Part shown: positions 1 to 64,000 of the stretch, piece by piece
Numbering within the stretch: position 1 is the first letter of the stretch
Layout of the letters: each line of letters opens with the position of its first letter
From: Halosimplex salinum
GTDB lineage: Archaea > Halobacteriota > Halobacteria > Halobacteriales > Haloarculaceae
Direction: 5' to 3'
Assembly: GCF_003730195.1 (NCBI RefSeq)
Contig: NZ_QWGG01000014.1
Location: 1-64,000, forward strand
Length of the DNA: 64,000 nt
Position numbers and translations under genes: made by a program
The notes under the pieces: generated by a model
What the model saw: only the letters and a program-made list of their open reading frames with translations
Told to the model about the DNA's origin: nothing
Database searches by the model: none

Positions 1-2349
1 ATGCAATGCATTGAGTATTTCCAGCGACTCGAAGCTGAAGGGAAAGGCTGGGAGTTGGAGAGTCGTAGCCGTGAAGAATTGGAGAGAATAGAAGAGGGGC
101 ATGGAGGGGTGTCACTTTTCGCAAAGCGTTCTATCATCCTTCACAATCTCTATGGAGTCGATATCGAGGACGGGGCAGTCGAAATCTGTAAACTACGCCT
201 GTGGCTGTCGATGGTCGCTGATATTGAGGACGAACCGAACGAGGTCGAACCCCTCCCAAATATTGATTTTAACATTCGTCAGGGTAACTCGCTGATCGGG
301 TTCACTGAGCTCCAAGAAGTCGCACGGGAAGATGCGGGCGACGCGTCACTCTCGAATTGGGGTGTCGGAACTGCAGTCAAAGATCTCTATGAGGATGTCA
401 TCCGGGAACAGGACCGCCATCGAGCTGCGGATTCTGCCCGTGAAGCGCAGAATGCTCGTAAAATGGCTGAACGAAAAATCGACACCCACAGCGAGGAGCT
501 TAATGAGAAGATCCGCGATCAGTTCAACGAACTTGTCGACGAGGATATTTCTCTTGAGGAACTAGAGGAGTTCTCACCGTTTCATTGGGTGCTCGAGTTC
601 GCGACAGTCTATCGGGAAGGCGGCTTTGATGTCATCATTGGGAACCCACCGTGGGATGAGCTGAAGCCATACCGGACGGACTTCTTCCCAAAGTACGATA
701 CTGAGTTTCGTAGCCGCCCACCAGGTGAAAAGGACAAGAAGGTAGAGGAGCTCTTAGAGAACCCTGAAATCGCTGCCGAATGGGAGAAGGTCCAGCGTGA
801 CAAGGAACGGCAAGCGACCTATATCAACCAGAGTGGAGAATACGAGTACCAGACACCAAGCGTAGAAGGACAACAGGTTGCACGGACGAACGACCTGTCC
901 CTACTGTTCTTTGAGCGAGTCTATGATATCGTCAGAGACGGTGGTTATGTTTCACAGCTGCTTCCTGGTCCGTTCTTCAATGCCGCCGCTGGAAAGGATT
1001 TGCGAGTACATGCATTGGAAGAGTCTGAGATTCAGAGTATCATCGGATTTGAAAATCGCGGCATTTTCTCCGATATAGACACTAGGTATAACTTCGGTAT
1101 CGTTACGCTCCGAACAGAGGGAAGCACTGATACTGTCCACGGAATCTTTCATCAGACTTCCGTTGATGTTCTTCGGTCAATTGACGATGTAGCTCTAGAA
1201 ATTCCAGCGCGAATCCTCAAAGAGTATTCTCCTGGAGCTCGAATTTTCCCCAACATCGAGGACCAGCAGGAGGTCTCAGTGCTGGATAAAATTCTCCAGA
1301 CACCACCATTGGCGACTGAAATTGAAGGTGCTTGGCGAACGGTCTTGTACAAGGAACTGGATCGAGGACGAGATCGGGATAGATTCATCGAAGACGAATC
1401 CAAAGGGGATTATCCGGTCTATCAGGGAAAGAATATTCACCAATTCTGTTATGAGTCGACCTACGTCGACGACCTCAAACCCATCTCTTTGTGGAGTGTC
1501 GATGAGGATAACGAGGAGCTGAGCGCGAAGCGTCGCGTTCGAGAGAAGAACTTCCGTGCCCGGGACGATGCGATCAGCCTGAAGAAGGCTATCTACAACA
1601 AGTTCGCTGATGACCCTGAGTTCCGCCATCTCCCGGCAAGTTCGCAGAAGCGGTTCGTCAATCGGTTGCTAACAGAGGAATTCGACCGCCCCGAACTTTC
1701 TTTGGAGGACATCCGTCTCCATAGTTCTGAGTACCGGCTTGTGCTCCGTGAAGTCGCTCGTGCAACCGACGAACGGACGCTCATTGCGGCTGTAATCCCA
1801 CCGGGTGGAGTCGTCGTCCATACGCTGTACACGGTTCGACCATTCGAGGCAAACCCTAGCAAGGATGATCTTTCGGAATTCCCGATGCACAGCGCTTACG
1901 ACCGTGTTTTCACTGATAAGGAGCTTTTCGTCGCGCTTGGGCTGATCAATAGTATTCCGTTCGATTTCTTGATGCGGACAAAGGTTGATTCTCACGCCTC
2001 GAAGTACAAGTTTGAGGAGTCACAGGTCCCCCGACTCACTGATGGCGACGATTGGTTCCACTACATCGCTGATCGAGCGGCGAAGCTCAATTGCTACGGT
2101 GAGGAGTTTGCTGAGATGCGTGAGCGACTCGGTGGGATTGAGCCGGCGACGGATATGGAGGCCCGGCGTGAACTACAAGCCGAAGTCGACGCGGCCGTGT
2201 TCCACGCATATGGGTTGGATGAGGAGGAAATGCAGTTCGTCCTTGATGACTTCCATCGGGTGTCGAATCCTCGAATTATGACGGAAGCGTACTTCGAGAA
2301 GGTCGCTGAGAAATACACTTATCTTGGAGATGTAGGCCCGATGGAGTAA
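1..2349 (+). CDS. Eco57I-type DNA methyltransferase / restriction-modification protein, 5'-truncated
   Basis: Reads open from the window edge, so the true start and the upstream SAM-binding motif (DPACGSG type) lie outside. Visible residues 51-70 hold the YGVDIEDGAVEICKLRLWLS segment typical of the motif II/III region of Eco57I-family N6-adenine methylases, and residues 215-218 are the catalytic NPPW. The remaining roughly 550 residues resemble the target-recognition half of large single-chain type IIG or PglX-like enzymes. It would methylate, and perhaps cleave, DNA. No separate endonuclease or specificity gene is seen downstream; the next gene is a convergent integrase, so this may be the end of a defence cassette. 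Confidence 0.85.
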   Translation: MQCIEYFQRLEAEGKGWELESRSREELERIEEGHGGVSLFAKRSIILHNLYGVDIEDGAVEICKLRLWLSMVADIEDEPNEVEPLPNIDFNIRQGNSLIGFTELQEVAREDAGDASLSNWGVGTAVKDLYEDVIREQDRHRAADSAREAQNARKMAERKIDTHSEELNEKIRDQFNELVDEDISLEELEEFSPFHWVLEFATVYREGGFDVIIGNPPWDELKPYRTDFFPKYDTEFRSRPPGEKDKKVEELLENPEIAAEWEKVQRDKERQATYINQSGEYEYQTPSVEGQQVARTNDLSLLFFERVYDIVRDGGYVSQLLPGPFFNAAAGKDLRVHALEESEIQSIIGFENRGIFSDIDTRYNFGIVTLRTEGSTDTVHGIFHQTSVDVLRSIDDVALEIPARILKEYSPGARIFPNIEDQQEVSVLDKILQTPPLATEIEGAWRTVLYKELDRGRDRDRFIEDESKGDYPVYQGKNIHQFCYESTYVDDLKPISLWSVDEDNEELSAKRRVREKNFRARDDAISLKKAIYNKFADDPEFRHLPASSQKRFVNRLLTEEFDRPELSLEDIRLHSSEYRLVLREVARATDERTLIAAVIPPGGVVVHTLYTVRPFEANPSKDDLSEFPMHSAYDRVFTDKELFVALGLINSIPFDFLMRTKVDSHASKYKFEESQVPRLTDGDDWFHYIADRAAKLNCYGEEFAEMRERLGGIEPATDMEARRELQAEVDAAVFHAYGLDEEEMQFVLDDFHRVSNPRIMTEAYFEKVAEKYTYLGDVGPME

Positions 2350-2398
2350 TCACTGAAATAGCGCTACGCCTGGTTCCTGAATATCAGTGGGTTCAGAT

Positions 2399-3094
2399 TT
2401 ACTGATGAATACTGTCCAGCGCTCGTCGGGTCATAGCTCCATCGACATTTAGATATTGACGTGCGGTCGTGATGTCCTCCCACCCGAACATTGCTCGGAG
2501 TGCGGGAAGATCCAAGCCTCTTCCTGCATGGTACGACGCTGCTGTGGCACGTAATCCATGTAATGAGGTTGCGTCGTTAGACAATTCTGGGGACAATTTC
2601 AGGGCCGTTTCTAGACGTCGCTGTAAGGTCGAGAACGAATACGGCCAGCCACTATGTTCGTCGAGTAACAATTCAACCGCGACTCGAACCCGATACGAAA
2701 AGTGGTAGGGAACTGTTCGAGATGCGGCTTCTGTTTTCGGGAGCCAATAACGCTCAGCAAAGCTCTGAAAATCCGTATTGGGATTGTGATCTAGCCGTTG
2801 TTTCACCGCCTGCCGGCAGTATCCACAGATGCCACCATCCCGTCCCTTCGTACAGTTTTCCTGTGTGGGAATCTGGATCATCTGCCGCTCTAGGTCAACC
2901 CACGATTTCGACAAGTGCGTTGTTTCTCCTGGTCTAAGTCCAAGACGGCCTCCAAGGAGAATGGCCGCTCGTGTTTCGAGTCTCTGTTGTGTATCATCTA
3001 TTCGCCCAGCACCTTCTAACAGTAGTTCGAACTCGCGTTCGCTAAGGGCCCTCTCTCGTGTTGCTACCATATCCATCGCTGTCTGTCGATACAA
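2399..3094 (-). CDS. small tyrosine recombinase (site-specific integrase)
   Basis: A 231-residue protein carrying the tyrosine-recombinase catalytic set: Arg54 in GLRPGE, His179-x-x-Arg182 in HGLRATAAS, Trp205, and the nucleophile Tyr214 in ARQYLNV. It lacks most of the N-terminal SAM-like DNA-binding domain, so it is shorter than usual integrases (about 300-400 residues). A cysteine pair (CGYC near residue 90) may bind metal. It converges on the truncated methylase gene. It may mark the boundary of a mobile segment; no attachment-site duplication was recognised. Start could also be Met7 or Met9. Confidence 0.8.
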   Translation of the reverse strand: MYRQTAMDMVATRERALSEREFELLLEGAGRIDDTQQRLETRAAILLGGRLGLRPGETTHLSKSWVDLERQMIQIPTQENCTKGRDGGICGYCRQAVKQRLDHNPNTDFQSFAERYWLPKTEAASRTVPYHFSYRVRVAVELLLDEHSGWPYSFSTLQRRLETALKLSPELSNDATSLHGLRATAASYHAGRGLDLPALRAMFGWEDITTARQYLNVDGAMTRRALDSIHQ

Positions 3095-3202
3095 AGATAA
3101 TCCGCTTCTTCTTCGAGTGGCAAGGTGAATCGGTTCACAGCCGGGCAGAATTGCCGTCTGATATGACAGGAAGTACTTATGGGTGCCCTCCGGACGAAGC
3201 GT

Positions 3203-3769
3203 ATGGGACTCTTTGAGACCTTATTTAGCTCATCCACTGGGGATACTGTCCCTCAGGCACAGCAACCGAGTCAGCACGAAATCTTCCCCGAGGACAAGTA
3301 CAATGTCGCATACGCTGTAGCCGCTCGGCGTGAAGAAATTCGGGCGTTAGAACACCTTCTAGAAGCGGATCAGACCTCACCTACCGCCCTGGAGGCTGAG
3401 CCTTTCCTTCAGGATATAATCGAAGAGATGGAGCGGGATCGGGAATACTCCCTCCGCCTTCGCACCTCTGGGGAGGAGCTCGTCGACGATATCCGTGAAC
3501 TCATAGAGCATTGGGACAATCAGGTAGATGAGCAGATAGGGACGATTTGGTGGCCTATCGGAGCAGATACGAGGTTCAGGTTGTACCTCCATTATCTGGA
3601 ACTCCGTGCTGACGCGGAGGATGACCAATTTTCGTTCCCGGAGTCTGCTGGACAGGTTCACACTCTCGTCCAGCGTGGTCTCAGTGCAATAGAAGATGAT
3701 GACGACTCGAAGCTCGCTGTAGTCCATAAGCGAGACATTCCTTGGGAAGAACCAGCTGAGGACAGCTGA
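3203..3769 (+). CDS. hypothetical acidic protein
   Basis: I chose ATG 3203 (MGLFETLF) over 3179 because the first eight residues of the longer form are basic and unlike the acidic remainder. The 188-residue product is soluble, largely helical and acidic, with no signal peptide or membrane segment. It has no family motif I recognise. The neighbouring downstream gene encodes a TRAM-domain protein, but spacing does not prove an operon. Confidence 0.55.
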   Translation: MGLFETLFSSSTGDTVPQAQQPSQHEIFPEDKYNVAYAVAARREEIRALEHLLEADQTSPTALEAEPFLQDIIEEMERDREYSLRLRTSGEELVDDIRELIEHWDNQVDEQIGTIWWPIGADTRFRLYLHYLELRADAEDDQFSFPESAGQVHTLVQRGLSAIEDDDDSKLAVVHKRDIPWEEPAEDS

Positions 3770-3826
3770 TCCAGTTCGCTCCTTCTCAAAGAGACCGATT
3801 AATTGTATCCAGTATCAAACCCAGTT

Positions 3827-4261
3827 ATGGTAGAAATATCAGACTCCCTGTGTTCGCTTTTCACTGCGAAAATTAAGGAGGAGGATGGCACTTTCGTCAT
3901 CGAGATTCCTCCGAGTGAGATCAAGCACGGGGCGCTGACCGGTGATGAAACGTACCGCATCGCTCTCCTTGATTCCTCCTCCGAAGCTGAATCAACATCT
4001 CCACAGGCCCCACGGCATCCCGCCTCTCAGGGGAGCACGAGCCATGATTCATCTGGTCCTCCTGTTGATGAGGGAGAAGTGCGCGACGTGACAATCGAAA
4101 CCGTCGGTGATCAAGGAGACGGTATTGCGAAAGTCGAACGGGGGTACGTCGTGATCGTTCCCGGCGCTCAGCCCGGCGACGAGCCAACAGTCGAAATCGA
4201 ACAAGTTCAGGAGAACGTCACGTTTGCGAGCATTGTCGATAGCGATCCGCGAGCACTCTAA
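3827..4261 (+). CDS. TRAM-domain protein
   Basis: The C-terminal 60 residues (from VRDVTIETVGDQGDGIAKVERGY onward) form a TRAM domain, an OB-like beta barrel that binds RNA and in archaea occurs alone in RNA-chaperone-like proteins. The N-terminal half is a separate acidic region with a Ser/Pro-rich linker. I chose ATG 3827 (MVEISDSL) over the TTG at 3803. Stand-alone archaeal TRAM proteins have been linked to RNA chaperone functions; here only the domain assignment is secure. Confidence 0.75.
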   Translation: MVEISDSLCSLFTAKIKEEDGTFVIEIPPSEIKHGALTGDETYRIALLDSSSEAESTSPQAPRHPASQGSTSHDSSGPPVDEGEVRDVTIETVGDQGDGIAKVERGYVVIVPGAQPGDEPTVEIEQVQENVTFASIVDSDPRAL

Positions 4262-4385
4262 CCTGTTGTCCCTTCTGTGGATCGGTCTTCTTCTCGGTAA
4301 ACCATCGGTGTGAGAAGGCTCCGTTCGCGTTTGTCTGATGGAGGTGGTTCTGAAAGTCACGTCACGTTTTCTTCACGCGCTCGCG

Positions 4386-4691
4386 ATGGCACAACCTTCC
4401 AAAGCCGAAATACAATCTATGACAAAGGAACCGATTGAGGTACTCGACGACCTGGTCAACCAGGTCGCCGATGAGTTTGAGGCGTATAGACAGCCGGACG
4501 AATTCAAGGATGTCTCGCTCGTGATTGAGAACAGCGACGAGGAACATCCGACGCTGATCGCCCACGTTGATAGAGAGGACGCGGAGTCCCTTGCCGACCG
4601 TATTGATGAGTTCCTCCGCGAGCATGGTGCTCGTACTGAACGGGAACGACACTCAGCTACGGATGTCCGTGTGTTAGCGACGGTCGACTGA
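4386..4691 (+). CDS. hypothetical small acidic protein
   Basis: ATG 4386 (MAQPSKAEIQ) is preferred to 4338, because the upstream extension is hydrophobic/basic and unlike a haloarchaeal coding region. The roughly 101-residue product is acidic and likely alpha/beta. No family motif recognised. A T6 tract follows the stop. Confidence 0.5.
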   Translation: MAQPSKAEIQSMTKEPIEVLDDLVNQVADEFEAYRQPDEFKDVSLVIENSDEEHPTLIAHVDREDAESLADRIDEFLREHGARTERERHSATDVRVLATVD

Positions 4692-4699
4692 CACCGCCC

Positions 4700-4712
4700 C
4701 TCCAATTTTTTG
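4700..4712 (+). terminator. oligo-T terminator
   Basis: A run of six T shortly after the stop at 4691, matching the oligo-T intrinsic terminators of archaea. No clear stem precedes it. Confidence 0.4.
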
Positions 4713-4775
4713 ACTGACTGTAAACACCGCTGAAGGACCCTATCTTCACTTCCGATCAAGGGGGTCCCGACCGCT

Positions 4776-5471
4776 TCAGCTCAGGTGGTTAATCTGTGCA
4801 GACAGATACTCTTGGAGAGCGGTGACCGTTTCTTCTGAGACTGCTGAGGCCCCGAAGTCACTCCGATACCCGTGCTTGAGTTCATCGCTCTCTATGATCT
4901 CCAGTCCACGCTCAAGCTGCTCCCGTAGCGCATCGTCGTCCCCTCGCCGAAGGTGAGGCGTAACAGCGTCGAGATCGATTTCTTCTGCTACTGCCAGGAC
5001 GTCCCGGAGGTCTGTTTCACGGCCGCTATGGAGCTTTGCCGCGACGAGGACGGCTCCATCGATGACTCTGGCTGTGGTCGTCACTGTACCTCCGCTCACC
5101 TCCTGTTGGTGGCTGTGGTCGTACAGGTAGTCGAACGACCACTGTGCCTCCGTCTGGCGACACCCGAGTCCGTTCACTAGGAGGTCGAAGCCGATCGGCT
5201 GTTGCGGCGTGAGCCGCTTCTCGTACTCGATTACTTCGGTGTCGTAGAACCATTTCTTGGCGTGGCTGTCCGTTTCCTCGAAGTCCCGACGTTCGAGGAA
5301 CTCGATGAAGTCAGCCTTGGAGTCTGGCGCGACGACGATATCGAGGTCCGTGGAGAAGCGAGCATTGAACGCTGAGACAGCGTACCCGCCGACAAGAACG
5401 TACTCGTGGCCCTCTTGGGTGAGCTCCTCGAGCAGTTCAATGAGCGCGTCACTTCGGTTGTTGAAGCTCAT
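4776..5471 (-). CDS. AbiEii-like nucleotidyltransferase toxin
   Basis: A 231-residue nucleotidyltransferase-fold protein: VLVGGYAVSAF followed by STDLDIVV supplies the GG and DxD elements of the minimal NTase (MNT/AbiEii) superfamily. The C-terminal half is helical. AbiEii-type toxins are known to modify tRNA or other targets with nucleotides. Its start overlaps the stop of the upstream winged-helix gene by four bases, so the two are translationally coupled, matching the AbiEi/AbiEii antitoxin-toxin order. Substrate unknown. Confidence 0.7.
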   Translation of the reverse strand: MSFNNRSDALIELLEELTQEGHEYVLVGGYAVSAFNARFSTDLDIVVAPDSKADFIEFLERRDFEETDSHAKKWFYDTEVIEYEKRLTPQQPIGFDLLVNGLGCRQTEAQWSFDYLYDHSHQQEVSGGTVTTTARVIDGAVLVAAKLHSGRETDLRDVLAVAEEIDLDAVTPHLRRGDDDALREQLERGLEIIESDELKHGYRSDFGASAVSEETVTALQEYLSAQINHLS

Positions 5472-6142
5472 GGCTGCGCCTGTTCGGTCTCTCGATACGT
5501 GACGCCGAGGTCGAGGTCGTCGTACATCCGGTCGAGCATCGCCAGCGCCGACTGGAACTGGGCGTAGTTCTCGCGCATATACTCGATTGTCTCTGCTCTC
5601 GGGACCACCGGGTAGCCTTCAACGTGCTCGATATCGAGTGACGCGCGTGGCTCGAGGACGATCTGGAGAGTCCCATCCAACTCGTCGCCGGGCTGTCGCT
5701 CGAATGCAGTGGGGAGGTCGAACCACTCGAAAAACGCCTCCCAGGCGTCGACGTCCTGCTCACGAACAGCAAGGAACAGCGGATAGTCGTCGGGCTCGCG
5801 ACCAACTTGGTAGCCGCCCTGGGTCCACACGTAGACGGCGTCGATCCGCGTAAACGCGAACGGCCAGTCACCGAACTGTGGGATGACGTAGGCCTCCTCG
5901 ATGGAGGGTGGACTGACGCCGGCGCTGGCAGCGACGAGCTCGAGCGCTGCGTCTCGCACGCGCTCGTCGACTACAGTGAGGCCGTCGTCATAGGAAACGT
6001 AGCCTGCGTCTTCCAGCCGATTGACGGCCTGTCTCACTGTCTCGTAGGGCGTGTGGAGGTGTTGGGCGACACGGCGGATGGAGTCACCACTCTCGATGCC
6101 GAGGATAGTCTGTGCCGCCGTGTCGTCGAGCACCTCATACAT
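5468..6142 (-). CDS. AbiEi-like winged-helix antitoxin / autorepressor
   Basis: Start set at ATG 6142 (MYEVLDDTAAQTILGI); the upstream extension translates repeat DNA into low-complexity S/F/L residues. Residues 1-55 form a winged helix (SIRRVAQHLHTPYETVRQAVNRLEDAGYV). The rest is a domain of unknown fold. It is coupled to the NTase gene, as AbiEi antitoxins are. An inverted repeat sits just upstream of the ATG, consistent with autoregulation. The pairing is well supported; the toxin-antitoxin function is inferred. Confidence 0.65.
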   Translation of the reverse strand: MYEVLDDTAAQTILGIESGDSIRRVAQHLHTPYETVRQAVNRLEDAGYVSYDDGLTVVDERVRDAALELVAASAGVSPPSIEEAYVIPQFGDWPFAFTRIDAVYVWTQGGYQVGREPDDYPLFLAVREQDVDAWEAFFEWFDLPTAFERQPGDELDGTLQIVLEPRASLDIEHVEGYPVVPRAETIEYMRENYAQFQSALAMLDRMYDDLDLGVTYRETEQAQP

Positions 6143-6148
6143 CTGGTG

Positions 6149-6177
6149 GTTACCAATAATCCGGTAACAGTTAAAAG
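6149..6177 (-). promoter_or_regulatory. TATA-like box and inverted-repeat operator of the AbiE-like pair
   Basis: Perfect inverted repeat GTTACC-N8-GGTAAC (6149-6168) lies 7 bases from the ATG at 6142. On the minus strand a TTTTAA box (about 6170-6176) lies immediately upstream, giving a leaderless or near-leaderless promoter whose start would be covered by a bound dimer. Confidence 0.55.
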
Positions 6178-6240
6178 TCTTACTCGACTGGCCGTAAAGC
6201 ACGATCTCCCCACTTGTTTCGAAGGTAGTCCAGATCCCCG

Positions 6241-6570
6241 CTGAAAACACGCGGAACGAATATAACGAATTCAACGAGCAAAACGAACAGAACGAGAAAA
6301 ATGAATGGATTGAACGCATTCTGAGGAACGAACTGGTTGAGGATGAGCTGGCCGGCTTCTACTCGATGAACAGAACGAGTGAAACGAACGTAACGAATAG
6401 AACGAATGCATTGATGGCAACGATAGTGTTTGCCTCAACGAGCGAAACGAACAATTGGTTTTAACATCGTAGTATTCCTCTCACCGAGTGAAACACCCTC
6501 ACCGAACCAAACGAACAGAACGACCAAAACGAACGGAACGAACACAACGAGGCAAACGAAAGAAATGACC
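6241..6570. repeat. field of short ACGAA/ACGAG repeats upstream of parA
   Basis: This roughly 330-base gene-free stretch contains dozens of AACGAA or AACGAG motifs at intervals of about 5-12 bases (for example 6253-6300, 6368-6410, 6438-6460, 6505-6560). It lies between the AbiE-like pair and parA. Position and density fit an iteron-like centromere (parS) for the ParA system. The same motif recurs inside the parA partner gene and in two genes of the conjugation operon. Confidence 0.6.
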
Positions 6571-7383
6571 GACACCAACACCGCACGAATCACCGTGGCG
6601 AATCAGAAGGGAGGCGCGGGGAAGACAACCGACGTCATTCATACTGGCGGCGCACTCGCTGCCCGAGACCACGACGTCCTCCTGGTCGATATCGACTACC
6701 ACGGGGGGCTCACCTGCTCGCTTGGCTACAACGATCTGTACTACGATACCGACCGTACAACGCTGTTCGACGTCCTGGACTTCGATCAGATGGAGTCGGT
6801 GAACGACATTATCGTCGAGCACGAGGAATTTGACATCCTCCCCGCGAGCGAGAAGCTCGCGAACAACAAGAACATCCAGACGCTGCTTGAGGCACCGAAG
6901 AGTCGCGAGCGGTTGGAGATGACTCTCGACGAACTCGAGAAGGACTACGACTACATAATCGTCGACACGCCACCATCCCTGAACGTCCTCACCGACAACG
7001 CTCTCGTCGCGACCGGCAACGTCGTCATCCCTGTCATTCCCGAGAAGCTCAACGCCAACAGCCTCCAAATTTTCGCAAAGCAGCTGAGCTCCCTCGAACA
7101 GGCGTACGGAGACATCAATCGGGTTGCGATTGTCTGTAACCGTGTCGAGCAGAACGCCGAGCATCGCGACACTATCGAGGAGATCAAGTCGGCGTACTCT
7201 CTCCCAGTGTTCGAGATCCCGAAGCGGACTGACCTCTCCCAGTCGATCGGCGAGGGGGTGTCCGTCTTCGGCTTCGGCAAGGAGAACCAGCGCGTCGAGG
7301 ATGCACGCGACTTGTTCAACGAGATCGCCGACCTGTTCGACGAGACGTTCGAGAAGACCGCACATGAGGAGGTGAAAGCATGA
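6565..7383 (+). CDS. parA: ParA-family partition ATPase
   Basis: Start set at ATG 6565 (MTDTNTARITVANQKGG), because the upstream open frame translates only the ACGAA repeat field. Residues 15-22 are the deviant Walker A KGGAGKTT of ParA/Soj ATPases; a VDTPPSLN Walker B/switch segment follows. The usual DxDPQG is replaced by DIDYHGG. ParA proteins move replicons by ATP-dependent DNA binding together with a centromere-binding partner. The next gene overlaps by four bases, and the repeat field upstream is the likely centromere. The whole locus is a partition module for a plasmid or large element. Confidence 0.88.
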   Translation: MTDTNTARITVANQKGGAGKTTDVIHTGGALAARDHDVLLVDIDYHGGLTCSLGYNDLYYDTDRTTLFDVLDFDQMESVNDIIVEHEEFDILPASEKLANNKNIQTLLEAPKSRERLEMTLDELEKDYDYIIVDTPPSLNVLTDNALVATGNVVIPVIPEKLNANSLQIFAKQLSSLEQAYGDINRVAIVCNRVEQNAEHRDTIEEIKSAYSLPVFEIPKRTDLSQSIGEGVSVFGFGKENQRVEDARDLFNEIADLFDETFEKTAHEEVKA

Positions 7384-7787
7384 GCGACGGCTGGGGCGAT
7401 GCTTCCGGCATCGAGGGCAATTACGAAGAGGAGGACGATGAGGTCGATTCCGGTGAAACGAGTGAGGTGAGTGAAACGGTGGAAACCAGTTCATCGACCG
7501 AAACGACCGAATCGACTTCAACGAGTAAAACGAACGAAACGAGCAAAACGAAGACAAACATCAAGGACGAATGGAACGGGCGGACGATCTACATTCCCGA
7601 CGATGTCCTTGACGAGATGGAGGATACCTACCTCGAGTCCCAGCTGAAGCTCCGCAAGGCGGGCCAGGACGAGTTCAAGAAGAACCGCCACTTCTACCCG
7701 CTACTCGTCCAGTTCGGTATTGAGGCGCTCTCTGAGGCGGATGCCGAGGAAATCCAGGCGCGTCTCTCAAATCTTGGGCATGAATAG
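7380..7787 (+). CDS. ParA partner, probable centromere-binding protein
   Basis: 135 residues, overlapping parA by ATGA. Residues 1-60 are a low-complexity acidic and Thr/Ser/Glu-rich tail (repeats of ETSE, TNETSKT). Residues 65-135 form a compact domain (RTIYIPDDVLDEMEDTYLESQLKLRK...) with a beta strand then two helices, which resembles a ribbon-helix-helix type DNA-binding core. It is not a canonical ParB. The low-complexity part is encoded by the same ACGAA-type repeats as the region upstream of parA, so centromere-like DNA may extend into this gene. Confidence 0.65.
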   Translation: MSDGWGDASGIEGNYEEEDDEVDSGETSEVSETVETSSSTETTESTSTSKTNETSKTKTNIKDEWNGRTIYIPDDVLDEMEDTYLESQLKLRKAGQDEFKKNRHFYPLLVQFGIEALSEADAEEIQARLSNLGHE

Positions 7788-7860
7788 CTTCCGGCGAATG
7801 GAATTCAGAATTCGTTGACGCCATTCAAATAGTCGGCACGTTAGGACTGGAGTCACTTGA

Positions 7861-8904
7861 CTACTCTTCGTTAGCGTATTCCCCCTTTCGTGCAAGGATA
7901 TCGATATCCGTGACGTGCATCTCGTGATACTCGCCAAATTCTGTATCTTGGAGATCACCTAGTTCGATTCGTCCATCAATAAGTACCTCATCCTTTCCAA
8001 TGCTCTTCCGGGAAGCGTACTCGGACTCGAACTCCTCAATGGATGGCCCACAATCTTCATACCAAAGATCCTCAAATTCCCACTCCTCCTGTTCACCTTT
8101 GTACTGATTTCGAGTCACCACAGCTACAGCCCGAACAGCAGTGCCTGGGTCGAGGCGATGTTGACGCTGCCGCTTTTCTATAAGCTCTCTTTCCTCCGGG
8201 TGCGTACTTCCTTCAGGAAGCTCCCCAACGTGTTCACACTCGTCGAAGAAATGCGAGCACGTTAGTCCACTCATTGGATTGGCGGCATTGATCTCACCAA
8301 TTACGTCGACCAAATCTCCTTCAACCATCCGCTGAATTTGCTTGTCCTCATCAGGCTCGAGATCCGGAACTTTCCACGGATCTCCATGCACCTCGGTTAC
8401 ATCGATATCTTGGTCTTCGTGCTGATACAGCTCTACGTCTAACGTAGGATTGATGAAGTAGGTGGAAGGCGACGAACTGGTCATTAGGGTCAGAAGAGCC
8501 TCATATATGCCCTGCATCAGCCGTTCAGAAGCCAGAGGTTCCCTCACTGGGTGGACAAGGTTCAACATGTTCATCCCGAGCGATTGAGATGGGTCATCGA
8601 CATCCCGCAAATCCCACGAACCTGTTGATACTCTCTCAATCTCGAACTCTCCTTTGTGACCGTCTTGGATCGGATTTCGATTATTATCGTACGCCCGCAG
8701 GTGGGTATATCGAACCGCCTCAATTCCGTAATCACGATCGAGTCCAAGTGCTATTTCGAAAGCGTCCGCGTCTGAATTGTAATTCTCCTTCTCGAAGAAA
8801 GGGGAGAACAGTTCCTCAAATTGCGTCAGTGACATCCTTTCCAGCTGCTCGGAGGCTGCCAGGAGTTCATCACGAGTTATCTCCTCCATCTCTTCATAGC
8901 TCAT
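7861..8904 (-). CDS. hypothetical protein, possible tandem OB-fold
   Basis: 347 residues, convergent with the parA partner. The N-terminus is helical (MSYEEMEEITRDELLAASEQ). The middle and C-terminus have alternating beta stretches such as GDLVDVIGEINAAN, TAVRAVAVVTRN and EVLIDGRIELGD, which resemble OB-fold strands of MCM/RPA-like proteins; this is weak pattern evidence. GC content and codon choice are lower in GC than in the integrase region that follows, suggesting separate acquisition. Nothing else is recognised. Confidence 0.6.
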   Translation of the reverse strand: MSYEEMEEITRDELLAASEQLERMSLTQFEELFSPFFEKENYNSDADAFEIALGLDRDYGIEAVRYTHLRAYDNNRNPIQDGHKGEFEIERVSTGSWDLRDVDDPSQSLGMNMLNLVHPVREPLASERLMQGIYEALLTLMTSSSPSTYFINPTLDVELYQHEDQDIDVTEVHGDPWKVPDLEPDEDKQIQRMVEGDLVDVIGEINAANPMSGLTCSHFFDECEHVGELPEGSTHPEERELIEKRQRQHRLDPGTAVRAVAVVTRNQYKGEQEEWEFEDLWYEDCGPSIEEFESEYASRKSIGKDEVLIDGRIELGDLQDTEFGEYHEMHVTDIDILARKGEYANEE

Positions 8905-9254
8905 AGCCTGTCGTATCCATTCAATCTCTATAGAAATTCTGTTCAGAATTCCAAAATAATCTAAGCCGGCAAAGTTCTCAGATCTCTATTGGGTCAGGGA
9001 CCGAATTGGATATAGCGATATACGATATATAGAGTTCTATAAACGCCAATATCTGGTTGTAGAGGGCTCTACTCCCCATATCCCGCCAATACGCATAATT
9101 CTGTGCCTGGTTATGATTACACTGGTAATCACGACCACTTTGAAGTACCCCGCCGCCGTCGGTGAAGCACGAATGCTGCAACCGCCTCACGACGGCGCTT
9201 CCCCCGGGGTAGAGGCACCGAGACCGGGCCTGCAGGACGGTGGAGGGCCGGTGG
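8905..9254. other. gene-free boundary with a GC shift
   Basis: About 350 bases without a convincing gene. Bases 8905-9120 are AT-rich (around 9005-9040 almost only A/T plus C), and from 9121 the DNA becomes GC-rich and runs into the integrase gene. This looks like a junction between segments of different origin. No clear attachment-site repeat was found. Confidence 0.4.
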
Positions 9255-10490
9255 ATGCCTGATCGAGCACTTTCGACGCCGCTCGACGACCGCTTCGAGC
9301 GCTACCTCCAGGACAAGGGGAAAGGCCGCGGCGGTGACGGCGGGAACTATCGACGCAACGCAGCCCGCGAACTCGAGCGGTTCGCCGAGTGGGCCGCCGG
9401 CGACCGCGGCGACGACGACTGGACCGGGATCGTCCCCGACGACGTCGACCGGGAGCCGACCTTCGACGATCTCGACGAACGCGTGTTCCGGGAGTACGCC
9501 CGGCATCTCAGTGGAGATCGGGGACTCAAGCAGAACACCGTACAAACCTATTACCGCTATATCTCTGCGTGGTGCGGGTGGTGTGTCAACGAGGGATATC
9601 TCGAAGCCCATTACGCGCAGCGGGCGAGTGCGATGGCGCCGCTGCCGGAGGACGATGGCCGCAAGCCCGGTGACCAGCAGGCCTGGACGTCCGAGCAGCG
9701 TCACGCCCTCACCCGGCATGTCGACGAACGGGCCCGCGATGCCGTCGAGGCGTACACGACACTCCCTGAGGATACTGACCCTCTCGATAAGCAGCGAGCG
9801 CGCTACGCGGCGCTGAAGGCGGCTCGTGACCGGGCTCTGGTGTTCGTCCTCGCGTACACAGCTGTCCGCGTTGGGGAACTTCTCCGGGACCCGAACGATC
9901 CGCGTCGGCGTGGCGTCCGCTGGGAGGACCTCTCCTTCGATGACGGGAGTATGGACGTCTACCGGAAGAAACAGCAGTGGGACGCCGCCAGTCTCCCCGA
10001 CCCGGTGATCTCGCCGCTACGGAGTTATCGCCAGCTGATGGACCCGCCGACGGAGCGCTGGCCCGTGTTTTCGACATTCGACCAACGGACGCTCGCAGAG
10101 TTCGTCCAGGAAGACCTAGCCGAACGAGGGGAACGCCCAGAAGCAATCGCTGAACGCCGTGCGGAGTACGCTCGCGACCTGCTCCTGGCGCTCGATGAGG
10201 ACATTCGGCCGCCGTCGATCACGACGGACGGCGCACGGTCGATTCTTCAACGGCTCTCGGAGACCGCAGAGATCGATATCGACCATCCGAAACACGATTA
10301 TCTTGCTCCACACGGTGGTCGACGTGGAATGGGCGAGGTGCTTGTCCGCGCGTTTGGGTACACGGTGGCGGCCCGGTATCTCGATAATTCAGAGGAGATG
10401 GTACGAGAACGATATTCGCATATCGAAGCTGGCGAGTTGGGTGATGTCGCTACAGAAGCTCTCGAAGATGTCGATTCAGTAGACGGCTAA
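9255..10490 (+). CDS. tyrosine recombinase / phage-type integrase
   Basis: 411 residues from ATG 9255 (MPDRALSTPLDDR). The N-terminal part (residues 10-130) is a SAM-like core-binding domain (NYRRNAARELERFAEWA...TVQTYYRYISAWCGWCV). The catalytic domain has Arg205 (YTAVRVGEL), His353-x-x-Arg356 (HGGRRG) and nucleophile Tyr387 (RERYSH), so it is full length and probably active. It starts the GC-rich segment and precedes the CARF-like regulator and ubiquitin-like operon, which suggests that it mobilised them or the segment. Confidence 0.88.
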   Translation: MPDRALSTPLDDRFERYLQDKGKGRGGDGGNYRRNAARELERFAEWAAGDRGDDDWTGIVPDDVDREPTFDDLDERVFREYARHLSGDRGLKQNTVQTYYRYISAWCGWCVNEGYLEAHYAQRASAMAPLPEDDGRKPGDQQAWTSEQRHALTRHVDERARDAVEAYTTLPEDTDPLDKQRARYAALKAARDRALVFVLAYTAVRVGELLRDPNDPRRRGVRWEDLSFDDGSMDVYRKKQQWDAASLPDPVISPLRSYRQLMDPPTERWPVFSTFDQRTLAEFVQEDLAERGERPEAIAERRAEYARDLLLALDEDIRPPSITTDGARSILQRLSETAEIDIDHPKHDYLAPHGGRRGMGEVLVRAFGYTVAARYLDNSEEMVRERYSHIEAGELGDVATEALEDVDSVDG

Positions 10491-10499
10491 GCGAATCGG

Positions 10500-11267
10500 T
10501 CACGTTTCAATGAGGTGTCTGAACGCAGAAAGTGTATTTTCCCCTTCCTCGGTCAGATCTACGTCGGTCCTTCGTCCAACCTCTTTGGTTTGTATGAACC
10601 CTTTCTCGGTCAGTGGTTCTAGTACGTGCGTTTCGAGTAGTCGGTAGCGGGCTCGGTCCGAATCAGCCTCATGGTCAGTGATGAAGGGCAATCCCTCCGG
10701 TGGAGTTTCTGCTTGAATTGATTTACCATTCCCTTGGCCGAATTCGATTAGCTCCTTCTTCGTGACCGGACCATTTCGGTAAATGTACTCCATCACGTAG
10801 ATGAGCTGTGTCTCGGGGGCATCTATTGGGTACGCCGGTAGTTCCTTGATGTTCTTCACTCCGTGTGAAACCGGTTTGACCCGTTGAGCATCTTTTTCAC
10901 CATACCGTTCTGGCTCGACGTAATACGGCACCGCGTCGGTTACCATACACGCGATCATCCCGCCGATTGCGGATATTTTACTCCCGGTTGCAATGTTCAC
11001 GAACACGTCATCATCTGCGTGCTGTTGGATTTCTCGTGCCGTCACCCGGACAACCTCATACAGATCGAAAATGTTGCAGGATCGGATCTCTCGGTCAATC
11101 CCAGCTGCCTCGATATCCTCATACAGCTCCTCGATAAATGGCGGCCGTTCCCCCTCACCCCATTCCAGTAAGATTAATCGATCAGCTTTCAATTGCTCCG
11201 CGGCTTCGACGACACGATCGCGCTCGAACCCGAGCGGCGCGATATGGACTCGTTCACTGGGGCGCAT
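10500..11267 (-). CDS. CARF-like plus winged-helix regulator (HFX_2341/DUF6293 type)
   Basis: 255 residues. The N-terminal half (1-130) is Rossmann-like and contains VFVNIATGSKISAIGGMIACM, a glycine-rich loop like those of CARF domains in CRISPR-linked regulators (Csa3-type). The C-terminal half (about 150-255) is a winged helix (GPVTKKELIEFGQGNGKS... DVDLTEEGENTLSAF). It resembles the haloarchaeal HFX_2341-type regulators. CARF domains bind cyclic oligonucleotides in type III CRISPR systems; no cyclase is visible here. It is divergent from the ubiquitin-like operon 112 bases away and may control it. The family assignment is from recall, the control is inference. Confidence 0.65.
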   Translation of the reverse strand: MRPSERVHIAPLGFERDRVVEAAEQLKADRLILLEWGEGERPPFIEELYEDIEAAGIDREIRSCNIFDLYEVVRVTAREIQQHADDDVFVNIATGSKISAIGGMIACMVTDAVPYYVEPERYGEKDAQRVKPVSHGVKNIKELPAYPIDAPETQLIYVMEYIYRNGPVTKKELIEFGQGNGKSIQAETPPEGLPFITDHEADSDRARYRLLETHVLEPLTEKGFIQTKEVGRRTDVDLTEEGENTLSAFRHLIET

Positions 11268-11379
11268 GTCTCGTTGTTGGGGATTCTGTGGTTTATGCGT
11301 TTGGTGCGGATTGTGCGCTTAATGCTGCCGCTGATGTTAGAGACCGCGTGGTGCTTAAGGGAATGACGCTGTTAGGCGA
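11268..11379. promoter_or_regulatory. divergent promoter region of the CARF-like gene and Ubl operon
   Basis: Holds TATA-like candidates for both genes: on the minus strand an ATAAAC box near 11292-11300, about 26-30 bases before the ATG at 11267; on the plus strand CTTAAG near 11352-11358, about 25-30 bases before the ATG at 11380. No clear palindromic operator was seen. Confidence 0.4.
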
Positions 11380-12372
11380 ATGTGCATGCAACCAACTGAT
11401 CTTGAGGAAGCAACCCAGCATGCCCAAGACCGCTACCGAGGACTGAGCGAACAGCTCGAGTCTCTCGACGAAGAGAGGGCCGACGACCTCCGTGCCGCAC
11501 TCGAAGCCGCAGAGGACGCCATCGACGAGGCTCAAGATACCGACGAGGATCAATCCCGCTACGACGCGCTCCATCGGGCGGCCGACTACATTCAGTCAGC
11601 ACAAGACGACATCGACACCCTCCAGGACGCGGCTGGGTTCGATGTTAGCTACGCTGAGGAACTCGAAGCACTCGAAGAGGCCATCGAAGAGGTCGAGGAC
11701 GGCCTTGATGAGGCGCTCGAAGATGTTGATGAAGGTGATGCTGATGAGGACGACGAGGAGACTGACGGCTACGAGGTGACCGTCAGTGGGGAAACGAAAG
11801 TACTCGACCAGCAGTACATCGAGCCGATCGAACTGCTGCGCACGTTCGAGTACGATCCTAACCAGTACGTCCTCTACCCGCCCGACGAGGACGAGCGAGT
11901 CCCCAAAGACAGCGAAATCAACCTCGCCGAAGAGAACGTCTTCGACGCAATCCCCGTTGACACTGCCTACGGGAGCACTCAGCTCGACGACGTGCTCGCA
12001 GCGGACATCGACGCCCTTCGAGAAAACCGCGAGGTCGATGTCGATACCGAGGCCGAGGCGCAGTTCGTCCACGTCATCGTTCGGGACTACCAGATCCCGT
12101 CGGATGCCTACAATGCGGACACGACGGACGTGATGATCCGCGTCCATGAGAACTACCCCCAGAAGGCTCCGGACTGGGTCTACGTCGACGAGGATCTCCG
12201 GCTTGAAGGAGGCGGCGAGCTTCGGAAATCTCGCGACGACCAAGTCCGGGGCTGGTTGGCTCTTTCCTGGCACATCAACAAACTGGACGGCATCGAGTGG
12301 GAACCCTACGAGACCGATCTCGAGTGGTATCTGGAGACCGTCGCGAACGGACGACTCCGACAGGGTGACTGA
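11380..12372 (+). CDS. ubiquitin-like (multiubiquitin-type) and E2-like fusion protein
   Basis: 330 residues (328 if ATG 11386 is used). Residues 1-125 are an acidic coiled coil. Residues about 130-195 (YEVTVSGETKVLDQQYIEP ... NVFDAIPVD) match the prokaryotic multiubiquitin beta-grasp pattern. Residues about 215-325 match the prokaryotic E2 family E pattern: ENYPQKAPDWVYVDEDL, then GWLALSWH and EWEPYETDLEWYLETVANGRL. The only cysteine is Cys2, so no E2 active-site cysteine is present. It is followed by a JAB-E1 fusion and a KTSC gene, the gene set of bacterial ubiquitin-like operons. It would supply or carry the modifier and act at the E2 step, perhaps as a scaffold. Confidence 0.75.
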   Translation: MCMQPTDLEEATQHAQDRYRGLSEQLESLDEERADDLRAALEAAEDAIDEAQDTDEDQSRYDALHRAADYIQSAQDDIDTLQDAAGFDVSYAEELEALEEAIEEVEDGLDEALEDVDEGDADEDDEETDGYEVTVSGETKVLDQQYIEPIELLRTFEYDPNQYVLYPPDEDERVPKDSEINLAEENVFDAIPVDTAYGSTQLDDVLAADIDALRENREVDVDTEAEAQFVHVIVRDYQIPSDAYNADTTDVMIRVHENYPQKAPDWVYVDEDLRLEGGGELRKSRDDQVRGWLALSWHINKLDGIEWEPYETDLEWYLETVANGRLRQGD

Positions 12373-12415
12373 CGCGAGCCCTCCCGCTGGCGATCAACCC
12401 TCCCACACCACATCT

Positions 12416-14209
12416 ATGCAGGGACATGAGATTGACGGCAGCCGAGAGCGAGCGACGGGGAGCAAGCCGCGGGTATCTCACTGGCTTCGCTCCGTGCTAG
12501 AAGACCCTGATCACGAGTGGCCGGTCGCTGACCGGATACGGGTTCGGATCCGAGGCTCCGACTACCAGCGGCTACGCGAGCATCTCGTGCGTCCGGAGCA
12601 GAAGTGTCCGAAAGAGCATGCCGCCTATCTCGTTGCCGGTACACAGGAGTACACTCATCGTGGGCAGCGGGTCTTCGAGTATCTCATTCGTGAGGTTCAC
12701 CTGCTGGATCGGGAGGAATATCTCGATCAGTCGACCGGAATCGTCCGATTCGATCACACGACGATCCGGTCGATGATGCGGACGAGCGAGACGGACCATC
12801 GATATCTCGACGACATGGCGCTTCTGATGTGCCATAGCCATCCCCGTTCGAGCCAGCCGTGCTACTCGGGCACCGATGACGAGAACGAGCCGGCCCATAT
12901 GGCGTCGCTGACCGGTCGAACTGCTGGTCCGCATGGAAGCCTCATCTTTGGTCAAGGGGGTCTGACCGGCCGGGCGTGGCTCTCGGACGTCCCAACGATC
13001 AGGCATGAGCCGATCACGGCCGCCGCGTCGCCGATTGATGAACTCGTTGTCATTCACGACCGTGAACTAGAGCGGATTCGGACGACGGATTCACGACTCC
13101 CTCCGGTTTCAAACGACGGCGACGAGATGCGCGACCGGCAGGCGTTGCTCCACGGAGCCGGCGGTAACACTCGGCTACGGGACGCTCACGTCGCCGTAGT
13201 CGGTGCTGGTGGACTCGGTGCCCCGATCGTCCAGACGCTCGCTCACCTCGGGGTTGGCGCGATCACGGTCGTCGATCCCGACGTCGTGGAGGAATCCAAC
13301 CGCTCGCGAATCGTCGGTGCGCGACCAGCCGATGCTGGTGATCCCGAGCGGACGCCCGACGAGGATGGTGTCGTCCCAGCTGCGTGGGCCGAGGCCATCG
13401 ACGGATGTGGAACGCCCAAGGCGGAGGTCCTGGGCCGCGTTGTCTCCGATATTGATCCGTCGATCTACTATCATGGCATCCACGAGGAAGTACAGGCTCC
13501 GAAAGCGCTGGAGCAGGTCGTTGCTGCGGACGTGATTGTTACTGGCACCGATACCGCCACGTCACGTCGATTCGTGTCGGAGGCCGCCCAGCAGTATCTT
13601 CGGCCCCTGTTCAACGCTGGCACGGATATCGATGTTGACGACGACGCTGGACTCCGAAGCATCGCGACCAGCTTCCAGGTGTCCGGCGCGAACCGGGCGT
13701 GTCTGGACTGCTTGGATGCGATCAACGAAGATCGAATTGATGCCGAAGGCGAAGACGAAGACAATCTCGAGTACGGGCTTGAACTCGTTGCCGGAGAGCA
13801 ACCGTCGGTTATCACAATCAATCAGGAACCGGTACAACGGTTGACGTTCGCGCTGCACCGGTTCCTCACGGGACTCCTCGCCGACCGGCACGGATTCCGA
13901 ACCGGCACGTACAGCGCAACGTCTGACCGCCTTGTGAGCGACGCAGAGGCTACTCCCGACTGCCAGTTCTGTAATGGGGCGTTCACAGCTGCCGGCGATC
14001 GTGGCGTTCCAATAGCGAAGACAGGACTCTATCGGACAACGCCGTCGACTGTCGAGACGGGGAGTGTCGCAGAACTGGATCTCGATTCTGTCGTCGAGAA
14101 AGAGCCAGCCGAGGACAAGGCTGAACCTGAAGGTGATGAACCGTCCAAAGAGCATAGCCTACTCGCTCGTATCAAGAGTACGGTAGCCCGCTATATCCCA
14201 CAGCTATGA
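12416..14209 (+). CDS. JAB/MPN metalloprotease fused to E1/ThiF-like adenylating enzyme
   Basis: 597 residues from ATG 12416; a GTG at 12365 overlapping the upstream stop is possible. Residues about 30-220 form a JAB/JAMM domain: an upstream EHAAYLVAG segment and the HSHP-x7-S-x2-D zinc motif (His140, His142, Asp154). Residues from about 240 form an E1-like domain: nucleotide-binding GAGGLG (263-268), TVVDPDVVEESNRSR, a central region without obvious truncation, and two CxxC pairs (Cys429/432, Cys516/519) as in zinc-binding E1/ThiF proteins. It should adenylate the Ubl C-terminus and also process or remove conjugates. This fusion and order match JAB-E1 proteins of bacterial multiubiquitin operons. 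Confidence 0.85.
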   Translation: MQGHEIDGSRERATGSKPRVSHWLRSVLEDPDHEWPVADRIRVRIRGSDYQRLREHLVRPEQKCPKEHAAYLVAGTQEYTHRGQRVFEYLIREVHLLDREEYLDQSTGIVRFDHTTIRSMMRTSETDHRYLDDMALLMCHSHPRSSQPCYSGTDDENEPAHMASLTGRTAGPHGSLIFGQGGLTGRAWLSDVPTIRHEPITAAASPIDELVVIHDRELERIRTTDSRLPPVSNDGDEMRDRQALLHGAGGNTRLRDAHVAVVGAGGLGAPIVQTLAHLGVGAITVVDPDVVEESNRSRIVGARPADAGDPERTPDEDGVVPAAWAEAIDGCGTPKAEVLGRVVSDIDPSIYYHGIHEEVQAPKALEQVVAADVIVTGTDTATSRRFVSEAAQQYLRPLFNAGTDIDVDDDAGLRSIATSFQVSGANRACLDCLDAINEDRIDAEGEDEDNLEYGLELVAGEQPSVITINQEPVQRLTFALHRFLTGLLADRHGFRTGTYSATSDRLVSDAEATPDCQFCNGAFTAAGDRGVPIAKTGLYRTTPSTVETGSVAELDLDSVVEKEPAEDKAEPEGDEPSKEHSLLARIKSTVARYIPQL

Positions 14210-14418
14210 ACCGAACACCCGTTTCGTCGAGTAACCTGAAAAGTGTCGGCTACGATCAGAGTTCGAACACCCTCGAGATCGAATTCCACGGTGGCCGAGT
14301 CTATCAGTACTACAACGTCCCTAAGAGAATCTATCAAGGACTGATGGCGGCATCCTCTCACGGAAAGTATCATCATCGCCAAATCAAAGACAGCTATCGA
14401 TATTCTCGGATTCGGTAG
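14206..14418 (+). CDS. KTSC-domain protein
   Basis: 70 residues, overlapping the JAB-E1 gene by ATGA. The whole protein is one KTSC domain: SSSNLKSVGYDQ, then a two-strand segment LEIEFHGGRVYQYYNVPKRIYQGLM, then SSHGKYHHRQIKDSYRYSRI. KTSC is a small domain found alone or fused to other enzymes, with no well-established biochemistry. Its coupling to the E1 gene makes it a probable third component or substrate of the ubiquitin-like system. Confidence 0.8.
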   Translation: MNRTPVSSSNLKSVGYDQSSNTLEIEFHGGRVYQYYNVPKRIYQGLMAASSHGKYHHRQIKDSYRYSRIR

Positions 14419-14485
14419 TGGGCTGAGTCTCAATCGAGCTTTGACTGGATTCTTCCGTCGATGGGATGAGCGACTGGTGTTACCA

Positions 14486-15709
14486 TTACGGCGGAATCCA
14501 GCTTGTGTGATCGCGGAGCGTTGAATTGGGGGATTCCATCGTCGCACCGCACTTGGGGCAGTAATCTTCGATCGCATCCTCGTCGTAGAGATAGTGATCG
14601 CACTCGGGAGGGCTGGCCTGGAAATACACGTTATCCCAGTCGAGATTAGGCTCTCGACCGTAGAGACAGAATGTACTGTGTCCAGACCGCCCTCGGTGGT
14701 TCGTTACTAACCGAACGGGGCAGTACATGCACTCGCGCAGTTCGATTAACGGCTGGTCAGAATGGTTTGTCCAGAGCGTTTCTCGCCGTCCCCATTCGTG
14801 AAACCCCTTCGGCCCCCGGCAGCGCTCTATCTCAGGTCGTGTCGCAAGCAGTTTCTCAACCTGTGCGGAATGGTACTGGCTTCCTGCCCACTTCCAGAAC
14901 GGGTTTCGATCGTACTCCCGGACAATCGCGTTCTTGAGTGCTTTCAGAGGAAAGTCGGGGCCGTACTCGTCGCTCGCGGTGTAGGTGTAACTGCCGTCGC
15001 GCTCGTGAAGCCGGCGTAGCTCGCAACCCTGGGCAGTACAGATATCGTACGTAATCAGGTCATCTTGTCCGCGGGGATGGGCATAGGGCGGCACGCGCTC
15101 CCACGCATGTTCGCCGTCGTAGAGGAGCGCTTGGCAGTTCGTAATTCGGCTAGCTTTGCTCGTTCGTTGGGCGTATCCAGAACCATCGTCTTGCTCAAAT
15201 TCGGCACCGATCGTATCGTAGTTGAACGTATCGAGAAGGACTGTTGCCGCGCGTATCCAGACGACCGAGTACCCAGCGGCCAAGTAGTCATGCGTCACCT
15301 GATGGACGTCCTTGTCCTTGTGACTGTGCTGTACCTCAACGGCGAGGCCTTCCCCGAAATAAGGGTTCCAATCGTCAAAGGTCGCGAGTGCGTCGGCCCG
15401 GCGTTCGGTCACAGGTGTTGGCACCTCGGCCACGTCGACGTCCACCTCCGTCTCGATGCGGGCGTTTTCTCCAAATTGCTGGTGCAGAGCGACCTCAACA
15501 CGGGCGACTGCGCGTTCGTGGGTCTCTGACTCGCCGCCATTCGAGCAGCGCTGGCCGGCGTCGTCTGATACGTGGTAGAAGTGTCGAGACTTGCCCGGCG
15601 CCGATCGCGGGTACATCGTCCCGCCGCATACCGGACAGGTGACTTCTTCTCCATCGTCAACTATGGCGGGGACGACCGGGCGACCGTCACGACGACCGCG
15701 GAAGGGCAT
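14486..15709 (-). CDS. CoiA-like nuclease, paralog 1
   Basis: Start set at ATG 15709 (MPFRGRRDGRPV), which aligns with MPFIAQSS of the next paralog; the upstream extension is dropped. N-terminal zinc finger (CPVCGG ... HFYH), then RCSNGGESETHERAVAR and the PD-(D/E)xK core of the CoiA family: ERRADALATF and GLAVEVQHSHKDKD, then HDYLAAGYSVVWI. A C-terminal region adds further cysteine pairs (CMYC, CPKCG). CoiA acts in processing incoming DNA in competent bacteria; in archaea the role is unknown. It is third in an operon with a PadR regulator and a paralog. Confidence 0.75.
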   Translation of the reverse strand: MPFRGRRDGRPVVPAIVDDGEEVTCPVCGGTMYPRSAPGKSRHFYHVSDDAGQRCSNGGESETHERAVARVEVALHQQFGENARIETEVDVDVAEVPTPVTERRADALATFDDWNPYFGEGLAVEVQHSHKDKDVHQVTHDYLAAGYSVVWIRAATVLLDTFNYDTIGAEFEQDDGSGYAQRTSKASRITNCQALLYDGEHAWERVPPYAHPRGQDDLITYDICTAQGCELRRLHERDGSYTYTASDEYGPDFPLKALKNAIVREYDRNPFWKWAGSQYHSAQVEKLLATRPEIERCRGPKGFHEWGRRETLWTNHSDQPLIELRECMYCPVRLVTNHRGRSGHSTFCLYGREPNLDWDNVYFQASPPECDHYLYDEDAIEDYCPKCGATMESPNSTLRDHTSWIPP

Positions 15710-15777
15710 ACCGGCAAAGAACATCTCGGTAAGCAAATAATCTCTCCCAGCTGTAGGCCAGTACAAGACGGAACAGG

Positions 15778-16863
15778 TTAGATCGGGTCCTCAAGTCCGC
15801 AAGAGATACACTTCATGCAGCCGTCCTCACGTTCCCAAATGTGATCGCAGTACTGGGGGTCCGTGGTCGTCATCTCAGAGAAGTCCTCGAACGGATCATT
15901 TGAGATGACCTCCTCTCCGTTGTGCTCTTTGAGACGGGCCCCACACCGGCACCGATAGCGGTTCTCTCCTCGCGGCTCCCAGACGTGTTGATGATCTTCT
16001 TTCTTCTCCTCCTTTTCTCGCTGTTCAAACGCTGCTTGAGCAGCTCTGTCAGCAAGATCGGAGCTCGTCTTGATGGTCGACTCATCGTAGATATACGCCT
16101 CTACCGTAGTGTCTTTCCAGCGCTCAAGCCGACAGTGTTTACAGAAATCCCGGTCGTGGAGGTCACTCCCTCCGTATTTCCAGGTATGGTTACAGTCCGG
16201 ATTCGGGTCCGAGAAAGTTAGGGAGTCACCGTTCACGAACCGCTCTAGATACTCCTCAGGTGGATCTACCTCTGGAGGATCTGCCCACGAAGCTGCGAAG
16301 GCGGTGTCAGCCCGTTTGTCGAATTCGACGACCATCTCCTCAATACGGAATCGGTCGTTCGTAAAATCGTCAGGGCTGGCCCAGTAGACGCTATATCCGG
16401 CCGAGAGATAGTCGTGCGTGACCGCGTCAAGGTCTTTGTCTTCGTTCGCGTATTGTACCTCAACGATCAATCCACGCCCAAGATAGTCGTTTGTGTCATC
16501 AGCAGGAAATTCGACGAGGGCATCTGCTCGGCGAGATTCAGTGAGCGTCGGCGTATTGGGGACGTTGACGGTGACCTCGGGTCCGCAACGGACATATCGG
16601 TCAAACCGCTGCCGCAACGCCGAAACTGCGAGTGATTTCATCTTTCGATGCGGATCCGACTCTCCTCCGGAGCAATTGGCCGTCGAATTCCCTGAGCCCG
16701 CAGTAACGTGATAGAAATGGCGAGCGCGGCCGTCATCAAATGGGCCCCGTGGTCGCATCGTTCCGCCACAGGCTGGACACACGACGTCAGTACCATCCTC
16801 TATCTCTTCAGGAAGAACTGTCCCTCCCTCCTCGTCTGTAGAAGACTGTGCGATAAATGGCAT
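15778..16863 (-). CDS. CoiA-like nuclease, paralog 2
   Basis: 361 residues, sharing layout with the downstream paralog: MPF start, CPACGG zinc finger with HFYH, GGESDPHRKMKSLAV, ESRRADALVEF, GLIVEVQYANEDKD and HDYLSAGYSVYWA, the CoiA nuclease core. The C-terminal third has three or four CxxC pairs (CKHC, CRCG, CMKCISCG). Its ATG at 16863 directly abuts the stop of the PadR gene. The two nucleases differ strongly outside the core, so this is an old duplication rather than a recent copy. Confidence 0.75.
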   Translation of the reverse strand: MPFIAQSSTDEEGGTVLPEEIEDGTDVVCPACGGTMRPRGPFDDGRARHFYHVTAGSGNSTANCSGGESDPHRKMKSLAVSALRQRFDRYVRCGPEVTVNVPNTPTLTESRRADALVEFPADDTNDYLGRGLIVEVQYANEDKDLDAVTHDYLSAGYSVYWASPDDFTNDRFRIEEMVVEFDKRADTAFAASWADPPEVDPPEEYLERFVNGDSLTFSDPNPDCNHTWKYGGSDLHDRDFCKHCRLERWKDTTVEAYIYDESTIKTSSDLADRAAQAAFEQREKEEKKEDHQHVWEPRGENRYRCRCGARLKEHNGEEVISNDPFEDFSEMTTTDPQYCDHIWEREDGCMKCISCGLEDPI

Positions 16864-17163
16864 CTAGGTCGACGGAGCGACTTCTTCTGTAGACTCGACA
16901 TATTCGTCTTCCCACTCTCGACGTGCCTCAATTTCGCGGGAGCCTCGTTGCGTTAGCGAGTACAGATTGGTTCGCTTGTCGAGTTCGCCTTTCTTGAGGA
17001 GCCCTTTCTCGACGAGGTCGTCGAGATTCGGATAGAGCCGGCCGTGGTTGATCTCCTGTTCGTAGTAGTCGTCGAGTTCGGCCTTTACTGCGAGCCCGTG
17101 CGGTTCCTCGAGCCCGGCAATCACGTACAAGATGTCCCGCTGGAACCCAGTTAGATCATGCAT
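16864..17163 (-). CDS. PadR-family winged-helix regulator
   Basis: 99 residues from ATG 17163 (MHDLTGFQRDILYVIAGL). It fits the PadR N-terminal winged helix: EEPHGLAVKAELDDYY, EINHGRLYPNLDDLVEKGLL, NLYSLTQRGSREI. It is first in an operon with two CoiA-like nucleases and joins the next gene without a gap, so it probably regulates them and itself. No operator was identified in the 130-base upstream region. Confidence 0.8.
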   Translation of the reverse strand: MHDLTGFQRDILYVIAGLEEPHGLAVKAELDDYYEQEINHGRLYPNLDDLVEKGLLKKGELDKRTNLYSLTQRGSREIEARREWEDEYVESTEEVAPST

Positions 17164-17263
17164 CCGTCCGTTCCCTATTTTTGAGGGGTGGCATATGTTC
17201 TCTCTGGTGCTCAAAGGCCATTATTCGATACGACGAGGCGAGAACCCGGCGTGAGAACTTCGA

Positions 17264-17275
17264 ACCTTTATATGG
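17264..17275 (+). promoter_or_regulatory. TATA-like box of the histone-fold gene
   Basis: TTTATATG about 27-34 bases upstream of the ATG at 17301, giving a short or absent leader. Confidence 0.5.
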
Positions 17276-17300
17276 TGGACAAGAGAAGTCCGCGATGGAA

Positions 17301-17467
17301 TGTCTGACCTAATCGTCAAAGCAGCCGTGAAGGACGCACTCTCGGACCACAACGTCTCGGCAGATTTCTACGACCCCCTCAACGAAGAAGTAGCCGAACT
17401 GCTCGACGACGCCGCAGAGCGTGCCGAGGCCAACGACCGGAAGACGGTCCAGCCCCGCGATCTGTAG
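17301..17467 (+). CDS. histone-fold protein (DUF1931/NFYB-HAP5 type)
   Basis: A small product close to MSDLIVKAAVKDALSDHNVSADFYDP ... EANDRKTVQPRDL, about 55 residues, as in haloarchaeal one-domain histone-like proteins. Such proteins belong to the NFYB/HAP5 class and may bind DNA. My count from the ATG to the TAG is 167 bases, which is not divisible by three; either I miscounted near 17330-17345 or a one-base frameshift lies there. A TATA-like box precedes and an oligo-T tract follows. Confidence 0.7.
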
Positions 17468-17502
17468 GCCTGCGTAACGCAGCTAACCCCGCCCCTCGAA
17501 CG

Positions 17503-17513
17503 TAGCTTTTTGA
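17503..17513 (+). terminator. oligo-T terminator
   Basis: T5 tract 40 bases after the histone-fold gene, with a GC-rich segment before it. Typical of archaeal intrinsic terminators. Confidence 0.35.
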
Positions 17514-17541
17514 GGTTCCTGTTCAGAAGTTAGTAGACGTA

Positions 17542-18594
17542 ATGGCGGACGCAACGGATACTGAACGGCAGGCGGTCGACCCCGATGCGAGAGAGGTCCT
17601 CAGCGTGTCACAGCTGAACGACCGAATTGCGTCGATCGTCCAGGACACGCCTGCCCTCAACGGTGTCCGCTGTATCGGAGAAGTCACCGACCTCCACCAG
17701 AACAGTACGGCGCTCTACTTCACGCTCACCGACGGCGACGCCGAGCTCCCCTGTATGATCTGGGCGAACCGCTACCGGGATATGGACGCCGAGCTCGAAG
17801 ACGGCACCGAGGTCATCCTCGAGGGCGATATCGACTACTGGATTGAGGGTGGGAAAATCGACCTCAAACCGTGGGAGGTTATCGTCGTCGGCGACGGTGA
17901 CCAGGCGGCCGCCGTCGAGCGACTGCGAAGCGAACTCGAAGAGCGTGGCTGGTTCGACGACGAACAGAAACAGCGCCCGCCGGCGTTCCCGGAGCGAGTC
18001 GGTGTCGTCACTTCCCTCCGAGGAGACGCCCGGTACGACATCCAGAACGCGATCCACGAGCAGGACCCCACCGTCGACATTCTGGTGAAGGACGCAACCG
18101 TCCAGGGGTCAGAGGCGCCGACGTCCATCGCGAACGGCATCCATCATTTGGACCGCTCGGAGGACGTCGACGCGATCATCGTCGGCCGCGGCGGTGGGAG
18201 TGATTCGAACCTCCAAGCGTTCAATACCGAGCGGGTTGCGGAGGCGAGCTTCACCGCGAATACCCCCGTGGTCACCGCGATCGGACATACCGATGACCGG
18301 CTAATCGCGGATCAGGTGGCGGATGTCGCGACGATCACGCCAACCGCCGCCGGCGAGTACATCGTGAAGTCCCGGAATGACTTCCTCGCCAGCGAGATCG
18401 AGCCGCTAGAGCAGCAACTTGACGCTGCGTACGAGACCTTCGAGCAGGAGCACGAACACGAGGCGGAACTGGCAGAGGCTGTCGAGGAGGTGACGGCACC
18501 AGATGGTCTTCCATCGGTCTACTACAAGGCCGCTATCGCCGTGCTTCTGGTGCTGTTGCTGCTCATCACTGCGCTCTGGCTGGGGGTGATCTAA
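17542..18594 (+). CDS. xseA: exonuclease VII large subunit with C-terminal membrane anchor
   Basis: 350 residues. The N-terminal OB-fold (LSVSQLNDRI...GEVTDLHQNSTALYFTLTDGDAELPCMIWANR) and the catalytic core (ERVGVVTSLRGDARYDI, VQGSEAPTSIANGIHHL, DAIIVGRGGGSDSNLQAFN, TPVVTAIGHTDDRLIADQVADVATITPTAAGEYI) are those of XseA. The long coiled-coil tail of bacterial XseA is mostly missing; instead the last 24 residues (AAIAVLLVLLLLITALWLGVI) form a transmembrane helix. It degrades single-stranded DNA with the small subunit encoded four bases downstream. Confidence 0.88.
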   Translation: MADATDTERQAVDPDAREVLSVSQLNDRIASIVQDTPALNGVRCIGEVTDLHQNSTALYFTLTDGDAELPCMIWANRYRDMDAELEDGTEVILEGDIDYWIEGGKIDLKPWEVIVVGDGDQAAAVERLRSELEERGWFDDEQKQRPPAFPERVGVVTSLRGDARYDIQNAIHEQDPTVDILVKDATVQGSEAPTSIANGIHHLDRSEDVDAIIVGRGGGSDSNLQAFNTERVAEASFTANTPVVTAIGHTDDRLIADQVADVATITPTAAGEYIVKSRNDFLASEIEPLEQQLDAAYETFEQEHEHEAELAEAVEEVTAPDGLPSVYYKAAIAVLLVLLLLITALWLGVI

Positions 18595-18597
18595 GCG

Positions 18598-18780
18598 ATG
18601 GCGAAAGACCCGGACATCAGCGGCCGAATGACCCGTGTCGAGGAGATAATCGAACAACTCGACGCAGATGATGTGTCCCTCGATGAGGGGAGTGAGCTGT
18701 ACGAAGAGGGGCAGGAGTTGTTGACTGAAATCCGCGAGCGGCTCCACGAAGGCGAGGGCGAGGTCATCGAGATCGAATAA
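18598..18780 (+). CDS. xseB: exonuclease VII small subunit
   Basis: 60 residues of the XseB type: MTRVEEIIEQLDADDVSLDEGSELYEEGQELLTEIRERL, a helical hairpin that binds the large subunit. It starts four bases after xseA stops, so the two form one transcription unit. Full length for the family. Confidence 0.85.
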   Translation: MAKDPDISGRMTRVEEIIEQLDADDVSLDEGSELYEEGQELLTEIRERLHEGEGEVIEIE

Positions 18781-18812
18781 TTGACGAGGACAGCATCGGC
18801 TTCTCCGTCACG

Positions 18813-18854
18813 TTAACCAACACTACCCCGCTAATCACCTAAATCGTTGGTTAA
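18813..18854. repeat. palindromic site A, TTAACCAAC-N24-GTTGGTTAA
   Basis: Perfect 9-base inverted repeat separated by exactly 24 bases, 32 bases after the xseB stop. Two further sites with the same arms lie at 37900-37941 and 49403-49510, the former with the same spacing. Confidence 0.7.
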
Positions 18855-18948
18855 ATACTCGCGCTCTTGTGTAGAGCTGCGGAACGACCGTGTAGTTAGA
18901 GTGAGCTAGCCGTAAACTGAAGAGTATGGCCCAGACTCAGTATTCACG

Positions 18949-20034
18949 CTAATTCGGCGTCTCTGAGGGATGGCGTGCCCGTTCACGGTAGCGGTTATAG
19001 AGATCCTCGCCCCACTGGACGACTGCCTCATTAGAACTGAGCAGCATTACAATATGTTCACCCTCTCCTATTTGATTATACGCCCCAATCGCGATTTGCT
19101 CCTCATCGTAGATCCCGATACCGAGCGTCAATGTCTCCTCAAGATAGAAAATCCGAAAGTTATCGTAATTGGAATCGTCGAGGAAGTGCTCCATGTCCTC
19201 TTCGTGGAGACGGTCGTACAGTGACGCATCGACGATTGCCTCCCCTTTGAGGCCGAGTTTGAGGAGTTTATCGTACGCCGTAAAGAGGGTTGGATTGAAA
19301 ATCGACGTCAACACCCGAAAGTTATCTAGCCGCGGATCGCAGAGTTTGAGGGCTGTCGCGAGGACGATTCCCGGGGAGTTCGGGGAGGAGACGTACAGTT
19401 TTGCATCAGCGAGGGCTCGTACCGGAATGTCTGTTCGAATTGGACTGAGCCGCTGAAACCAGGGCGCTTTCTCCATCACCTGTTCGATGGTTATGGCTAA
19501 TTCTTCGTACGCATCCAATATACGCTCTCCGGCGGGCGTGAGGTGGTGATTGCCGTCGATCTCTTCGCTCCATTCCTCCGTTTCGTACATCCGTAATGCT
19601 CGCTGAACAGTTGCGCGTGAGGGTGCCCCTGTGTTCGTCCCCGCCAGCTCGCTTGGACGTACAGACCCATCTGAAAGTCTTTGCAACAGCGGAATGGAGT
19701 GTTTTGAACGAGTGAGTTTGGTGAGTCGCTTGCGATCAATCTCAGCAAGACAGATTTCGAACGCATCGAGAACGATCTTTCCGCCGGCTGTGTGTACGTA
19801 CTCTCCACCCGTGGAGTTCGTCAGGCCTCTCTCGGTGAGTTGAGCAAGGTGTTTTGATGCAGTCTGTCGAGTGATCTCCCCCTGATCTTCAATTTCCGAC
19901 GCTGTCATAGACTGTTCGTCAAGGGAACGTAACACATCCAGGCAGGTAGAGCCAGCAAGATCACTGATGAACTCACGGATGACAAGCTGTTCGTCCGTGA
20001 GAGGGTTTGTGGTCGCACGCTCGTGGCGTGTCAC
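18949..20034 (-). CDS. double winged-helix transcription regulator (FilR1/DUF1724-like)
   Basis: 361 residues with two winged-helix modules: residues 20-90 (SMTASEIEDQGEITRQTASKHLAQLTERGL) and about 110-175 (SVRPSELA ... ATVQRALRMYETEEW). The C-terminal 170 residues (PWFQRLSPIRTDIPVRALADAKLYVSSPN ... EEQIAIGAYNQ) resemble the sensory domain of archaeal FilR1-type regulators. The gene is divergent from the P450, with about 165 bases between their starts, so it is a likely regulator of it. Ligand unknown. Confidence 0.7.
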   Translation of the reverse strand: MTRHERATTNPLTDEQLVIREFISDLAGSTCLDVLRSLDEQSMTASEIEDQGEITRQTASKHLAQLTERGLTNSTGGEYVHTAGGKIVLDAFEICLAEIDRKRLTKLTRSKHSIPLLQRLSDGSVRPSELAGTNTGAPSRATVQRALRMYETEEWSEEIDGNHHLTPAGERILDAYEELAITIEQVMEKAPWFQRLSPIRTDIPVRALADAKLYVSSPNSPGIVLATALKLCDPRLDNFRVLTSIFNPTLFTAYDKLLKLGLKGEAIVDASLYDRLHEEDMEHFLDDSNYDNFRIFYLEETLTLGIGIYDEEQIAIGAYNQIGEGEHIVMLLSSNEAVVQWGEDLYNRYRERARHPSETPN

Positions 20035-20164
20035 TGGATCTCACCTGTACAGTAAACTACTGTAGCGAGGGCTTTGAATATGTCGGGGATATTTGGTAAT
20101 CATACGTCTCTACCAAACCGCCCATTGTCTCTCCAATTGGCGCGTGCATCCGAAATTTCGACAG

Positions 20165-20176
20165 TACTTTTTACAG
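20165..20176 (+). promoter_or_regulatory. TATA-like box of the P450 gene
   Basis: CTTTTTAC lies about 27-33 bases upstream of the preferred GTG start at 20201, supporting that start over the TTG at 20093. Confidence 0.45.
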
Positions 20177-20200
20177 GTGCTCACACAAAGACCCACTATT

Positions 20201-21544
20201 GTGGACTCCCAGCTACCCCCTGCACCATCTGGATATCCAGTACTCAAACACGCGGTTCAGTTCGCTCGCGACCCGTTCGAGTTCGTGGAGCGTGCTACCT
20301 CGGAGTGCGGAGATATCTACCGAATGGATCTCCCGGCAGTTGACGACGTCTTTGTACTTGCCCACCCGGACTATTTCAACCGCGTTCTGGTCACCGACGT
20401 CGACGCATTCGGGAAAACTGAAGATTATCGACGGGCATTCGGGAATGGCTTGCTCTCGGTTGAGGGGCAGCAGTGGCGACGTCAACGTGAGATGCTACAA
20501 CCGCTGTTCTACCGTGAGAAAATCAGCGGATACACAGAGCAAATGGTGGCGTGTACTGAGCAACGGCTTGAGACGTGGAGTGACGGGGAAACCCGTGATA
20601 TGGAAACGGAGATGCGAGACCTCACCCTCGAAATCCTCTTTGCGACGTTGTTCGGTCGGGAGTTAGTTCCAGGGGAGGACCAAGAACTCCGTGACGCGGC
20701 CGATGGACTCAACGAGTGGTTTGCCCCCTCGTCGTGGATTCTGCCAGGCTGGATACCAACGCCAGCTCGCCGGCGGTTCGAACAATCAACGAAGCGTCTC
20801 CGACAGGAGGTTCGAGCGCTCCTCACAGAGGATAGTGAACACAAAGGGTCAGAGCAGCAATCAGCCGATCCGGAAACTCCAGATCTCCTCACACAGCTAC
20901 AACGGGTTCAAAGCACGGAGGAGGAGCAGCTCACGACCGAGGAGATCGAAGATCAGCTAGTCACGATGGTGTTTGCAGGACACGAGACGACGGCTGCGGC
21001 GCTCGCGTTTACTTGCTATGTACTGGCGACACAGCCGGATATCCGAGAGCAATTCCAGGAGGAACTGGAGAGGGTCCTCGATGGGAGACCGCCAACATAC
21101 GACGATCTCCAAGATCTGGAATTTATGGATAGAATCATCACAGAAGCACTTCGGCTATACCCGCCGATTCATACGATTCCGCGTCAGACAATGGCTGACG
21201 TCGAAATCAACGGGTACCGGATCCCCGAAGGGCATGAAATCCACCTCTCGGTTATCCATGTCCACCGAGACGAGCAGTTCTATGCGGAGCCCCTCTCGTT
21301 CCGACCGGATCGATGGACAGACGAGTTTGAAGAGGACCTCCACGACTTCGCGTATGCCCCCTTCGGCGGTGGCCGACGATCGTGCATCGGACGCGAGTTC
21401 GCCCTGTTAGAAGCAAAAGTTGTTCTCGCGACGATTGGACAGCAATTCCAGTTCGACTGGGAACGAGATCAAGAAATCGAACTCGAGCCACGAGTCACGA
21501 CCAGAACAAAGAATGGGATCCCTCTGAAGCTGTCTTCTCGCTAA
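20201..21544 (+). CDS. cytochrome P450 monooxygenase
   Basis: About 447 residues from GTG 20201 (VDSQLPPAPSGYPVLKH), the usual length for a soluble haloarchaeal P450. The I-helix FAGHETTAAAL, the K-helix EALRLYPP (ExxR) and the heme loop FGGGRRSCIGREFA with Cys395 as the thiolate ligand are all present. It would hydroxylate an organic substrate using an external ferredoxin and reductase, which are not encoded nearby. The longer frame from TTG 20093 is unlikely because a TATA-like box lies inside it. Divergent regulator upstream. Confidence 0.9.
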   Translation: MDSQLPPAPSGYPVLKHAVQFARDPFEFVERATSECGDIYRMDLPAVDDVFVLAHPDYFNRVLVTDVDAFGKTEDYRRAFGNGLLSVEGQQWRRQREMLQPLFYREKISGYTEQMVACTEQRLETWSDGETRDMETEMRDLTLEILFATLFGRELVPGEDQELRDAADGLNEWFAPSSWILPGWIPTPARRRFEQSTKRLRQEVRALLTEDSEHKGSEQQSADPETPDLLTQLQRVQSTEEEQLTTEEIEDQLVTMVFAGHETTAAALAFTCYVLATQPDIREQFQEELERVLDGRPPTYDDLQDLEFMDRIITEALRLYPPIHTIPRQTMADVEINGYRIPEGHEIHLSVIHVHRDEQFYAEPLSFRPDRWTDEFEEDLHDFAYAPFGGGRRSCIGREFALLEAKVVLATIGQQFQFDWERDQEIELEPRVTTRTKNGIPLKLSSR

Positions 21545-21693
21545 TATCGGCGCTTTCTGTAGTGGTGGGGATTGTCGCAGGTGTTCACGCCCTTTGACAG
21601 TGTTAACACGGATGAGTATAACCACCCGCCCGAAAAAACGAGGGTGTATGCTATGAACCGTGATTCAACCATCACAAACCATCCCGCATACAG

Positions 21694-22014
21694 ATGAAAA
21701 CCCGGCAGGTCACCATCGAAGAGATCGATCAGCTGTTCCTGGAGTGGTTTGACTACATCAACGCCTCGGCGCTGTATCGGCAGGCGCTTCGAGAAGAGAT
21801 GGGTGTTCGTGATATCGACCCACACGAATTCCGTGACCTCCTCGAACGCGCACAGGAGCAGGGCTATTCGTTCGACGATGTGGCCGAGGAAACGAATCGA
21901 TTGAGTGATCTTCAGGAACTGGTCGTCGACGCAGCCGATTCGAGAGACGAATCCCAGTCTGAAACACCAGCTACCGAAAGCAGTGAAACCGCTCAGAACG
22001 AGACGCACCAATGA
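21694..22014 (+). CDS. hypothetical protein, first gene of the conjugation operon
   Basis: 106 residues, no membrane segment. N-terminal helix-rich region (EEIDQLFLEWFDYINASALYRQALREEMG) followed by an acidic, Ser/Thr/Glu-rich tail. It overlaps the next gene by ATGA, which makes it the first coupled gene of the operon. No family motif recognised. Confidence 0.65.
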   Translation: MKTRQVTIEEIDQLFLEWFDYINASALYRQALREEMGVRDIDPHEFRDLLERAQEQGYSFDDVAEETNRLSDLQELVVDAADSRDESQSETPATESSETAQNETHQ

Positions 22015-22409
22015 CAGACAAAGATCATCCAGAGACTATTGAATCGTCTTACCGACCCGTGATACGACAGGCAGCCCTGACGGTTGTCCTCCTGAGCCTG
22101 TTCGCTGTCCAGCCCGTCGCCGCCCAGAGTAACGCGGTCTGTAGCGCGGACAACCTCCCAAGTATGATTGAGGGGTTCTTCCAGCTGACCACCGGGCTAG
22201 GCATCGTCGGCCTCGCCATTGTCTGGCAGGCCGACTCCCTTATCGAGATGTTCACCCTGAATCCGGAGCAGAAGAAGGGACTCAAGCGCCACAAGCGGTC
22301 CTCAATGAAGTCTGCCGTCGTCCTCGTCGTCCTCGGCCCGCTGTACACGGTCGCCGGGTCGATGATGGGCCTCCCGCTGGCGCAGTGTGTCGATCTCGTC
22401 CCCTGGTAA
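22011..22409 (+). CDS. small membrane protein, VirB2/TrbC-like pilin candidate
   Basis: 132 residues. A signal-like segment (AALTVVLLSLFAVQPVAAQ) ends with an AxA-type cleavage site, followed by two hydrophobic helices (FFQLTTGLGIVGLAIVW and SAVVLVVLGPLYTVAGSMM) with a short charged loop. This layout (signal plus two membrane helices) is that of VirB2/TrbC pilins. Function is inferred from topology and its place next to VirB6/VirB4/VirD4-like genes, not from a sequence signature. Confidence 0.6.
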   Translation: MTDKDHPETIESSYRPVIRQAALTVVLLSLFAVQPVAAQSNAVCSADNLPSMIEGFFQLTTGLGIVGLAIVWQADSLIEMFTLNPEQKKGLKRHKRSSMKSAVVLVVLGPLYTVAGSMMGLPLAQCVDLVPW

Positions 22410-22434
22410 GCACTCCGCTGTCCCCGCGAGCCCT

Positions 22435-24168
22435 ATGAACCACCAAGAGATCTCCGTGCTCATGATCGGGTTACTCGTGACGAGCCTAGTCACGGGTATC
22501 GTCGTAGCCGACCCGCCGCGACCGGGGACGGAGGACAACGGGCTCACGGAAAACGAGTCGGCAACGCTCTGGTCGCGCGACGCGGACACCTACATCACCC
22601 AAGCGGAGTACAGCCAGCGATACGGTGAAAACCGGTCTGCCGTCCATCAGGTGGCTAACGGGACGGATGTAACGTTCAAACGCCCGCCGGCGACAGCCGC
22701 GACGTGGACGCGCAACGATTTCGAGGACCTCGACGCTGGTGGCTCGGATACGTCCGTGTATCCGCCCCACGCGTCGCTCGAAGACGGCGTGTTCATCGAG
22801 GACGCTCACGCAACGATCTTCGCGGTCCAGCCCTCTACCCGAGGACACCTGGAGTCCGGTGAAACCCCACTCTACATCGTGCCGAATGGGACGATGCGCG
22901 GCTTCGTTGATTACCGCGTTCGCGTGCCCAACGGAAGTTCCTCCGGCAACACGACTATCTCGTGGTCGCTCACGGAGCACGAGATCGAAGAAGTCCGATT
23001 GAAGAAGGACGGGGAGACCATCGCCGAGCGTGACGGGTCCCATACGCCGGCTCTCGACTATCAAATCGAAGATGACTGGAGCGCGAATCTCACGCTGGAA
23101 GCAGAGATCAGCGTCCGCCTGAAGAAGACAACCCGGGTCGACCAGGGCAACCGGACGGACGTCAACGTCACCTACCGCACGGAGTCACGCAACGTCTCCG
23201 ATTCAATCGCCGTCGAGATGTACGACCTCTCGGCGTACCCCTACTACGCCGAGTACCCGAACGGCGACGCCGGCCTGGCCATCTTCCAGTCCCGGCCGTG
23301 GCAGGGGTACACCCTCACCGAAGACGGTGAGGCACGGGTTCGTGGCGTCTGGCGGTTCTACACCGCACGGAACACCAACTGGGATACGCTCGTTCGGTCG
23401 AATCGGACTGCTAGTGCTTCCGTCCAGTCTGACGCGATTCCGGTCTACGTCCACGCGTATCCCTCGCGGATCGGCCCGCGTGCCGAACCAGTTCGAGATG
23501 GGCCGGAGCCCATTGATACTTGGGGGACTGACCGCTCGTCGCCGGTCGGAACCATCGGCGAGAACATCAATATCGACATCGTCAACGAGACATACACGAC
23601 GACGTACGGTGTCGCCGTTCGAGCCGAGAACGTCGACCGTGAGGCGCTTAACGTTGCGGGGATCGTCAGGGGCGTGAATGCCTCAGTTGTTGAGCCAGAT
23701 ACTGGCTCTGAGCGGCAGCTCCGCCGCAGCAATCTCTCTGTGGAGGTCATCCAGCAGAACCAGTCGCAAGCGACGCTCAGGGTCGAACTCCGGGACAATC
23801 AAACCGGTGCGCCGATCACGCTCGACGATAGCCGCCAATATCCGATTGGCGGAAGCACTCGGAGCGGATACATCACCATCGCAGATCAGCGCGTCGAGAC
23901 CAACGCATCCGGGGTGGCTATCGTGACGATTGATGAGCCGGGAATCTACACGGCTCGGTACCATCCGGGCTCGTGGCTCGGCCATAATCCCGCGTACGTG
24001 AGCGATTCTGCGACCGCTCGCTGGCATCCGCTGGGAACGATTGGCGGGTGGTTCGCTCTCCTGTTCGAGGTCGGCTGGCAGCTCATCCCGTTTGTCGTGA
24101 TGTTCTACGCCGGCAAACGTCTCGTCCGAATGCTCGGTCCAGAAGACAGCTTCCAACGAAATCCATGA
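22435..24168 (+). CDS. large exported surface protein with C-terminal membrane anchor
   Basis: 577 residues from ATG 22435 (MNHQEISVLMIGLLVTSLVTGIVVA): N-terminal signal or anchor, a roughly 500-residue extracellular part with many N-x-S/T sequons (for example ENES, ANGT, NRSA, PNGT, GNTT), and a C-terminal membrane helix (GGWFALLFEVGWQLIPFVVMFYA) with a basic tail. In haloarchaea such sequons are N-glycosylated. The gene sits inside the conjugation operon and overlaps the next by ATGA, so it may form part of the cell-contact structure. No family motif recognised. Confidence 0.7.
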   Translation: MNHQEISVLMIGLLVTSLVTGIVVADPPRPGTEDNGLTENESATLWSRDADTYITQAEYSQRYGENRSAVHQVANGTDVTFKRPPATAATWTRNDFEDLDAGGSDTSVYPPHASLEDGVFIEDAHATIFAVQPSTRGHLESGETPLYIVPNGTMRGFVDYRVRVPNGSSSGNTTISWSLTEHEIEEVRLKKDGETIAERDGSHTPALDYQIEDDWSANLTLEAEISVRLKKTTRVDQGNRTDVNVTYRTESRNVSDSIAVEMYDLSAYPYYAEYPNGDAGLAIFQSRPWQGYTLTEDGEARVRGVWRFYTARNTNWDTLVRSNRTASASVQSDAIPVYVHAYPSRIGPRAEPVRDGPEPIDTWGTDRSSPVGTIGENINIDIVNETYTTTYGVAVRAENVDREALNVAGIVRGVNASVVEPDTGSERQLRRSNLSVEVIQQNQSQATLRVELRDNQTGAPITLDDSRQYPIGGSTRSGYITIADQRVETNASGVAIVTIDEPGIYTARYHPGSWLGHNPAYVSDSATARWHPLGTIGGWFALLFEVGWQLIPFVVMFYAGKRLVRMLGPEDSFQRNP

Positions 24169-25025
24169 CACAGAACAATCCACATATCAGTAGGCGAACC
24201 GCCCTCCGAACAGTCGCAGGTGCTTCGCTCGTGAGCGTTGCCGGCTGCTTGAATAACGATGGCGGCTCTGGAGCGCCTGGTGACGGAACTACCGCTCCAG
24301 GCGGCCAGGGTCCGCTCAAGCGTGTCGCTGTCGAAGGGACGACACTCGTCGTAGAACTCACTGCGGACGCCGACGTCGATCAGATCAATCTCATCCAGCC
24401 GAACGGGGAGGTGTTCGGACAGCGTGAGGTGGCCGCAGGCTCCCGGCAGGTGTCATTCGAGATTGGAACCTCCTACGCCCCCGGTGAGTACCGCGTGCTC
24501 GCGCTGGAGGGAGAAGAGACCGTCGTCGAAACCTCACTTCCGATTCAGCCGGATCTTGGGATAATGGAGATGGGCATTGGGAGAAATCAGCCCGAGAAAA
24601 TGTGGGACGGCCCAGGCGATGAGATCGCTGAGGAAGCGTTCGTGACCATTAAGAATCAAAGCAGTGGCCCAGATGCGATAACGAAATTGCTCTTCATCGG
24701 AGACGTGCCGTACTCCTCAGATGAAGAAGGGACGAACTATGCTGACAACGAGGACGTAAGCGGGATCTATGATCCGGAAGCAGATACAGAAGTTAATGAA
24801 GTCGTCATAGCCGCTGGCGACCAAATTACAATCTACAGCTCTCGATCGCCGTTCGCCTTCGTCCCCGGCAGTGGGACATCCTGTACGGACGAGCAACAGA
24901 CCGGAGAATTCAATCTCATCCTCGAAAGCCGCGTCGGAGAAAAGCAGGTCTCAAAAACGTACAACATCCAGTATTCGGCTTCAACAGAGTCCAACAACTG
25001 TGATCTCACTATCAATGAGGCATAG
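24165..25025 (+). CDS. Tat-exported lipoprotein
   Basis: 286 residues from ATG 24165, overlapping the previous stop. N-terminal twin-arginine signal (ISRRTALRTVAGASLVSVAGC) with a lipobox-like VAGC gives a Tat lipoprotein, common in haloarchaea. The mature part is beta-rich and Ig-like (VEGTTLVVELTADADVDQINLIQPNGEVFG). A C-terminal pair of cysteines (SCTDE ... NNCDL) could form a disulfide. It probably sits on the outer face of the membrane as part of the conjugation apparatus. Exact role unknown. Confidence 0.75.
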   Translation: MTQNNPHISRRTALRTVAGASLVSVAGCLNNDGGSGAPGDGTTAPGGQGPLKRVAVEGTTLVVELTADADVDQINLIQPNGEVFGQREVAAGSRQVSFEIGTSYAPGEYRVLALEGEETVVETSLPIQPDLGIMEMGIGRNQPEKMWDGPGDEIAEEAFVTIKNQSSGPDAITKLLFIGDVPYSSDEEGTNYADNEDVSGIYDPEADTEVNEVVIAAGDQITIYSSRSPFAFVPGSGTSCTDEQQTGEFNLILESRVGEKQVSKTYNIQYSASTESNNCDLTINEA

Positions 25026-25027
25026 CC

Positions 25028-26143
25028 ATGGTTGACCTGATTGATGTCTTCTTAGAGGGGTTCAAAGATGCCGTCGACTGGGTCATCAGCCTCTTTATGG
25101 AGGGGCTGACGGCTGGCTACGAGACATTGACAGAGGAGATGTTCGGTACGCCCACACCTGAGACGAACGGAGCGTTCGTCTTCGGTGACCCGATCAACAC
25201 TCCCTGGCAGGCAATCCGAGATGCATTGGTGGGCGGTGAGATTATGCTGATCTCGTTACTCCTGCTGTTGATGTGCGTCCAAGGACGGCACACGATCCGG
25301 ATTTTCAATATCGGGAGTACATACGAAGCTAGACGGACGAAGAAGACCGCCTGGGTTGGAGCGTTCCTTATCATCAGCTGGTACTGGATGAGTATTCTGG
25401 GCCTCTACATCGTGGATGGATTCACGATTGCCCTGATGCCGAGTCTCAGTTCACTAGGTGATGCGATGCTCAACTTCCTCGAAGTCTCTCTAACGAACCC
25501 CGGACTTGCACTCGTATTCGCCCTTATCGGCGGTCTCTCGATGTGGGCGCTGGAGGCACTCTACTACATTCGAGAAATCCTCCTCTACGTCTACGTGTAT
25601 GGCATGCCAATAGCGATTGCCCTCGGCTATGGCAATATCCCGGTGCTATCCGATATCGCGATGGGATTCACCAAGCGGTTCGTCCCGCTCGCAGTTCTTC
25701 CCCTCCCGGCGGCAGTAGTGTTCAAAGGATACGATCTGCTCTACTCGCAGGATGCACTTGCTCCAAATAGCGCGTTTCTGAAGTACCTGGTCGCAGCCTC
25801 GCTACCCCTGATCGCTCTGTATCTCACGTGGAAGACGTTCAAATACGCGACGCCGCTGACTGCCAAGGTCGTCGGTGGCGCGACGAAAGGCGCAGCCCTC
25901 ATCGGCGGCGTGGCTGCCGGTGCGTACGTCGGTGGCGCCGGCGTCGCGACGACCGCCGCTCGGTGGGGACCGAAAGCTGCAGCCGGCCATGCAGTCGCGC
26001 AAAAAGCTGCTGCACGAGGCGGTCACGGTGGTGAGGGAGGCAGTGCTCCATCGTACCGGCGGACTGAAAACGACCCTGGCGGAGCCACAGCGGAAGCAGC
26101 GAGCGACGAACACGGCATGGAGTTCGATCGAGGTATCCACTAA
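25028..26143 (+). CDS. VirB6/TrbL-like polytopic membrane protein
   Basis: 371 residues, starting two bases after the lipoprotein gene. Six or seven membrane segments (including IMLISLLLLLMCV, WVGAFLIISWYWMSILGLYIV, LALVFALIGGLSMW, YLVAASLPLIALYL) followed by a Gly/Ala-rich tail ending in a polar, charged region. Both the topology and the Ala/Gly tail match VirB6/TrbL proteins, the inner-membrane channel parts of type IV secretion. Assignment rests on topology and neighbourhood. Confidence 0.65.
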   Translation: MVDLIDVFLEGFKDAVDWVISLFMEGLTAGYETLTEEMFGTPTPETNGAFVFGDPINTPWQAIRDALVGGEIMLISLLLLLMCVQGRHTIRIFNIGSTYEARRTKKTAWVGAFLIISWYWMSILGLYIVDGFTIALMPSLSSLGDAMLNFLEVSLTNPGLALVFALIGGLSMWALEALYYIREILLYVYVYGMPIAIALGYGNIPVLSDIAMGFTKRFVPLAVLPLPAAVVFKGYDLLYSQDALAPNSAFLKYLVAASLPLIALYLTWKTFKYATPLTAKVVGGATKGAALIGGVAAGAYVGGAGVATTAARWGPKAAAGHAVAQKAAARGGHGGEGGSAPSYRRTENDPGGATAEAASDEHGMEFDRGIH

Positions 26144-26145
26144 CG

Positions 26146-27267
26146 ATGTCCATAGATAAAGACGCAGCCGCACGACGCATCACGGACCAGTTCGGGGAAG
26201 TAAGTCGCATCCCCTACCTCAACATCGAGGAGGGCGACGTCGGCGTCCTCATCGCCTTCCCGATCATCGGCCTGTTCATTGCTGGCCTCACCGGAATCGA
26301 ATCGCTCGCCCTCCCGTTCGTCGCTGGCGGGTTCGGATTCGGCGTCGCAGTCATCTACGTCTCTCCCGACCACCTGAACGCATGGACGTGGACGAAGGAT
26401 GTCTACCGATACGTCAAACGCCCACGAGTGACGTTCAGCGCACCAGAGGAAGCCGACAGTAGTACTAACGAAACGGAACGGAACGAGGGCGGGCTCGCAA
26501 ACTACACGCCCTTCAAGCCGGACGAGCGAACCCAGGACCTCACGAACATCGAGCGGGCGTGGCCTGGTGCAGGCGCGATCCAGCGAGCCGACGGGACGAT
26601 GGAGGCGTTCATCGAGATCAACCCCGGCAACATGGACTTCGCGATGTCCGACGACTGGGCCCAGCTCCAGGACGCTGGCGAAGAGTTCGCCAACAAAGAA
26701 CTGGACTCAAAGCTCAAACTCCATGCGACAACCCGCTCATTTCCGGTGGAACAGATCACCGAGAACATCGAGGAGCGATTGAACGACGAGGACGTCACAG
26801 AGAACCCGATCTTCAAAGAACTCCTCGAGGAGTACCGGGAGACCCGGCCAAAGGAGATGCGCGAACGGGGCATCCAGCAGGTACGGTACTACATCGGCGC
26901 CGAGGTCACCCCGCTGGAAGTCTACGACCGCTTCCGCGACGAGGGGACGCCGGCCGAGAAGCTGACGCAGTTCCCGGTCATCGGGTTCCTGTTCAATCCG
27001 TTCGTGACTCGCCGCGAGGACCTCACTGACGTCGAGCGCCGCGCGCAGATGTTCGACAAGCTGGACAGTCGAGTCAACGACGTGCGGTCAGAGTTCATCC
27101 AGCAGGCCTCGGGCTGGTCCGCTCGGCGGCTGAGCACGGTCGAGCTATTCGTCCTGAATATGGACTTCTGGAACGGGCACGAGCACGACTACGACGACGC
27201 GGAGCGTGTCGTTCGCGAACAACCCATCGTCGGCCACTCGCGCCGGGAGGATGAGTTCGATGCGTAA
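26146..27267 (+). CDS. VirB3 / VirB4-N-like membrane-linked protein
   Basis: 373 residues, two bases after the VirB6-like gene. Two membrane segments near the N-terminus (DVGVLIAFPIIGLFIAGL, LPFVAGGFGFGVAVIYV), a charged linker holding an ACGAA-coded NETERNE stretch, then a soluble domain. The layout resembles VirB3 (PrgI-like) fused to the N-terminal domain of VirB4, with the ATPase part encoded by the next gene, whose start overlaps. Function by position and layout only. Confidence 0.6.
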   Translation: MSIDKDAAARRITDQFGEVSRIPYLNIEEGDVGVLIAFPIIGLFIAGLTGIESLALPFVAGGFGFGVAVIYVSPDHLNAWTWTKDVYRYVKRPRVTFSAPEEADSSTNETERNEGGLANYTPFKPDERTQDLTNIERAWPGAGAIQRADGTMEAFIEINPGNMDFAMSDDWAQLQDAGEEFANKELDSKLKLHATTRSFPVEQITENIEERLNDEDVTENPIFKELLEEYRETRPKEMRERGIQQVRYYIGAEVTPLEVYDRFRDEGTPAEKLTQFPVIGFLFNPFVTRREDLTDVERRAQMFDKLDSRVNDVRSEFIQQASGWSARRLSTVELFVLNMDFWNGHEHDYDDAERVVREQPIVGHSRREDEFDA

Positions 27268-29485
27268 CCTCGTCCTCCAGACGGAAAGCGAAACTGTCGG
27301 CCAGGTAGTCGAGTGGCTCTCGGACCCGACTTCGGCCGAAGGTGTAGCACTGTACGTCGGTATCGTCGTCGTCCTCGGCGCCGTCGGGAAACTCCTCTGG
27401 GACAGGTACACCGAGGAGGACGAAGAAGAGGTCGAATTCTCCGACCTCCTCGACGAGGACACGCTCGAAGACGGCCACGCCGAACGCCAACTCCTCGACG
27501 ACATCGCCGAGTCGCACAAGACGGTGACGGCGCCGAATGCCATCGAGTGGGAAACACGAGCCGCACGGGTCGGCGAGCAGTGGACCACGACGCTGTACAT
27601 CACTGACTACCCGGACTACCCCAACGACGGCTACCTCAGCGACCTCTTCGAGCTGACCGATGTCGAGTTCGACCTCACCGCCCACATCACGCCGAAAAAT
27701 CAGGAGCGAGCCCGGAACGAACTGCAGGACATCGCTGACGACCTCCAGGTCGATGCTGATCTCGAACAGAGCGTTCGGAGTGCCTACCTACAGGAACGCG
27801 CCAACGAGGCCGCAGCGACGTACACGGCCGTCGAGAACGGCGCGAGCGTCTTCGACCAGGGGATGTTCATCACGGTACGGGCCGACGAGAAGGACGACCT
27901 CAGAGACGCCGTCCAGAAGGTCAAAAGTGCGCTCCGCGACGAGCCGTCGAACCTCACGCCAAAGACCGCCATCTGCAGGCAAGACCTCGCCCTCCAGTCC
28001 GCCGCACCCATCGGCGACAACGAGTTCGGTCGAGAGTCAATTGCACTCGGCGGTGCGGTCGGAGCGTTGCTCTCCTCCCCGCACAACGCGACAATCCTCG
28101 AGGAGGGCGGCGTCGAGGTCGGCATCCACAAGGACAACCAGAGTCCCGTCGTCATCGACCCGTTCGCCCGGGACAACGGCTACGCGATGTTCACCGTCGG
28201 CGACACGGGCTCCGGGAAGTCGTTCAGCTCCAAGCAGAACTTCATCCGCTCCATCGAGCAGAGCAAGGACCGCATCGGCATCATCCTCGAACCACTGAAC
28301 AACTGGGCAGGCGTCGCCGAAGCGCTCGATGCCAAACGAATCACCGTCGGTGGGACGCTCGGCCTCAACCCCCTGGAGATCCGGGAGACCCCTGAGCACG
28401 TGCAGCGGGCGATGGGTGAGGACGCGAGCCCGTTCAACGAGAAGCTCGACGACGCGATGAGCTTCCTCACGAACTTCTTCGCGCTCCGCGGAATCTCTCT
28501 GGGCGACCGGAGAACGACGTTGGAACTCGGGCTCAAGCGTGCTTACAAGCGCAACGGCATCACCGACGACATCTCCACCCACAGCAATCCGAGTCCGACC
28601 ATCCGGAACATGATGGACGTCTTCGAGGACATGGTCGACGATCCTGAGGAGTTTGTCGTCCGGTCCGACGAGGAGGCAGGGAAGATCAAGGACGACGCGA
28701 CGTGGTTGCTCGATCAGCTTCGCCCCTTCGAGGAGGACGGTCGCCACGCCAATCTCGGTCAAGCGTCGGACTTCGACATTCGCGACGAGAAGGTCATCTA
28801 CCTCGACCTCGCCCAGCAGGAGGGCAGCGTCGACAGCAGCACGGCGCTGACAATGCAGCTACTCATCTCGCTGGTCTACGAGCGAGCGAAGGTCTCGGAT
28901 AAGGAGGTCGTGTTCTACATCGACGAGGCACGCTACATCATGCAGGACGCTGCGAGTCTGGCGTTCCTCGAGACGGTGTTCCGCCACCACCGCCACCACG
29001 ATCTCTCGATTCGGCTGGTCACGCAGACCGTCGATGAGTTCTTCGAGCACGCCGAGTCCGAAGCGATCCTCGACCAGTGTGCAGTCAAGCAGTTCCACCG
29101 TCTCGACGGGATGGACGAAGAGTGGGCCGACGAGTTCGGGTTGAATTACGCGCAGATGCGGTTCGTCCAAGATGCCGTCCCCGGTAACGAGGACGCCGGC
29201 TTCTCCGAGGCACTCGTCGGCGTCGACGGCGAGTGGCGCGGCATCCAGGTCAAAGCGATGCCCAAGGAGAAGCAGGTCATCGACTTCGACCCGACCTCCC
29301 AAGTTCGCTCCTCGCTGCCCGGCGCCGGCGGCGACGCCGTTGATACCGAGATGCAGGAGTTCCAGGAAGCGCTCGAGCATCGAGCAACGAACGGAACGAA
29401 CGAAACGAGCGAACCGAACGAGGAATCAGACGCCGTCGAAGCTGAGCCAGACGGCGGGTCTACGGAGGAGACCAACGATGGCTGA
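27251..29485 (+). CDS. VirB4-like conjugation ATPase
   Basis: 744 residues from ATG 27251 (alternative 27260), overlapping the previous gene. One membrane helix (ALYVGIVVVLGAVGKLLW), a VirB4-type N-domain, then the RecA-like motor: Walker A GDTGSGKS (317-324), Walker B VVFYIDEA (Asp558, Glu559), and a RLVTQTVDEF segment before the C-terminal helices. VirB4 energises pilus assembly or substrate transfer at the membrane. The last 50 residues are low-complexity, with ACGAA-coded TNGTNETSEPNE. The next gene overlaps by eight bases. Confidence 0.85.
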   Translation: MSSMRNLVLQTESETVGQVVEWLSDPTSAEGVALYVGIVVVLGAVGKLLWDRYTEEDEEEVEFSDLLDEDTLEDGHAERQLLDDIAESHKTVTAPNAIEWETRAARVGEQWTTTLYITDYPDYPNDGYLSDLFELTDVEFDLTAHITPKNQERARNELQDIADDLQVDADLEQSVRSAYLQERANEAAATYTAVENGASVFDQGMFITVRADEKDDLRDAVQKVKSALRDEPSNLTPKTAICRQDLALQSAAPIGDNEFGRESIALGGAVGALLSSPHNATILEEGGVEVGIHKDNQSPVVIDPFARDNGYAMFTVGDTGSGKSFSSKQNFIRSIEQSKDRIGIILEPLNNWAGVAEALDAKRITVGGTLGLNPLEIRETPEHVQRAMGEDASPFNEKLDDAMSFLTNFFALRGISLGDRRTTLELGLKRAYKRNGITDDISTHSNPSPTIRNMMDVFEDMVDDPEEFVVRSDEEAGKIKDDATWLLDQLRPFEEDGRHANLGQASDFDIRDEKVIYLDLAQQEGSVDSSTALTMQLLISLVYERAKVSDKEVVFYIDEARYIMQDAASLAFLETVFRHHRHHDLSIRLVTQTVDEFFEHAESEAILDQCAVKQFHRLDGMDEEWADEFGLNYAQMRFVQDAVPGNEDAGFSEALVGVDGEWRGIQVKAMPKEKQVIDFDPTSQVRSSLPGAGGDAVDTEMQEFQEALEHRATNGTNETSEPNEESDAVEAEPDGGSTEETNDG

Positions 29486-32400
29486 ATACCTGCGCGTCAC
29501 GCCGACGTCCGAGCGACTCGATCCGGGGAGTATCTCCCGCGTCCTCGACAGCCTCCACAAACTGAACACGCCCGGCTCGTCGGGCCTCGGGGCGAAGCTG
29601 AACCCACTCCACAGTAACACACCGCCTCGGTTCGAGTTCCTCGCGATCAGTGATGGCCCGGACGACCCAGTGGAGTTCTTCTACGGGGCCGATGCACACC
29701 TCGATACGCTCGAGAAACGCCTCCGCTCCATCTATCCGGCCACGTTCGATATCGAGCGCGTCGACGTCGACGTCGCCGCCCGGCTCATTCAGCCAGTCGA
29801 GTTCACACCGCAGGAATTCGTCGAACACTACGAGGCCGGGCGGCTGCAGTACGAGTTTGTCCCGGCGGAACAGTACGACATCGTCGACGAGGAATCAGCG
29901 GACTCCGAGTCAGCCGAAGCAGACCCCGTTGTCGACGGCGGTACGGCATCCACGAGATTCCCTGATCATCACGTTACTGTTGGGGACTCAGCCCTCGAAC
30001 TAGCGCCGCCCGATGCACTTCCAGACGACACAGAAGAGCGACAGGCCATCGAGAAGCCGACGATGACACCGCAGGGAACGATTCTGGCTCGCCTAGGGGA
30101 AGACGCTGTCTCGCCGCTCGGCGTCCGCTGGTGTGGCTCCGCGACGCGGAAGCAGGACTGGATGACCTCGCTGACGCCGTTCACGGCGGAGGAGACGAAT
30201 GGAGAACTCTCGTCCGTCGACCAACCCGGAGCAGCGCTCGCGTCGCTTGTCGACCACCTGATGGAGGCGACAGCGCCGACCGCGTTCCAAGTCGTCTTCC
30301 AACGGCGGACCAGCTGGCAGTCCGACGCGGAGGTTCGAAAAGAGGACCTCGTCGACGGTCGGGATACGTTCTTCCAGGAGGTCGTCGGGTCGGTGCTCGA
30401 GGTCGAGGACCAGCGGAGCGACCAGGACGAACGGCAGATCAGCGAGTCCGTCGAGAAGCGGATCGAGTACATCGACGCGAAGAACGCCAAACGGTCGTTC
30501 ACGGCCAATATTCGGGCCGTCGGCGTCCCCATCGACGACACCCGCGACGACCTCGATGCACGGATGAATTCGCTCCTCCCGGTTTTCGACCCGCTTGATG
30601 GGCCGTTCTACGAGGTCGAAGGACAACGTCTCCGGGACAGTGGCTTCCGTGAGAAAACGAAGGAGAAGAAGGCACGGGCCGCTCTCCAGCGCCTCCTCAA
30701 CCGCGATCTGACGACCGGACGAGGCAAAACCCGACCCGAGCTGGTCCTCTGTGGGACGGAGATAGCGAACTTTGTATTGGTTCCCTCCTCCGAACAGCTG
30801 ACCGTCGAGGGAACACGGGGCACTCGCGCCGAACAGCAGAGCCGGAATCCGCTGCCGTGGCCGAACCCGGACCTGATCCAGCAGTTCCAAGGCGGAATGG
30901 CCATCGGGTACGCCCTCGACGAGAACGGCGAGCCGCGACCGGACCCAATCCGAATCCCGCTGGATCTGTTGACGACGCACTACGGTCGCTTCGCGTCGAC
31001 TGGCGGTGGGAAGTCGAAAGCGATCATCAACGACGCCCTCTCGCTCCGAGAGACGACCGGCGGGCCCGTCGTCATCGTCGACCCAAAAGGTGATGGGATG
31101 TGCGAGAACTACCTGCGCTGCCACTACGAGCAGTTCGGTGGTTTGGACGACGTCTACCAGTTCCGCGTCCCGGAGACCATCCCCGCGTTTTCCTTCTTCG
31201 ACATTCGGCCCGCGCTGGGGGCCGGGCGCAACCGTGAGGACGCGATTCAGGATAAGGTCGATCACTTCCACGATATCCTGCGGATGATTATGGGTCGCGA
31301 GCAGTACGGGCAGGCGTTCGTCGCGAACGAGATCCTTAGCTACCTGATCAAGGCGCTGTTCGACGAGGAGTACGGGAGCGACGTGTTCGGGCTGGACGAT
31401 CTCTTCGCCGCCGCCCTTCGGATGCAGCGCGACCAGACGATTCCCCCAGTTTCCGCTAACAACCAGAATATCGAGGAATCGCTGACGCGCCACTTCGCGA
31501 AGGACAACCACCGGTTCCAGGTGTCGATGGACGCCGTCGGGAACCGTCTCGACAAGCTCAAAGAAGACGCGCATCTCCGGCGGATTTTCAGCCACGTTCC
31601 CGAGCAGAACGATGTCGGCGAGAACGTCGACAACCGCTTCGACTTCCGCGAGTTCCTTGATGAAGACGCCACCATCATCTTCGACCTCGGCGACCTCCGT
31701 CCGGAGGCCCAGCGAGCGATCACTCTACTGCTGTTGAGTAACCTCTGGGACGCCGTCCAGGTTCGCCGACGCGACGGCCAGACCGACTACGAGAACCTGA
31801 CGAACCTCATCATCGAGGAAGCGGCTCCGGTCGCGTCGACGAAGCTTGTCTCCGAGCAGCTACTGCCGCAGGGCCGGTCGTTCGGGTTGAGCATGGGGCT
31901 CGTGATGCAGTTCCCCGAACAGGTGCGGAACCGGAACGAGCGGGCCTACGACGAGGTTCTCAACAACATCAAGACGAAGCTCATCGGCAACATCTCGATC
32001 GAACGCGATCTCGCGGAGTCGATTGCCCACGAGGACCTCAGCCCGACCGAACTCCGCAACCGAATCAACACGCTTCCGAGCGGCGAGTGGATAGCGCAGC
32101 TCCCGAGTCCGTCGTTCGGGGAGACTGGCCCACCGCCGTTTTCGCTGAAACCGCTCCCGATTGCGCCGGGGCATCCAGAAAGCGACCAGCCGCTCACAGA
32201 GCCGCAGAAAGACCATTTCGAGTCCGTGTCCCGCCCACGGATGATAGAGCGAACACAGGCCCAGTACGGGCTTGCAGAGCCAACTGAGTCGAGCACTGCC
32301 CCGGCGGAAACTGGCTGGGGAAGTTCGGGGGCTGACACGACGGTCTCGGCTGACGACGGCGATGGAGCGACCGACCCGACTCAATCCGCATTCATCAGCG

Positions 32401-33302
32401 AATCGACGACCGATGAAGCGTCGACGTCGACCACGCAGCCCGAGACTGACATCGACCCTGATACAGACGAGGAAGAGATGAGCACCCTGTTCGGGCGGTC
32501 CACCGAAACCGACGAGGAACCAGCCGCCGACCAATCAGAGCAACCGGAGAACGGGTCAACGCCCGTCCAGAAAAGCAGCGTGCCCGTCCCTGATGACGAA
32601 CTCCGAAAGCGCGATCTCAGTCGCGACGACGTCCGCTTCCTGAGTCGCGTCCTCGACGTGATGAACAGGGACGACAGCGAGTACACTCTTCTTGACTCGA
32701 TGCGTGCGCTTCGAGACGGGTTCGAGGAGCTCAATCTCCAACGCCTTATCGAACAGAACCTCGTTGAGGAATCCTCGGCCTGTGGCCGCAAATACTACAC
32801 CGTCCTTCCAGCGGGGCGCGAGCTCCTCGGCGAAAAGCTCCAGGTGGGTCCCGGACTGGGGGACATCGGAGAGAAAACGCCGCACAAGGTTGGAGTCAGA
32901 CTCCTTGAGTTGTGGCTCCAGCAGCAGGACGACGTCGCCCGCGTCGAGCCGTACGACGAACACGATGACGACACCGTGTTCGACGTCGCCGGGTTCGACG
33001 CGGGTGGTGAATTCGTCTGGGTCGGGGAAGCAGAACTCCCGAGCAACAACACCCACGCGCCGGTCAACGATTACGATAAGCTGCGTTCGGTAGACGCAGA
33101 CGCAATCTGGGCGTTCAACAACCGCGAGACGGCCGTCGAAGTGCTGGACCGACTGGCCGACGCAGACCGGATCGAAGAAAGCGTCAGTGGACGGGACGCA
33201 CGGTCGTTCTCGACGATCCAAGACGCTGTGGCGGACTTCGATGCAGCGGGGATGACCACCGTTCGAGGGTTCAAGAATCTCGATCAGGGGGTGAATCAAT
33301 GA
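29478..33302 (+). CDS. VirD4/TraG-like coupling ATPase with C-terminal extension
   Basis: 1274 residues from ATG 29478 (MAEYLRVTPTSERLDPG). An N-terminal region of about 500 residues precedes the motor: Walker A STGGGKS (507-513), VVIVDPKGDG, and Walker B NLIIEEAAP (Glu780/781). After a Ser/Thr/Asp/Glu-rich linker (about 930-1030) come a winged-helix-like segment (LSRDDVRFLSRVLDVMN ... GRKYYTVLPAGRELL) and a domain with VFDVAGFDAGGEFVWVGEAEL, a possible PD-(D/E)xK-like core. VirD4 proteins bring the DNA-relaxase complex to the channel. Size and extensions are unusual. No relaxase gene is recognised nearby. Confidence 0.8.
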   Translation: MAEYLRVTPTSERLDPGSISRVLDSLHKLNTPGSSGLGAKLNPLHSNTPPRFEFLAISDGPDDPVEFFYGADAHLDTLEKRLRSIYPATFDIERVDVDVAARLIQPVEFTPQEFVEHYEAGRLQYEFVPAEQYDIVDEESADSESAEADPVVDGGTASTRFPDHHVTVGDSALELAPPDALPDDTEERQAIEKPTMTPQGTILARLGEDAVSPLGVRWCGSATRKQDWMTSLTPFTAEETNGELSSVDQPGAALASLVDHLMEATAPTAFQVVFQRRTSWQSDAEVRKEDLVDGRDTFFQEVVGSVLEVEDQRSDQDERQISESVEKRIEYIDAKNAKRSFTANIRAVGVPIDDTRDDLDARMNSLLPVFDPLDGPFYEVEGQRLRDSGFREKTKEKKARAALQRLLNRDLTTGRGKTRPELVLCGTEIANFVLVPSSEQLTVEGTRGTRAEQQSRNPLPWPNPDLIQQFQGGMAIGYALDENGEPRPDPIRIPLDLLTTHYGRFASTGGGKSKAIINDALSLRETTGGPVVIVDPKGDGMCENYLRCHYEQFGGLDDVYQFRVPETIPAFSFFDIRPALGAGRNREDAIQDKVDHFHDILRMIMGREQYGQAFVANEILSYLIKALFDEEYGSDVFGLDDLFAAALRMQRDQTIPPVSANNQNIEESLTRHFAKDNHRFQVSMDAVGNRLDKLKEDAHLRRIFSHVPEQNDVGENVDNRFDFREFLDEDATIIFDLGDLRPEAQRAITLLLLSNLWDAVQVRRRDGQTDYENLTNLIIEEAAPVASTKLVSEQLLPQGRSFGLSMGLVMQFPEQVRNRNERAYDEVLNNIKTKLIGNISIERDLAESIAHEDLSPTELRNRINTLPSGEWIAQLPSPSFGETGPPPFSLKPLPIAPGHPESDQPLTEPQKDHFESVSRPRMIERTQAQYGLAEPTESSTAPAETGWGSSGADTTVSADDGDGATDPTQSAFISESTTDEASTSTTQPETDIDPDTDEEEMSTLFGRSTETDEEPAADQSEQPENGSTPVQKSSVPVPDDELRKRDLSRDDVRFLSRVLDVMNRDDSEYTLLDSMRALRDGFEELNLQRLIEQNLVEESSACGRKYYTVLPAGRELLGEKLQVGPGLGDIGEKTPHKVGVRLLELWLQQQDDVARVEPYDEHDDDTVFDVAGFDAGGEFVWVGEAELPSNNTHAPVNDYDKLRSVDADAIWAFNNRETAVEVLDRLADADRIEESVSGRDARSFSTIQDAVADFDAAGMTTVRGFKNLDQGVNQ

Positions 33303-34183
33303 CGTGGCGACAGGCAACTCGTGAGGAGATCTATGCGTACTACGCCGAGGAGTTCCCGCGCTACATCGACAACCTTCCCGAGTTCATCACGTCGACCGGC
33401 CCGAAACAGTACGCCATCGCCTTTCGAAATCCCCATCCGGTTCGCAAAGACGATGTCCCTGACAAGGACTTCATCCGGCGAGATACGTGGCAGACAGATG
33501 TATCGGGCGACCGAACAACGCCCGAGTTCGACGACTTCGAGGACGTCGTTGAGTTCATTCGGCACCCGGCTCGAAACGACCCACTCGGACGAAGCAAGTT
33601 CGCACTCGCAGACCCGAAGGTACTGGAGAAACCGGATCCACAGCCCGACGCCGTTTACTACGCACTGGATCATTGGGAGCGGCCGTGGGTCCTCCTCGTC
33701 GACATCGACGCGAAAGAAATCGCCCGAGACCGAGCAGACGAGATGGTGTCGGCGGACGTCGATGATCGGGACGACGATGCGCTCCTCGACGCTGCGGGTA
33801 TCCTCGACGCCGCTCCCGAGGGGTATCCGTACGCCTTCGAAGACGTCGACCGCGCCATCGAGTGCGGGTTCGAGGTGCGCGACATCTTCGAGGACGATTT
33901 CGACGCCGAGGAGACGATGGTCGTGTACAGCGGGCAGGGTGTCCACGTCTATCTGCTGGATACCGACCCGGCGCACCGGTACGACGAGCGGAGTCGCGAG
34001 GTGTTGAACGACCTCCTTCTCGAGACGTACGACATCCCGATCGACCCCGTCGTGACGGCCGACCGCCGGCGTGTCGCTCGCCTGCCCTACTCGCTGCACG
34101 CCGACGTCTGCAGCATCGTCCAACCAATCGAGAGTCCGGCGTTCGACGTTCGGTCGGCGACGCCAGAGGTGATCGACGAATGA
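33299..34183 (+). CDS. archaeo-eukaryotic primase small-subunit-like protein
   Basis: 294 residues, overlapping the coupling ATPase by ATGA. It has the AEP signature: DID (Asp135, Asp137) in WVLLVDIDAKE, SGQGVH (Ser211 to His216) in VVYSGQGVHVYLLD, and a basic RRRVARLPYSLH near residue 260. These match the metal-binding, nucleotide-binding and basic motifs of PriS. A second cellular primase is not needed for host replication, so this belongs to the mobile element, perhaps priming the complementary strand after transfer. It is coupled to the next, PriL-like gene. Confidence 0.82.
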   Translation: MTWRQATREEIYAYYAEEFPRYIDNLPEFITSTGPKQYAIAFRNPHPVRKDDVPDKDFIRRDTWQTDVSGDRTTPEFDDFEDVVEFIRHPARNDPLGRSKFALADPKVLEKPDPQPDAVYYALDHWERPWVLLVDIDAKEIARDRADEMVSADVDDRDDDALLDAAGILDAAPEGYPYAFEDVDRAIECGFEVRDIFEDDFDAEETMVVYSGQGVHVYLLDTDPAHRYDERSREVLNDLLLETYDIPIDPVVTADRRRVARLPYSLHADVCSIVQPIESPAFDVRSATPEVIDE

Positions 34184-35703
34184 GTCCGAGTACGCCCACC
34201 GACGACGAGGACATGGCGTATCGAGTTGCGGCACTCCCGCTGGAGTACGGTGAGACCCGCATCAACCAGCTGTTTACGCGTGGCTACAACCGATACGTCG
34301 TCGACGGCGAGGACCAACCCGAGGACCTCGTGAACGACGTCGAGCGGTTCGGGACGGCGGCGTTCAAAGAGCAGGTTCGTGCCGACGCCGCCCAGGAGCC
34401 GTTCGTCGACGAACCGGGGACGCTCGCCGTGCTCGCGACGCTGAGTGTGATCTGTGTGAAAGAGCACCCGAAGTTCGAGCACGCGTCACCCCGAAACATC
34501 CAGGTGCTCTACGACATCCGGGAGCTGTACGTCAACAATCTCGCCTCCCTCATCCGCGCCCACGGCGATGGGTCACTCCAGCAGGACATCGCCGACGTGC
34601 TGTACAGCAAGGAGCCCGGTGAGGATGGCCCACATCCGGGTCGGGTCTGTACGGGAATCACGGAGATGCCGGAGTTCGGGGAGGGCCTCTACCTCGAAAT
34701 CCCGATGGCGGCGGCGTCACGCAAATGTCTCGTTCGAGCGGAGGGCGAGTCATCTACGGGGAGTGACGGCGGGGAGATACTGACGCGAGTGAAAGACAAC
34801 AAGCTGTACGTCCCGGTCGGTGATTTCGACAGCAAGTATCTTGACTACGCTGAGCGGGCGTTCAAGAAGCTCCTGCGGGTGCAAGAAGACGGGCTCTCCG
34901 ACGACCAGCTGACGTGGTTGACCACGAACGAGTCGGCGATTACGGAGCGGATCGACCGCTTCCTCGAGACCGGCCATCACGAGCGAATCTGGCGGAACTG
35001 GGACCGTGGGGAACGGACGATTCGCGTCCTCCGGCGGGCCCTAAGTGATGCGCCCGACGACGTAGCGCAAAGGGGCGAGTTCCACACGGCGAAAGAACTC
35101 TATCGAGCGGTTACGGCGTACGACGCCGAGGAGGACTGGGAATCCTCAGTAACGGACTGGATCTCGAGTCCAAGCAGTCTCGCGAAGACGCTGGCCGACC
35201 ACGAGTCCCACTCGGCCGTCACGATCGATCGCGACGGGCGCATCAATACGTACCGAATCGGGCGAGCCGGAATCGGCGCCGAACAGATCGAGGTGCGGGA
35301 GATCGAGGACCTCTTCGAACTCCCCTGTATGGCGAATATGGAGGAGCGGCTGCACGAGAAGAAGCCCGTCCGGAAGGACCTCTACAACTTCGCGCGGATG
35401 GTGATGTGGCTCCCACAGTACCAAGATAGCAGTCTCGATGAGATTGTCGCGGACCTCAAGGACGTCTTCTCTCGGTGGCCGTGGTACGACGAGCAGGAGA
35501 CCGAGTACCAGGTTCGCTACGAATTCTCGAACACCATCGACGGCGACACGCCGTTGCCGATGAACTGTGATAACGACGATCTGCAGCGCTACTGCATCGG
35601 CCAGGACCAGTGTCCCTACTCGATCTGGGGCAGTCTCCCGTTCCCGGATGAGATGTACGAGCAGGTTGAGGAGGAATCCGCCGGTCCCGTAGAGCAATTC
35701 TGA
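34180..35703 (+). CDS. primase large-subunit-like protein (PriL-type Fe-S domain)
   Basis: 507 residues from ATG 34180, overlapping the PriS-like stop. The last 75 residues hold NCDNDDLQRYCIGQDQCPYSIWGSLPF, closely like the C-terminal iron-sulfur region of PriL (Cys spacing and the CPYS..GSLP motif); a further cysteine upstream (FELPCMANM) could be the fourth ligand. The N-terminal part is helical and diverges from chromosomal PriL. It completes a two-subunit primase at the end of the conjugation operon. Confidence 0.7.
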   Translation: MSPSTPTDDEDMAYRVAALPLEYGETRINQLFTRGYNRYVVDGEDQPEDLVNDVERFGTAAFKEQVRADAAQEPFVDEPGTLAVLATLSVICVKEHPKFEHASPRNIQVLYDIRELYVNNLASLIRAHGDGSLQQDIADVLYSKEPGEDGPHPGRVCTGITEMPEFGEGLYLEIPMAAASRKCLVRAEGESSTGSDGGEILTRVKDNKLYVPVGDFDSKYLDYAERAFKKLLRVQEDGLSDDQLTWLTTNESAITERIDRFLETGHHERIWRNWDRGERTIRVLRRALSDAPDDVAQRGEFHTAKELYRAVTAYDAEEDWESSVTDWISSPSSLAKTLADHESHSAVTIDRDGRINTYRIGRAGIGAEQIEVREIEDLFELPCMANMEERLHEKKPVRKDLYNFARMVMWLPQYQDSSLDEIVADLKDVFSRWPWYDEQETEYQVRYEFSNTIDGDTPLPMNCDNDDLQRYCIGQDQCPYSIWGSLPFPDEMYEQVEEESAGPVEQF

Positions 35704-35754
35704 ACTACGGATTTCTTCGTTTTCGAGAATAGAACTGAGAGGTCTTGGTGTTAA

Positions 35755-36171
35755 TCACCTCAGTTTCGGGAGTTCGAAAGATACAGACACGTTCGTCAAA
35801 GAGTCGGATACCCGGCCAGCCAAGTCCACGAAGAAACTATTCCGACGCTCTGTCTCCTTCTCTCTTCGACGTCCGATAGCCCGCTCAAAATTCATTCTGA
35901 CTTTGTCGGCCTCGTCATCAATCATGCGGCGAACCCTGCGGAACTGATTCTGGGTCAATGGTTCCTTCCCAGCTATCTGCGCCATCTCCGGCGTCACCAA
36001 CCGTCCAGGATTGTATTCGGCCTCGAACTCCTTGACCTCGATCTCAAATAGGTGCTTCTGAGACCGAAGCTTGTTCTCTGGCAGCTCCTCCAGCTTGTCG
36101 ACAGCGTAGGTTTCCTCCCACTTCTCAAACTTGTCCTCTACCCGTTCCGGCGGGAACTCTACCTCAGCCAT
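35755..36171 (-). CDS. hypothetical protein
   Basis: 138 residues from ATG 36171 (MAEVEFPPERVEDKFEKWEETYAVDKL). The longer frame covers the divergent promoter and neighbouring gene and is rejected. Mixed-charge helical protein (RRVRRMIDDEADKVRMNFERAIGRRREKETERR) without a family motif. It is convergent with the primase gene and divergent from the next gene, so it is transcribed alone. Confidence 0.6.
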   Translation of the reverse strand: MAEVEFPPERVEDKFEKWEETYAVDKLEELPENKLRSQKHLFEIEVKEFEAEYNPGRLVTPEMAQIAGKEPLTQNQFRRVRRMIDDEADKVRMNFERAIGRRREKETERRNSFFVDLAGRVSDSLTNVSVSFELPKLR

Positions 36172-36247
36172 TAAAGAGCTGTAACCCGGCCAGCTGGAAA
36201 GAAATACCGGACCAAACACTTTGTCAGCAACAACCAATCCCTTACTT

Positions 36248-36754
36248 ATGGAAGATATTCGGCTTGAAGCCGTAACCATCGACAAGGAATACGATGGCAC
36301 AAAGGAGGAAGCACGAGAGCAGGTGAGGCAGTTCCTCGAAGAAGCTGGAGACGAGATAGAGACCGAATACACCAAGCAAGTCGACGAGGACGGCAACGTC
36401 ATCGACAAAGAGATCCGCGGCTACACCAGGCAGTCAGATATCTGGTGGACCAGCATCGCCATACTGGTTATCTCAAACCCCAACGGAGTCATTCAGTTCA
36501 TTAAATGGGCGACGGACATCCCTGGCCTGACGATGGGCCTCACGATGCAGGGCAACTCCCGGATCAAGCTTTTCTCCGACAACGACTTCACGTTCATCGA
36601 CAATTCTACCGAGTATAACATCGAGACATTAGGCAAGGTAGACGACGAAGTCGCAGTCAAGATGTCCGAGGAAACCTGGCGACAACTCAGGGACGACATC
36701 GATACTGGGGAAGTCGACGTCGAACTGCCGCCCGAGGACCAGATCGGTCCCTGA
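36248..36754 (+). CDS. hypothetical protein with one possible membrane-associated segment
   Basis: 168 residues from ATG 36248 (MEDIRLEAVTIDKEYDG). Helical and acidic N-terminus, a hydrophobic stretch (DIWWTSIAILVISNPNGVIQFI), then a mixed region. No family recognised. Its start is 77 bases from that of the divergent minus-strand gene. Confidence 0.55.
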   Translation: MEDIRLEAVTIDKEYDGTKEEAREQVRQFLEEAGDEIETEYTKQVDEDGNVIDKEIRGYTRQSDIWWTSIAILVISNPNGVIQFIKWATDIPGLTMGLTMQGNSRIKLFSDNDFTFIDNSTEYNIETLGKVDDEVAVKMSEETWRQLRDDIDTGEVDVELPPEDQIGP

Positions 36755-37400
36755 ACCTATTTGAAGTCAGGTTCTCCAGCATCTCCTAGCCACCGTTGTA
36801 GACGATAAAATTCTGGCCTGTAGAGGATCTACTTGACCGAAATCACTCTCAGTGAAACAGGTATTTGGTAAGGTTGTAGTTTCGGTGTGTTCAGCACGGC
36901 AGCTACAACATGTAACAACCAGAGAATTATAATAATTACATTCAAAACTAGAAATAGATCCCACGGAATCCCCGTCGAGCAATTTTCAGCGGCTAAGAAG
37001 ACCAGAATCAAGGGAATCAGGGTGGTTCACGGCTCGAAGTGCTGCGCTGCGGGAACCTCGAGGGACTCAGACCCGGTGAAGCAGCGGTCCCAAGGTATCC
37101 AGATACGCCCGAAATCACCTTCGTTACCCCGCCGTCGAGCAATTTTTAAAATCACAGCATTATCTCGGAATTCGTCGAGGTAATTTCTACGCCCTCAAAT
37201 CGGCCCGACGAGGTTCTTCTGCAATTTGAGTCCGTTATTCCGCCTTGCATATCGCGGATTTCGTCCAAAGAAAGAGGCGATATGCGGTGTGCGAAGGCCG
37301 CCGGCTCTCTCAGGCCGAGGGGCCGTCTCAAGGATAGCGGAACTACGGAAGTATCAGATGTAGCGCATAGGTTGACCGGGTGTGTTCAGGTGGAGTCTGT
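36755..37400. other. gene-free region with short repeats
   Basis: About 650 bases with no convincing gene. It contains a 15-base direct repeat (CCGTCGAGCAATTTT) at 36972-36986 and 37132-37146, a degenerate third copy near 37173-37188, and an inverted repeat GCATATCGC (37247-37255) / GCGATATGC (37277-37285). Purpose unknown; it may be remnant DNA between modules. Confidence 0.4.
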
Positions 37401-37426
37401 CGCCCCCGCGAGGGGGTGGCGGGGCG
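37401..37426 (+). promoter_or_regulatory. GGGTG-loop hairpin leader, copy 1
   Basis: CG-rich stem with the loop core GAGGGGGTGG, ending 24 bases upstream of the ATG at 37450. Member of a recurring hairpin class in this window. Confidence 0.55.
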
Positions 37427-37449
37427 CATCACGTGCCCCCCGATAGACG

Positions 37450-37890
37450 ATGGCTTCGGAACGACGCAGCAAGACACGAGCAGCGAATCACGCAGAAACC
37501 ACCCCCGACGATGAAGCGCCGTGGGCGGACCTCGAGCTGACGGTCCCGACCGACCGGGATCACGCGTCGGTCGTCGCGCTCGTGGAGTGTGCTCTCGTCG
37601 AGCTCACGCACGAGGCCGTGGGCGCCGTCCTCGTTTCCCAGCAGGTCGGGCGGTCGACGCGGACGCAGTACGTCGCCGGCGACGACGTCGGTGAGCAGTT
37701 CCAGAAACGGCACTTCGACGACCGGCTGGGCTGGCACGAGACCACCGCCCCTCGACAAACCGTTCGCGACGAGCTCATCACCCAGCTTACGCGGTCGCCC
37801 TCGACGCCGGCGGAGCGGTCAGGTGAGGGAGCAGCCAGCGAGCCAGACACCTTCGTCGTGAAGCCAGTTCGGGATCTCCGAACGCCGTAG
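37450..37890 (+). CDS. hypothetical acidic protein
   Basis: 146 residues, no membrane segment or family motif. N-terminus basic (ERRSKTRAANHAETTP), centre alpha/beta (DHASVVALVECALVELTHEAVGAVLVSQQ). Preceded by a GGGTG-loop hairpin leader and followed ten bases after the stop by palindromic site B. Confidence 0.55.
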   Translation: MASERRSKTRAANHAETTPDDEAPWADLELTVPTDRDHASVVALVECALVELTHEAVGAVLVSQQVGRSTRTQYVAGDDVGEQFQKRHFDDRLGWHETTAPRQTVRDELITQLTRSPSTPAERSGEGAASEPDTFVVKPVRDLRTP

Positions 37891-37899
37891 TGGCCAGAC

Positions 37900-37941
37900 T
37901 TAACCAACATTCCCGGCCGATACCGGCACAGTGTTGGTTAA
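37900..37941. repeat. palindromic site B, TTAACCAAC-N24-GTTGGTTAA
   Basis: Perfect 9-base arms with exactly 24 bases between, ten bases after the stop at 37890. The inner 24 bases differ from those of sites A and C, so only arms and spacing are conserved. Confidence 0.7.
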
Positions 37942-38159
37942 CGGTGGTGCTATCGCGACCCCTTTTTCCAGAATAGAACCACAGCTGGAATCGTCTATTT
38001 CGAAATGAGGACTACGGACTGAGTGCGTATCGGAGAATGTTACCCACTTAATCAAATTGTCTAGGTTGCGTGAAAACCTACTGGACTCTTTCGTATGAAG
38101 CACGTACTATCTGTTTATCACAGACCGCACGTCATCGGGGAGCGCCCCTCGTTCCGATC

Positions 38160-38317
38160 CCCCTTCCGCCGGCTTAGACGTTGCTAAACTTCGTCTTTAA
38201 TTGAACGAAAAGTCTTTGGAAGAATTAGTGGAAGACGGAGTGGTCAAATGGGATCGGGAGGAGAACGTTGTAAAGAAAGGCTCCCACTTCGACAAGGAAC
38301 GCCCCCTCAAGAGCTAA
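38160..38317 (+). pseudogene. remnant of a small protein gene
   Basis: In one frame the DNA reads like protein (LDVAKLRL stop LNEKSLEELVEDGVVKWDREENVVKKGSHFDKERPLKS) with an in-frame TAA at 38198-38200 splitting it. No good start codon lies after the stop except TTG. The sequence on both sides of the stop reads as one continuous helical protein, so a premature stop in a decayed gene is likely. Confidence 0.45.
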
Positions 38318-38380
38318 TTCAGAAGTTGACATGGTGTATCATGCCACAGTCGTATTCCTCTTCGCAGTCTAAAGAGAAGG

Positions 38381-38554
38381 ATGCCTGAACAGGATTCAGC
38401 TACCAAACGGGAGTTTCAAGAAGCGATGGATGACCTCATTCTTCGTGCACTTGAGAACGGGGTTCCCATAGACAATGGAGGATACGAACTACGCCACGAC
38501 GCCGAAACTCGAGACTTAGAAGTGATGATTTTCCGCTTGAAGAAGTCAGGATAA
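38381..38554 (+). CDS. small hypothetical protein of plasmid type
   Basis: 57 residues (MPEQDSATKREFQEAMDDL ... EVMIFRLKKSG). Good ATG start at 38381. Helix-rich with conserved-looking LRALENGVPIDNGGYELRH. I recall similar small proteins on haloarchaeal plasmids but know no function. Confidence 0.6.
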   Translation: MPEQDSATKREFQEAMDDLILRALENGVPIDNGGYELRHDAETRDLEVMIFRLKKSG

Positions 38555-38747
38555 TAACGACGACTAGCAGTCCTGAGCAGGAGTTTCACCCCATCGCTGA
38601 ATTGAGAGAGAGATATTGCTGCTAACTAAACCGGTCGAATAACCCCACCCACCGCCCTGTTCCTCAAGTGAGTGTATCCTGACGGCCGATCGGCTTGAAT
38701 GGCCGTCGCGACGGGTTTTATCGGGGCACTGTTCGTCGAGAGCGAGT

Positions 38748-39293
38748 ATGGTCGTCGTCGAGGAGGTCACCAAACTGAGCGAGCGCCGCACCCAAACCTC
38801 GTCCGAGGCGTTTCCGGACGACGCACTGGCGTCGATTCGGGCGGCTGTCGAAGCTGTCCCGGCAAGCGTTTTCGACGGCTCGACGAAGCACACAGAGGTC
38901 GGTGGGTTCGATGCCGCGATCGCCGACGGGCTCTCGCAGTACGAGTACGAAGGGGACGCCGCCGGCGGCTACAACCCGGACTGTAAGCTCTGGTCGCATC
39001 AGGGGTTTAACTACAGCGTCGACCTCTACGACGCCGACGCCCGCATCGCCATCGAGGTCGAGAAGAGCGAGCGGAAGAACGTCAGCGACGATCTCCTCAA
39101 GTTCCAGAAGGGGTACCGCACCCAGAAGGACGGCCGGCCGAAGGTCGAGTTCGGCTGTCTGGTGGTGCCGGTGAACTACCTTGGCCGGCATAACCTCTAC
39201 CAGCACAGTTTGACGAAACTCGACTTCATGAAGGGTGTCCTGTTCATCGACGACGTCGCCGTCATCGGCTATCGCGATCCGCGACCGGACTGA
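38748..39293 (+). CDS. BglII-like restriction endonuclease fold protein
   Basis: 181 residues. The core reads VDLYDADARIAIEVEKSERKNVSDDLLKFQKG, an acidic residue followed by E-x-E-K, matching the PD-(D/E)xK catalytic site of BglII-family nucleases; preceded by a KLWSHQGFNYSV segment. No cognate methyltransferase lies next to it, which leaves its role open: orphan endonuclease or other DNA-processing enzyme. Confidence 0.65.
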   Translation: MVVVEEVTKLSERRTQTSSEAFPDDALASIRAAVEAVPASVFDGSTKHTEVGGFDAAIADGLSQYEYEGDAAGGYNPDCKLWSHQGFNYSVDLYDADARIAIEVEKSERKNVSDDLLKFQKGYRTQKDGRPKVEFGCLVVPVNYLGRHNLYQHSLTKLDFMKGVLFIDDVAVIGYRDPRPD

Positions 39294-39366
39294 CGCTGTC
39301 ACTCCTGACTGTTTGTCGGCGCCGGGAGGCGTGCAGCGCGCGACCATGAGTGCTGCGTGACCCATA

Positions 39367-39657
39367 ATGGCTGAACCCGATCCGCATGACGACATGAGTA
39401 CCGACTACGAACAGTTCGAGAAAGAACAGCTCGCCAAGGACCGCGACGCCGCCGGGGTCGACACGGCGGACGTCGACGACACGACGGCCCAGAACCTGGT
39501 CAGCGAGCTCATCGACGCGGACGTCGTCACTCCGATTCCCGAGGACCGCGTTCTGGTTCACGAGCCGAGCGGCACCACGTTCGACTCGACGACACAGCTC
39601 GCCGTCTTCCACCGTGGCTGGACGGCCGGCCACGACGCCGACGCGGAGGGTGAGTGA
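39367..39657 (+). CDS. hypothetical acidic protein
   Basis: 96 residues, acidic, with a beta-like C-terminal half (VVTPIPEDRVLVHEPSGTTFDSTTQLAVFHRGWTAG). The stop overlaps the ATG of the next gene, so the two are coupled. No family recognised. Confidence 0.6.
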   Translation: MAEPDPHDDMSTDYEQFEKEQLAKDRDAAGVDTADVDDTTAQNLVSELIDADVVTPIPEDRVLVHEPSGTTFDSTTQLAVFHRGWTAGHDADAEGE

Positions 39658-39986
39658 TGCAGCAGACGCTCACGGGGTGTGCGTTCTGCGACGCTCCGCC
39701 TGGCACCGACAGTGGCGAGGCGCACACCTGGGGGCAGGACGAGCGGGTCACCCACCAAATCTGCGTCGATTGCGCGATCCAGACGGAGACGGATCCCGAC
39801 GAGCGCGATCACGTCGCTTGTGACGGCTGTGGACTGGTCGTCGACACGCTCGCAGCGCTCACCCGGTTCCGGGTGGAACTCGGGCATCTGGAAGGCCCGT
39901 TGCAGCTGTGCGCCCGCTGTAGTCCGGGTGGTCTCGCGACGTACTGGACGCGTGACCTCGAGGAACATCTCGTCGCCGACTGTTGA
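39657..39986 (+). CDS. multi-zinc-ribbon protein
   Basis: 109 residues starting at ATG 39657, overlapping the previous stop. Four cysteine pairs (CAFC, CVDC, CDGC, CARC) form two zinc fingers. The rest is acidic and short. Zinc-ribbon proteins of this size are frequent on haloarchaeal plasmids; function unknown, likely protein or nucleic-acid binding. Confidence 0.65.
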   Translation: MQQTLTGCAFCDAPPGTDSGEAHTWGQDERVTHQICVDCAIQTETDPDERDHVACDGCGLVVDTLAALTRFRVELGHLEGPLQLCARCSPGGLATYWTRDLEEHLVADC

Positions 39987-40216
39987 GGCAATGTTCTAGC
40001 GTAGCACTACCTGTGGTCGCGTCCTACACTCTCGGCTGTAACGGACTTACGCAGTCCCAGTACGTTGAACACCGGGGACGACATCCAGAATGATATGGAC
40101 TGCCCCGCTGCAGGTCCTCGATTACGCTCGAAGATTCCCTTGCTGGGATTCGCCAGCAGCGACGACTGGAGCCATCGACGACTGACACTGGGGCGGACAC
40201 CCCAGGGTGAGTGGTG

Positions 40217-40546
40217 ATGTCTGATTTCGAGGCCCTCTACGACGTTCGTGAGCGAACCGGGAATCCCGAGCACGCATCGGTCGACGATGTGGTCGAACTC
40301 GTATTCGAGCGCGCGCAGCATCCCCGTACGAATCATCACGACGGGCATCTCGACGAACTGATGGCGACTGTCGTCGACAGATACGGTACCGCCCCTGTCC
40401 GGACCGTCATTCACCGTGTCCTTGTCGACGGCACGCCCTTCCGGACCACCACCCAGGACCTCGAGGTACGCAATGTCGACGGTGTTCGTATCGGGACGAC
40501 CGCTGGCCAGTTCCTCGACGAACTGAACGCACAGGACGACGGCTGA
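40217..40546 (+). CDS. hypothetical acidic protein
   Basis: 109 residues from ATG 40217 (MSDFEALYDVRERTGNPEHASVDDVVELV); a GTG six bases earlier is possible. Helical N-terminus then a beta-rich C-terminal part (TVIHRVLVDGTPFRTTTQDLEVRNVDGV). No family recognised. Confidence 0.55.
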   Translation: MSDFEALYDVRERTGNPEHASVDDVVELVFERAQHPRTNHHDGHLDELMATVVDRYGTAPVRTVIHRVLVDGTPFRTTTQDLEVRNVDGVRIGTTAGQFLDELNAQDDG

Positions 40547-40580
40547 GCGGCGTAAACCCTTCCTGTTCCACGGGCGTTAA

Positions 40581-40638
40581 TGTGCAAGCTCTGTGCATAC
40601 GGCGAAACCGTTATCCGGCTGTGTGCAAAACTTGCACA
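40581..40638 (+). promoter_or_regulatory. operator of the RHH-PIN pair
   Basis: TGTGCAA half-sites at 40581, 40592 (TGTGCAt) and 40622, and the inverted TTGCACA at 40632-40638. The last two form the palindrome TGTGCAA-AAC-TTGCACA. They end five bases before the antitoxin ATG at 40643, as expected for autoregulation by an RHH antitoxin. Confidence 0.6.
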
Positions 40639-40642
40639 TACA

Positions 40643-41008
40643 ATGAGCGCAAGCGACGATCCGCGACGGGTTCACTTCCAGTCGCCGGAGTATCTCGTCG
40701 ACCGGCTCGATGCCATCGCCGAGCTCTTCGACAAAGACCGGACGGATCTCCTCGTCGATGCCATCCGAGAGTACATCGAAGACACGGCCGACAGCGAGAC
40801 GTTCCAGGAATTAGTTGCGACGAAGTACTACGACGACCAACTCGAGTTCGAAACGGTGAAGCAACTGGTGGGCGCCGAGACCGCCCAGCGACTCCGCCTC
40901 CTCAAAGCGGATCTCGAAGACGAACCACTCGATCTCGTTCCCCCCGATGACGTCAACGTCTACGATGGGGATGTGACGACGGTCGAGACCGGTGACGACG
41001 ATCGATGA
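40643..41008 (+). CDS. ribbon-helix-helix antitoxin
   Basis: 121 residues from ATG 40643 (MSASDDPRRVHFQSPEYLVDRLDAIAELFDKDRTDLLVDAIREYIED); the upstream frame translates the operator and is rejected. The segment after residue 8 is a ribbon-helix-helix (strand RVHF, helices YLVDRLDAIAELF and TDLLVDAIREYI). It overlaps the PIN gene by four bases. Binding to the TGTGCAA operator and neutralisation of the PIN toxin are inferred. Confidence 0.75.
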   Translation: MSASDDPRRVHFQSPEYLVDRLDAIAELFDKDRTDLLVDAIREYIEDTADSETFQELVATKYYDDQLEFETVKQLVGAETAQRLRLLKADLEDEPLDLVPPDDVNVYDGDVTTVETGDDDR

Positions 41009-41574
41009 GCGGTCCACGACTGCGAACAGTCGTCGCCGACACGAGCGCGCTCGTCAGTCTCGCGGTGCCCCGTGCGGATGCAACTACCGGTACCAATGTT
41101 CCCGACCCGTTCCAATACCTGCTCACCTCCTGTGACGTGGTCGTTCCTCCGGAAGTAGTCGCAGAACTCCGCGACATCACGCAGTATCAGGACATCCACG
41201 CCGCAGCCGCGAGTAACGTCCTCGCGGCCCGTGGCCACTACACGGTCGAAGATCCGTATGCGCGCGACGACACCCCGGACGCGCGACCGACGTTCGGCCT
41301 CGATGACGGCGAAACTGATGGCATAGTCCTCGCGAACGCACTCGACGTCGACGGCTTTCTCACCGACGAGTTTGGTGGGACGAACTTCCCGCTCATCCAC
41401 GCGGTGCTCGAAGGGCCGCGAATCGTCCCAACACCGCGGCTCATCTGTGATTACGCCCGAAACGGGCATATGACCCACGAAGAGGCGAGAACGCTACTTA
41501 GCGCGATTAGCCCCCTCCGGAGCTGGGACAACAGCCCATACGTCGCCCAGTTGGTAGCACTTCTGGAGGAGTAG
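41005..41574 (+). CDS. PIN-domain toxin (VapC-like)
   Basis: 189 residues with the PIN nuclease motif: VVADTSALVSL (first acidic residue), EVVAELRDI, and GLDDGETDGIVLANALDVDGFLTDE (further acidic residues). VapC-type toxins cut tRNA or rRNA. Coupled to the RHH antitoxin, this is a complete toxin-antitoxin pair, consistent with plasmid maintenance. Somewhat longer than typical VapC (about 130-150 residues). Confidence 0.75.
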   Translation: MSGPRLRTVVADTSALVSLAVPRADATTGTNVPDPFQYLLTSCDVVVPPEVVAELRDITQYQDIHAAAASNVLAARGHYTVEDPYARDDTPDARPTFGLDDGETDGIVLANALDVDGFLTDEFGGTNFPLIHAVLEGPRIVPTPRLICDYARNGHMTHEEARTLLSAISPLRSWDNSPYVAQLVALLEE

Positions 41575-41576
41575 GT

Positions 41577-41837
41577 TCATTCACCCTCGAGGTCACGAGC
41601 GTCGAGGTCGCCGGCAAGATACTGCTCTCCCGTTCGCGTGATATCGTAGACGCCGTTGCCGAGGTGGACGAGGAGGCCGTATTCGACCAGCGTCTTGCAG
41701 CGGGCATTGATGTGTTGCCGAGAGAAGCGAACTCGATCACTGTCCGCCATTTCTTTTGGGGTATCGGGGCCGGCTTCGGAGAGATGCTCCAGAATGCGGT
41801 CATCGGCACGCGACATCCAGTCGGCGTCAAAGCGCAT
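41577..41837 (-). CDS. winged-helix regulator (phiH1-repressor-like)
   Basis: 86 residues from ATG 41837 (MRFDADWMSRADDRILEHLSEAG); Met at 41864 is an alternative. The helix-turn-helix (TPKEMADSDRVRFSRQHINARCKTLVEYGLL) and wing (VYDITRTGEQYL) are clear. The DWMSRADDRILEHL start is typical of haloarchaeal phiH1-type regulators. Convergent with the PIN gene; divergent from the HalOD1 gene. Confidence 0.7.
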   Translation of the reverse strand: MRFDADWMSRADDRILEHLSEAGPDTPKEMADSDRVRFSRQHINARCKTLVEYGLLVHLGNGVYDITRTGEQYLAGDLDARDLEGE

Positions 41838-41959
41838 AATCGCCTGTGGTTGCGCCGACGCCATCCCAAACGCGCTAAGTCATCTGAAAAAGCTTCAAGC
41901 AACTGTAGTTGACTACCAATCCTTTAAACGCCAGCCATCCTAAGCTCCGAGCGTTCAAA

Positions 41960-42223
41960 ATGAATTGCTCTTCAAGGAGGGGGCCAGGAGCATCACCTGA
42001 CCTCGTCGTCGAGATTATCGAGACGCTCGAAGCGTGTGGGTTGGATCGGGACGAGTACCAGCTGTACGACGCTGTCGACGTCGAGGCACTCGAACAGATC
42101 GTGAACTCGTCGAGTGGAAACGTGGAAGTACAGGTCACGGTGGAAGGAATCCACCTTGCGGTGACACCAGAGAGCGTCGACGTCCTGATCGACGACAAAG
42201 ACTCGAATTCTACGGAGCAGTAG
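41960..42223 (+). CDS. HalOD1-domain protein
   Basis: 87 residues from ATG 41960 (MNCSSRRGPGASPDLVVEI). The domain reads SPDLVVEIIETLEACGLDRDEYQLYDAVDVEALEQIV ... VTVEGIHLAVTPESVDVLI, the halobacterial output domain 1. HalOD1 proteins are usually signalling outputs in haloarchaea. A TATA-like CTTTAAAC near 41921-41929 precedes it. Confidence 0.7.
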   Translation: MNCSSRRGPGASPDLVVEIIETLEACGLDRDEYQLYDAVDVEALEQIVNSSSGNVEVQVTVEGIHLAVTPESVDVLIDDKDSNSTEQ

Positions 42224-42684
42224 CCGGATCAAGGGCAACATCAGAGACCATCCCTGAAAGCCCTCGGCCGCTCGACGTCCCGCGACCGCCGCTGCGCGCC
42301 TCGTCCCTGCGGTGCTTGCGGGGCCGGGGGACAGCCGAGACGGCCTCGCCCTTTCTGAGTCCGCCAGGGCGGTGGATGGCCCACCGAGCGACGTAGCCGG
42401 CTGGACGGGTGTGTCCGTACCGGCCCGCCCCGCTCGCCGCTGCCGCCCTCCGCGTCACTCGCGACCGACCATTCCGGGCGTGCGGGCGCTCTCCGCACCG
42501 CCCGCGCCCGTTCCGGGCTAAAATGCATGTGCCCTCGGCGCCAGCGCTTCACCCGTTCGGGTCCTGCGGACCTCGGCAAAGCCGACCGCGACGGACGTGG
42601 TTGCGTCGCGGCGAACGGGGAATGCGCTGGGCGCTCGCTCCGGGCGGGTCGGCGCGCGGTGCTGGTTGGGGTCACCTCATGCAG

Positions 42685-42740
42685 GCGCGCTCTCGCTCGC
42701 GCCCGGTAGGGCGCTCACGAAGGCGCGAGCGAGAGCGCGC
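42685..42740 (+). repeat. 19-base inverted repeat
   Basis: Perfect inverted repeat of 19 bases (starts GCGCGCTCTCGC) with an 18-base loop, about 100 bases upstream of the OB-fold gene. One of the strongest palindromes in the window. Confidence 0.75.
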
Positions 42741-42771
42741 AGATGGTTCTGTCGGTCGTTGTCGTCGGAAA

Positions 42772-42795
42772 ACCGCGATGTGGTAGCATCGCGGT
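42772..42795 (+). repeat. hairpin ACCGCGATG/CATCGCGGT
   Basis: Perfect 9-base stem with six-base loop, 41 bases upstream of the ATG at 42836. With the longer palindrome it suggests a structured leader. Confidence 0.65.
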
Positions 42796-42835
42796 GTCGG
42801 CGCGTGAGCGCCTTCACAGGTACGGTGAGTACCCA

Positions 42836-43702
42836 ATGTCTAGTACCAACTCGAGTCGCAAGGTCGTTACGGTGGATGAACAGGCATTCGAAAAAGCGGA
42901 CGAGCAGGCGGTCGATGAGGACGGCTTCCCGGTCGTCGACGAGACGCCGGAGTTCGAGGCCGCGGTCGAGCAAGAGACGCAGGCAAAGGTGGATGCAAAC
43001 CACCCGGACGGGATCGCGGACACCAGCGAGGACCGGATTCACGGTGCCACCCTCGAACAGGAAGAGCGCATCAGGGCACGGGAAGCCGAACTGGAGCGCA
43101 TCAGTGCCCAGGCCGAGCTGGGAACACAGGACGGTCGCGAGCAGCGCACGCGAGAGGTCGTCAGCGAGCAGTGTGGTCGTGACGAGCCGACGCCGGCGGA
43201 GCGCACGGATCCCCGGGAGAAGCTGACGCAAGAGGAACTCGCGGAGGTCAACGAGCAGGCGATGCGGATCAGCGACGAGGTGCAGGGCGGCTGGTCGAGA
43301 GCGGTCGTCGCGAAGCAGCTGGCAGAGAAGGTGCAGCGCGGGCGGGACGTCACGAAGGCGGTGCTGGAGACCCTCGAGGAGTTGAAGGCGGCACCGGGGG
43401 CGATCGTGCCCATCGCGGACGTGCCGGACGTCCCGGTCGGTGAGGTGACGGTCCAGGGTGAAATCACGCAACTCTGGGATCCGAGTGACACGTCGATTTC
43501 GCAGGTCGGGTTGATCGAGGACGATAGCGGGAAGATCAAGTTCACCATCTGGGAGGCCTCTCGGAAGACGGTCGTGAGCGAAGGTGAGACGGTCCGGTTC
43601 CGGGCCGTCAAGAAAAACTGGTACCAGGGGCGGTGCAGCATCGCCATCACGGGCTGGAGCAGGATCGAATTCCCAGAGCGCGGTCGGTGGTGGGAAGAGT
43701 AG
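42836..43702 (+). CDS. OB-fold single-stranded-DNA-binding (RPA-like) protein
   Basis: 288 residues from ATG 42836 (MSSTNSSRKVVTVDEQAF). Residues 1-170 are acidic and helical (EQEERIRAREAELERISAQAEL). The C-terminal OB-fold (VGEVTVQGEITQLWDPSDTSISQVGLIEDDSGKIKFTIWEAS ... RFRAVKKNWYQGRCSIAITGWS) is that of haloarchaeal RPA-like ssDNA-binding proteins. Likely supports replication or repair of the element. A T7 tract follows the stop. Confidence 0.75.
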   Translation: MSSTNSSRKVVTVDEQAFEKADEQAVDEDGFPVVDETPEFEAAVEQETQAKVDANHPDGIADTSEDRIHGATLEQEERIRAREAELERISAQAELGTQDGREQRTREVVSEQCGRDEPTPAERTDPREKLTQEELAEVNEQAMRISDEVQGGWSRAVVAKQLAEKVQRGRDVTKAVLETLEELKAAPGAIVPIADVPDVPVGEVTVQGEITQLWDPSDTSISQVGLIEDDSGKIKFTIWEASRKTVVSEGETVRFRAVKKNWYQGRCSIAITGWSRIEFPERGRWWEE

Positions 43703-43714
43703 GCGAGCGCGTCG

Positions 43715-43728
43715 CCCTCCTTTTTTTG
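43715..43728 (+). terminator. oligo-T terminator
   Basis: T7 tract (43721-43727) 19 bases after the RPA-like gene, a typical archaeal terminator. Confidence 0.5.
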
Positions 43729-43806
43729 ATGTGTGCCGGACCGGCCCTGACCCCGCCGCCCCACCCTCCGCTCCGTGCTCGCTTCGCTGCGCGCGCAGCC
43801 ACGACC

Positions 43807-44532
43807 TTACTCGCTGAAGGGCACCCTGTGCGAGAGCGTGATGAGGTGTTCGATATCGCCCAAGATGTAGTCCGAGAGCATCCGCTCCGTATGCTCGAGA
43901 TTACACGGACCAATATCGTCATGGCTGTCCGAACGAGCATGGAGCCATGTTTCCATGATTCCCGGGATGTCGCCGCTATCGACGTAGTCGGTATCTGCAT
44001 CAGTCGGGCGAATCCTCTGGAGATCTAATTCATGAGCATAGTCGTCGAAGAACGTCCGTCGGAGCCCGACCTCTTGGTGCTGGATGAGGTCGTCGAGTCC
44101 AGTCCCATACCCGTAGGCCTCAGCTGCGAAGTCGCCCAAATCCACAGATTCGGCACTCCCGATGACAGTCTTCAGATCGCCAGCGAGCCCATCACCGGCA
44201 GGGCCGTCAGCAGCATAGACGGGTCGCTTTTTCAGCATCGGCAGGTCGAAGAAATCGCCCGCATACGTTACGATCTCGTCCGGTTGGTAGGCCCACAGCT
44301 CACCATTGATCCGTCGTAGTAGATCCAGTTCGGACGCAAGCCCTGGAGCGCGCCGAGTGAGGATCTGCGTTCGGGGTAAGCGACCGCCTGCTTCGGGACC
44401 GTCATACGCGAGTCCGATTGCCGCGAGTTGGAAATCCTCCGAATCCTCCCAGTCAGGATCGTCATCAGGCGTGAGATGCGGGCTGATCGTCTCGATATCG
44501 AGGGCAAGTCGTCTGGTACTACTAGATGACAT
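43807..44532 (-). CDS. RNase H-like 3'-5' exonuclease (PolB-exonuclease type)
   Basis: 241 residues with RRLALDIETISPH (DxE, exonuclease motif I), IVTYAGDFFDLPMLKKR (motif II with FD), and YILGDIEHL (a later Asp). This is the DnaQ-like PolB-exonuclease family that lacks a polymerase domain. It would remove nucleotides from DNA or RNA 3' ends. Convergent with the OB-fold gene; divergent from the next gene. Confidence 0.7.
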   Translation of the reverse strand: MSSSSTRRLALDIETISPHLTPDDDPDWEDSEDFQLAAIGLAYDGPEAGGRLPRTQILTRRAPGLASELDLLRRINGELWAYQPDEIVTYAGDFFDLPMLKKRPVYAADGPAGDGLAGDLKTVIGSAESVDLGDFAAEAYGYGTGLDDLIQHQEVGLRRTFFDDYAHELDLQRIRPTDADTDYVDSGDIPGIMETWLHARSDSHDDIGPCNLEHTERMLSDYILGDIEHLITLSHRVPFSE

Positions 44533-44640
44533 AGCGAATTGTCCAAGTCTGGATATTTAAATCGAAGTGAAGCGTCTGGCTTCAGCTCTCGGTGTTCCCG
44601 GTCGTGAATACTTTTGCGAGGTAGACTTGATAAGAGAAGT

Positions 44641-45402
44641 ATGAATCAGGCAGACGTCTCCTGGCCAACAGCCCCCACTGGAATAGCCCCTGTGGGTCGG
44701 GTCTCTGATCCGGAACTACGAGAGCTCGCCAGATTGCTCCAGGAAGACAGTACATCGCAGTGGTTCGAGCTGGTGAAGCCGCCGAAGAACCCGCATCCGA
44801 CAGTCACCAAGTTGCCGGACTACGACCACGAAGAAGAGCTAGCCGCGGTTCCGGAAGAACCAACGGAGAGCTACCGACAGCAGGCTCTTGAGTACGTCGA
44901 GGGCGTCATCGAAGCCAGGGACTCGGTGCGGCCGGATTCACTCCAGTCAGTATCTGAACTTCCAGATGGAATCAGTCGTTCAACCTCCCGTCAGTGGGTC
45001 TGGTACCATACGACCGACAGCATCCAGGAACGGACAGATGACCGGCCACGGTCGTTGGCTGAAACGACTGACCACGGAAAATATCTGTTCTTCACACCAG
45101 ATGAAACGGGCATCCTCGAGGACATCATCGTCGAGCAATTTCAGTCTCGACCGTTCGACTCTGCGAAGGTCCCGACGATTCCGAACAGAAAACCGGATGC
45201 AGTCCTCTGCCTCTATTATTCGGACGACCGGTATCGAGCCGATCTTCGAGAGACGTATCAGAACGAGCCGGAAGACGACACCTACGGGGTTGCGTCCCCC
45301 TACGATCCAGAGCAGCCCATCATCAAACCGCGAGGATTCAAAACCGACTCTGCAACGCGGCGAAATGAGTACTCTAACGAATTCAGGCAAGAATCAGAGT
45401 AA
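44641..45402 (+). CDS. hypothetical protein
   Basis: 253 residues from ATG 44641 (MNQADVSWPTAPTG). Acidic and mostly helical. The middle carries WVWYHTTDSIQERTDD and GKYLFFTPDETGILEDIIVEQF, possibly beta-rich. No family motif. It overlaps the convergent gene at 45394-45402 at the stop codons. Confidence 0.5.
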   Translation: MNQADVSWPTAPTGIAPVGRVSDPELRELARLLQEDSTSQWFELVKPPKNPHPTVTKLPDYDHEEELAAVPEEPTESYRQQALEYVEGVIEARDSVRPDSLQSVSELPDGISRSTSRQWVWYHTTDSIQERTDDRPRSLAETTDHGKYLFFTPDETGILEDIIVEQFQSRPFDSAKVPTIPNRKPDAVLCLYYSDDRYRADLRETYQNEPEDDTYGVASPYDPEQPIIKPRGFKTDSATRRNEYSNEFRQESE

Positions 45403-45987
45403 GCCTTGCTCGATGAGTTTCTCCCTGGCCTGTCGGACATTCTTTCGCACCGCTTCAGGGTGGACATCACGTTGGGATGCCCATTCTTTCGGGGCATTCC
45501 CCAGCTCTTCCGTCATCCAATAGTCGAGGATTTCAGGTGGGGTGAGGCCATCCTCTGCCAGCTCTTGGAACCACCAGGACAGGACTAGTCTCGATCGCCG
45601 CCAGACCTCGATATCTTGAATCGGTACGACGAGATATGAGTGATGCCCCTCCAATTCATGAGAGTGCCCGCTGGACGTGAGAAGGTCATGTGCGCGGATG
45701 GAATGCCACTCTTTCGCTGCAGTCGCCTCGTCCTCCTCAACATCGATCGATTCGAAAATGGTTGACCACTCAGGGTCAGGTATAGCGAAGACGAAGTCAC
45801 TCGGTGGATTCTGGAATGCTAGCTCGACCGTCGATGAAGAATTGCGCCACGCCTTCTCGAAGTAATCATCGATAACGGTCACGTCGGCAATCCGTTCCAA
45901 GAGTTCCGTAAGGCGCGACGTTGACACGGTGGTCTCGGCAGCAACCTGCTGAATTCGCCCTCGATGAACACGTCGTTCCTGAGCCAT
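45394..45987 (-). CDS. hypothetical protein with C-terminal sigma-region-4-like helix-turn-helix
   Basis: 197 residues from ATG 45987 (Met at 45993 also possible). The C-terminal part (TPPEILDYWMTEELGNAPKEWASQRDVHPEAVRKNVRQAREKL) resembles the helix-turn-helix of sigma-factor region 4 or of Tox/HTH regulators. The N-terminal part is a mixed fold without a signature. A TATA box lies about 20-30 bases upstream on the minus strand. Confidence 0.5.
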   Translation of the reverse strand: MAQERRVHRGRIQQVAAETTVSTSRLTELLERIADVTVIDDYFEKAWRNSSSTVELAFQNPPSDFVFAIPDPEWSTIFESIDVEEDEATAAKEWHSIRAHDLLTSSGHSHELEGHHSYLVVPIQDIEVWRRSRLVLSWWFQELAEDGLTPPEILDYWMTEELGNAPKEWASQRDVHPEAVRKNVRQAREKLIEQGLL

Positions 45988-46005
45988 ACCCAACCTCTTG
46001 TTTGG

Positions 46006-46019
46006 AAATACTTATAATC
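46006..46019 (-). promoter_or_regulatory. TATA-like box
   Basis: On the minus strand GGATTATAAGTA (around 46008-46017) precedes the ATG at 45987 by about 22-28 bases, giving a near-leaderless transcript. Confidence 0.5.
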
Positions 46020-46049
46020 CCGCCACAAAACAACTTGTAGTTTGTTATT

Positions 46050-46069
46050 GGCCCCCGAGGGGTGGGGCC
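46050..46069 (+). promoter_or_regulatory. GGGTG-loop hairpin leader, copy 2
   Basis: Stem GGCCCC/GGGGCC with loop CGAGGGGT, 35 bases before the TFB ATG at 46105; a GAGGTGAG ribosome-binding site sits between hairpin and ATG. Confidence 0.6.
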
Positions 46070-46104
46070 CTCAGAAGGAGGTGTCCCAGACAGAGGTGAG
46101 TTCA

Positions 46105-47049
46105 ATGGCAACCAGAGACATCTACGAGAGCGGATTCGACGAAGACGTCCGAACGGAATCGAGTGCGAACCAATGCCCCGAGTGCGACGGCCGAGTCACC
46201 ACGAACGCGGTCGAAACGGTCTGCGAGGACTGTGGCCTGGTCATCGACGAACAGCGTATCGATCACGGGCCGGAGTGGCGGGCGTACGACGACGAGGAGT
46301 GTAAACGAACGGGCGCTCCACTCACTGCCGCCCGCCACGATCGCGGCCTGTCAACGGAGATCGGTCGCGGCACCGACGCGAAGGGGAATGAGATCTCTGG
46401 GCAGAAGCGACGACGACTCGCGCGGATGCGCCGTGAGCAGACCCGGGGTCGCTGGCGGTCGAAAGCGGAACGGAATCTCGCCCACGGATTGGGCGAAGTG
46501 CGTCGGTTGGCGAGTGCGCTCGAACTCTCCGATTCGGTCCGCGACCAGGCGTGTCAGCTCTTCCGGAGCGCCCAGAACGAGGATCTGCTTCGTGGCAGAT
46601 CCATCGAAGCCATCGCCGCGGCTAGCGTGTACGGGGCCTGCCGGTGTAACGGTCGAGCAGTGATACTCGATGAGGTCGCTGATACAGCACGCGTCGAACT
46701 GTCTCGAGTGAGAAACGCGTACAAAACGCTGAATACAGAATTAGGACTTCCTACCCCACCGAGGAGACCGCAGTCGTTCATTCCGCGCTTCGCGTCAGAA
46801 TTGGACGTCTCTGACACGGTCCGACAGCGGGCGTTTGAACTCGCAAAGAGCGCTGAAGAGACAATTATCTCGAACGGATGCCAACCGACAGGTGTCGCAG
46901 CGGCCTGCCTCTATAAGGCTGCTCGGGAGCAGGGACAATTTCTCACGCAGACAGATCTCGCAGAGGTGGCGGAGACAACGCCGGTAACGATACGTACACG
47001 ATGGAACGAACTAGAGGAGGTCGACGATTCGAAGTCAGCCCCCGCGTAG
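46105..47049 (+). CDS. tfb: transcription initiation factor TFB
   Basis: 314 residues from ATG 46105 (MATRDIYESGFDEDV). N-terminal zinc ribbon CPEC ... CEDC, B-finger region, then two cyclin-like repeats (SIEAIAAASVYGACRCNGRAVILDEVADTARV and QPTGVAAACLYKAAREQGQFLTQTDLAEVAETT). TFB recruits RNA polymerase to TATA-bound TBP. Haloarchaea carry several TFBs with different promoter preferences; a plasmid-borne copy could favour the element's own promoters. It has a leader hairpin of the GGGTG class. Confidence 0.9.
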   Translation: MATRDIYESGFDEDVRTESSANQCPECDGRVTTNAVETVCEDCGLVIDEQRIDHGPEWRAYDDEECKRTGAPLTAARHDRGLSTEIGRGTDAKGNEISGQKRRRLARMRREQTRGRWRSKAERNLAHGLGEVRRLASALELSDSVRDQACQLFRSAQNEDLLRGRSIEAIAAASVYGACRCNGRAVILDEVADTARVELSRVRNAYKTLNTELGLPTPPRRPQSFIPRFASELDVSDTVRQRAFELAKSAEETIISNGCQPTGVAAACLYKAAREQGQFLTQTDLAEVAETTPVTIRTRWNELEEVDDSKSAPA

Positions 47050-47071
47050 CGCAGAGGCTCTGAAACCTTGG

Positions 47072-47305
47072 TTAATCGTCGAAGGCATTCACCAAATACT
47101 GACCGTTCTGGGTAAGTCGATAGATCTTCTTCCCATCGCGTTCCTCCGCTACTTCGATCATCCCTGCCTCCTGTAGTTCGCCGAGATGGGTGTAGATATA
47201 CCCATGACTCAGGTTCAGTTCAGCGGCAAGCCCATAGCCGTGAAGTGGTTCAGAACGTAGCTGTCGGAGGATATCCAATTTGGTATCGCTGATGAGACCG
47301 CCCAT
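47072..47305 (-). CDS. winged-helix regulator (PadR/MarR-like)
   Basis: 77 residues from ATG 47305 (MGGLISDTKLDILRQL); Met 47311 is also possible. The winged helix is clear: SEPLHGYGLAAELNLSHGYIYTHLGELQEAGMIEVAE, with DGKKIYRLTQNGQYL as the wing. It is divergent from a HalOD1-DUF7504-like gene, and GACCGGTC palindromes sit between them. Likely represses both. Confidence 0.7.
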   Translation of the reverse strand: MGGLISDTKLDILRQLRSEPLHGYGLAAELNLSHGYIYTHLGELQEAGMIEVAEERDGKKIYRLTQNGQYLVNAFDD

Positions 47306-47319
47306 TATCACAGGGTATT

Positions 47320-47446
47320 CTGACCGGTCTGGGGAAACTCATAGAATAGAAATCTCTGACCGGTCAGAAAGAGCAAACAAGTCAAAAGACCTATTGGACC
47401 GGGAGAATTGGAATCTATGTACTACCCCAAATTACGTTCCCGGTCC
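47320..47446. promoter_or_regulatory. GACCGGTC operator cluster between divergent genes
   Basis: Two palindromes: GACCGGTC at 47322-47329 and the extended TCTGACCGGTCAGA at 47355-47368 (centres 36 bases apart). A related inverted repeat, GGACCGGGA (47396-47404) with TCCCGGTCC (47438-47446), lies nearer the downstream ATG. Likely binding sites for the adjacent winged-helix protein. Confidence 0.6.
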
Positions 47447-47494
47447 ACCGAACAGACCCCAGCGGGAGAATCGTACTCAACGGTGTAACTATCA

Positions 47495-48358
47495 ATGGGA
47501 CCAAACAACGAGACCAACCCCCCATCCTTCAACTACGGAGATAGTCCGAGTACAGGAGTGATTCGAGCAGTGGCATGGTTCAAAGGTGTTGAACCGACCG
47601 CGCTCACGCCATTACAAGACGTAATCGATGTAGACGCATTGGACGCCCTGTTCAACCAGCCAGAGGAGACAGATCTCTCGGTGTCGTTCGAATACGATGA
47701 GTGTGTAGTAGAGGTTACTAACGATGGCACAATCACGATCCAGGGGGCATCGGACGCCGGGTCAAGAGAACTTGACCAAGAGACAAACGTGCTGTTTCTC
47801 GCGCCAAGCAGCAGTCACTCCGAAGAGGAGGGATGCGACGACTTGTTGTCCGCCGTCCCGACCAGTCGGGCAAACGTGCTCGGGGTAACGTACGAGTCTC
47901 CAGGCACGAACCGACTCAGCACATGGGAGTTCGAGGAAGAGACCCCCGCACGTATTTCACTCATCAATGTTGGAGACTTCACACGATCATCTGCCTCACG
48001 GCCTTCCAAGAATGCGCATCCACCTGAACGGATAGAGGTTAACACCGTTCTCGACCCATCGGATCTGACAACCCTCGGAATACGAATTAGTGAACAGCTT
48101 TCGGAGTGGGGAAGTACCGATGAGCAACCCGTTGTCTGCTTCCATTCACTCACAGATCTTCTCGAAGCCACAGAACTCAATCGGGCGTTCAGATTTCTCC
48201 ATCTCCTTACCAGGCGTCTCTCGTCGGCAGGAGCGATAGCGCACTTCCATCTAGATCCCGAAGCGTGTGACGAGAAGACGGTTGAGACCCTCCGACCGTT
48301 ATTCGATGCCGTTCTCGAAATTGACGAGGACGGAACGTGGTCGATGTGCGTGCAATAG
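47495..48358 (+). CDS. HalOD1 plus DUF7504/RecA-like signalling protein
   Basis: 287 residues from ATG 47495. Residues 15-85 are a HalOD1 domain (STGVIRAVAWFKGVEPTALTPLQDVIDVDALDALF...). The rest resembles haloarchaeal DUF7504, a KaiC/RecA-like fold: TNVLFLAPSSSHSEEEGC, RANVLGVTYES, RISLINVGDF, QPVVCFHSLTDLLEATELNRAFRFLHLLTRRL. The typical P-loop is absent, so ATP binding is doubtful. Divergent from the winged-helix gene through the GACCGGTC operators. Confidence 0.65.
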   Translation: MGPNNETNPPSFNYGDSPSTGVIRAVAWFKGVEPTALTPLQDVIDVDALDALFNQPEETDLSVSFEYDECVVEVTNDGTITIQGASDAGSRELDQETNVLFLAPSSSHSEEEGCDDLLSAVPTSRANVLGVTYESPGTNRLSTWEFEEETPARISLINVGDFTRSSASRPSKNAHPPERIEVNTVLDPSDLTTLGIRISEQLSEWGSTDEQPVVCFHSLTDLLEATELNRAFRFLHLLTRRLSSAGAIAHFHLDPEACDEKTVETLRPLFDAVLEIDEDGTWSMCVQ

Positions 48359-48492
48359 AGAACTACCACCGACTTTCTCCAATTGCCGTGCGAGGGGCTA
48401 GTTACCTTCAGCGGAGGCGTCATTCCTGAATACAACACCGGTCAAAGAGGATTGTCACCCCCTCAGGTTGAAGTACCATTACGGACGAATCC

Positions 48493-49383
48493 ATGAGCCA
48501 ATCGATGAACAACTACACTGATTTCGAAGAACTCAGACCGATCGGCGAAGCATCGCATATTCCGGATGAGAAACTTAGCGAATGCGGTGACAGTGCAGCC
48601 CATCGGCAGCGCGTTGCCACAACCGAGAAAGGGTATCCGAGCGACACGACTGAATCAAACACGGAGTGCCGGTCCTGTGGGGCGTCAGTCCCAGACGGCC
48701 AGACGAAATGCCGGTTCTGTCTCACCAACCATCTCGGAAGTGACGCGACCGGGACGGACGAGACAGCGTCGACGACGTGCCTCGGCATCGTCCACCTGGT
48801 CGTCGAGTCGACCACGTTCTACGGCGCCGTGGCGAAGGGCGGCGCCGCGGCGAACCTCCTCTCTGCCAACAAGGCGGAGCCGGCCGTCGACGACTACACG
48901 CTCATCTACGATCTCGACGAGGCACCGGCGCGCCAGCTGGCCGAGCAATGGCCCTCACTCCCCGACGCGGTACAGGTGTCGGCAGAGGAGGGAGAGCGGC
49001 TTCTCAGTGCCGCCCGTCACCGGACTGGGTGGCACGGGCAGGGAGCGTCGGAGCGTCCGGGGCAGGGCCCGACGCGGCTCTACGACCAGCGTGGGGACGG
49101 CATCCGCGACGCGTCGCGTCTCGACGCGGTCCTCGACGACGCCGACGACGCGGTGTGGCTGGTTCCAGCGATGGCGCTGACCGAATCTACTGGCGAAGCT
49201 GGGGCTGATCGGCAGGAGTCGTCGGTACCGACGACTCAGGAACTCGACTGTCAAAACTGTGGACGGGCGACCGACCATCGGTTCAAGACCCACGAGTCGG
49301 TCCCGGATGAGGCGTGGACGGGACAACCGATCTGGGAGTGCCGGGTGTGTGGCTCGGCTCGCTACGGCCCCAATCTCGAGTAA
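48493..49383 (+). CDS. zinc-finger hypothetical protein of plasmid type
   Basis: 296 residues. Two zinc sites: CRSCGASVPDGQTKCRFC in the first third and CQNCGRATDH ... CRVCGSARYG at the C-terminus. The middle is acidic and alpha/beta (TCLGIVHLVVESTTFYGAVAKGG). No enzymatic motif recognised. Site C lies 20 bases after its stop. Confidence 0.55.
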   Translation: MSQSMNNYTDFEELRPIGEASHIPDEKLSECGDSAAHRQRVATTEKGYPSDTTESNTECRSCGASVPDGQTKCRFCLTNHLGSDATGTDETASTTCLGIVHLVVESTTFYGAVAKGGAAANLLSANKAEPAVDDYTLIYDLDEAPARQLAEQWPSLPDAVQVSAEEGERLLSAARHRTGWHGQGASERPGQGPTRLYDQRGDGIRDASRLDAVLDDADDAVWLVPAMALTESTGEAGADRQESSVPTTQELDCQNCGRATDHRFKTHESVPDEAWTGQPIWECRVCGSARYGPNLE

Positions 49384-49402
49384 GGCCAGTGCTAGGCATC
49401 GA

Positions 49403-49510
49403 TTAACCAACCGCCTGCGAGTACCGTCGAGGTTCGTTCGTCCGACCAGGAGGTCGATCTCGTCGAGGATGAAGAACCGCCTGCGAGTACCGTCGAGGTT
49501 CGTTGGTTAA
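49403..49510. repeat. palindromic site C with an internal 30-base duplication
   Basis: Outer arms TTAACCAAC (49403-49411) and GTTGGTTAA (49502-49510). Inside, the same roughly 30-base sequence (starts AACCGCCTGCG) occurs twice, 66 bases apart, at about 49409-49438 and 49475-49504. Each copy keeps a 24-base core next to one intact arm, so this looks like a tandem duplication of a single site. Confidence 0.7.
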
Positions 49511-49560
49511 GACTGGGATCTCCTGCAAGCCCGACGCCAGTCTCGATGGTGGGTCTTTCC

Positions 49561-49582
49561 GCGCCGGCGAGCGGTGAGGCGC
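49561..49582 (+). promoter_or_regulatory. GGGTG-loop hairpin leader, variant
   Basis: GCGCC/GGCGC stem with a GCGGTGA-containing loop, six bases before the ATG at 49588. A weaker member of the class. Confidence 0.4.
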
Positions 49583-49587
49583 TTCCA

Positions 49588-49776
49588 ATGGAGCAAGAGT
49601 TCAAACAGGGCTACCGGATGCATCGTGTACTCAGCAATCTCAACCGACTCGACGTCGACCGATTAGACGACGCGGATCGAGAGCGAGTCGAGACCGCGAG
49701 AGACCTCCTGGAAGAGGTGAGCCTTCTCACGCGGCCGGGCGACGGAGCCGGGGCGGACGCCCACGCAGACTCCTAA
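49588..49776 (+). CDS. small acidic helical protein
   Basis: 62 residues from ATG 49588 (MEQEFKQGYRMHRVLSNL). Two helices then an acidic tail. No family recognised. Preceded by a hairpin leader variant. Confidence 0.55.
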   Translation: MEQEFKQGYRMHRVLSNLNRLDVDRLDDADRERVETARDLLEEVSLLTRPGDGAGADAHADS

Positions 49777-49825
49777 CTGGAGTCGCCGGCCACGCCTCGG
49801 GAGGCACCTCTCGCATCGGTTTATC

Positions 49826-49848
49826 GCCCCCGACAGGGGTGCGGGGGC
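49826..49848 (+). promoter_or_regulatory. GGGTG-loop hairpin leader, copy 3
   Basis: Seven-base stem GCCCCCG/CGGGGGC with loop ACAGGGGTG, ending 19 bases before the ATG at 49868. The clearest member of the class. Confidence 0.65.
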
Positions 49849-49867
49849 GACCCCGTGAAGTCCAGAT

Positions 49868-50248
49868 ATGGCGACACTGCAAGCTGCGACGACGTCGACC
49901 GGCGCGATCGTATCGGATCCGCAGGCTGTCCGCGAGCTCTGTGAGAGCTACTGCTTCGGGACGCTCGACTGGGAGGTCACTGAAGACGGAGAGCTCACCA
50001 TCTGGGGGTATGACGACTTCGAGGTGTACGAGGCGCGGGAGAACGGCCTGCCGGACTATGAGGGCGGGATCGTGACCCACGAATTCCTGCGAGAACTCGC
50101 CGACCACCTCGAAGCCGACGAAGTGTTCGATATCCAGACGGCGGGGTTCACCAAGTGCCGCTTCCCCGTGCTGGCGAAGCGGTACGTCGTTCGCGACGGC
50201 GAAGTCCTCCACGCGGACCTCAGTTCCCCCGACCCGATCGACGAGTAG
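49868..50248 (+). CDS. hypothetical protein
   Basis: 126 residues. Acidic, mixed alpha/beta (TGAIVSDPQAVRELCESYCFGTLDWEV ... FDIQTAGFTKCRFPVL). No family recognised. Typical of the small genes that follow GGGTG leader hairpins here. Confidence 0.55.
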   Translation: MATLQAATTSTGAIVSDPQAVRELCESYCFGTLDWEVTEDGELTIWGYDDFEVYEARENGLPDYEGGIVTHEFLRELADHLEADEVFDIQTAGFTKCRFPVLAKRYVVRDGEVLHADLSSPDPIDE

Positions 50249-50259
50249 GGTTGTTCGTC

Positions 50260-50278
50260 CCCCGGGAGGGGTGCGGGG
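50260..50278 (+). promoter_or_regulatory. GGGTG-loop hairpin leader, copy 4
   Basis: CCCCG/CGGGG stem with loop GGAGGGGTG, 37 bases before the ATG at 50316; a GAGGTGAT ribosome-binding site follows. Confidence 0.55.
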
Positions 50279-50315
50279 CGATCCATTCGCGGTCGCCCCG
50301 TGAGGTGATTGCTCA

Positions 50316-50978
50316 ATGGGACACCGCGCACTCGTTGCGTACGAACACACAGACGGACAGTACACGCTCCACTACAGCCACTGGGGCGCAGCAAACCTGA
50401 AGCTCAAGCACCGAATCTCGGCTGAGGCGCCATTCGGTGGCGACGACACCGACTCCAAGTGGGCGAAACAGCTCCTCGCAGAGCTGGCCGATGGCCTCGA
50501 GGCAGATGCCGTCGACGGCTACCTCGCTGGCGAGGATCGACCGTCGACGGTCGTCGAGCCGAAGCCCCGCGCCACCGGGCTCACCCTGGACGAGATCGTC
50601 GCTGACCACCTCGACTACCTCCACCACGAGGCGTTCTTCGTGGTGTCGACGACGTTCGAGGCGACCGCCTATCGGACGCTGTGGTTCGGGCTCCAGTACG
50701 ACTCGGAGACAGCCGAACAGGGAGAGACGGTCGGGAACGGCGCGCTCGCGACGGTGCGCTGGTACGACGGCGAGCCGGTCGGCGACGGCCACCTGCAGGG
50801 GCAGTTCGCGGCCCTCAAAGACGTCGTCGGCGACATGCTCGACAAGGGCGTCTTCACGCCGTCGACGGCGAGGCAGTACCTGAAACGGAAGCTGGCCGAG
50901 CGGGTCGGAGACCGACAAGAGCTGCTCATTCCGACCGGGGAATCACCCTTCGAGAAGGCGAGCCTGAACCACTCCTAG
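50316..50978 (+). CDS. DUF6735-like hypothetical protein
   Basis: 220 residues beginning MGHRALVAYEHTDGQYTLHYSHWGAANLKL, the start of haloarchaeal proteins I recall as DUF6735 (family name from recall, not checked). Alpha/beta and acidic; no catalytic motif seen. The gene is isolated, with a GGGTG leader. Confidence 0.6.
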   Translation: MGHRALVAYEHTDGQYTLHYSHWGAANLKLKHRISAEAPFGGDDTDSKWAKQLLAELADGLEADAVDGYLAGEDRPSTVVEPKPRATGLTLDEIVADHLDYLHHEAFFVVSTTFEATAYRTLWFGLQYDSETAEQGETVGNGALATVRWYDGEPVGDGHLQGQFAALKDVVGDMLDKGVFTPSTARQYLKRKLAERVGDRQELLIPTGESPFEKASLNHS

Positions 50979-51052
50979 TTCGATCTGCTTCGTGGCAGCT
51001 CCTGTTTTTCAGAGGCCGGAATGGGTGAGCCCCGCCATAGGCTCGTGATTCG

Positions 51053-51469
51053 ATGACCTCAGACGACGACCCGTTTCACGACTGCGAGTTGGATCCCGAG
51101 GCGATCCTCGGAACACACACCTTCGAAGACGTCCTGTTCACCGACGAGACGGAAACCCCGGTGAACGTGCTCACCGGCGAGACACCGGCACATTCGCAAG
51201 CAACCGTCGAGGAAGCGAAGGAGTTCGCTGCGAGTATCGACACGGAGACGCCCCAGATCGCGCTTCCGGCTTCCGTCGAGTCGCAGGTCGAAACACAAAG
51301 CAAGCCCTACACGGCGGCCGCATTCTTCCACTTCAAGGCGACTGGCTCGCTCGAACGCCACCGTGCTTACCACGCCGCTTACGAGGCGGACGCGTTCGCC
51401 GTCGACTGCGAGGCCGACTACGAATCGGGCGACCTGACCATCACTGTCGAACGAACGGACGAAGCCTGA
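51053..51469 (+). CDS. hypothetical acidic protein
   Basis: 138 residues with no family motif. The sequence is acidic (DDDPFHDCELDPEAILG) with a helical centre (PYTAAAFFHFKATGSLERHRAYHAAYEADAF). A weaker hairpin leader precedes it near 51013-51030, with the core GGAATGGGTG. Confidence 0.5.
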   Translation: MTSDDDPFHDCELDPEAILGTHTFEDVLFTDETETPVNVLTGETPAHSQATVEEAKEFAASIDTETPQIALPASVESQVETQSKPYTAAAFFHFKATGSLERHRAYHAAYEADAFAVDCEADYESGDLTITVERTDEA

Positions 51470-51499
51470 GAATCCGCCGTCACGAGGTGAGTTTTTCGA

Positions 51500-51522
51500 G
51501 CGCCGGCGATGGGTGCCGGCGC
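51500..51522 (+). promoter_or_regulatory. GGGTG-loop hairpin leader, copy 5
   Basis: Perfect eight-base stem GCGCCGGC/GCCGGCGC with loop GATGGGT, preceded by TTTTT and a GAGGTGAG motif. 54 bases before the ATG at 51577. Confidence 0.6.
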
Positions 51523-51576
51523 AGCCGGGAGAGCGAGCAACGATCCCCGGAGCGTCGGCGTTTCGAGGTGTTCAAG

Positions 51577-52068
51577 ATGCATATGGTGATTTACGCACTG
51601 GTAGAGGCATCGACGCACGACGACGCCCTGGCCACCGGAAAGTCGGTGTTCGACCGCCTGGTCGGCGCGGACCCACACACCGGCGCCGTCTTCGATTACT
51701 ACGTCACGTTCGATCGGGAGGACACGTCCGTTGCGGGGAAGGCGCGATGGGGTGAGCTCCCGATCGCGGTTCCTGTCGACTCCGACGACGGCCAGGATCT
51801 CCTCGAGCGTGGGTGGGAGGCGACGAAGGAAGAGTTCGAGCGCAACCTTGTTCGGGTGAAAGAGGCCATCGACGAGCTCTCCGACGAGGATATTATGCGC
51901 GACGAGGACCTCGCCCGGCACGCCTTCCACCAGATCGGTGCGTACGACGGCCCGACGATCTTCCTGTACACCGAACACGGAACCGGCATTCGCCACCGTG
52001 GACAGCTGGACCGACTCCTCAAGAAGAGTGAAGAGCTCTGGATCGTACCCGCTGACGTCCACTTCTGA
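51577..52068 (+). CDS. hypothetical protein
   Basis: 163 residues from ATG 51577 (MHMVIYALVEASTHDDALATG). Mixed alpha/beta: an opening strand, a helix, then GAVFDYYVTFDREDTSVAGKARW. No family recognised. It stops two bases before the next gene. Confidence 0.55.
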   Translation: MHMVIYALVEASTHDDALATGKSVFDRLVGADPHTGAVFDYYVTFDREDTSVAGKARWGELPIAVPVDSDDGQDLLERGWEATKEEFERNLVRVKEAIDELSDEDIMRDEDLARHAFHQIGAYDGPTIFLYTEHGTGIRHRGQLDRLLKKSEELWIVPADVHF

Positions 52069-52070
52069 AT

Positions 52071-52436
52071 ATGCCCCCCATCACCAACTGGCGACGCGAG
52101 AGCCGCTCGCCGACACTCGCGTATCGAAACACCGAGACTGGTGCCCGAGCCGTGCTGCACCGGGCCCCTGACTCCTACCGATACAAATGGCGTGGTGTAA
52201 TTCTCGTCGACGGCTATCCTGTCTGGTCGCGAGGCTTCGACACCAAGGAAACCATCACGTTCCGGGATGTACTCCGAGACAAATCGACCCCCGAACTCAC
52301 CTGTCCTGAGTGCCCGAACAGCGACGTTGTCGTTGGCCAGAAGTCGGCGGATGGCGCGAAGGTACAGCGATGGTTCGACTGCCCCGACTGCGGCTATGAG
52401 GGGCGTTCGAAGATTGTCTACGGCAACGAGCAATAA
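52071..52436 (+). CDS. zinc-ribbon hypothetical protein
   Basis: 121 residues, starting two bases after the previous stop. Near the C-terminus, CPECPNSDVVV ... FDCPDCGYEG gives one zinc ribbon. The N-terminal half is beta-rich (WRGVILVDGYPVWSRGFDTKETITF). No function known; resembles other haloarchaeal plasmid zinc-ribbon proteins. Confidence 0.6.
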   Translation: MPPITNWRRESRSPTLAYRNTETGARAVLHRAPDSYRYKWRGVILVDGYPVWSRGFDTKETITFRDVLRDKSTPELTCPECPNSDVVVGQKSADGAKVQRWFDCPDCGYEGRSKIVYGNEQ

Positions 52437-52553
52437 CACGTCCCAAGGGATACAATTTGCATCGCATTGTCTACTATATTATTACTATTCAGCTGGCAGT
52501 ATAGGCTGTCTGCTGAGCATAAACCGTTTATGCCGAGGCGTTGAAGATCAAGT

Positions 52554-52730
52554 ATGAAATTGATGGCCTTCTCTAGAAGGTCATCCGTGTTTAAGCAATG
52601 GCTGTTGGTACTCCTGCTTTTCAGCTATCTATTTCTATTTTTTCCACTTCCCGAGTCCCCGTTTTTCCTTGGAGCCACTCTTGCAATCATTTTGTGGATA
52701 GTCGAAGGAGCCCTACAGCAGCCTGTCTAA
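52554..52730 (+). CDS. small two-helix membrane protein
   Basis: 58 residues (MKLMAFSRRSSVFKQWLLVLLLFSYLFLFF ... LGATLAIILWIVEGA): a basic N-terminus then two hydrophobic segments. AT-rich compared with neighbours, a sign of different origin. A TATA-like TTTATG at about 52527 lies upstream. The rest of the stretch from 52437 to 53022 holds nothing else I recognise. Confidence 0.55.
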   Translation: MKLMAFSRRSSVFKQWLLVLLLFSYLFLFFPLPESPFFLGATLAIILWIVEGALQQPV

Positions 52731-52978
52731 TGCACCCTACAAGGACTCCAATAAGAATAGGTGGGATACAAACGAGTCAAATCAGGTGGAGGCTCTGTCT
52801 TCTCGGTATACGTTGGATCGTCGGATATCAACGTAATCAGTACCACAACTAGGATTACTCTCCATCGGTTCTACATTGTAATAATCGTCACCTTGGGACC
52901 GTAACGCCGTTCGCCAGAAAGCCGTGACCGACGCTTAGCAGTGAAGATGGGAGCGCAGCTTCGATGGTGTCTATCTTT

Positions 52979-53003
52979 GGGGCGGGAACGGGTGGCCCGT
53001 CCC
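52979..53003 (+). promoter_or_regulatory. GGGTG-loop hairpin leader, copy 6
   Basis: Stem GGGGCGGG/CCCGTCCC (one G-U pair) with loop AACGGGTGG, 19 bases before the ATG at 53023. Confidence 0.55.
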
Positions 53004-53022
53004 GAATAGGCCAGGTTCACAA

Positions 53023-53418
53023 ATGAGTCTAGAAGTCATTGACCGCCACAGTGAGGCATTGTTTGAGTTCCTCTGGTGTCCAGTCTGCGGACACGAGGTG
53101 TTCAGCCACATCCCCTTCGAGGGTGTATTCTGCAAGCACTGTAACACGCGGATTGAACTCCAAGAGTCCCGAGAGAATCGTGGCTACGATGACGCCGTCC
53201 TCGCCTGCTTCGACTCCGCCACGGCTTGGAACCTCCATGTCGACGAGAAGCTCCGTCGCGACCTACCCGACGGCTCAGCACGGGTGAAGATCCTCGGCGC
53301 ACCGGGTGCCTACGAGGTCGACTGGTGGAGTCCAGAACCGGGTGAGGACTGGGAGCCTGTTAAGCGCAGGGAGTTCGACGGTGTCGAAGAACCGGAGGAA
53401 GTCTCTCATCTGGCTTGA
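53023..53418 (+). CDS. zinc-ribbon hypothetical protein (DUF7567-like)
   Basis: 131 residues. N-terminal zinc ribbon WCPVCGHEVF ... CKHCNTRIEL, then an acidic mixed domain (ARVKILGAPGAYEVDWWSPEPGEDW). I recall similar haloarchaeal proteins as DUF7567, unverified. Convergent with the transport cluster. Confidence 0.55.
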   Translation: MSLEVIDRHSEALFEFLWCPVCGHEVFSHIPFEGVFCKHCNTRIELQESRENRGYDDAVLACFDSATAWNLHVDEKLRRDLPDGSARVKILGAPGAYEVDWWSPEPGEDWEPVKRREFDGVEEPEEVSHLA

Positions 53419-53457
53419 CATCCATCTCGGACTGAAGGCGGAGAATCTAAGCTCCCA

Positions 53458-53829
53458 TCAGAACCAGCTCGATAGAAAAGCGAGACTAGGCGGAAGAAGA
53501 AATCGTAAGGCAGCTCCACCGAACCCGAGACCAATGTAGCTCATCAGAACAACAAACTGGGATCGCTCGTCTTCGAAGCCGGTGAGAAAATGATACAGGA
53601 TGATCGATGCTGTCGCCTGCACGATGAACAGGGATACCAGGGTGCCCGTCAGAACAAATCCGGGGTCTCCCGTCAATGAGAGAAATTGTGATGGAGCCCA
53701 TGCGCTCGCGACGATTGTGAGAATCCAACCAATTACGACGTAGCCAACAAAGAGAACAGCGCTACCGAACATTCCACGGGCCCCCCAGATAGCCGACCAC
53801 CGCAGCCAGCGCTCAAGGAGGCCGGCCAT
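53458..53829 (-). CDS. four-helix membrane protein
   Basis: 123 residues from ATG 53829 (MAGLLERWLRWSAIWG). Four hydrophobic segments (MFGSAVLFVGYVVIGWILTIV, FVLTGTLVSLFIVQATASIILYHF, FVVLMSYIGLGFGG, LRFLLPPSLAFLSSW). Last gene of the TrkH-containing cluster, on the same strand. No family recognised. Confidence 0.6.
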   Translation of the reverse strand: MAGLLERWLRWSAIWGARGMFGSAVLFVGYVVIGWILTIVASAWAPSQFLSLTGDPGFVLTGTLVSLFIVQATASIILYHFLTGFEDERSQFVVLMSYIGLGFGGAALRFLLPPSLAFLSSWF

Positions 53830-53885
53830 ATGGGCCTGCTTCGAACGCGGAGGACCCTCAGTGAGCATTTGTGTTGGTAGGTAGT

Positions 53886-54089
53886 TTATTTCCGGATCCC
53901 TCGATACAGCGTGTACACGACGAATACAGCGATATACGCGAGCGCGAGGGCCTCAGTGATGAGCGACCGCTCGAGTAAGATGATCACTCCAATAACGAGT
54001 GGTCCCACGAGCAGGAGTGAGTCGAAGACCCGGTCATCCGCTCCAGCCTCGAACACAGAGGAAAGAACCGGCAGATCTCGTACCGTCAT
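53886..54089 (-). CDS. small membrane protein coupled to trkH
   Basis: 67 residues from ATG 54089 (MTVRDLPVLSSVFEAGADDRVFDSLLLVGPLVIGVIILL), with two hydrophobic segments. Its ATG overlaps the trkH stop (54086), so it is translated with TrkH and may be a small accessory subunit. No family recognised. Confidence 0.55.
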   Translation of the reverse strand: MTVRDLPVLSSVFEAGADDRVFDSLLLVGPLVIGVIILLERSLITEALALAYIAVFVVYTLYRGIRK

Positions 54090-55636
54090 CGATAGAGCCC
54101 CCCACGCTGGAAGATAGTTCGGAGTGTCACGAGGACGGGGATGATTTCGAGCCGCCCGATCCACATATGGAAAAGGAACGAGATCTTTCCGACCGTAGGT
54201 AATGACTCAGGGCCCGTGATCCCTGAGGACAGGCCCACGTTCCCCTGAGCGCTGGCGACTTCGAACAGGACGTTCGCGAGCGAATACTCCCCCGACGGAA
54301 GTGTGAGCAGCAACACGAAGGTGCCGATCACCAAGAATGTAATCCAGAGGACGACGATGATCGCGGCCTCCATGAATTCGCGGCTCGCCTCTTCCTCGTT
54401 CAGTCGCCGGCCATTGATTTCCAGCCGCCGGATCGCGCTCTCGGGGTAGAATACGTCCGCGATCTGGTGCCGAATACCCTTAGCGAGTGTTAGTCCCCGG
54501 ATGAGTTTGATACCGCCCGCGGTCGACCCGGCAGCTCCGCCGACGAACATCCCGAAGGTGACTGTAAGCTGTGCGTACGACGGCCAGCGACCGAGTGCGA
54601 CGTTGGTCGCGTCGACGGCTGTCTGGAACCCTGTACAGGTCGCGGCAGAGACGAACTGGAAGAGACCGTACCGGAGGGCAGCGAACGGCGTCTCGTAGGG
54701 GCCAGCGAAATAGAGAAAACTCCACAGCAGCGCCGATCCGAGACCCATGTAGCCGAAGACCCATCGGGTCTGGAGGTCCGAGTAAAAGTTCCGCAGGTCA
54801 CCCTGCAGGATGAGATAATGAACGGGAAACGCGATGCTCCCCAATAGCATAATCGGAATCAACACAAAGTCGATCGCCACGCTGTCGTATGTCGCAATCG
54901 AGTTATCCGTGATCGAGAATCCACCGGTCGCGAGGCCGGTCATCCCGTGATTAATCGCGCCCCAGATCGGCATCCCTGCCAGCCACAGCGCGAGAATCGA
55001 AACGAACGTGAACAGGATAAAGATCCACCAGATCGTTCGGACTGTCGAGACGATGCTCGGGTGGATCTTCTCGGAGCGAGCCTCACTCTCGTAGAGAGTT
55101 AGCGAACCGCTCCCAGGACGTGAAAGGATCGCCGTCGTCAAGACTATCACACCGACCCCGCCGATCCATTCACTGAACGTCCGCCACCACTGCAACGTGC
55201 GCGGAAGCACCTCCTCGTTGTCGGTCATCGTGAGGCCCGTGCCGGTGAAGCCACTCATACTCTCGAAGAGGGCATTGAGTGGCTCGGTGAACGCAGCAAG
55301 CGTTGCTGTTTGAGCAGGCGTTGTGAAGCCCGGCAGGCCGAGCTGGACGCTCCACGCGATCAGCAGGAACGGGAGTGAGCCGAAGAGCCCGACCGAAAAC
55401 CACCCCGACGCGGCAACGATCATCCCGTGGAACCGACCCGGAGCTTCCGCATCTTGGAATCGTCGATAGAGTAACCGACCAATCCCCAACGGAATGACTG
55501 CGGAGACCAGCAGTGCCGGGAGTGCATAGAACTCTCCCCAGACAACCGGAACGACGAGCGAGACCAGCATCAGCCCGCCAAGCGCCTCCAGGATGCGACC
55601 GATATCTCGGCCGACTGTTGCAATGGACCCGTTCAT
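54086..55636 (-). CDS. trkH: TrkH potassium transporter membrane subunit
   Basis: 516 residues with about ten membrane segments and the four selectivity-filter loops of TrkH/KtrB: TGFTGTGLTM, GLATGGFSI, SAATCTGFQT and VGLSSGITGPE. Passes K+ driven by membrane potential, gated by a TrkA-type cytosolic ring; trkA lies 60 bases upstream on the same strand. K+ uptake is essential for haloarchaeal salt-in osmoadaptation. Complete. Confidence 0.92.
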   Translation of the reverse strand: MNGSIATVGRDIGRILEALGGLMLVSLVVPVVWGEFYALPALLVSAVIPLGIGRLLYRRFQDAEAPGRFHGMIVAASGWFSVGLFGSLPFLLIAWSVQLGLPGFTTPAQTATLAAFTEPLNALFESMSGFTGTGLTMTDNEEVLPRTLQWWRTFSEWIGGVGVIVLTTAILSRPGSGSLTLYESEARSEKIHPSIVSTVRTIWWIFILFTFVSILALWLAGMPIWGAINHGMTGLATGGFSITDNSIATYDSVAIDFVLIPIMLLGSIAFPVHYLILQGDLRNFYSDLQTRWVFGYMGLGSALLWSFLYFAGPYETPFAALRYGLFQFVSAATCTGFQTAVDATNVALGRWPSYAQLTVTFGMFVGGAAGSTAGGIKLIRGLTLAKGIRHQIADVFYPESAIRRLEINGRRLNEEEASREFMEAAIIVVLWITFLVIGTFVLLLTLPSGEYSLANVLFEVASAQGNVGLSSGITGPESLPTVGKISFLFHMWIGRLEIIPVLVTLRTIFQRGGLYR

Positions 55637-55696
55637 ACGTTCTCTGTGTTTTCGATTAGAGCTGCCACGATCGCCCTGAAATTCAACGACATCAGT

Positions 55697-56383
55697 TCAT
55701 TCAACCCGGTCTTCATAATGCCCAAAGATGTCCGTGATTTCCGGGTCCGCACCGACACCGGAGTACACTGTCAGCAGATCACCTTCTTTGATAGTCGTGT
55801 TACCACGTGGAGTAATCGGATGGTCATTTCCTTCACGTTCAATTGCAACAACGAGCATATCGTCTGTGATTAATTCCGCCTGTGTGGCCTGCTGGAGTGT
55901 TTTGCCTGCGATAGGCGCCTCCTCGGTAACCGTGATTTCGAAGACCTCGGCTTCCTCACCGATGCGCATGTAATCGACGATCGCCGGCCGTGCCACGGCC
56001 CGATAGAGATAATCAGCGATCAGCTGTTGAGGGTTCTCCATCGTGTTCACGCCGATCTGCCGGAAGAGATTCATGTGATCGGGATCGTGAACGACTGAAA
56101 GAATCGAAGGAACCTCAAATTCCTTCGCAAGCAGGCAGGTCATCACGTTCGTTGCATCTTGGTCCGTGGTCGAGATGAACGCATCAGCCCGATCGGCACC
56201 GGCGTCAGCTAACGTGTCCTTCGTCGTCGCATCAGCGTTCAAGACGAGGCAATCAAATCGATCAGCGGCCCGATTCGCACGTTTTTCATCACGCTCGATG
56301 ACGACAACCTCGTTGCCAGACCGCGTCGCAACATCGATAAGCGGTGTCCCGATATCGCCTGCGCCGATGATAATAATGTACAT
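55697..56383 (-). CDS. trkA: TrkA potassium-channel regulator (RCK)
   Basis: 228 residues. The N-terminal RCK_N Rossmann fold binds NAD(H): YIIIIGAGDIGTPLIDVATRSGNEVVVIERD. The C-terminal RCK_C follows (AEVFEITVTEEAPIAGKTLQQATQAELITDD). A single RCK_N/RCK_C unit, half the size of bacterial TrkA, as usual in archaea. Gates TrkH. It starts five bases after the APC gene ends, on the same strand. Confidence 0.9.
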   Translation of the reverse strand: MYIIIIGAGDIGTPLIDVATRSGNEVVVIERDEKRANRAADRFDCLVLNADATTKDTLADAGADRADAFISTTDQDATNVMTCLLAKEFEVPSILSVVHDPDHMNLFRQIGVNTMENPQQLIADYLYRAVARPAIVDYMRIGEEAEVFEITVTEEAPIAGKTLQQATQAELITDDMLVVAIEREGNDHPITPRGNTTIKEGDLLTVYSGVGADPEITDIFGHYEDRVE

Positions 56384-56388
56384 AGAAT

Positions 56389-58665
56389 TTACACCTCCAG
56401 TCTCCGCCTGAGCGCTTCACGAACTGACATAGGTGATTCTTCCGGTCCGCGAGCCATTACAACGGTTTGAGCTAGTTCTGCGCCGATTTTCTCCGGCAGT
56501 GACCCAAAGACAGCCTGTGAAATAGTTCCCGATCGTGTCGCACCGACACAGACCGTGTCGTATTCCTGAGCTGCCTCGATAATCGCCTGTTCAGTATCCT
56601 CAGCTACCATCACCTTGGCATCATACGACATGTATTCGATTCCAGCACGTTCGGCTAATTCGGCAATCACTGCTTCACCACGCTCGGTCGGCGAGAGATC
56701 TTCGTCACTCTCGGATTCTGGCGATTGAACGTTGAGAAGCGTCAACGACGATTCGTCAGATGCGGCGACGAACTCAGCAGCACGCCGGGCCGAAACCGGC
56801 GCGTGCGGCCCCTCACCAGCAAGCACCATGACATCCCCTTCACCGCGTCCGCCTTCGGGACCGAGCTTCACCAGCGTCGCATCACAGGGAGCACGCCCAA
56901 TCACGGGGTCGATCGTTGACCCGAGAACGTGTTCACGGCGGCTCCGGGTGCCCTGCCAACCGATCAAGACGTGATCTGCATTTTCCTCTTCGATCACGTC
57001 TAAGATGACAGATCCAGCATCGCGACCGACTATCGCTCGCGTCTGGAGGCCGATATCGAGGTCGGTGGCAATATCACGAGCGGACTCCAGCAGTTCCTGT
57101 TGCCGTTCGACGCGCTCCTCTTCGAACGTAAGATCCTGGGAGAGCGAGGTTTGGCGCGGAACCTCGATGACGTTGACCGCGATTACCTCAGCGTGTTCAT
57201 CCTCGTGGGCGTGTGCGCTAGCTGCAGCCATTCGAAGCAAATCGCGTTCAGTCTCCGGATTCGCAACGGGGACTACCACGCGATAGCGGCCTTCACCGTT
57301 CGCCATCGCAGTCGGTTCGGGTGCGATTGCTTCACCGACGAGGCTGGTACTGAGTGCCCGGTCGCGTGCGTATCCGAGATACCAGAGCACACCGAAGACG
57401 ACGATAACGGTTCCGATAGCCTGAATGATGATGCTCATCTGCACAAGAATCGCCAGGCAGGCCACGAATCCCAGGATCGGCACGATAGGATACAACCCCT
57501 TTGGGATTTTGAAAGCTGGATCGTACGCTTCGGGATTCGCCCGCCGTAAGACAACGACGGCGACGTGAACGAGGGCGTACGTCACCAGGTACATGAAGCT
57601 CGCCACCTCGGCGAGCGTGCCGATTCCAACGCCAATAGCGATCAGTACGAGGGTGAGTATCCCAGTGGCTGTGATCGCTCGGTACGGTGTTCGGAACCGA
57701 TCATGGACTTCGTTGAGCCAGTTGACGAGGATTCGGTCCCGCCCCATTGCGAAGTTAACTCGTGCAGCCGAAAGGATGCTCGCGTTTGCACTCGATACCG
57801 TCGCCAGGACAGCGCCGACGATCATCGCCAGCGCTCCGATCGGCCCCATAAATTCGGTTGCCACGTCAGCAACCGGGATCTGCGAGACGGTGAGGGCCTC
57901 AATCGACAGCGTTCCTGTTGAGACAAACATCACACCGACGTACATCAGAGTTGGCGTCACGACCGCCGCAATCATCGCGAGTGGGAGGTTTCGACTGGGG
58001 TTCTTGATTTCCTCAGCACTGGTTGCGATCACCTCAAACCCGATGAACGTCACGTAGACGGTCCCGATCGTCGCTGCAACGGCCGGCCAGCCGTTGGGAT
58101 TGAACTCCCCAATAGTCGGCCCACTAAAGAGACCGAGAGCGAGGAACGCAAGAATGAGTGCAACGAGCGTAAGGACGATAACATTCTGGAGTGCTCCCGT
58201 TTCCTTGACACCGTAGTAGTTGACGGCGGTCAACAACGCTGCCATCACCAGTGCCGCGACGGTAATCCCCATCTGGCCCCAGCCAGCGAGGAAGCCGATG
58301 TATTGGCCGAGTCCTGGTAGGAGGTACTGGCCGAAGCCGATCATGTAGAACGCCGAAGCGAATGTCAGTCCAGCCCACATCCCCCAGCCGACGATACTTC
58401 CGAAGAACGGCCCGAGCGCTCGATTGACGTAGTAGTAACTACCCCCGGCCTTCGGCATCCCGGTCGCCAACTCTGAGAGGGAGAGCGCCGCTAACAATGA
58501 CACGAGCCCACCGGCGAAGAACGAAATCATACTGGCAGGGCCCGCTTGCTCGGCAGCGATACTCGGGAGGACGAAAATCCCGGCTCCAATCATCGTCCCG
58601 AGACCGATCGTGTAAGCCTCGAGGAACCCGAGATCGCGGGCAAGTTCTTGCTCAGTCTCACTCAT
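56389..58665 (-). CDS. APC-family permease with universal-stress-protein domains
   Basis: 758 residues. Residues 1-445 are an APC-superfamily transporter with 12 membrane helices (LGFLEAYTIGLGTMIGAGIFVLPS at the start). From about 460 onward come one or two USP domains: YRVVVPVANPETERDLLRMAAASAHAH and VMVLAGEGPHAPVSARRAAEFVAAS with ADHVLIGWQGTRSRREHVLGSTI and CVGATRSGTISQAVFGSLPEKI. Such haloarchaeal APC-USP proteins are thought to move amino acids or cations under stress signals. It lies in the K+ cluster upstream of trkA. Confidence 0.85.
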   Translation of the reverse strand: MSETEQELARDLGFLEAYTIGLGTMIGAGIFVLPSIAAEQAGPASMISFFAGGLVSLLAALSLSELATGMPKAGGSYYYVNRALGPFFGSIVGWGMWAGLTFASAFYMIGFGQYLLPGLGQYIGFLAGWGQMGITVAALVMAALLTAVNYYGVKETGALQNVIVLTLVALILAFLALGLFSGPTIGEFNPNGWPAVAATIGTVYVTFIGFEVIATSAEEIKNPSRNLPLAMIAAVVTPTLMYVGVMFVSTGTLSIEALTVSQIPVADVATEFMGPIGALAMIVGAVLATVSSANASILSAARVNFAMGRDRILVNWLNEVHDRFRTPYRAITATGILTLVLIAIGVGIGTLAEVASFMYLVTYALVHVAVVVLRRANPEAYDPAFKIPKGLYPIVPILGFVACLAILVQMSIIIQAIGTVIVVFGVLWYLGYARDRALSTSLVGEAIAPEPTAMANGEGRYRVVVPVANPETERDLLRMAAASAHAHEDEHAEVIAVNVIEVPRQTSLSQDLTFEEERVERQQELLESARDIATDLDIGLQTRAIVGRDAGSVILDVIEEENADHVLIGWQGTRSRREHVLGSTIDPVIGRAPCDATLVKLGPEGGRGEGDVMVLAGEGPHAPVSARRAAEFVAASDESSLTLLNVQSPESESDEDLSPTERGEAVIAELAERAGIEYMSYDAKVMVAEDTEQAIIEAAQEYDTVCVGATRSGTISQAVFGSLPEKIGAELAQTVVMARGPEESPMSVREALRRRLEV

Positions 58666-58728
58666 ACGATACCACCTTCGTTGCCGTGCGCGTCGCTACG
58701 TGTGTGCATATTCGCATCAACTCAACCA

Positions 58729-59148
58729 TCATTCGTGTTCGGTTTCTTCTGGGAGTGCAATCACCGGCCGGTCCGCATCTGTGACCAGCTTGAGCGCCTT
58801 ATCACCGGACAAGAACTGGACGAGACGATTCCCACCACGGGGGCGAAACGCAATAGCGCTGGCATCCAAATCTGCTGCAACTTCGATAATTGCAGCAACG
58901 ACATCTCTCCGGTATGCAGTTTCCGTGTCTATCTCCGGGATAAGTCCACGGAACGCTCCAAATGCCTTCGAAGCCCGTTGTTCTGCCTGTTCGAGCGGGA
59001 GCTTGTCAGGGACCCCTTCTCCCTTCTCGATTACGTGAACGACGGTCACCTGACCGTGTTCATAGTCATCAAGTATCTGCGCTGTTTCACGTGCATCCTC
59101 TTCGTCCGCAACGGGGACAACGAGATGCTTTGTAAGTGATTCTGGCAT
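58729..59148 (-). CDS. UspA-family universal stress protein
   Basis: 139 residues: [36 protein letters not shown] at the start, then [52 protein letters not shown], the USP fold. The canonical GxxGxxx ATP loop is altered ([14 protein letters not shown]), so nucleotide binding is unclear. In the K+ cluster, 63 bases upstream of the APC gene. Confidence 0.85.
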
Positions 59149-59151
59149 GGC

Positions 59152-59607
59152 TTACTCCTCCGTCTCTGATTGGTGGACGTTCTCACTGCCACAATGCGGA
59201 CAGGCAGATGCTTTCTTGTCAAGGATACCACCGCAGGAATCACAGCGAATTTGTTCCGAGTTATGGACGTCTCCGAGATACGCCCAGTGCAGTGATTCCG
59301 TTCCATCCAGCTGCGGTTCCCGACGGACGTGATACAGTGAGACAATCTCGGTATTAGCGCCGGGGCCATTCGGATTCGGAGGATGCTTTCGCACGAGTGC
59401 GTACGCGCCGTGATTCTCGATCTGAAGAACTTCCCCAGCTGCGGTTGCTTCAATCTCCTCTTCGATTGGAGTACGAAGCGCCTCAATACGGCGCTCGACA
59501 TACGAGAGAACCGCTTTCAACTCAGAGAGTTCCAACGAATCGATCCGTTGAATCAGCGCATCGGACAGAGTATCGGGTGCTTCTGGATCTTCATTGGGGT
59601 TACTCAT
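59152..59607 (-). CDS. zinc-ribbon protein, first gene of the transport cluster
   Basis: 151 residues from ATG 59607 (MSNPNEDPEAPDTLSDALIQRIDSL). A helical N-terminus (ELSELKAVLSYVERRIEALR), a beta-rich centre (ENHGAYALVRKHP) and a C-terminal zinc ribbon (CDSCGGIL ... CPHCGSENVH). It stops three bases before the uspA gene starts, so it is co-transcribed with it. Role unknown. Confidence 0.65.
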   Translation of the reverse strand: MSNPNEDPEAPDTLSDALIQRIDSLELSELKAVLSYVERRIEALRTPIEEEIEATAAGEVLQIENHGAYALVRKHPPNPNGPGANTEIVSLYHVRREPQLDGTESLHWAYLGDVHNSEQIRCDSCGGILDKKASACPHCGSENVHQSETEE

Positions 59608-60023
59608 GTTCTCACCCCCTCCTTTCAGAAGAACGACGCTCATCCGCCTCACGAAGAGAACCGCTTGAGAAACGCCACAAATACGGTTTAGTCACATTGA
59701 AGTCGAGCGAAACAGGCCGACTGACTGCCGTGTTCTCTATAGTTTGAGTCGCATCGACTGACGGAGTAACGAGGGTGCAGAGTAGGGCCATATACGAGGC
59801 CACACTTCGGAATGATAAATATGCTCCGGATTTTCAAACGAACCAGTACTAAGAAGGTCATAAATTTTTTATTCGTTCAAACCCTGTTTCAGAGTGTCTA
59901 CTGCGGGATTAGACGGTGATTCAGCGATTTCAGACGTAGTGAGGTTGAAGAGATGACCACATCCCAAACAGATACTTAATGATAACTTAAAAGAGCTAGT
60001 GGAATCAATCTTAAGCTATAAAT
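59608..60023. other. gene-free divergent promoter region
   Basis: About 415 AT-rich bases between the transport cluster and the Lrp-RCK_C gene. Near 59986 TTAAAAG and near 60017 TATAAATATG are possible plus-strand TATA-like elements. No palindrome stood out. Confidence 0.4.
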
Positions 60024-60767
60024 ATGCCCCTTCAGATCGATACGGTTGACGAGCAGATTCTGTATTATCTATCTCAAGAGGCCCGACACACCTCTGCGCC
60101 CGATATCGCAGAGAAAGTCGACGTCTCGGCACCGACCGTGCGAAACCGAATCCGGCGTCTCGAGGAGGAGGGCGTGATTCGAGGATACCACGCCGATATT
60201 GATTATCAGAAGGTCGGTGGCCGGCTGACCAACCATTACGTCTGTAGTACGGGGAATCGAGACCGAGAAGAGATGGCCCACCGTGTACTCGACGTCCCGG
60301 GAGTGATCAACGTTCGAGAGATCATGTCCGGAAAAGGTGACCTCCGGATTACGGTCGTCGGGACGGACACCGACGATCTTACGCGGATCGCGCAAGGGAT
60401 TACATCGCTCGGTATCGAGATCGACGACGAAGACTTGATACACAGAGAGTATTTCCGCCCATACGCCCCATTCGGGCCCCGCGACGAAGAGGGAGCCTCA
60501 CCAGTGACCGGCGTCGCGGGGCTTGCGGGCGATGCCGATGTCGTTGAAATCATTGTGAGAGAACAGGCCCCAATCGCCGGGAAAACGCTCCAAGAAGCGA
60601 ACGAAGAGGAGCTCATCCCCTCCGATGTGCTTGTCGTCCGGATCAACCGTGATGAGGGGACCATCACTCCGACGGGGGAGACGTTGATCAAGGAGGACGA
60701 TTTCGTCACGATCCATTCACGCTCAGGGGTGACTGAAGAGACACTCGAAGCCTTTACCGGAGACTAA
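60024..60767 (+). CDS. Lrp/AsnC regulator fused to an RCK_C domain
   Basis: 247 residues. Residues 1-60 are the Lrp/AsnC helix-turn-helix (VDEQILYYLSQEARHTSAPDIAEKVDVSAPTVRNRIRRLEEEGVI). Residues 60-140 are an alpha/beta sensor domain. Residues about 168-240 form an RCK_C domain (DVVEIIVREQAPIAGKTLQEANEEELIPSD) very like that in trkA. RCK_C domains bind small ligands in K+ transport regulation. It is divergent from the TrkH/TrkA/APC cluster, so it is the likely regulator of K+ transport there. Confidence 0.8.
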   Translation: MPLQIDTVDEQILYYLSQEARHTSAPDIAEKVDVSAPTVRNRIRRLEEEGVIRGYHADIDYQKVGGRLTNHYVCSTGNRDREEMAHRVLDVPGVINVREIMSGKGDLRITVVGTDTDDLTRIAQGITSLGIEIDDEDLIHREYFRPYAPFGPRDEEGASPVTGVAGLAGDADVVEIIVREQAPIAGKTLQEANEEELIPSDVLVVRINRDEGTITPTGETLIKEDDFVTIHSRSGVTEETLEAFTGD

Positions 60768-60826
60768 GACAGGAGCTGAGGGTTCGCAAGCGGGCTCGAT
60801 GGTTCACGTCAGTGACTGTTTTTCTG

Positions 60827-60849
60827 GCGCCGGCGATGGGTGCCGGCGC
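60827..60849 (+). promoter_or_regulatory. GGGTG-loop hairpin leader, copy 7
   Basis: Stem GCGCCGGC/GCCGGCGC and loop GATGGGT, identical in stem and loop to copy 5. It is preceded by TTTTT (the likely terminator of the Lrp gene) and ends 20 bases before the ATG at 60870. Confidence 0.65.
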
Positions 60850-60869
60850 ACACGCGTCGGCGGTTATCG

Positions 60870-61442
60870 ATGTCGACACGAAGTCAACTCCGATTCATCC
60901 AACGGAGCGAGACCGCAGACGAACAGTCCGAAACCGACCGCATCGCACAAATCTACCGACACTCGGACGGCTATCCCGACAGCGTCCTCCGTGACCTTGT
61001 CCAGCTGAAGCAGTTGCTCGACGAGACGCGAACTGAGCGCGGGCCTGCGTACGCCGCTGCCCAGTTCCTGTTCCTCGACACGCTCTCGACCATGACCCTC
61101 TACGTGGACGAAGGGCGTGACCGGAGCATCCACGCTGACCACCCCTCGGATCTCCTCGAGCCGGACAATATGGAGCATCTTGACCAGCCGCTGTTCCTGC
61201 TCGGTCATGGCGTCGAGAATCCGGCCGACGGCATCCACGGCGACGAGGAATATCTCTACGTCGTCGAGCTCCCAACCCGGAACCCATTCGAGGAGCCCTC
61301 CGAGTGGACCGTTAAGGTGAGCGGTCATTCCGCATTCCCGCGCTGGGATGGCCCGACCGAGGAAGCCTTCGAGCGGGCCAGCTGGCAGTTCCACGGCCCG
61401 CTTGAGCACGCACTCGAAGAGCTGGTCGCTGAGGCGGCGTAA
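60870..61442 (+). CDS. hypothetical protein
   Basis: 190 residues from ATG 60870 (MSTRSQLRFIQRSETADEQSETDRIAQIYRHSDG). Acidic, with HPSDLLEPDNMEHLDQPLFLLGHG and YLYVVELPTRNPFEEPSEW. No family recognised. Isolated gene with a GGGTG leader hairpin. Confidence 0.55.
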   Translation: MSTRSQLRFIQRSETADEQSETDRIAQIYRHSDGYPDSVLRDLVQLKQLLDETRTERGPAYAAAQFLFLDTLSTMTLYVDEGRDRSIHADHPSDLLEPDNMEHLDQPLFLLGHGVENPADGIHGDEEYLYVVELPTRNPFEEPSEWTVKVSGHSAFPRWDGPTEEAFERASWQFHGPLEHALEELVAEAA

Positions 61443-61455
61443 ACACCGAGCCCGC

Positions 61456-61845
61456 TCAGATGATGCCGCCGATGACGAGTAGTCCGACGACGAGCAGCAG
61501 CGTCGCGACCACGCTCCCACCGGCCAGCCACTTGTTCTCCATCGCTTTCTCGTGGAGGGGCATGTCGGCGTACTCCTCGCGGAACGCTTCGAGGTTCTCC
61601 TCGTCGTAGAAGTACTTCGTCTTCAGCGCGAACCGCTCGGTGACTGCACAGCCCGTACAGATCGGCTCACCTTCCAGCCGCTCCGTTTTGATGTGGCTGG
61701 TGCAGGCGATGGCCCCGCAGTTCGGACAGTACGTGTACGTCTCGTCGACGCCACTCGTGTCACAGTGGACGCACCGATGGATGCCGTCCTCGGCGGTCAC
61801 TCGTGACGGGCCTGCCGTGTAGTACTCGTAGGGATAGGTGTACTC
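61456..61845 (-). pseudogene. C-terminal zinc-finger and membrane part of the interrupted Mrr-like gene
   Basis: In the same frame as the Mrr-like gene, after its TAG at 61846-61848. Reads EYTYPYEYYTAGPSRVTAEDG, then a zinc finger (CVHCDTSG ... CPNCGAIAC ... CTGC), a charged helix and a C-terminal membrane segment (GSVVATLLLVVGLLVIGGII). No ATG lies near the start; only a GTG at 61800 exists. The part looks like a native tail split from the nuclease by a premature stop. Confidence 0.65.
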
Positions 61846-62820
61846 CTAGATGTCGGTGGTGTGCCGAACCGCGGGGAGGTACACCGGTTCGATCGACTGG
61901 ACGGAGATATCCGAGCGGTTCGGCTCGCAGGTCTTGTTGTACGTGACGTTGTTGTCGCCGGTGTAGGTGACCGTCGTCGTGTGATGCTGCTGGAGTCGCT
62001 TGACGGCCCACTCCTTGTACTCCGTTTGGGTCTGCCCGTACCGCCGCTCCTCGACGTCGTCGAACACCTCTCCGAACTGCTCGGTGTCGAGGTCGACCGT
62101 CGCGTGGAGGTTCTCGGTGACCAGCGTCGCGACGTCTTCATCGACGACCTGCGGCTGCCCGCGCTCGGCGTGGGCGACGAATCGCGATCGGTCGTTGATC
62201 CGGTGGATGACGCCCACCGACGTCTCGAAGACGGCGTTCGTGTCCGCGGTGACCGCGACCACCGGGCGGAACGTCACCGATGAGTGCGGTTCTAGGAGGT
62301 CGGCGGCCTCGATGTTCTCGATGTCGCGGAACGCCTCCGTGACTGGCGCGTCGACGTCGGCAGCCGGGTCGTACGGGCGTAGGGTCTCGTCGCAGAGAAT
62401 CTCGATGCGACCGTTGTAGAGGTCGAGGCCGATCTCGTCCGCAATCTCCCGGAGATCCTCGCCGTCGAGCAGCTCGATTGGATGGGGGTCGTCGTTCTGC
62501 TGGAGGCGGTCGGCGTACTCCTGAGCAGGGTTCGTAAACCGGCCGGTCGTGACGACCATTCCGCGTTTCGGGCCGTCGAAGTCGAACGTCGCGATCGCCG
62601 AATGGAGCTTCTGGACGACCGGCCGCCCGACTGTCCCCGTGTGCTTGCACTCGACGATGATCGCACGCCGGGTGCCGTCGACGACCTCCTCCATGATGAC
62701 GTCGCGACCCTCGTCAGCCGTGCGGTCGGCCTGGCGGACGTTCTCGTAGCCGAGGTTGCGAAACACGTCCTCCATCACGTCCTCGAACTCGAACCCCGAG
62801 AGATCGTCCAGTACAGCCAT
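61846..62820 (-). CDS. Mrr-like restriction endonuclease, interrupted by in-frame stop
   Basis: 324 residues from ATG 62820 (MAVLDDLSGFEFEDVMEDVFRNLGY). The N-terminal 100 residues match the Mrr catalytic domain: FEFEDVMEDVFRNLGYENV, GRDVI and AIIVECKHT (D then ECK of PD-(D/E)xK). The rest is a domain of unknown fold. The frame ends at TAG 61846-61848 and continues open on the other side. Mrr-type enzymes cut modified DNA; here it may be inactive or shortened. Confidence 0.75.
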   Translation of the reverse strand: MAVLDDLSGFEFEDVMEDVFRNLGYENVRQADRTADEGRDVIMEEVVDGTRRAIIVECKHTGTVGRPVVQKLHSAIATFDFDGPKRGMVVTTGRFTNPAQEYADRLQQNDDPHPIELLDGEDLREIADEIGLDLYNGRIEILCDETLRPYDPAADVDAPVTEAFRDIENIEAADLLEPHSSVTFRPVVAVTADTNAVFETSVGVIHRINDRSRFVAHAERGQPQVVDEDVATLVTENLHATVDLDTEQFGEVFDDVEERRYGQTQTEYKEWAVKRLQQHHTTTVTYTGDNNVTYNKTCEPNRSDISVQSIEPVYLPAVRHTTDI

Positions 62821-62891
62821 CCTCAATTATGTGAACAGTACGTTGCAACTGCCAAATACGTTGCCGAACGCTACGCCGTCCTGTTTGTTGA

Positions 62892-62914
62892 ACCCCTGAG
62901 AGGGGTGCGGGGGT
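62892..62914 (+). promoter_or_regulatory. GGGTG-loop hairpin leader, copy 8
   Basis: ACCCC/GGGGT stem with loop core GAGAGGGGTGC, 24 bases before the ATG at 62939. Confidence 0.55.
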
Positions 62915-62938
62915 CACCGAACCGCCCGCGAGCAACGA

Positions 62939-63625
62939 ATGAACGGGAATGTACCTGCAGCCAGTTCGGAATCCGTTTCAGTCGCATCGTCCGCACAGTT
63001 CCACCGAGACACAGTCGAATACGTCGGCTTCCGCGTCGACGGCCAAGCCGTCGTCCTGAACCTCTCGGAGCATCGGCGACTCTCCCTCGAGCGCAGTCTG
63101 GACCTCATCAACCACAGTCCAAGCGGGTTCGAGTGGGGGTACAGTGGTAGCGGGCCCGCCCAGCTCGCGTGCGCACTCCTACTCGACTACTACGACGACG
63201 AACAGGCCGCCCGTGAGCACTACATCGCGTTCCGGAATCAGGTGGTCTCGCAGCTGGAGTGCGACGGTACCGCGGCGTGTTGGCACCTCACCGGCGAGGA
63301 GATCGACGCCGCGATGGCGACCCTTACCGACGACGGCGTCGCCCTCCCCGACGGTGGACGGCCGTCGCCGACGCTCCCCGAGAACTGGCGAACCGTCTCC
63401 CACCCGGACCGGCGGGTCTTCCAGCGCGCTGATCGCGACCACTACATCGTACACGGGGATGGAAGCGACGAGTGGCTGGTCGTTCTCTGCAGCCAGGGCG
63501 ACCATGCGTATCCTGCCCCGCTTGCACATCGGACGGTTGCCGAGGAGGCTGACGTGGAACAGGTAATCCAGAAGCTCGCAGAGGAGAGCAACGACCTCAT
63601 CGAACCCCCAGAGGGGGAGCCCTGA
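62939..63625 (+). CDS. DUF6166-like protein
   Basis: 228 residues. The core FHRDTVEYVGFRVDGQAVVLNLSEHRRLSLERSLDLINHSPSGFEWGYSGSGPAQLACALLLDYYDDEQAAREHYIAFRNQVV is DUF6166-like (recall, unverified), common in mobile haloarchaeal DNA. The C-terminal part is acidic and without a motif. The stop overlaps the ATG of the next gene. Confidence 0.7.
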   Translation: MNGNVPAASSESVSVASSAQFHRDTVEYVGFRVDGQAVVLNLSEHRRLSLERSLDLINHSPSGFEWGYSGSGPAQLACALLLDYYDDEQAAREHYIAFRNQVVSQLECDGTAACWHLTGEEIDAAMATLTDDGVALPDGGRPSPTLPENWRTVSHPDRRVFQRADRDHYIVHGDGSDEWLVVLCSQGDHAYPAPLAHRTVAEEADVEQVIQKLAEESNDLIEPPEGEP

Positions 63626-63756
63626 TGGAGACGCTTCGACTGGCGCGAGCCACCCACCAGCTCCTCGAACGTGGGGTCGAGGCGCTCAAGAAGATCGGAC
63701 GCGAACTGGAGCGATACAACGACCGACAGGAGACCACCGACGACACCGACTCGTAA
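63625..63756 (+). CDS. small acidic/basic helical protein
   Basis: 43 residues (METLRLARATHQLLERGVEALKKIGRELERYNDR...), ATG overlapping the previous stop by one base. One amphipathic helix and an acidic tail. Function unknown; translational coupling supports it as real. Confidence 0.55.
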   Translation: METLRLARATHQLLERGVEALKKIGRELERYNDRQETTDDTDS

Positions 63757-63926
63757 CCCAACCATAGTCTGTAGACTAATGGCGGAGTGCCGGATTCCAG
63801 TATATGCAAACTCCCGAGCAGATTGACCGTACAGGGAGAAGCGAAGAGCAAAATCTGGCCGGATTTGATACAATATTGTGATTTCTTTGGCTTAAACCTA
63901 TGTTGAAAGAGACACGAGTTGGTAAT

Positions 63927-64000
63927 ATGGCGACAAGGATGGCCACCCGGCTCGAGAACTTCTTCGAGCAACGAACCGACGGGAATCTCCGAAGTATCGT
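63927..64000 (+). CDS. start of a protein, cut by the window end
   Basis: Open from ATG 63927 (MATRMATRLENFFEQRTDGNLRSIV); ATG 63900 is an alternative. The opening resembles haloarchaeal small signalling proteins I recall as DUF7522, but too little is visible to assign it. Confidence 0.45.
   Translation, partial: MATRMATRLENFFEQRTDGNLRSI

Follow-up and report, generated by a model that had tools for sequence, protein, structure and literature searches.

A gene of Halosimplex salinum that stands head to head with a Ubl/E2-E1/JAB-KTSC operon encodes a CARF domain followed by a predicted winged helix. The protein is probably, at roughly two chances in three, a local and exchangeable transcription controller of the operon it faces, functionally like the CapW/BrxR regulators. 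Some relatives stand in front of other defence-type operons; this suggests that the gene is a control module in repeated use and not a component of CRISPR. CARF sensing is usually treated as a readout of type III CRISPR. A first-pass annotation of this DNA, noting that CARF domains sense cyclic oligonucleotides, had proposed that a nucleotide signal may switch the module on. The family is a known one in a new setting, that of a local controller of immune operons, and the signal proposed by that annotation is probably wrong. What, then, does the regulator control, and what does it sense?

The regulator and the operon it faces

The features concerned are listed in Table 1, with positions counted in the window, that is, the whole stretch of 64,000 nucleotides that was analysed. 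The first-pass annotation had described a divergent gene with a CARF-like Rossmann part and a winged helix, 112 bp from the Ubl operon, and Pfam, PADLOC, and the coordinates bear this out. PF19810 (HFX_2341_N) scores 129.6 bits against a cut-off of 30 and is followed along the protein by PF22665 (DUF6293_C) at 95.3 bits against 27, each above its gathering score, which makes the protein a member of the HFX_2341/DUF6293 family. The PADLOC CARF3 model (PDLC01847), a model of the CARF superfamily, covers residues 1 to 253 with an E value of 1.7e-90. Since these matches lie far above the cut-offs, the CARF-like part, the winged helix, the orientation, and the spacing are real and beyond chance. 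The segment NIATGSKISAIGG lies at residues 91 to 103 of the 255-aa protein. The interval first assigned to the gene ended at 11379 and included the intergenic region, up to the ATG of the operon at 11380.

Table 1. Features of the regulator, the operon it faces, and the neighbouring integrase (positions in the window)
Feature	Position	Strand	Basis
Tyrosine-recombinase-like integrase, convergent with the CARF gene	9240..10490	+	Phage_int_SAM_5 E 1.6e-6
CARF-wHTH regulator gene, 255 aa, HFX_2341/DUF6293 family	10500..11267	-	domain matches; dN/dS 0.04-0.13 in four copies
DUF6293_C winged-helix DNA-binding domain (predicted), residues 142-249	10521..10844	-	PF22665 E 3.4e-27
CARF (HFX_2341_N) domain, residues 6-122	10902..11252	-	PF19810 E 1.1e-37; PADLOC CARF3
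CARF motif II, residues 91-97 (N I A T G S K)	10977..10997	-	96-sequence alignment
CARF motif I, residues 11-18 (P L G F E R D R)	11214..11237	-	96-sequence alignment
Intergenic region, 112 bp, between two divergent start codons; presumed operator/promoters	11268..11379	.	sequence
Helical (coiled-coil-like) + putative Ubl + E2-like protein, 330 aa	11380..12372	+	Prok-E2_E E 1e-10, residues 215-288
JAB-E1 fusion	12365..14209	+	ThiF E 1.8e-29; Prok-JAB E 9.7e-4, below cut-off
KTSC-domain protein	14206..14418	+	PF13619 E 1.2e-26

How close is the protein to better-known regulators? NF051475, the equivalog model of HFX_2341, gives it 12.7 bits against a cut-off of 500, and TIGR01884, the Csa3 model, 29.6 bits against 60.2. 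Judged by these scores, it is a member of the HFX_2341 family that is not a Crr ortholog, and it is not a Csa3. No Pfam match to WYL, peptidase, kinase, or STAS was found on it at E values up to 1, and by that search it shows no homology to CapW (WYL), CapH+CapP, or CapK+CapS.

The faced operon opens with a 330-aa protein whose Ubl segment matched no Pfam family. The predicted model of this protein is good for the N-terminal helices only, with low confidence over the Ubl segment, and found no Foldseek match below an E value of 0.001; a ubiquitin-like part is plausible from the logic of the operon. The sole cysteine is residue 2, so classical thioester E2 chemistry is unlikely. In a more distant relative (genome G372) two separate genes take the place of the one for this protein. 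The JAB-E1 gene has a GTG start, inferred from sequence, and overlaps the stop of the E2 gene by 8 bases; its product matches E1-E2 models from 7.7e-12. Weak CoiA matches lie further along the window, at 14489-15766. On the other side of the CARF gene, the integrase had no significant blastp match with that of locus L119, where a related CARF gene is found (see below), so the pairing of integrase and CARF is not one conserved module.

Conserved motifs of a probable ligand pocket

Pocket residues were compared in 96 sequences, kept from 98 proteins found because more than 200 residues matched; the set includes the window's protein, near-copies, and duplicate records. Motif I is nearly invariant, with G13 in 95 of the 96, a Y, F, or W at position 14 in 89, E15 in 94, and R18 in all. 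For motif II the counts are 96 (N91), 91 (G95), and 79 (K97), and D29 is present in every sequence. The window's protein itself has G13, F14, E15, and R18 together with N91, G95, S96, and K97, and thus both motifs. In Csa3, the residues that touch cA4 are G9 and F10 (motif I) together with G96 and R98 (motif II), and an F10A exchange abolishes the binding (PMC8844856). The counterparts of these residues in the window's protein are G13-F14 for G9-F10 and G95-S96-K97 for G96-x-R98. By its residues the pocket looks functional; the identity of the ligand is not readable from it.

Structural comparison adds mild support. A PDB search with a 19-sequence profile returned the CARF domain of Card1 as its top match, a weak one (E 0.13) that places VNITGGTK under VNlasgsK. 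The AlphaFold model of the CARF protein alternates strands and helices over residues 1 to 110 at a mean pLDDT of 47, a low confidence that follows from an alignment of three near-identical sequences. When this model was submitted to Foldseek, chains of T. thermophilus Csm6 took ranks 1 to 7 and Can2 rank 10, with a best E value of 9.3e-4 and a TM-score of 0.33; because other Rossmann enzymes come close behind, from 6.6e-3, the support for a CARF fold is mild. The first-pass annotation would have given up its reading for a neighbourhood that was not conserved together with a predicted structure lacking a CARF-like pocket. The neighbourhood proved conserved in the near-identical operons, as described next, and on the side of the pocket stands the low-confidence prediction at pLDDT 47, for which Csm6 chains came first.

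Pairing with Ubl and Bil operons

Does the CARF gene accompany the Ubl operon elsewhere, as had been proposed? It does so in the near-identical operons and not in the more distant ones. A search for the E1 in 391 Halobacteria at an E value of 1e-15 matched 10 genomes. Near-identical E1s (94-96%) to that of the window's genome (G000) occur in G333, G369, G373, and G092, and a CARF gene adjoins in all five, the four others encoding proteins 95-97% identical to the window's. Halorarius litoreus holds a sixth near-identical operon, again with CARF. The head-to-head CARF gene is therefore present in 6 of the 6 near-identical operons found, and the carriers are the window, Halorarius litoreus, Haloarcula sp. 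SYNS111, Natrinema gari, Halomicroarcula rubra, and Halorubrum CBA1229. These six cassettes are one lineage with one origin. Their flanks vary from copy to copy, and the homology common with the Halorarius and H. rubra copies has one border at the KTSC stop codon and the other within the final portion of a related integrase, of which only the 3' end remains. In the four copies compared, the CARF gene has dS values of 0.18-0.39 and dN/dS values of 0.04-0.13; it has been co-inherited with the Ubl operon under purifying selection.

Some copies show irregularities. The CARF gene of SYNS111 (L067 5133-5897) has a frameshift near its N terminus, and the E1 of H. rubra (G369:C37:70491-72311) an in-frame stop, each of which may be a sequencing error; the Halorarius E1 (L115 6059-7495) is annotated as a shorter protein.

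Beyond this lineage, more distant haloarchaeal E1 relatives were checked in six fetched stretches (G230, G372, G320, G290, a Halobacterium plasmid, and a Salinigranum plasmid), and none has a CARF gene there; another relative, in G336, was checked in its short locus only. Among 56 E1-bearing loci examined, CARF appears only in L066-L069, all of them near-identical copies. The Ubl operon hence does not need CARF. A viral origin of the CARF gene was considered and dropped, as no relative was confirmed in viral contigs and none was found in phages.

A more distant CARF protein, 45% identical to the window's, is encoded on a plasmid of Natrinema zhouii (L118), head to head at 124 bp with a four-gene Bil-type operon. 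The operon matches BilB (1e-5), BilC (1.8e-10), and BilD (1.2e-29), and in the place of BilA it has an 86-aa first gene whose protein has no model match. The same arrangement recurs in a second genome of the genus (G400, L221), with a CARF protein 93% identical to that of N. zhouii and matches to BilB (7.6e-7), BilC (1.8e-10), and BilD (6.7e-30). With BilB, BilC, and BilD in one operon, both loci count as Bil. The window's operon differs in that it fuses the E2 to a helical/Ubl-like part and the JAB to the E1, and neither its E2 nor its E1 protein matches a Bil model at an E value of 0.01. This BilD is found in only 2 of 29 genomes of the genus Natrinema, N. zhouii and G400, and two plasmids with a more distant archaeal BilD (54.6% and 43.7%) are absent from the 23 that carry a CARF relative. 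Did the pairing with Ubl and Bil operons arise twice? The window's clade and the N. zhouii protein were united in 0% of 200 bootstrap trees (92 rows, four duplicate loci dropped), and in this tree no strongly supported branch would force two origins.

The shared intergenic region

In the four cassette copies compared, the 112 bp between the divergent start codons are 93-95% identical, and the window's region contains no exact inverted repeat of 7. In the 150 bp upstream of CARF relatives, CGTTAC/GTAACG occurs at 29 of 87 loci, versus 31 of 400 background upstream regions, and, once sequences are collapsed at 60% identity, in 9 of the 23 clusters; the counts make it a candidate for the operator of the family. 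As the operator of the window's own CARF gene it was rejected, being the best of many k-mers and absent upstream of that gene. Sigma-70 and terminator scans, which are unsuited to archaea, found nothing.

How might the region be used? A CARF dimer would bind it through the winged helices and, so bound, would keep both its own promoter and that of the Ubl/E2-E1/JAB-KTSC operon low. A small nucleotide signal in the pocket of the dimer would alter the geometry of the wings, and the altered wings would release (or activate) the operon under stress or infection. In this scheme we infer the DNA binding, the repression in preference to activation, the nucleotide ligand, and the antiviral purpose.

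One regulator family before several kinds of operon

Which genes do the relatives of this regulator face? The best-scoring relatives were chosen for this survey, not a random sample, and 87 loci were examined after ten redundant loci and L125, which was below the score limit, had been dropped; the stretches L058, L060, L130, and L176 had no CARF gene call. A divergent upstream neighbour is present in 52 of the 87, and within 400 bp in 42. By our own classification, 10 of these 42 face a defence-type operon, of seven kinds, and the remaining 32 face genes not recognised as defence, most of which have no one-by-one annotation. A second batch of 13 stretches, one of which (L233) repeats part of L209, had a CARF gene call in 11, of which one faces defence genes (the Bil operon of L221).

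Two of the seven kinds are the window's Ubl/E2-E1 operon and the N. zhouii Bil operon. A third is a DUF2797 gene with a prokaryotic Argonaute (pAgo) gene, faced at L138 (PDLC02391, E 0), L140, and L146. A PLD-domain protein, followed by a Mre11-like phosphoesterase and a SMC/Rad50-like ATPase, is found at L139 and L141, and L119 has a GIY-YIG protein and an 87-aa protein before Mre11-like and SMC-like proteins. L120 faces an SF1-type helicase, a small gene, a pyrophosphohydrolase, and a Schlafen-group helicase. Finally, the CARF gene of L189 faces a 111-aa gene and then the CBASS pair CD-NTase (1.7e-87) and Cap15 (2.1e-18). The head-to-head spacing with the Bil, pAgo, CBASS, and nuclease/Mre11/SMC operons is 122-206 bp. 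At L119, L139, and L141 the Mre11-like gene starts 219-313 bp beyond the preceding gene, so a single operon is not certain there. The DUF2797 + pAgo operon with its divergent CARF gene (L138 5569-11403) occurs in three haloarchaeal genera, and at L138 the opposite flank holds a gene that weakly matches CoiA_N.

PADLOC models at an E value of 1e-12 matched at least 6 of 66 facing proteins (at least 5 of 40 loci), versus 0 of 43 control proteins (25 loci) from divergent arms elsewhere in the same stretches. The facing set leaves out the window's proteins and those below 60 aa, and its counts refer to the best 25 of 33 families; the control comprises 43 of 45 non-window proteins, without two at stretch ends. 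By loci, the enrichment has the expected direction and is not significant with this small control (Fisher p 0.08).

Exchange of operons can be seen directly in one case. The CARF proteins of L120 and L189 are 85% identical, and the DNA of the two loci is alike over 1025 bp (83%), through most of the CARF gene and the upstream region, after which the operons differ. At L189 the similarity reaches 97 bases into the 111-aa gene at the head of the CBASS operon. Beyond it L120 has the helicase operon, so one operon was exchanged for another in front of a regulator that was kept. The pAgo of G361, 76% identical to that of L138, has no CARF neighbour, and the three further pAgos checked, at about 41%, have none either. 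The plasmids bearing CD-NTases at 88% do not appear in the set of plasmids that carry a CARF relative. On these comparisons, the regulator comes and goes with operon lineages that are young.

One regulator family is thus found at the promoters of unrelated immune operons (Ubl/E2-E1, Bil, pAgo, CBASS, nuclease/Mre11/SMC, and helicase), and the analogy with the bacterial Cap regulators is positional only. In PMC13373217, CapW/BrxR, CapH+CapP, and CapK+CapS are described as often leading bacterial immune operons and sensing DNA damage or single-stranded DNA; the word "CARF" is absent from the text of that paper. What they share with the CARF proteins is their place, at promoters of immune operons of several kinds, CBASS and Bil among them. 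The proteins differ, with WYL, HTH plus peptidase, or kinase plus STAS there and CARF here. CARF proteins as such were described as ligand-binding regulators of defence in 2014, in the CARF/WYL paper (PMC4012209).

The signal, and other readings of the gene

The first-pass annotation had supposed that the cognate cyclase is not in the window. The window's genome has, outside the window, a diadenylate-cyclase (DAC) gene and two CBASS-type nucleotidyltransferase genes. The latter are two head-to-head CD-NTase genes, each followed by a 2TM-like partner (L211 5624-8861; G000:C2), and one of them is nearly identical at its start to the CD-NTase paired with CARF at L189. The DAC family is present in 15 of 15 carrier genomes examined, so that, among the products of the cyclases tested, c-di-AMP alone could be made by all carriers. 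It is also present in 11 of 14 control genomes, and being so widespread it offers permissive evidence only. The signal is most likely a cyclic nucleotide not made by Cas10, for example c-di-AMP.

Could it nevertheless come from Cas10? A Csa3-like sensor of type III cyclic oligoadenylates would respond to cA4 or cA6 from Cas10 by turning on the Ubl operon, and the resemblance to Csa3, known from Sulfolobales CRISPR loci, extends to the CARF-wHTH layout, the G-aromatic of motif I, and the G-x-K/R of motif II. However, the Cas10 palm family was found in only two of the 391 haloarchaeal genomes searched, which belong to a single genus, with no match in the window's genome or in the other 388 (the search did not cover G400 and G403), whereas CARF relatives are present in 220 of the 391. 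In both Cas10 genomes (L209 and L210) a CARF relative does lie some 10 kb away from Cas10; with a single genus concerned and several other genes between the two, this proximity was not accepted as a link. Given this distribution, and a score below the TIGR01884 cut-off, type III cyclic oligoadenylates were rejected as the signal, and the reading is very improbable. The domains seen by the first-pass annotation stood, and the head-to-head neighbourhood that it proposed to check is kept in the near-identical operons; the cyclic-oligoadenylate signal was not supported. A product of CBASS CD-NTases, with CARF linking the CBASS alarm to other defence operons, would suit the relative that faces the CD-NTase/Cap15 operon and the two CD-NTase pairs of the window's genome. 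Against it, those pairs have no CARF gene in the fetched stretch, and of 15 genomes with a CARF cassette only 2 have SMODS above the cut-off, or 5 at an E value of 0.001, by a single model that may miss divergent CD-NTases. These counts weaken a CBASS product as the common signal and leave this reading quite unlikely.

The regulator might also have little to do with the operon beside it. HFX_2341 of Haloferax mediterranei was described in 2024, and PMC11434293 reports that HHpred finds it similar to Csa3a, that it has no genomic connection with CRISPR, in a species that lacks a type III cyclase, and that it behaves like a repressor in vivo; the protein affects transport and metabolism genes as a global regulator, and c-di-AMP or cAMP was named as a possible signal. 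The window's protein shares with it PF19810 and PF22665, both named after HFX_2341, and is likewise a haloarchaeal CARF-like protein with a winged helix. Since HFX_2341 is global, a local role of the window's CARF protein is not automatic: a metabolism-linked regulator could have been picked up by a plasmid and be hitch-hiking beside the Ubl operon, and the single origin of the near-identical cassettes agrees with this. So does one clade of 14 CARF relatives, in which a glyA-like gene, named from its sequence and which we take to encode serine hydroxymethyltransferase, lies in the fetched stretch of 10 (L056, L061, L062, L127, L129, L131, L134, L135, L137, and L145), suggesting a housekeeping role for that branch. 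Unlike the core chromosomal HFX_2341, however, the window's gene is on a mobile cassette facing a defence-type operon and was kept under purifying selection while the flanks changed; the head-to-head geometry is repeated with Bil, pAgo, CBASS, and nuclease/Mre11/SMC operons, and operon exchange is visible, so that hitch-hiking is doubtful while keeping some real chance. The position before the same kinds of operon (CBASS and Bil) as CapW, CapH+P, and CapK+S (PMC13373217) would also allow CapW/BrxR-like sensing of DNA damage or single-stranded DNA through a degenerate CARF pocket. A degenerate pocket is not expected to keep motifs near-invariant in 96 sequences, and there is no WYL match; sensing of this kind is unlikely. 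The local, exchangeable controller of the faced operon, reading a ligand in its CARF pocket, is the reading that we prefer.

What the pairing could mean for haloarchaeal immunity

Haloarchaea have a large CARF family whose pocket is kept in genomes almost without Cas10, and some of its mobile members stand at unrelated defence-type promoters. It is a tentative step from there to the view that CARF-wHTH proteins are general exchangeable controllers of haloarchaeal immune operons, reading a CRISPR-independent cyclic nucleotide (perhaps c-di-AMP). In the literature open to us, partly accessible and mostly in the form of listings, no pairing of haloarchaeal CARF-wHTH genes with Ubl-type, pAgo, or CBASS operons was found in print, and on that same basis archaeal counterparts of CapW/BrxR-type regulators, and archaeal Bil operons so controlled, appear to be new. 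What CARF regulators sense where there is no Cas10 becomes a question that can be tested in Haloferax. If the general view is true, there would be a CARF transcriptional network outside type III CRISPR, switching on ubiquitin-like, Argonaute, and CBASS defence, and the ligand, if found, could reveal a second messenger of archaeal innate immunity.
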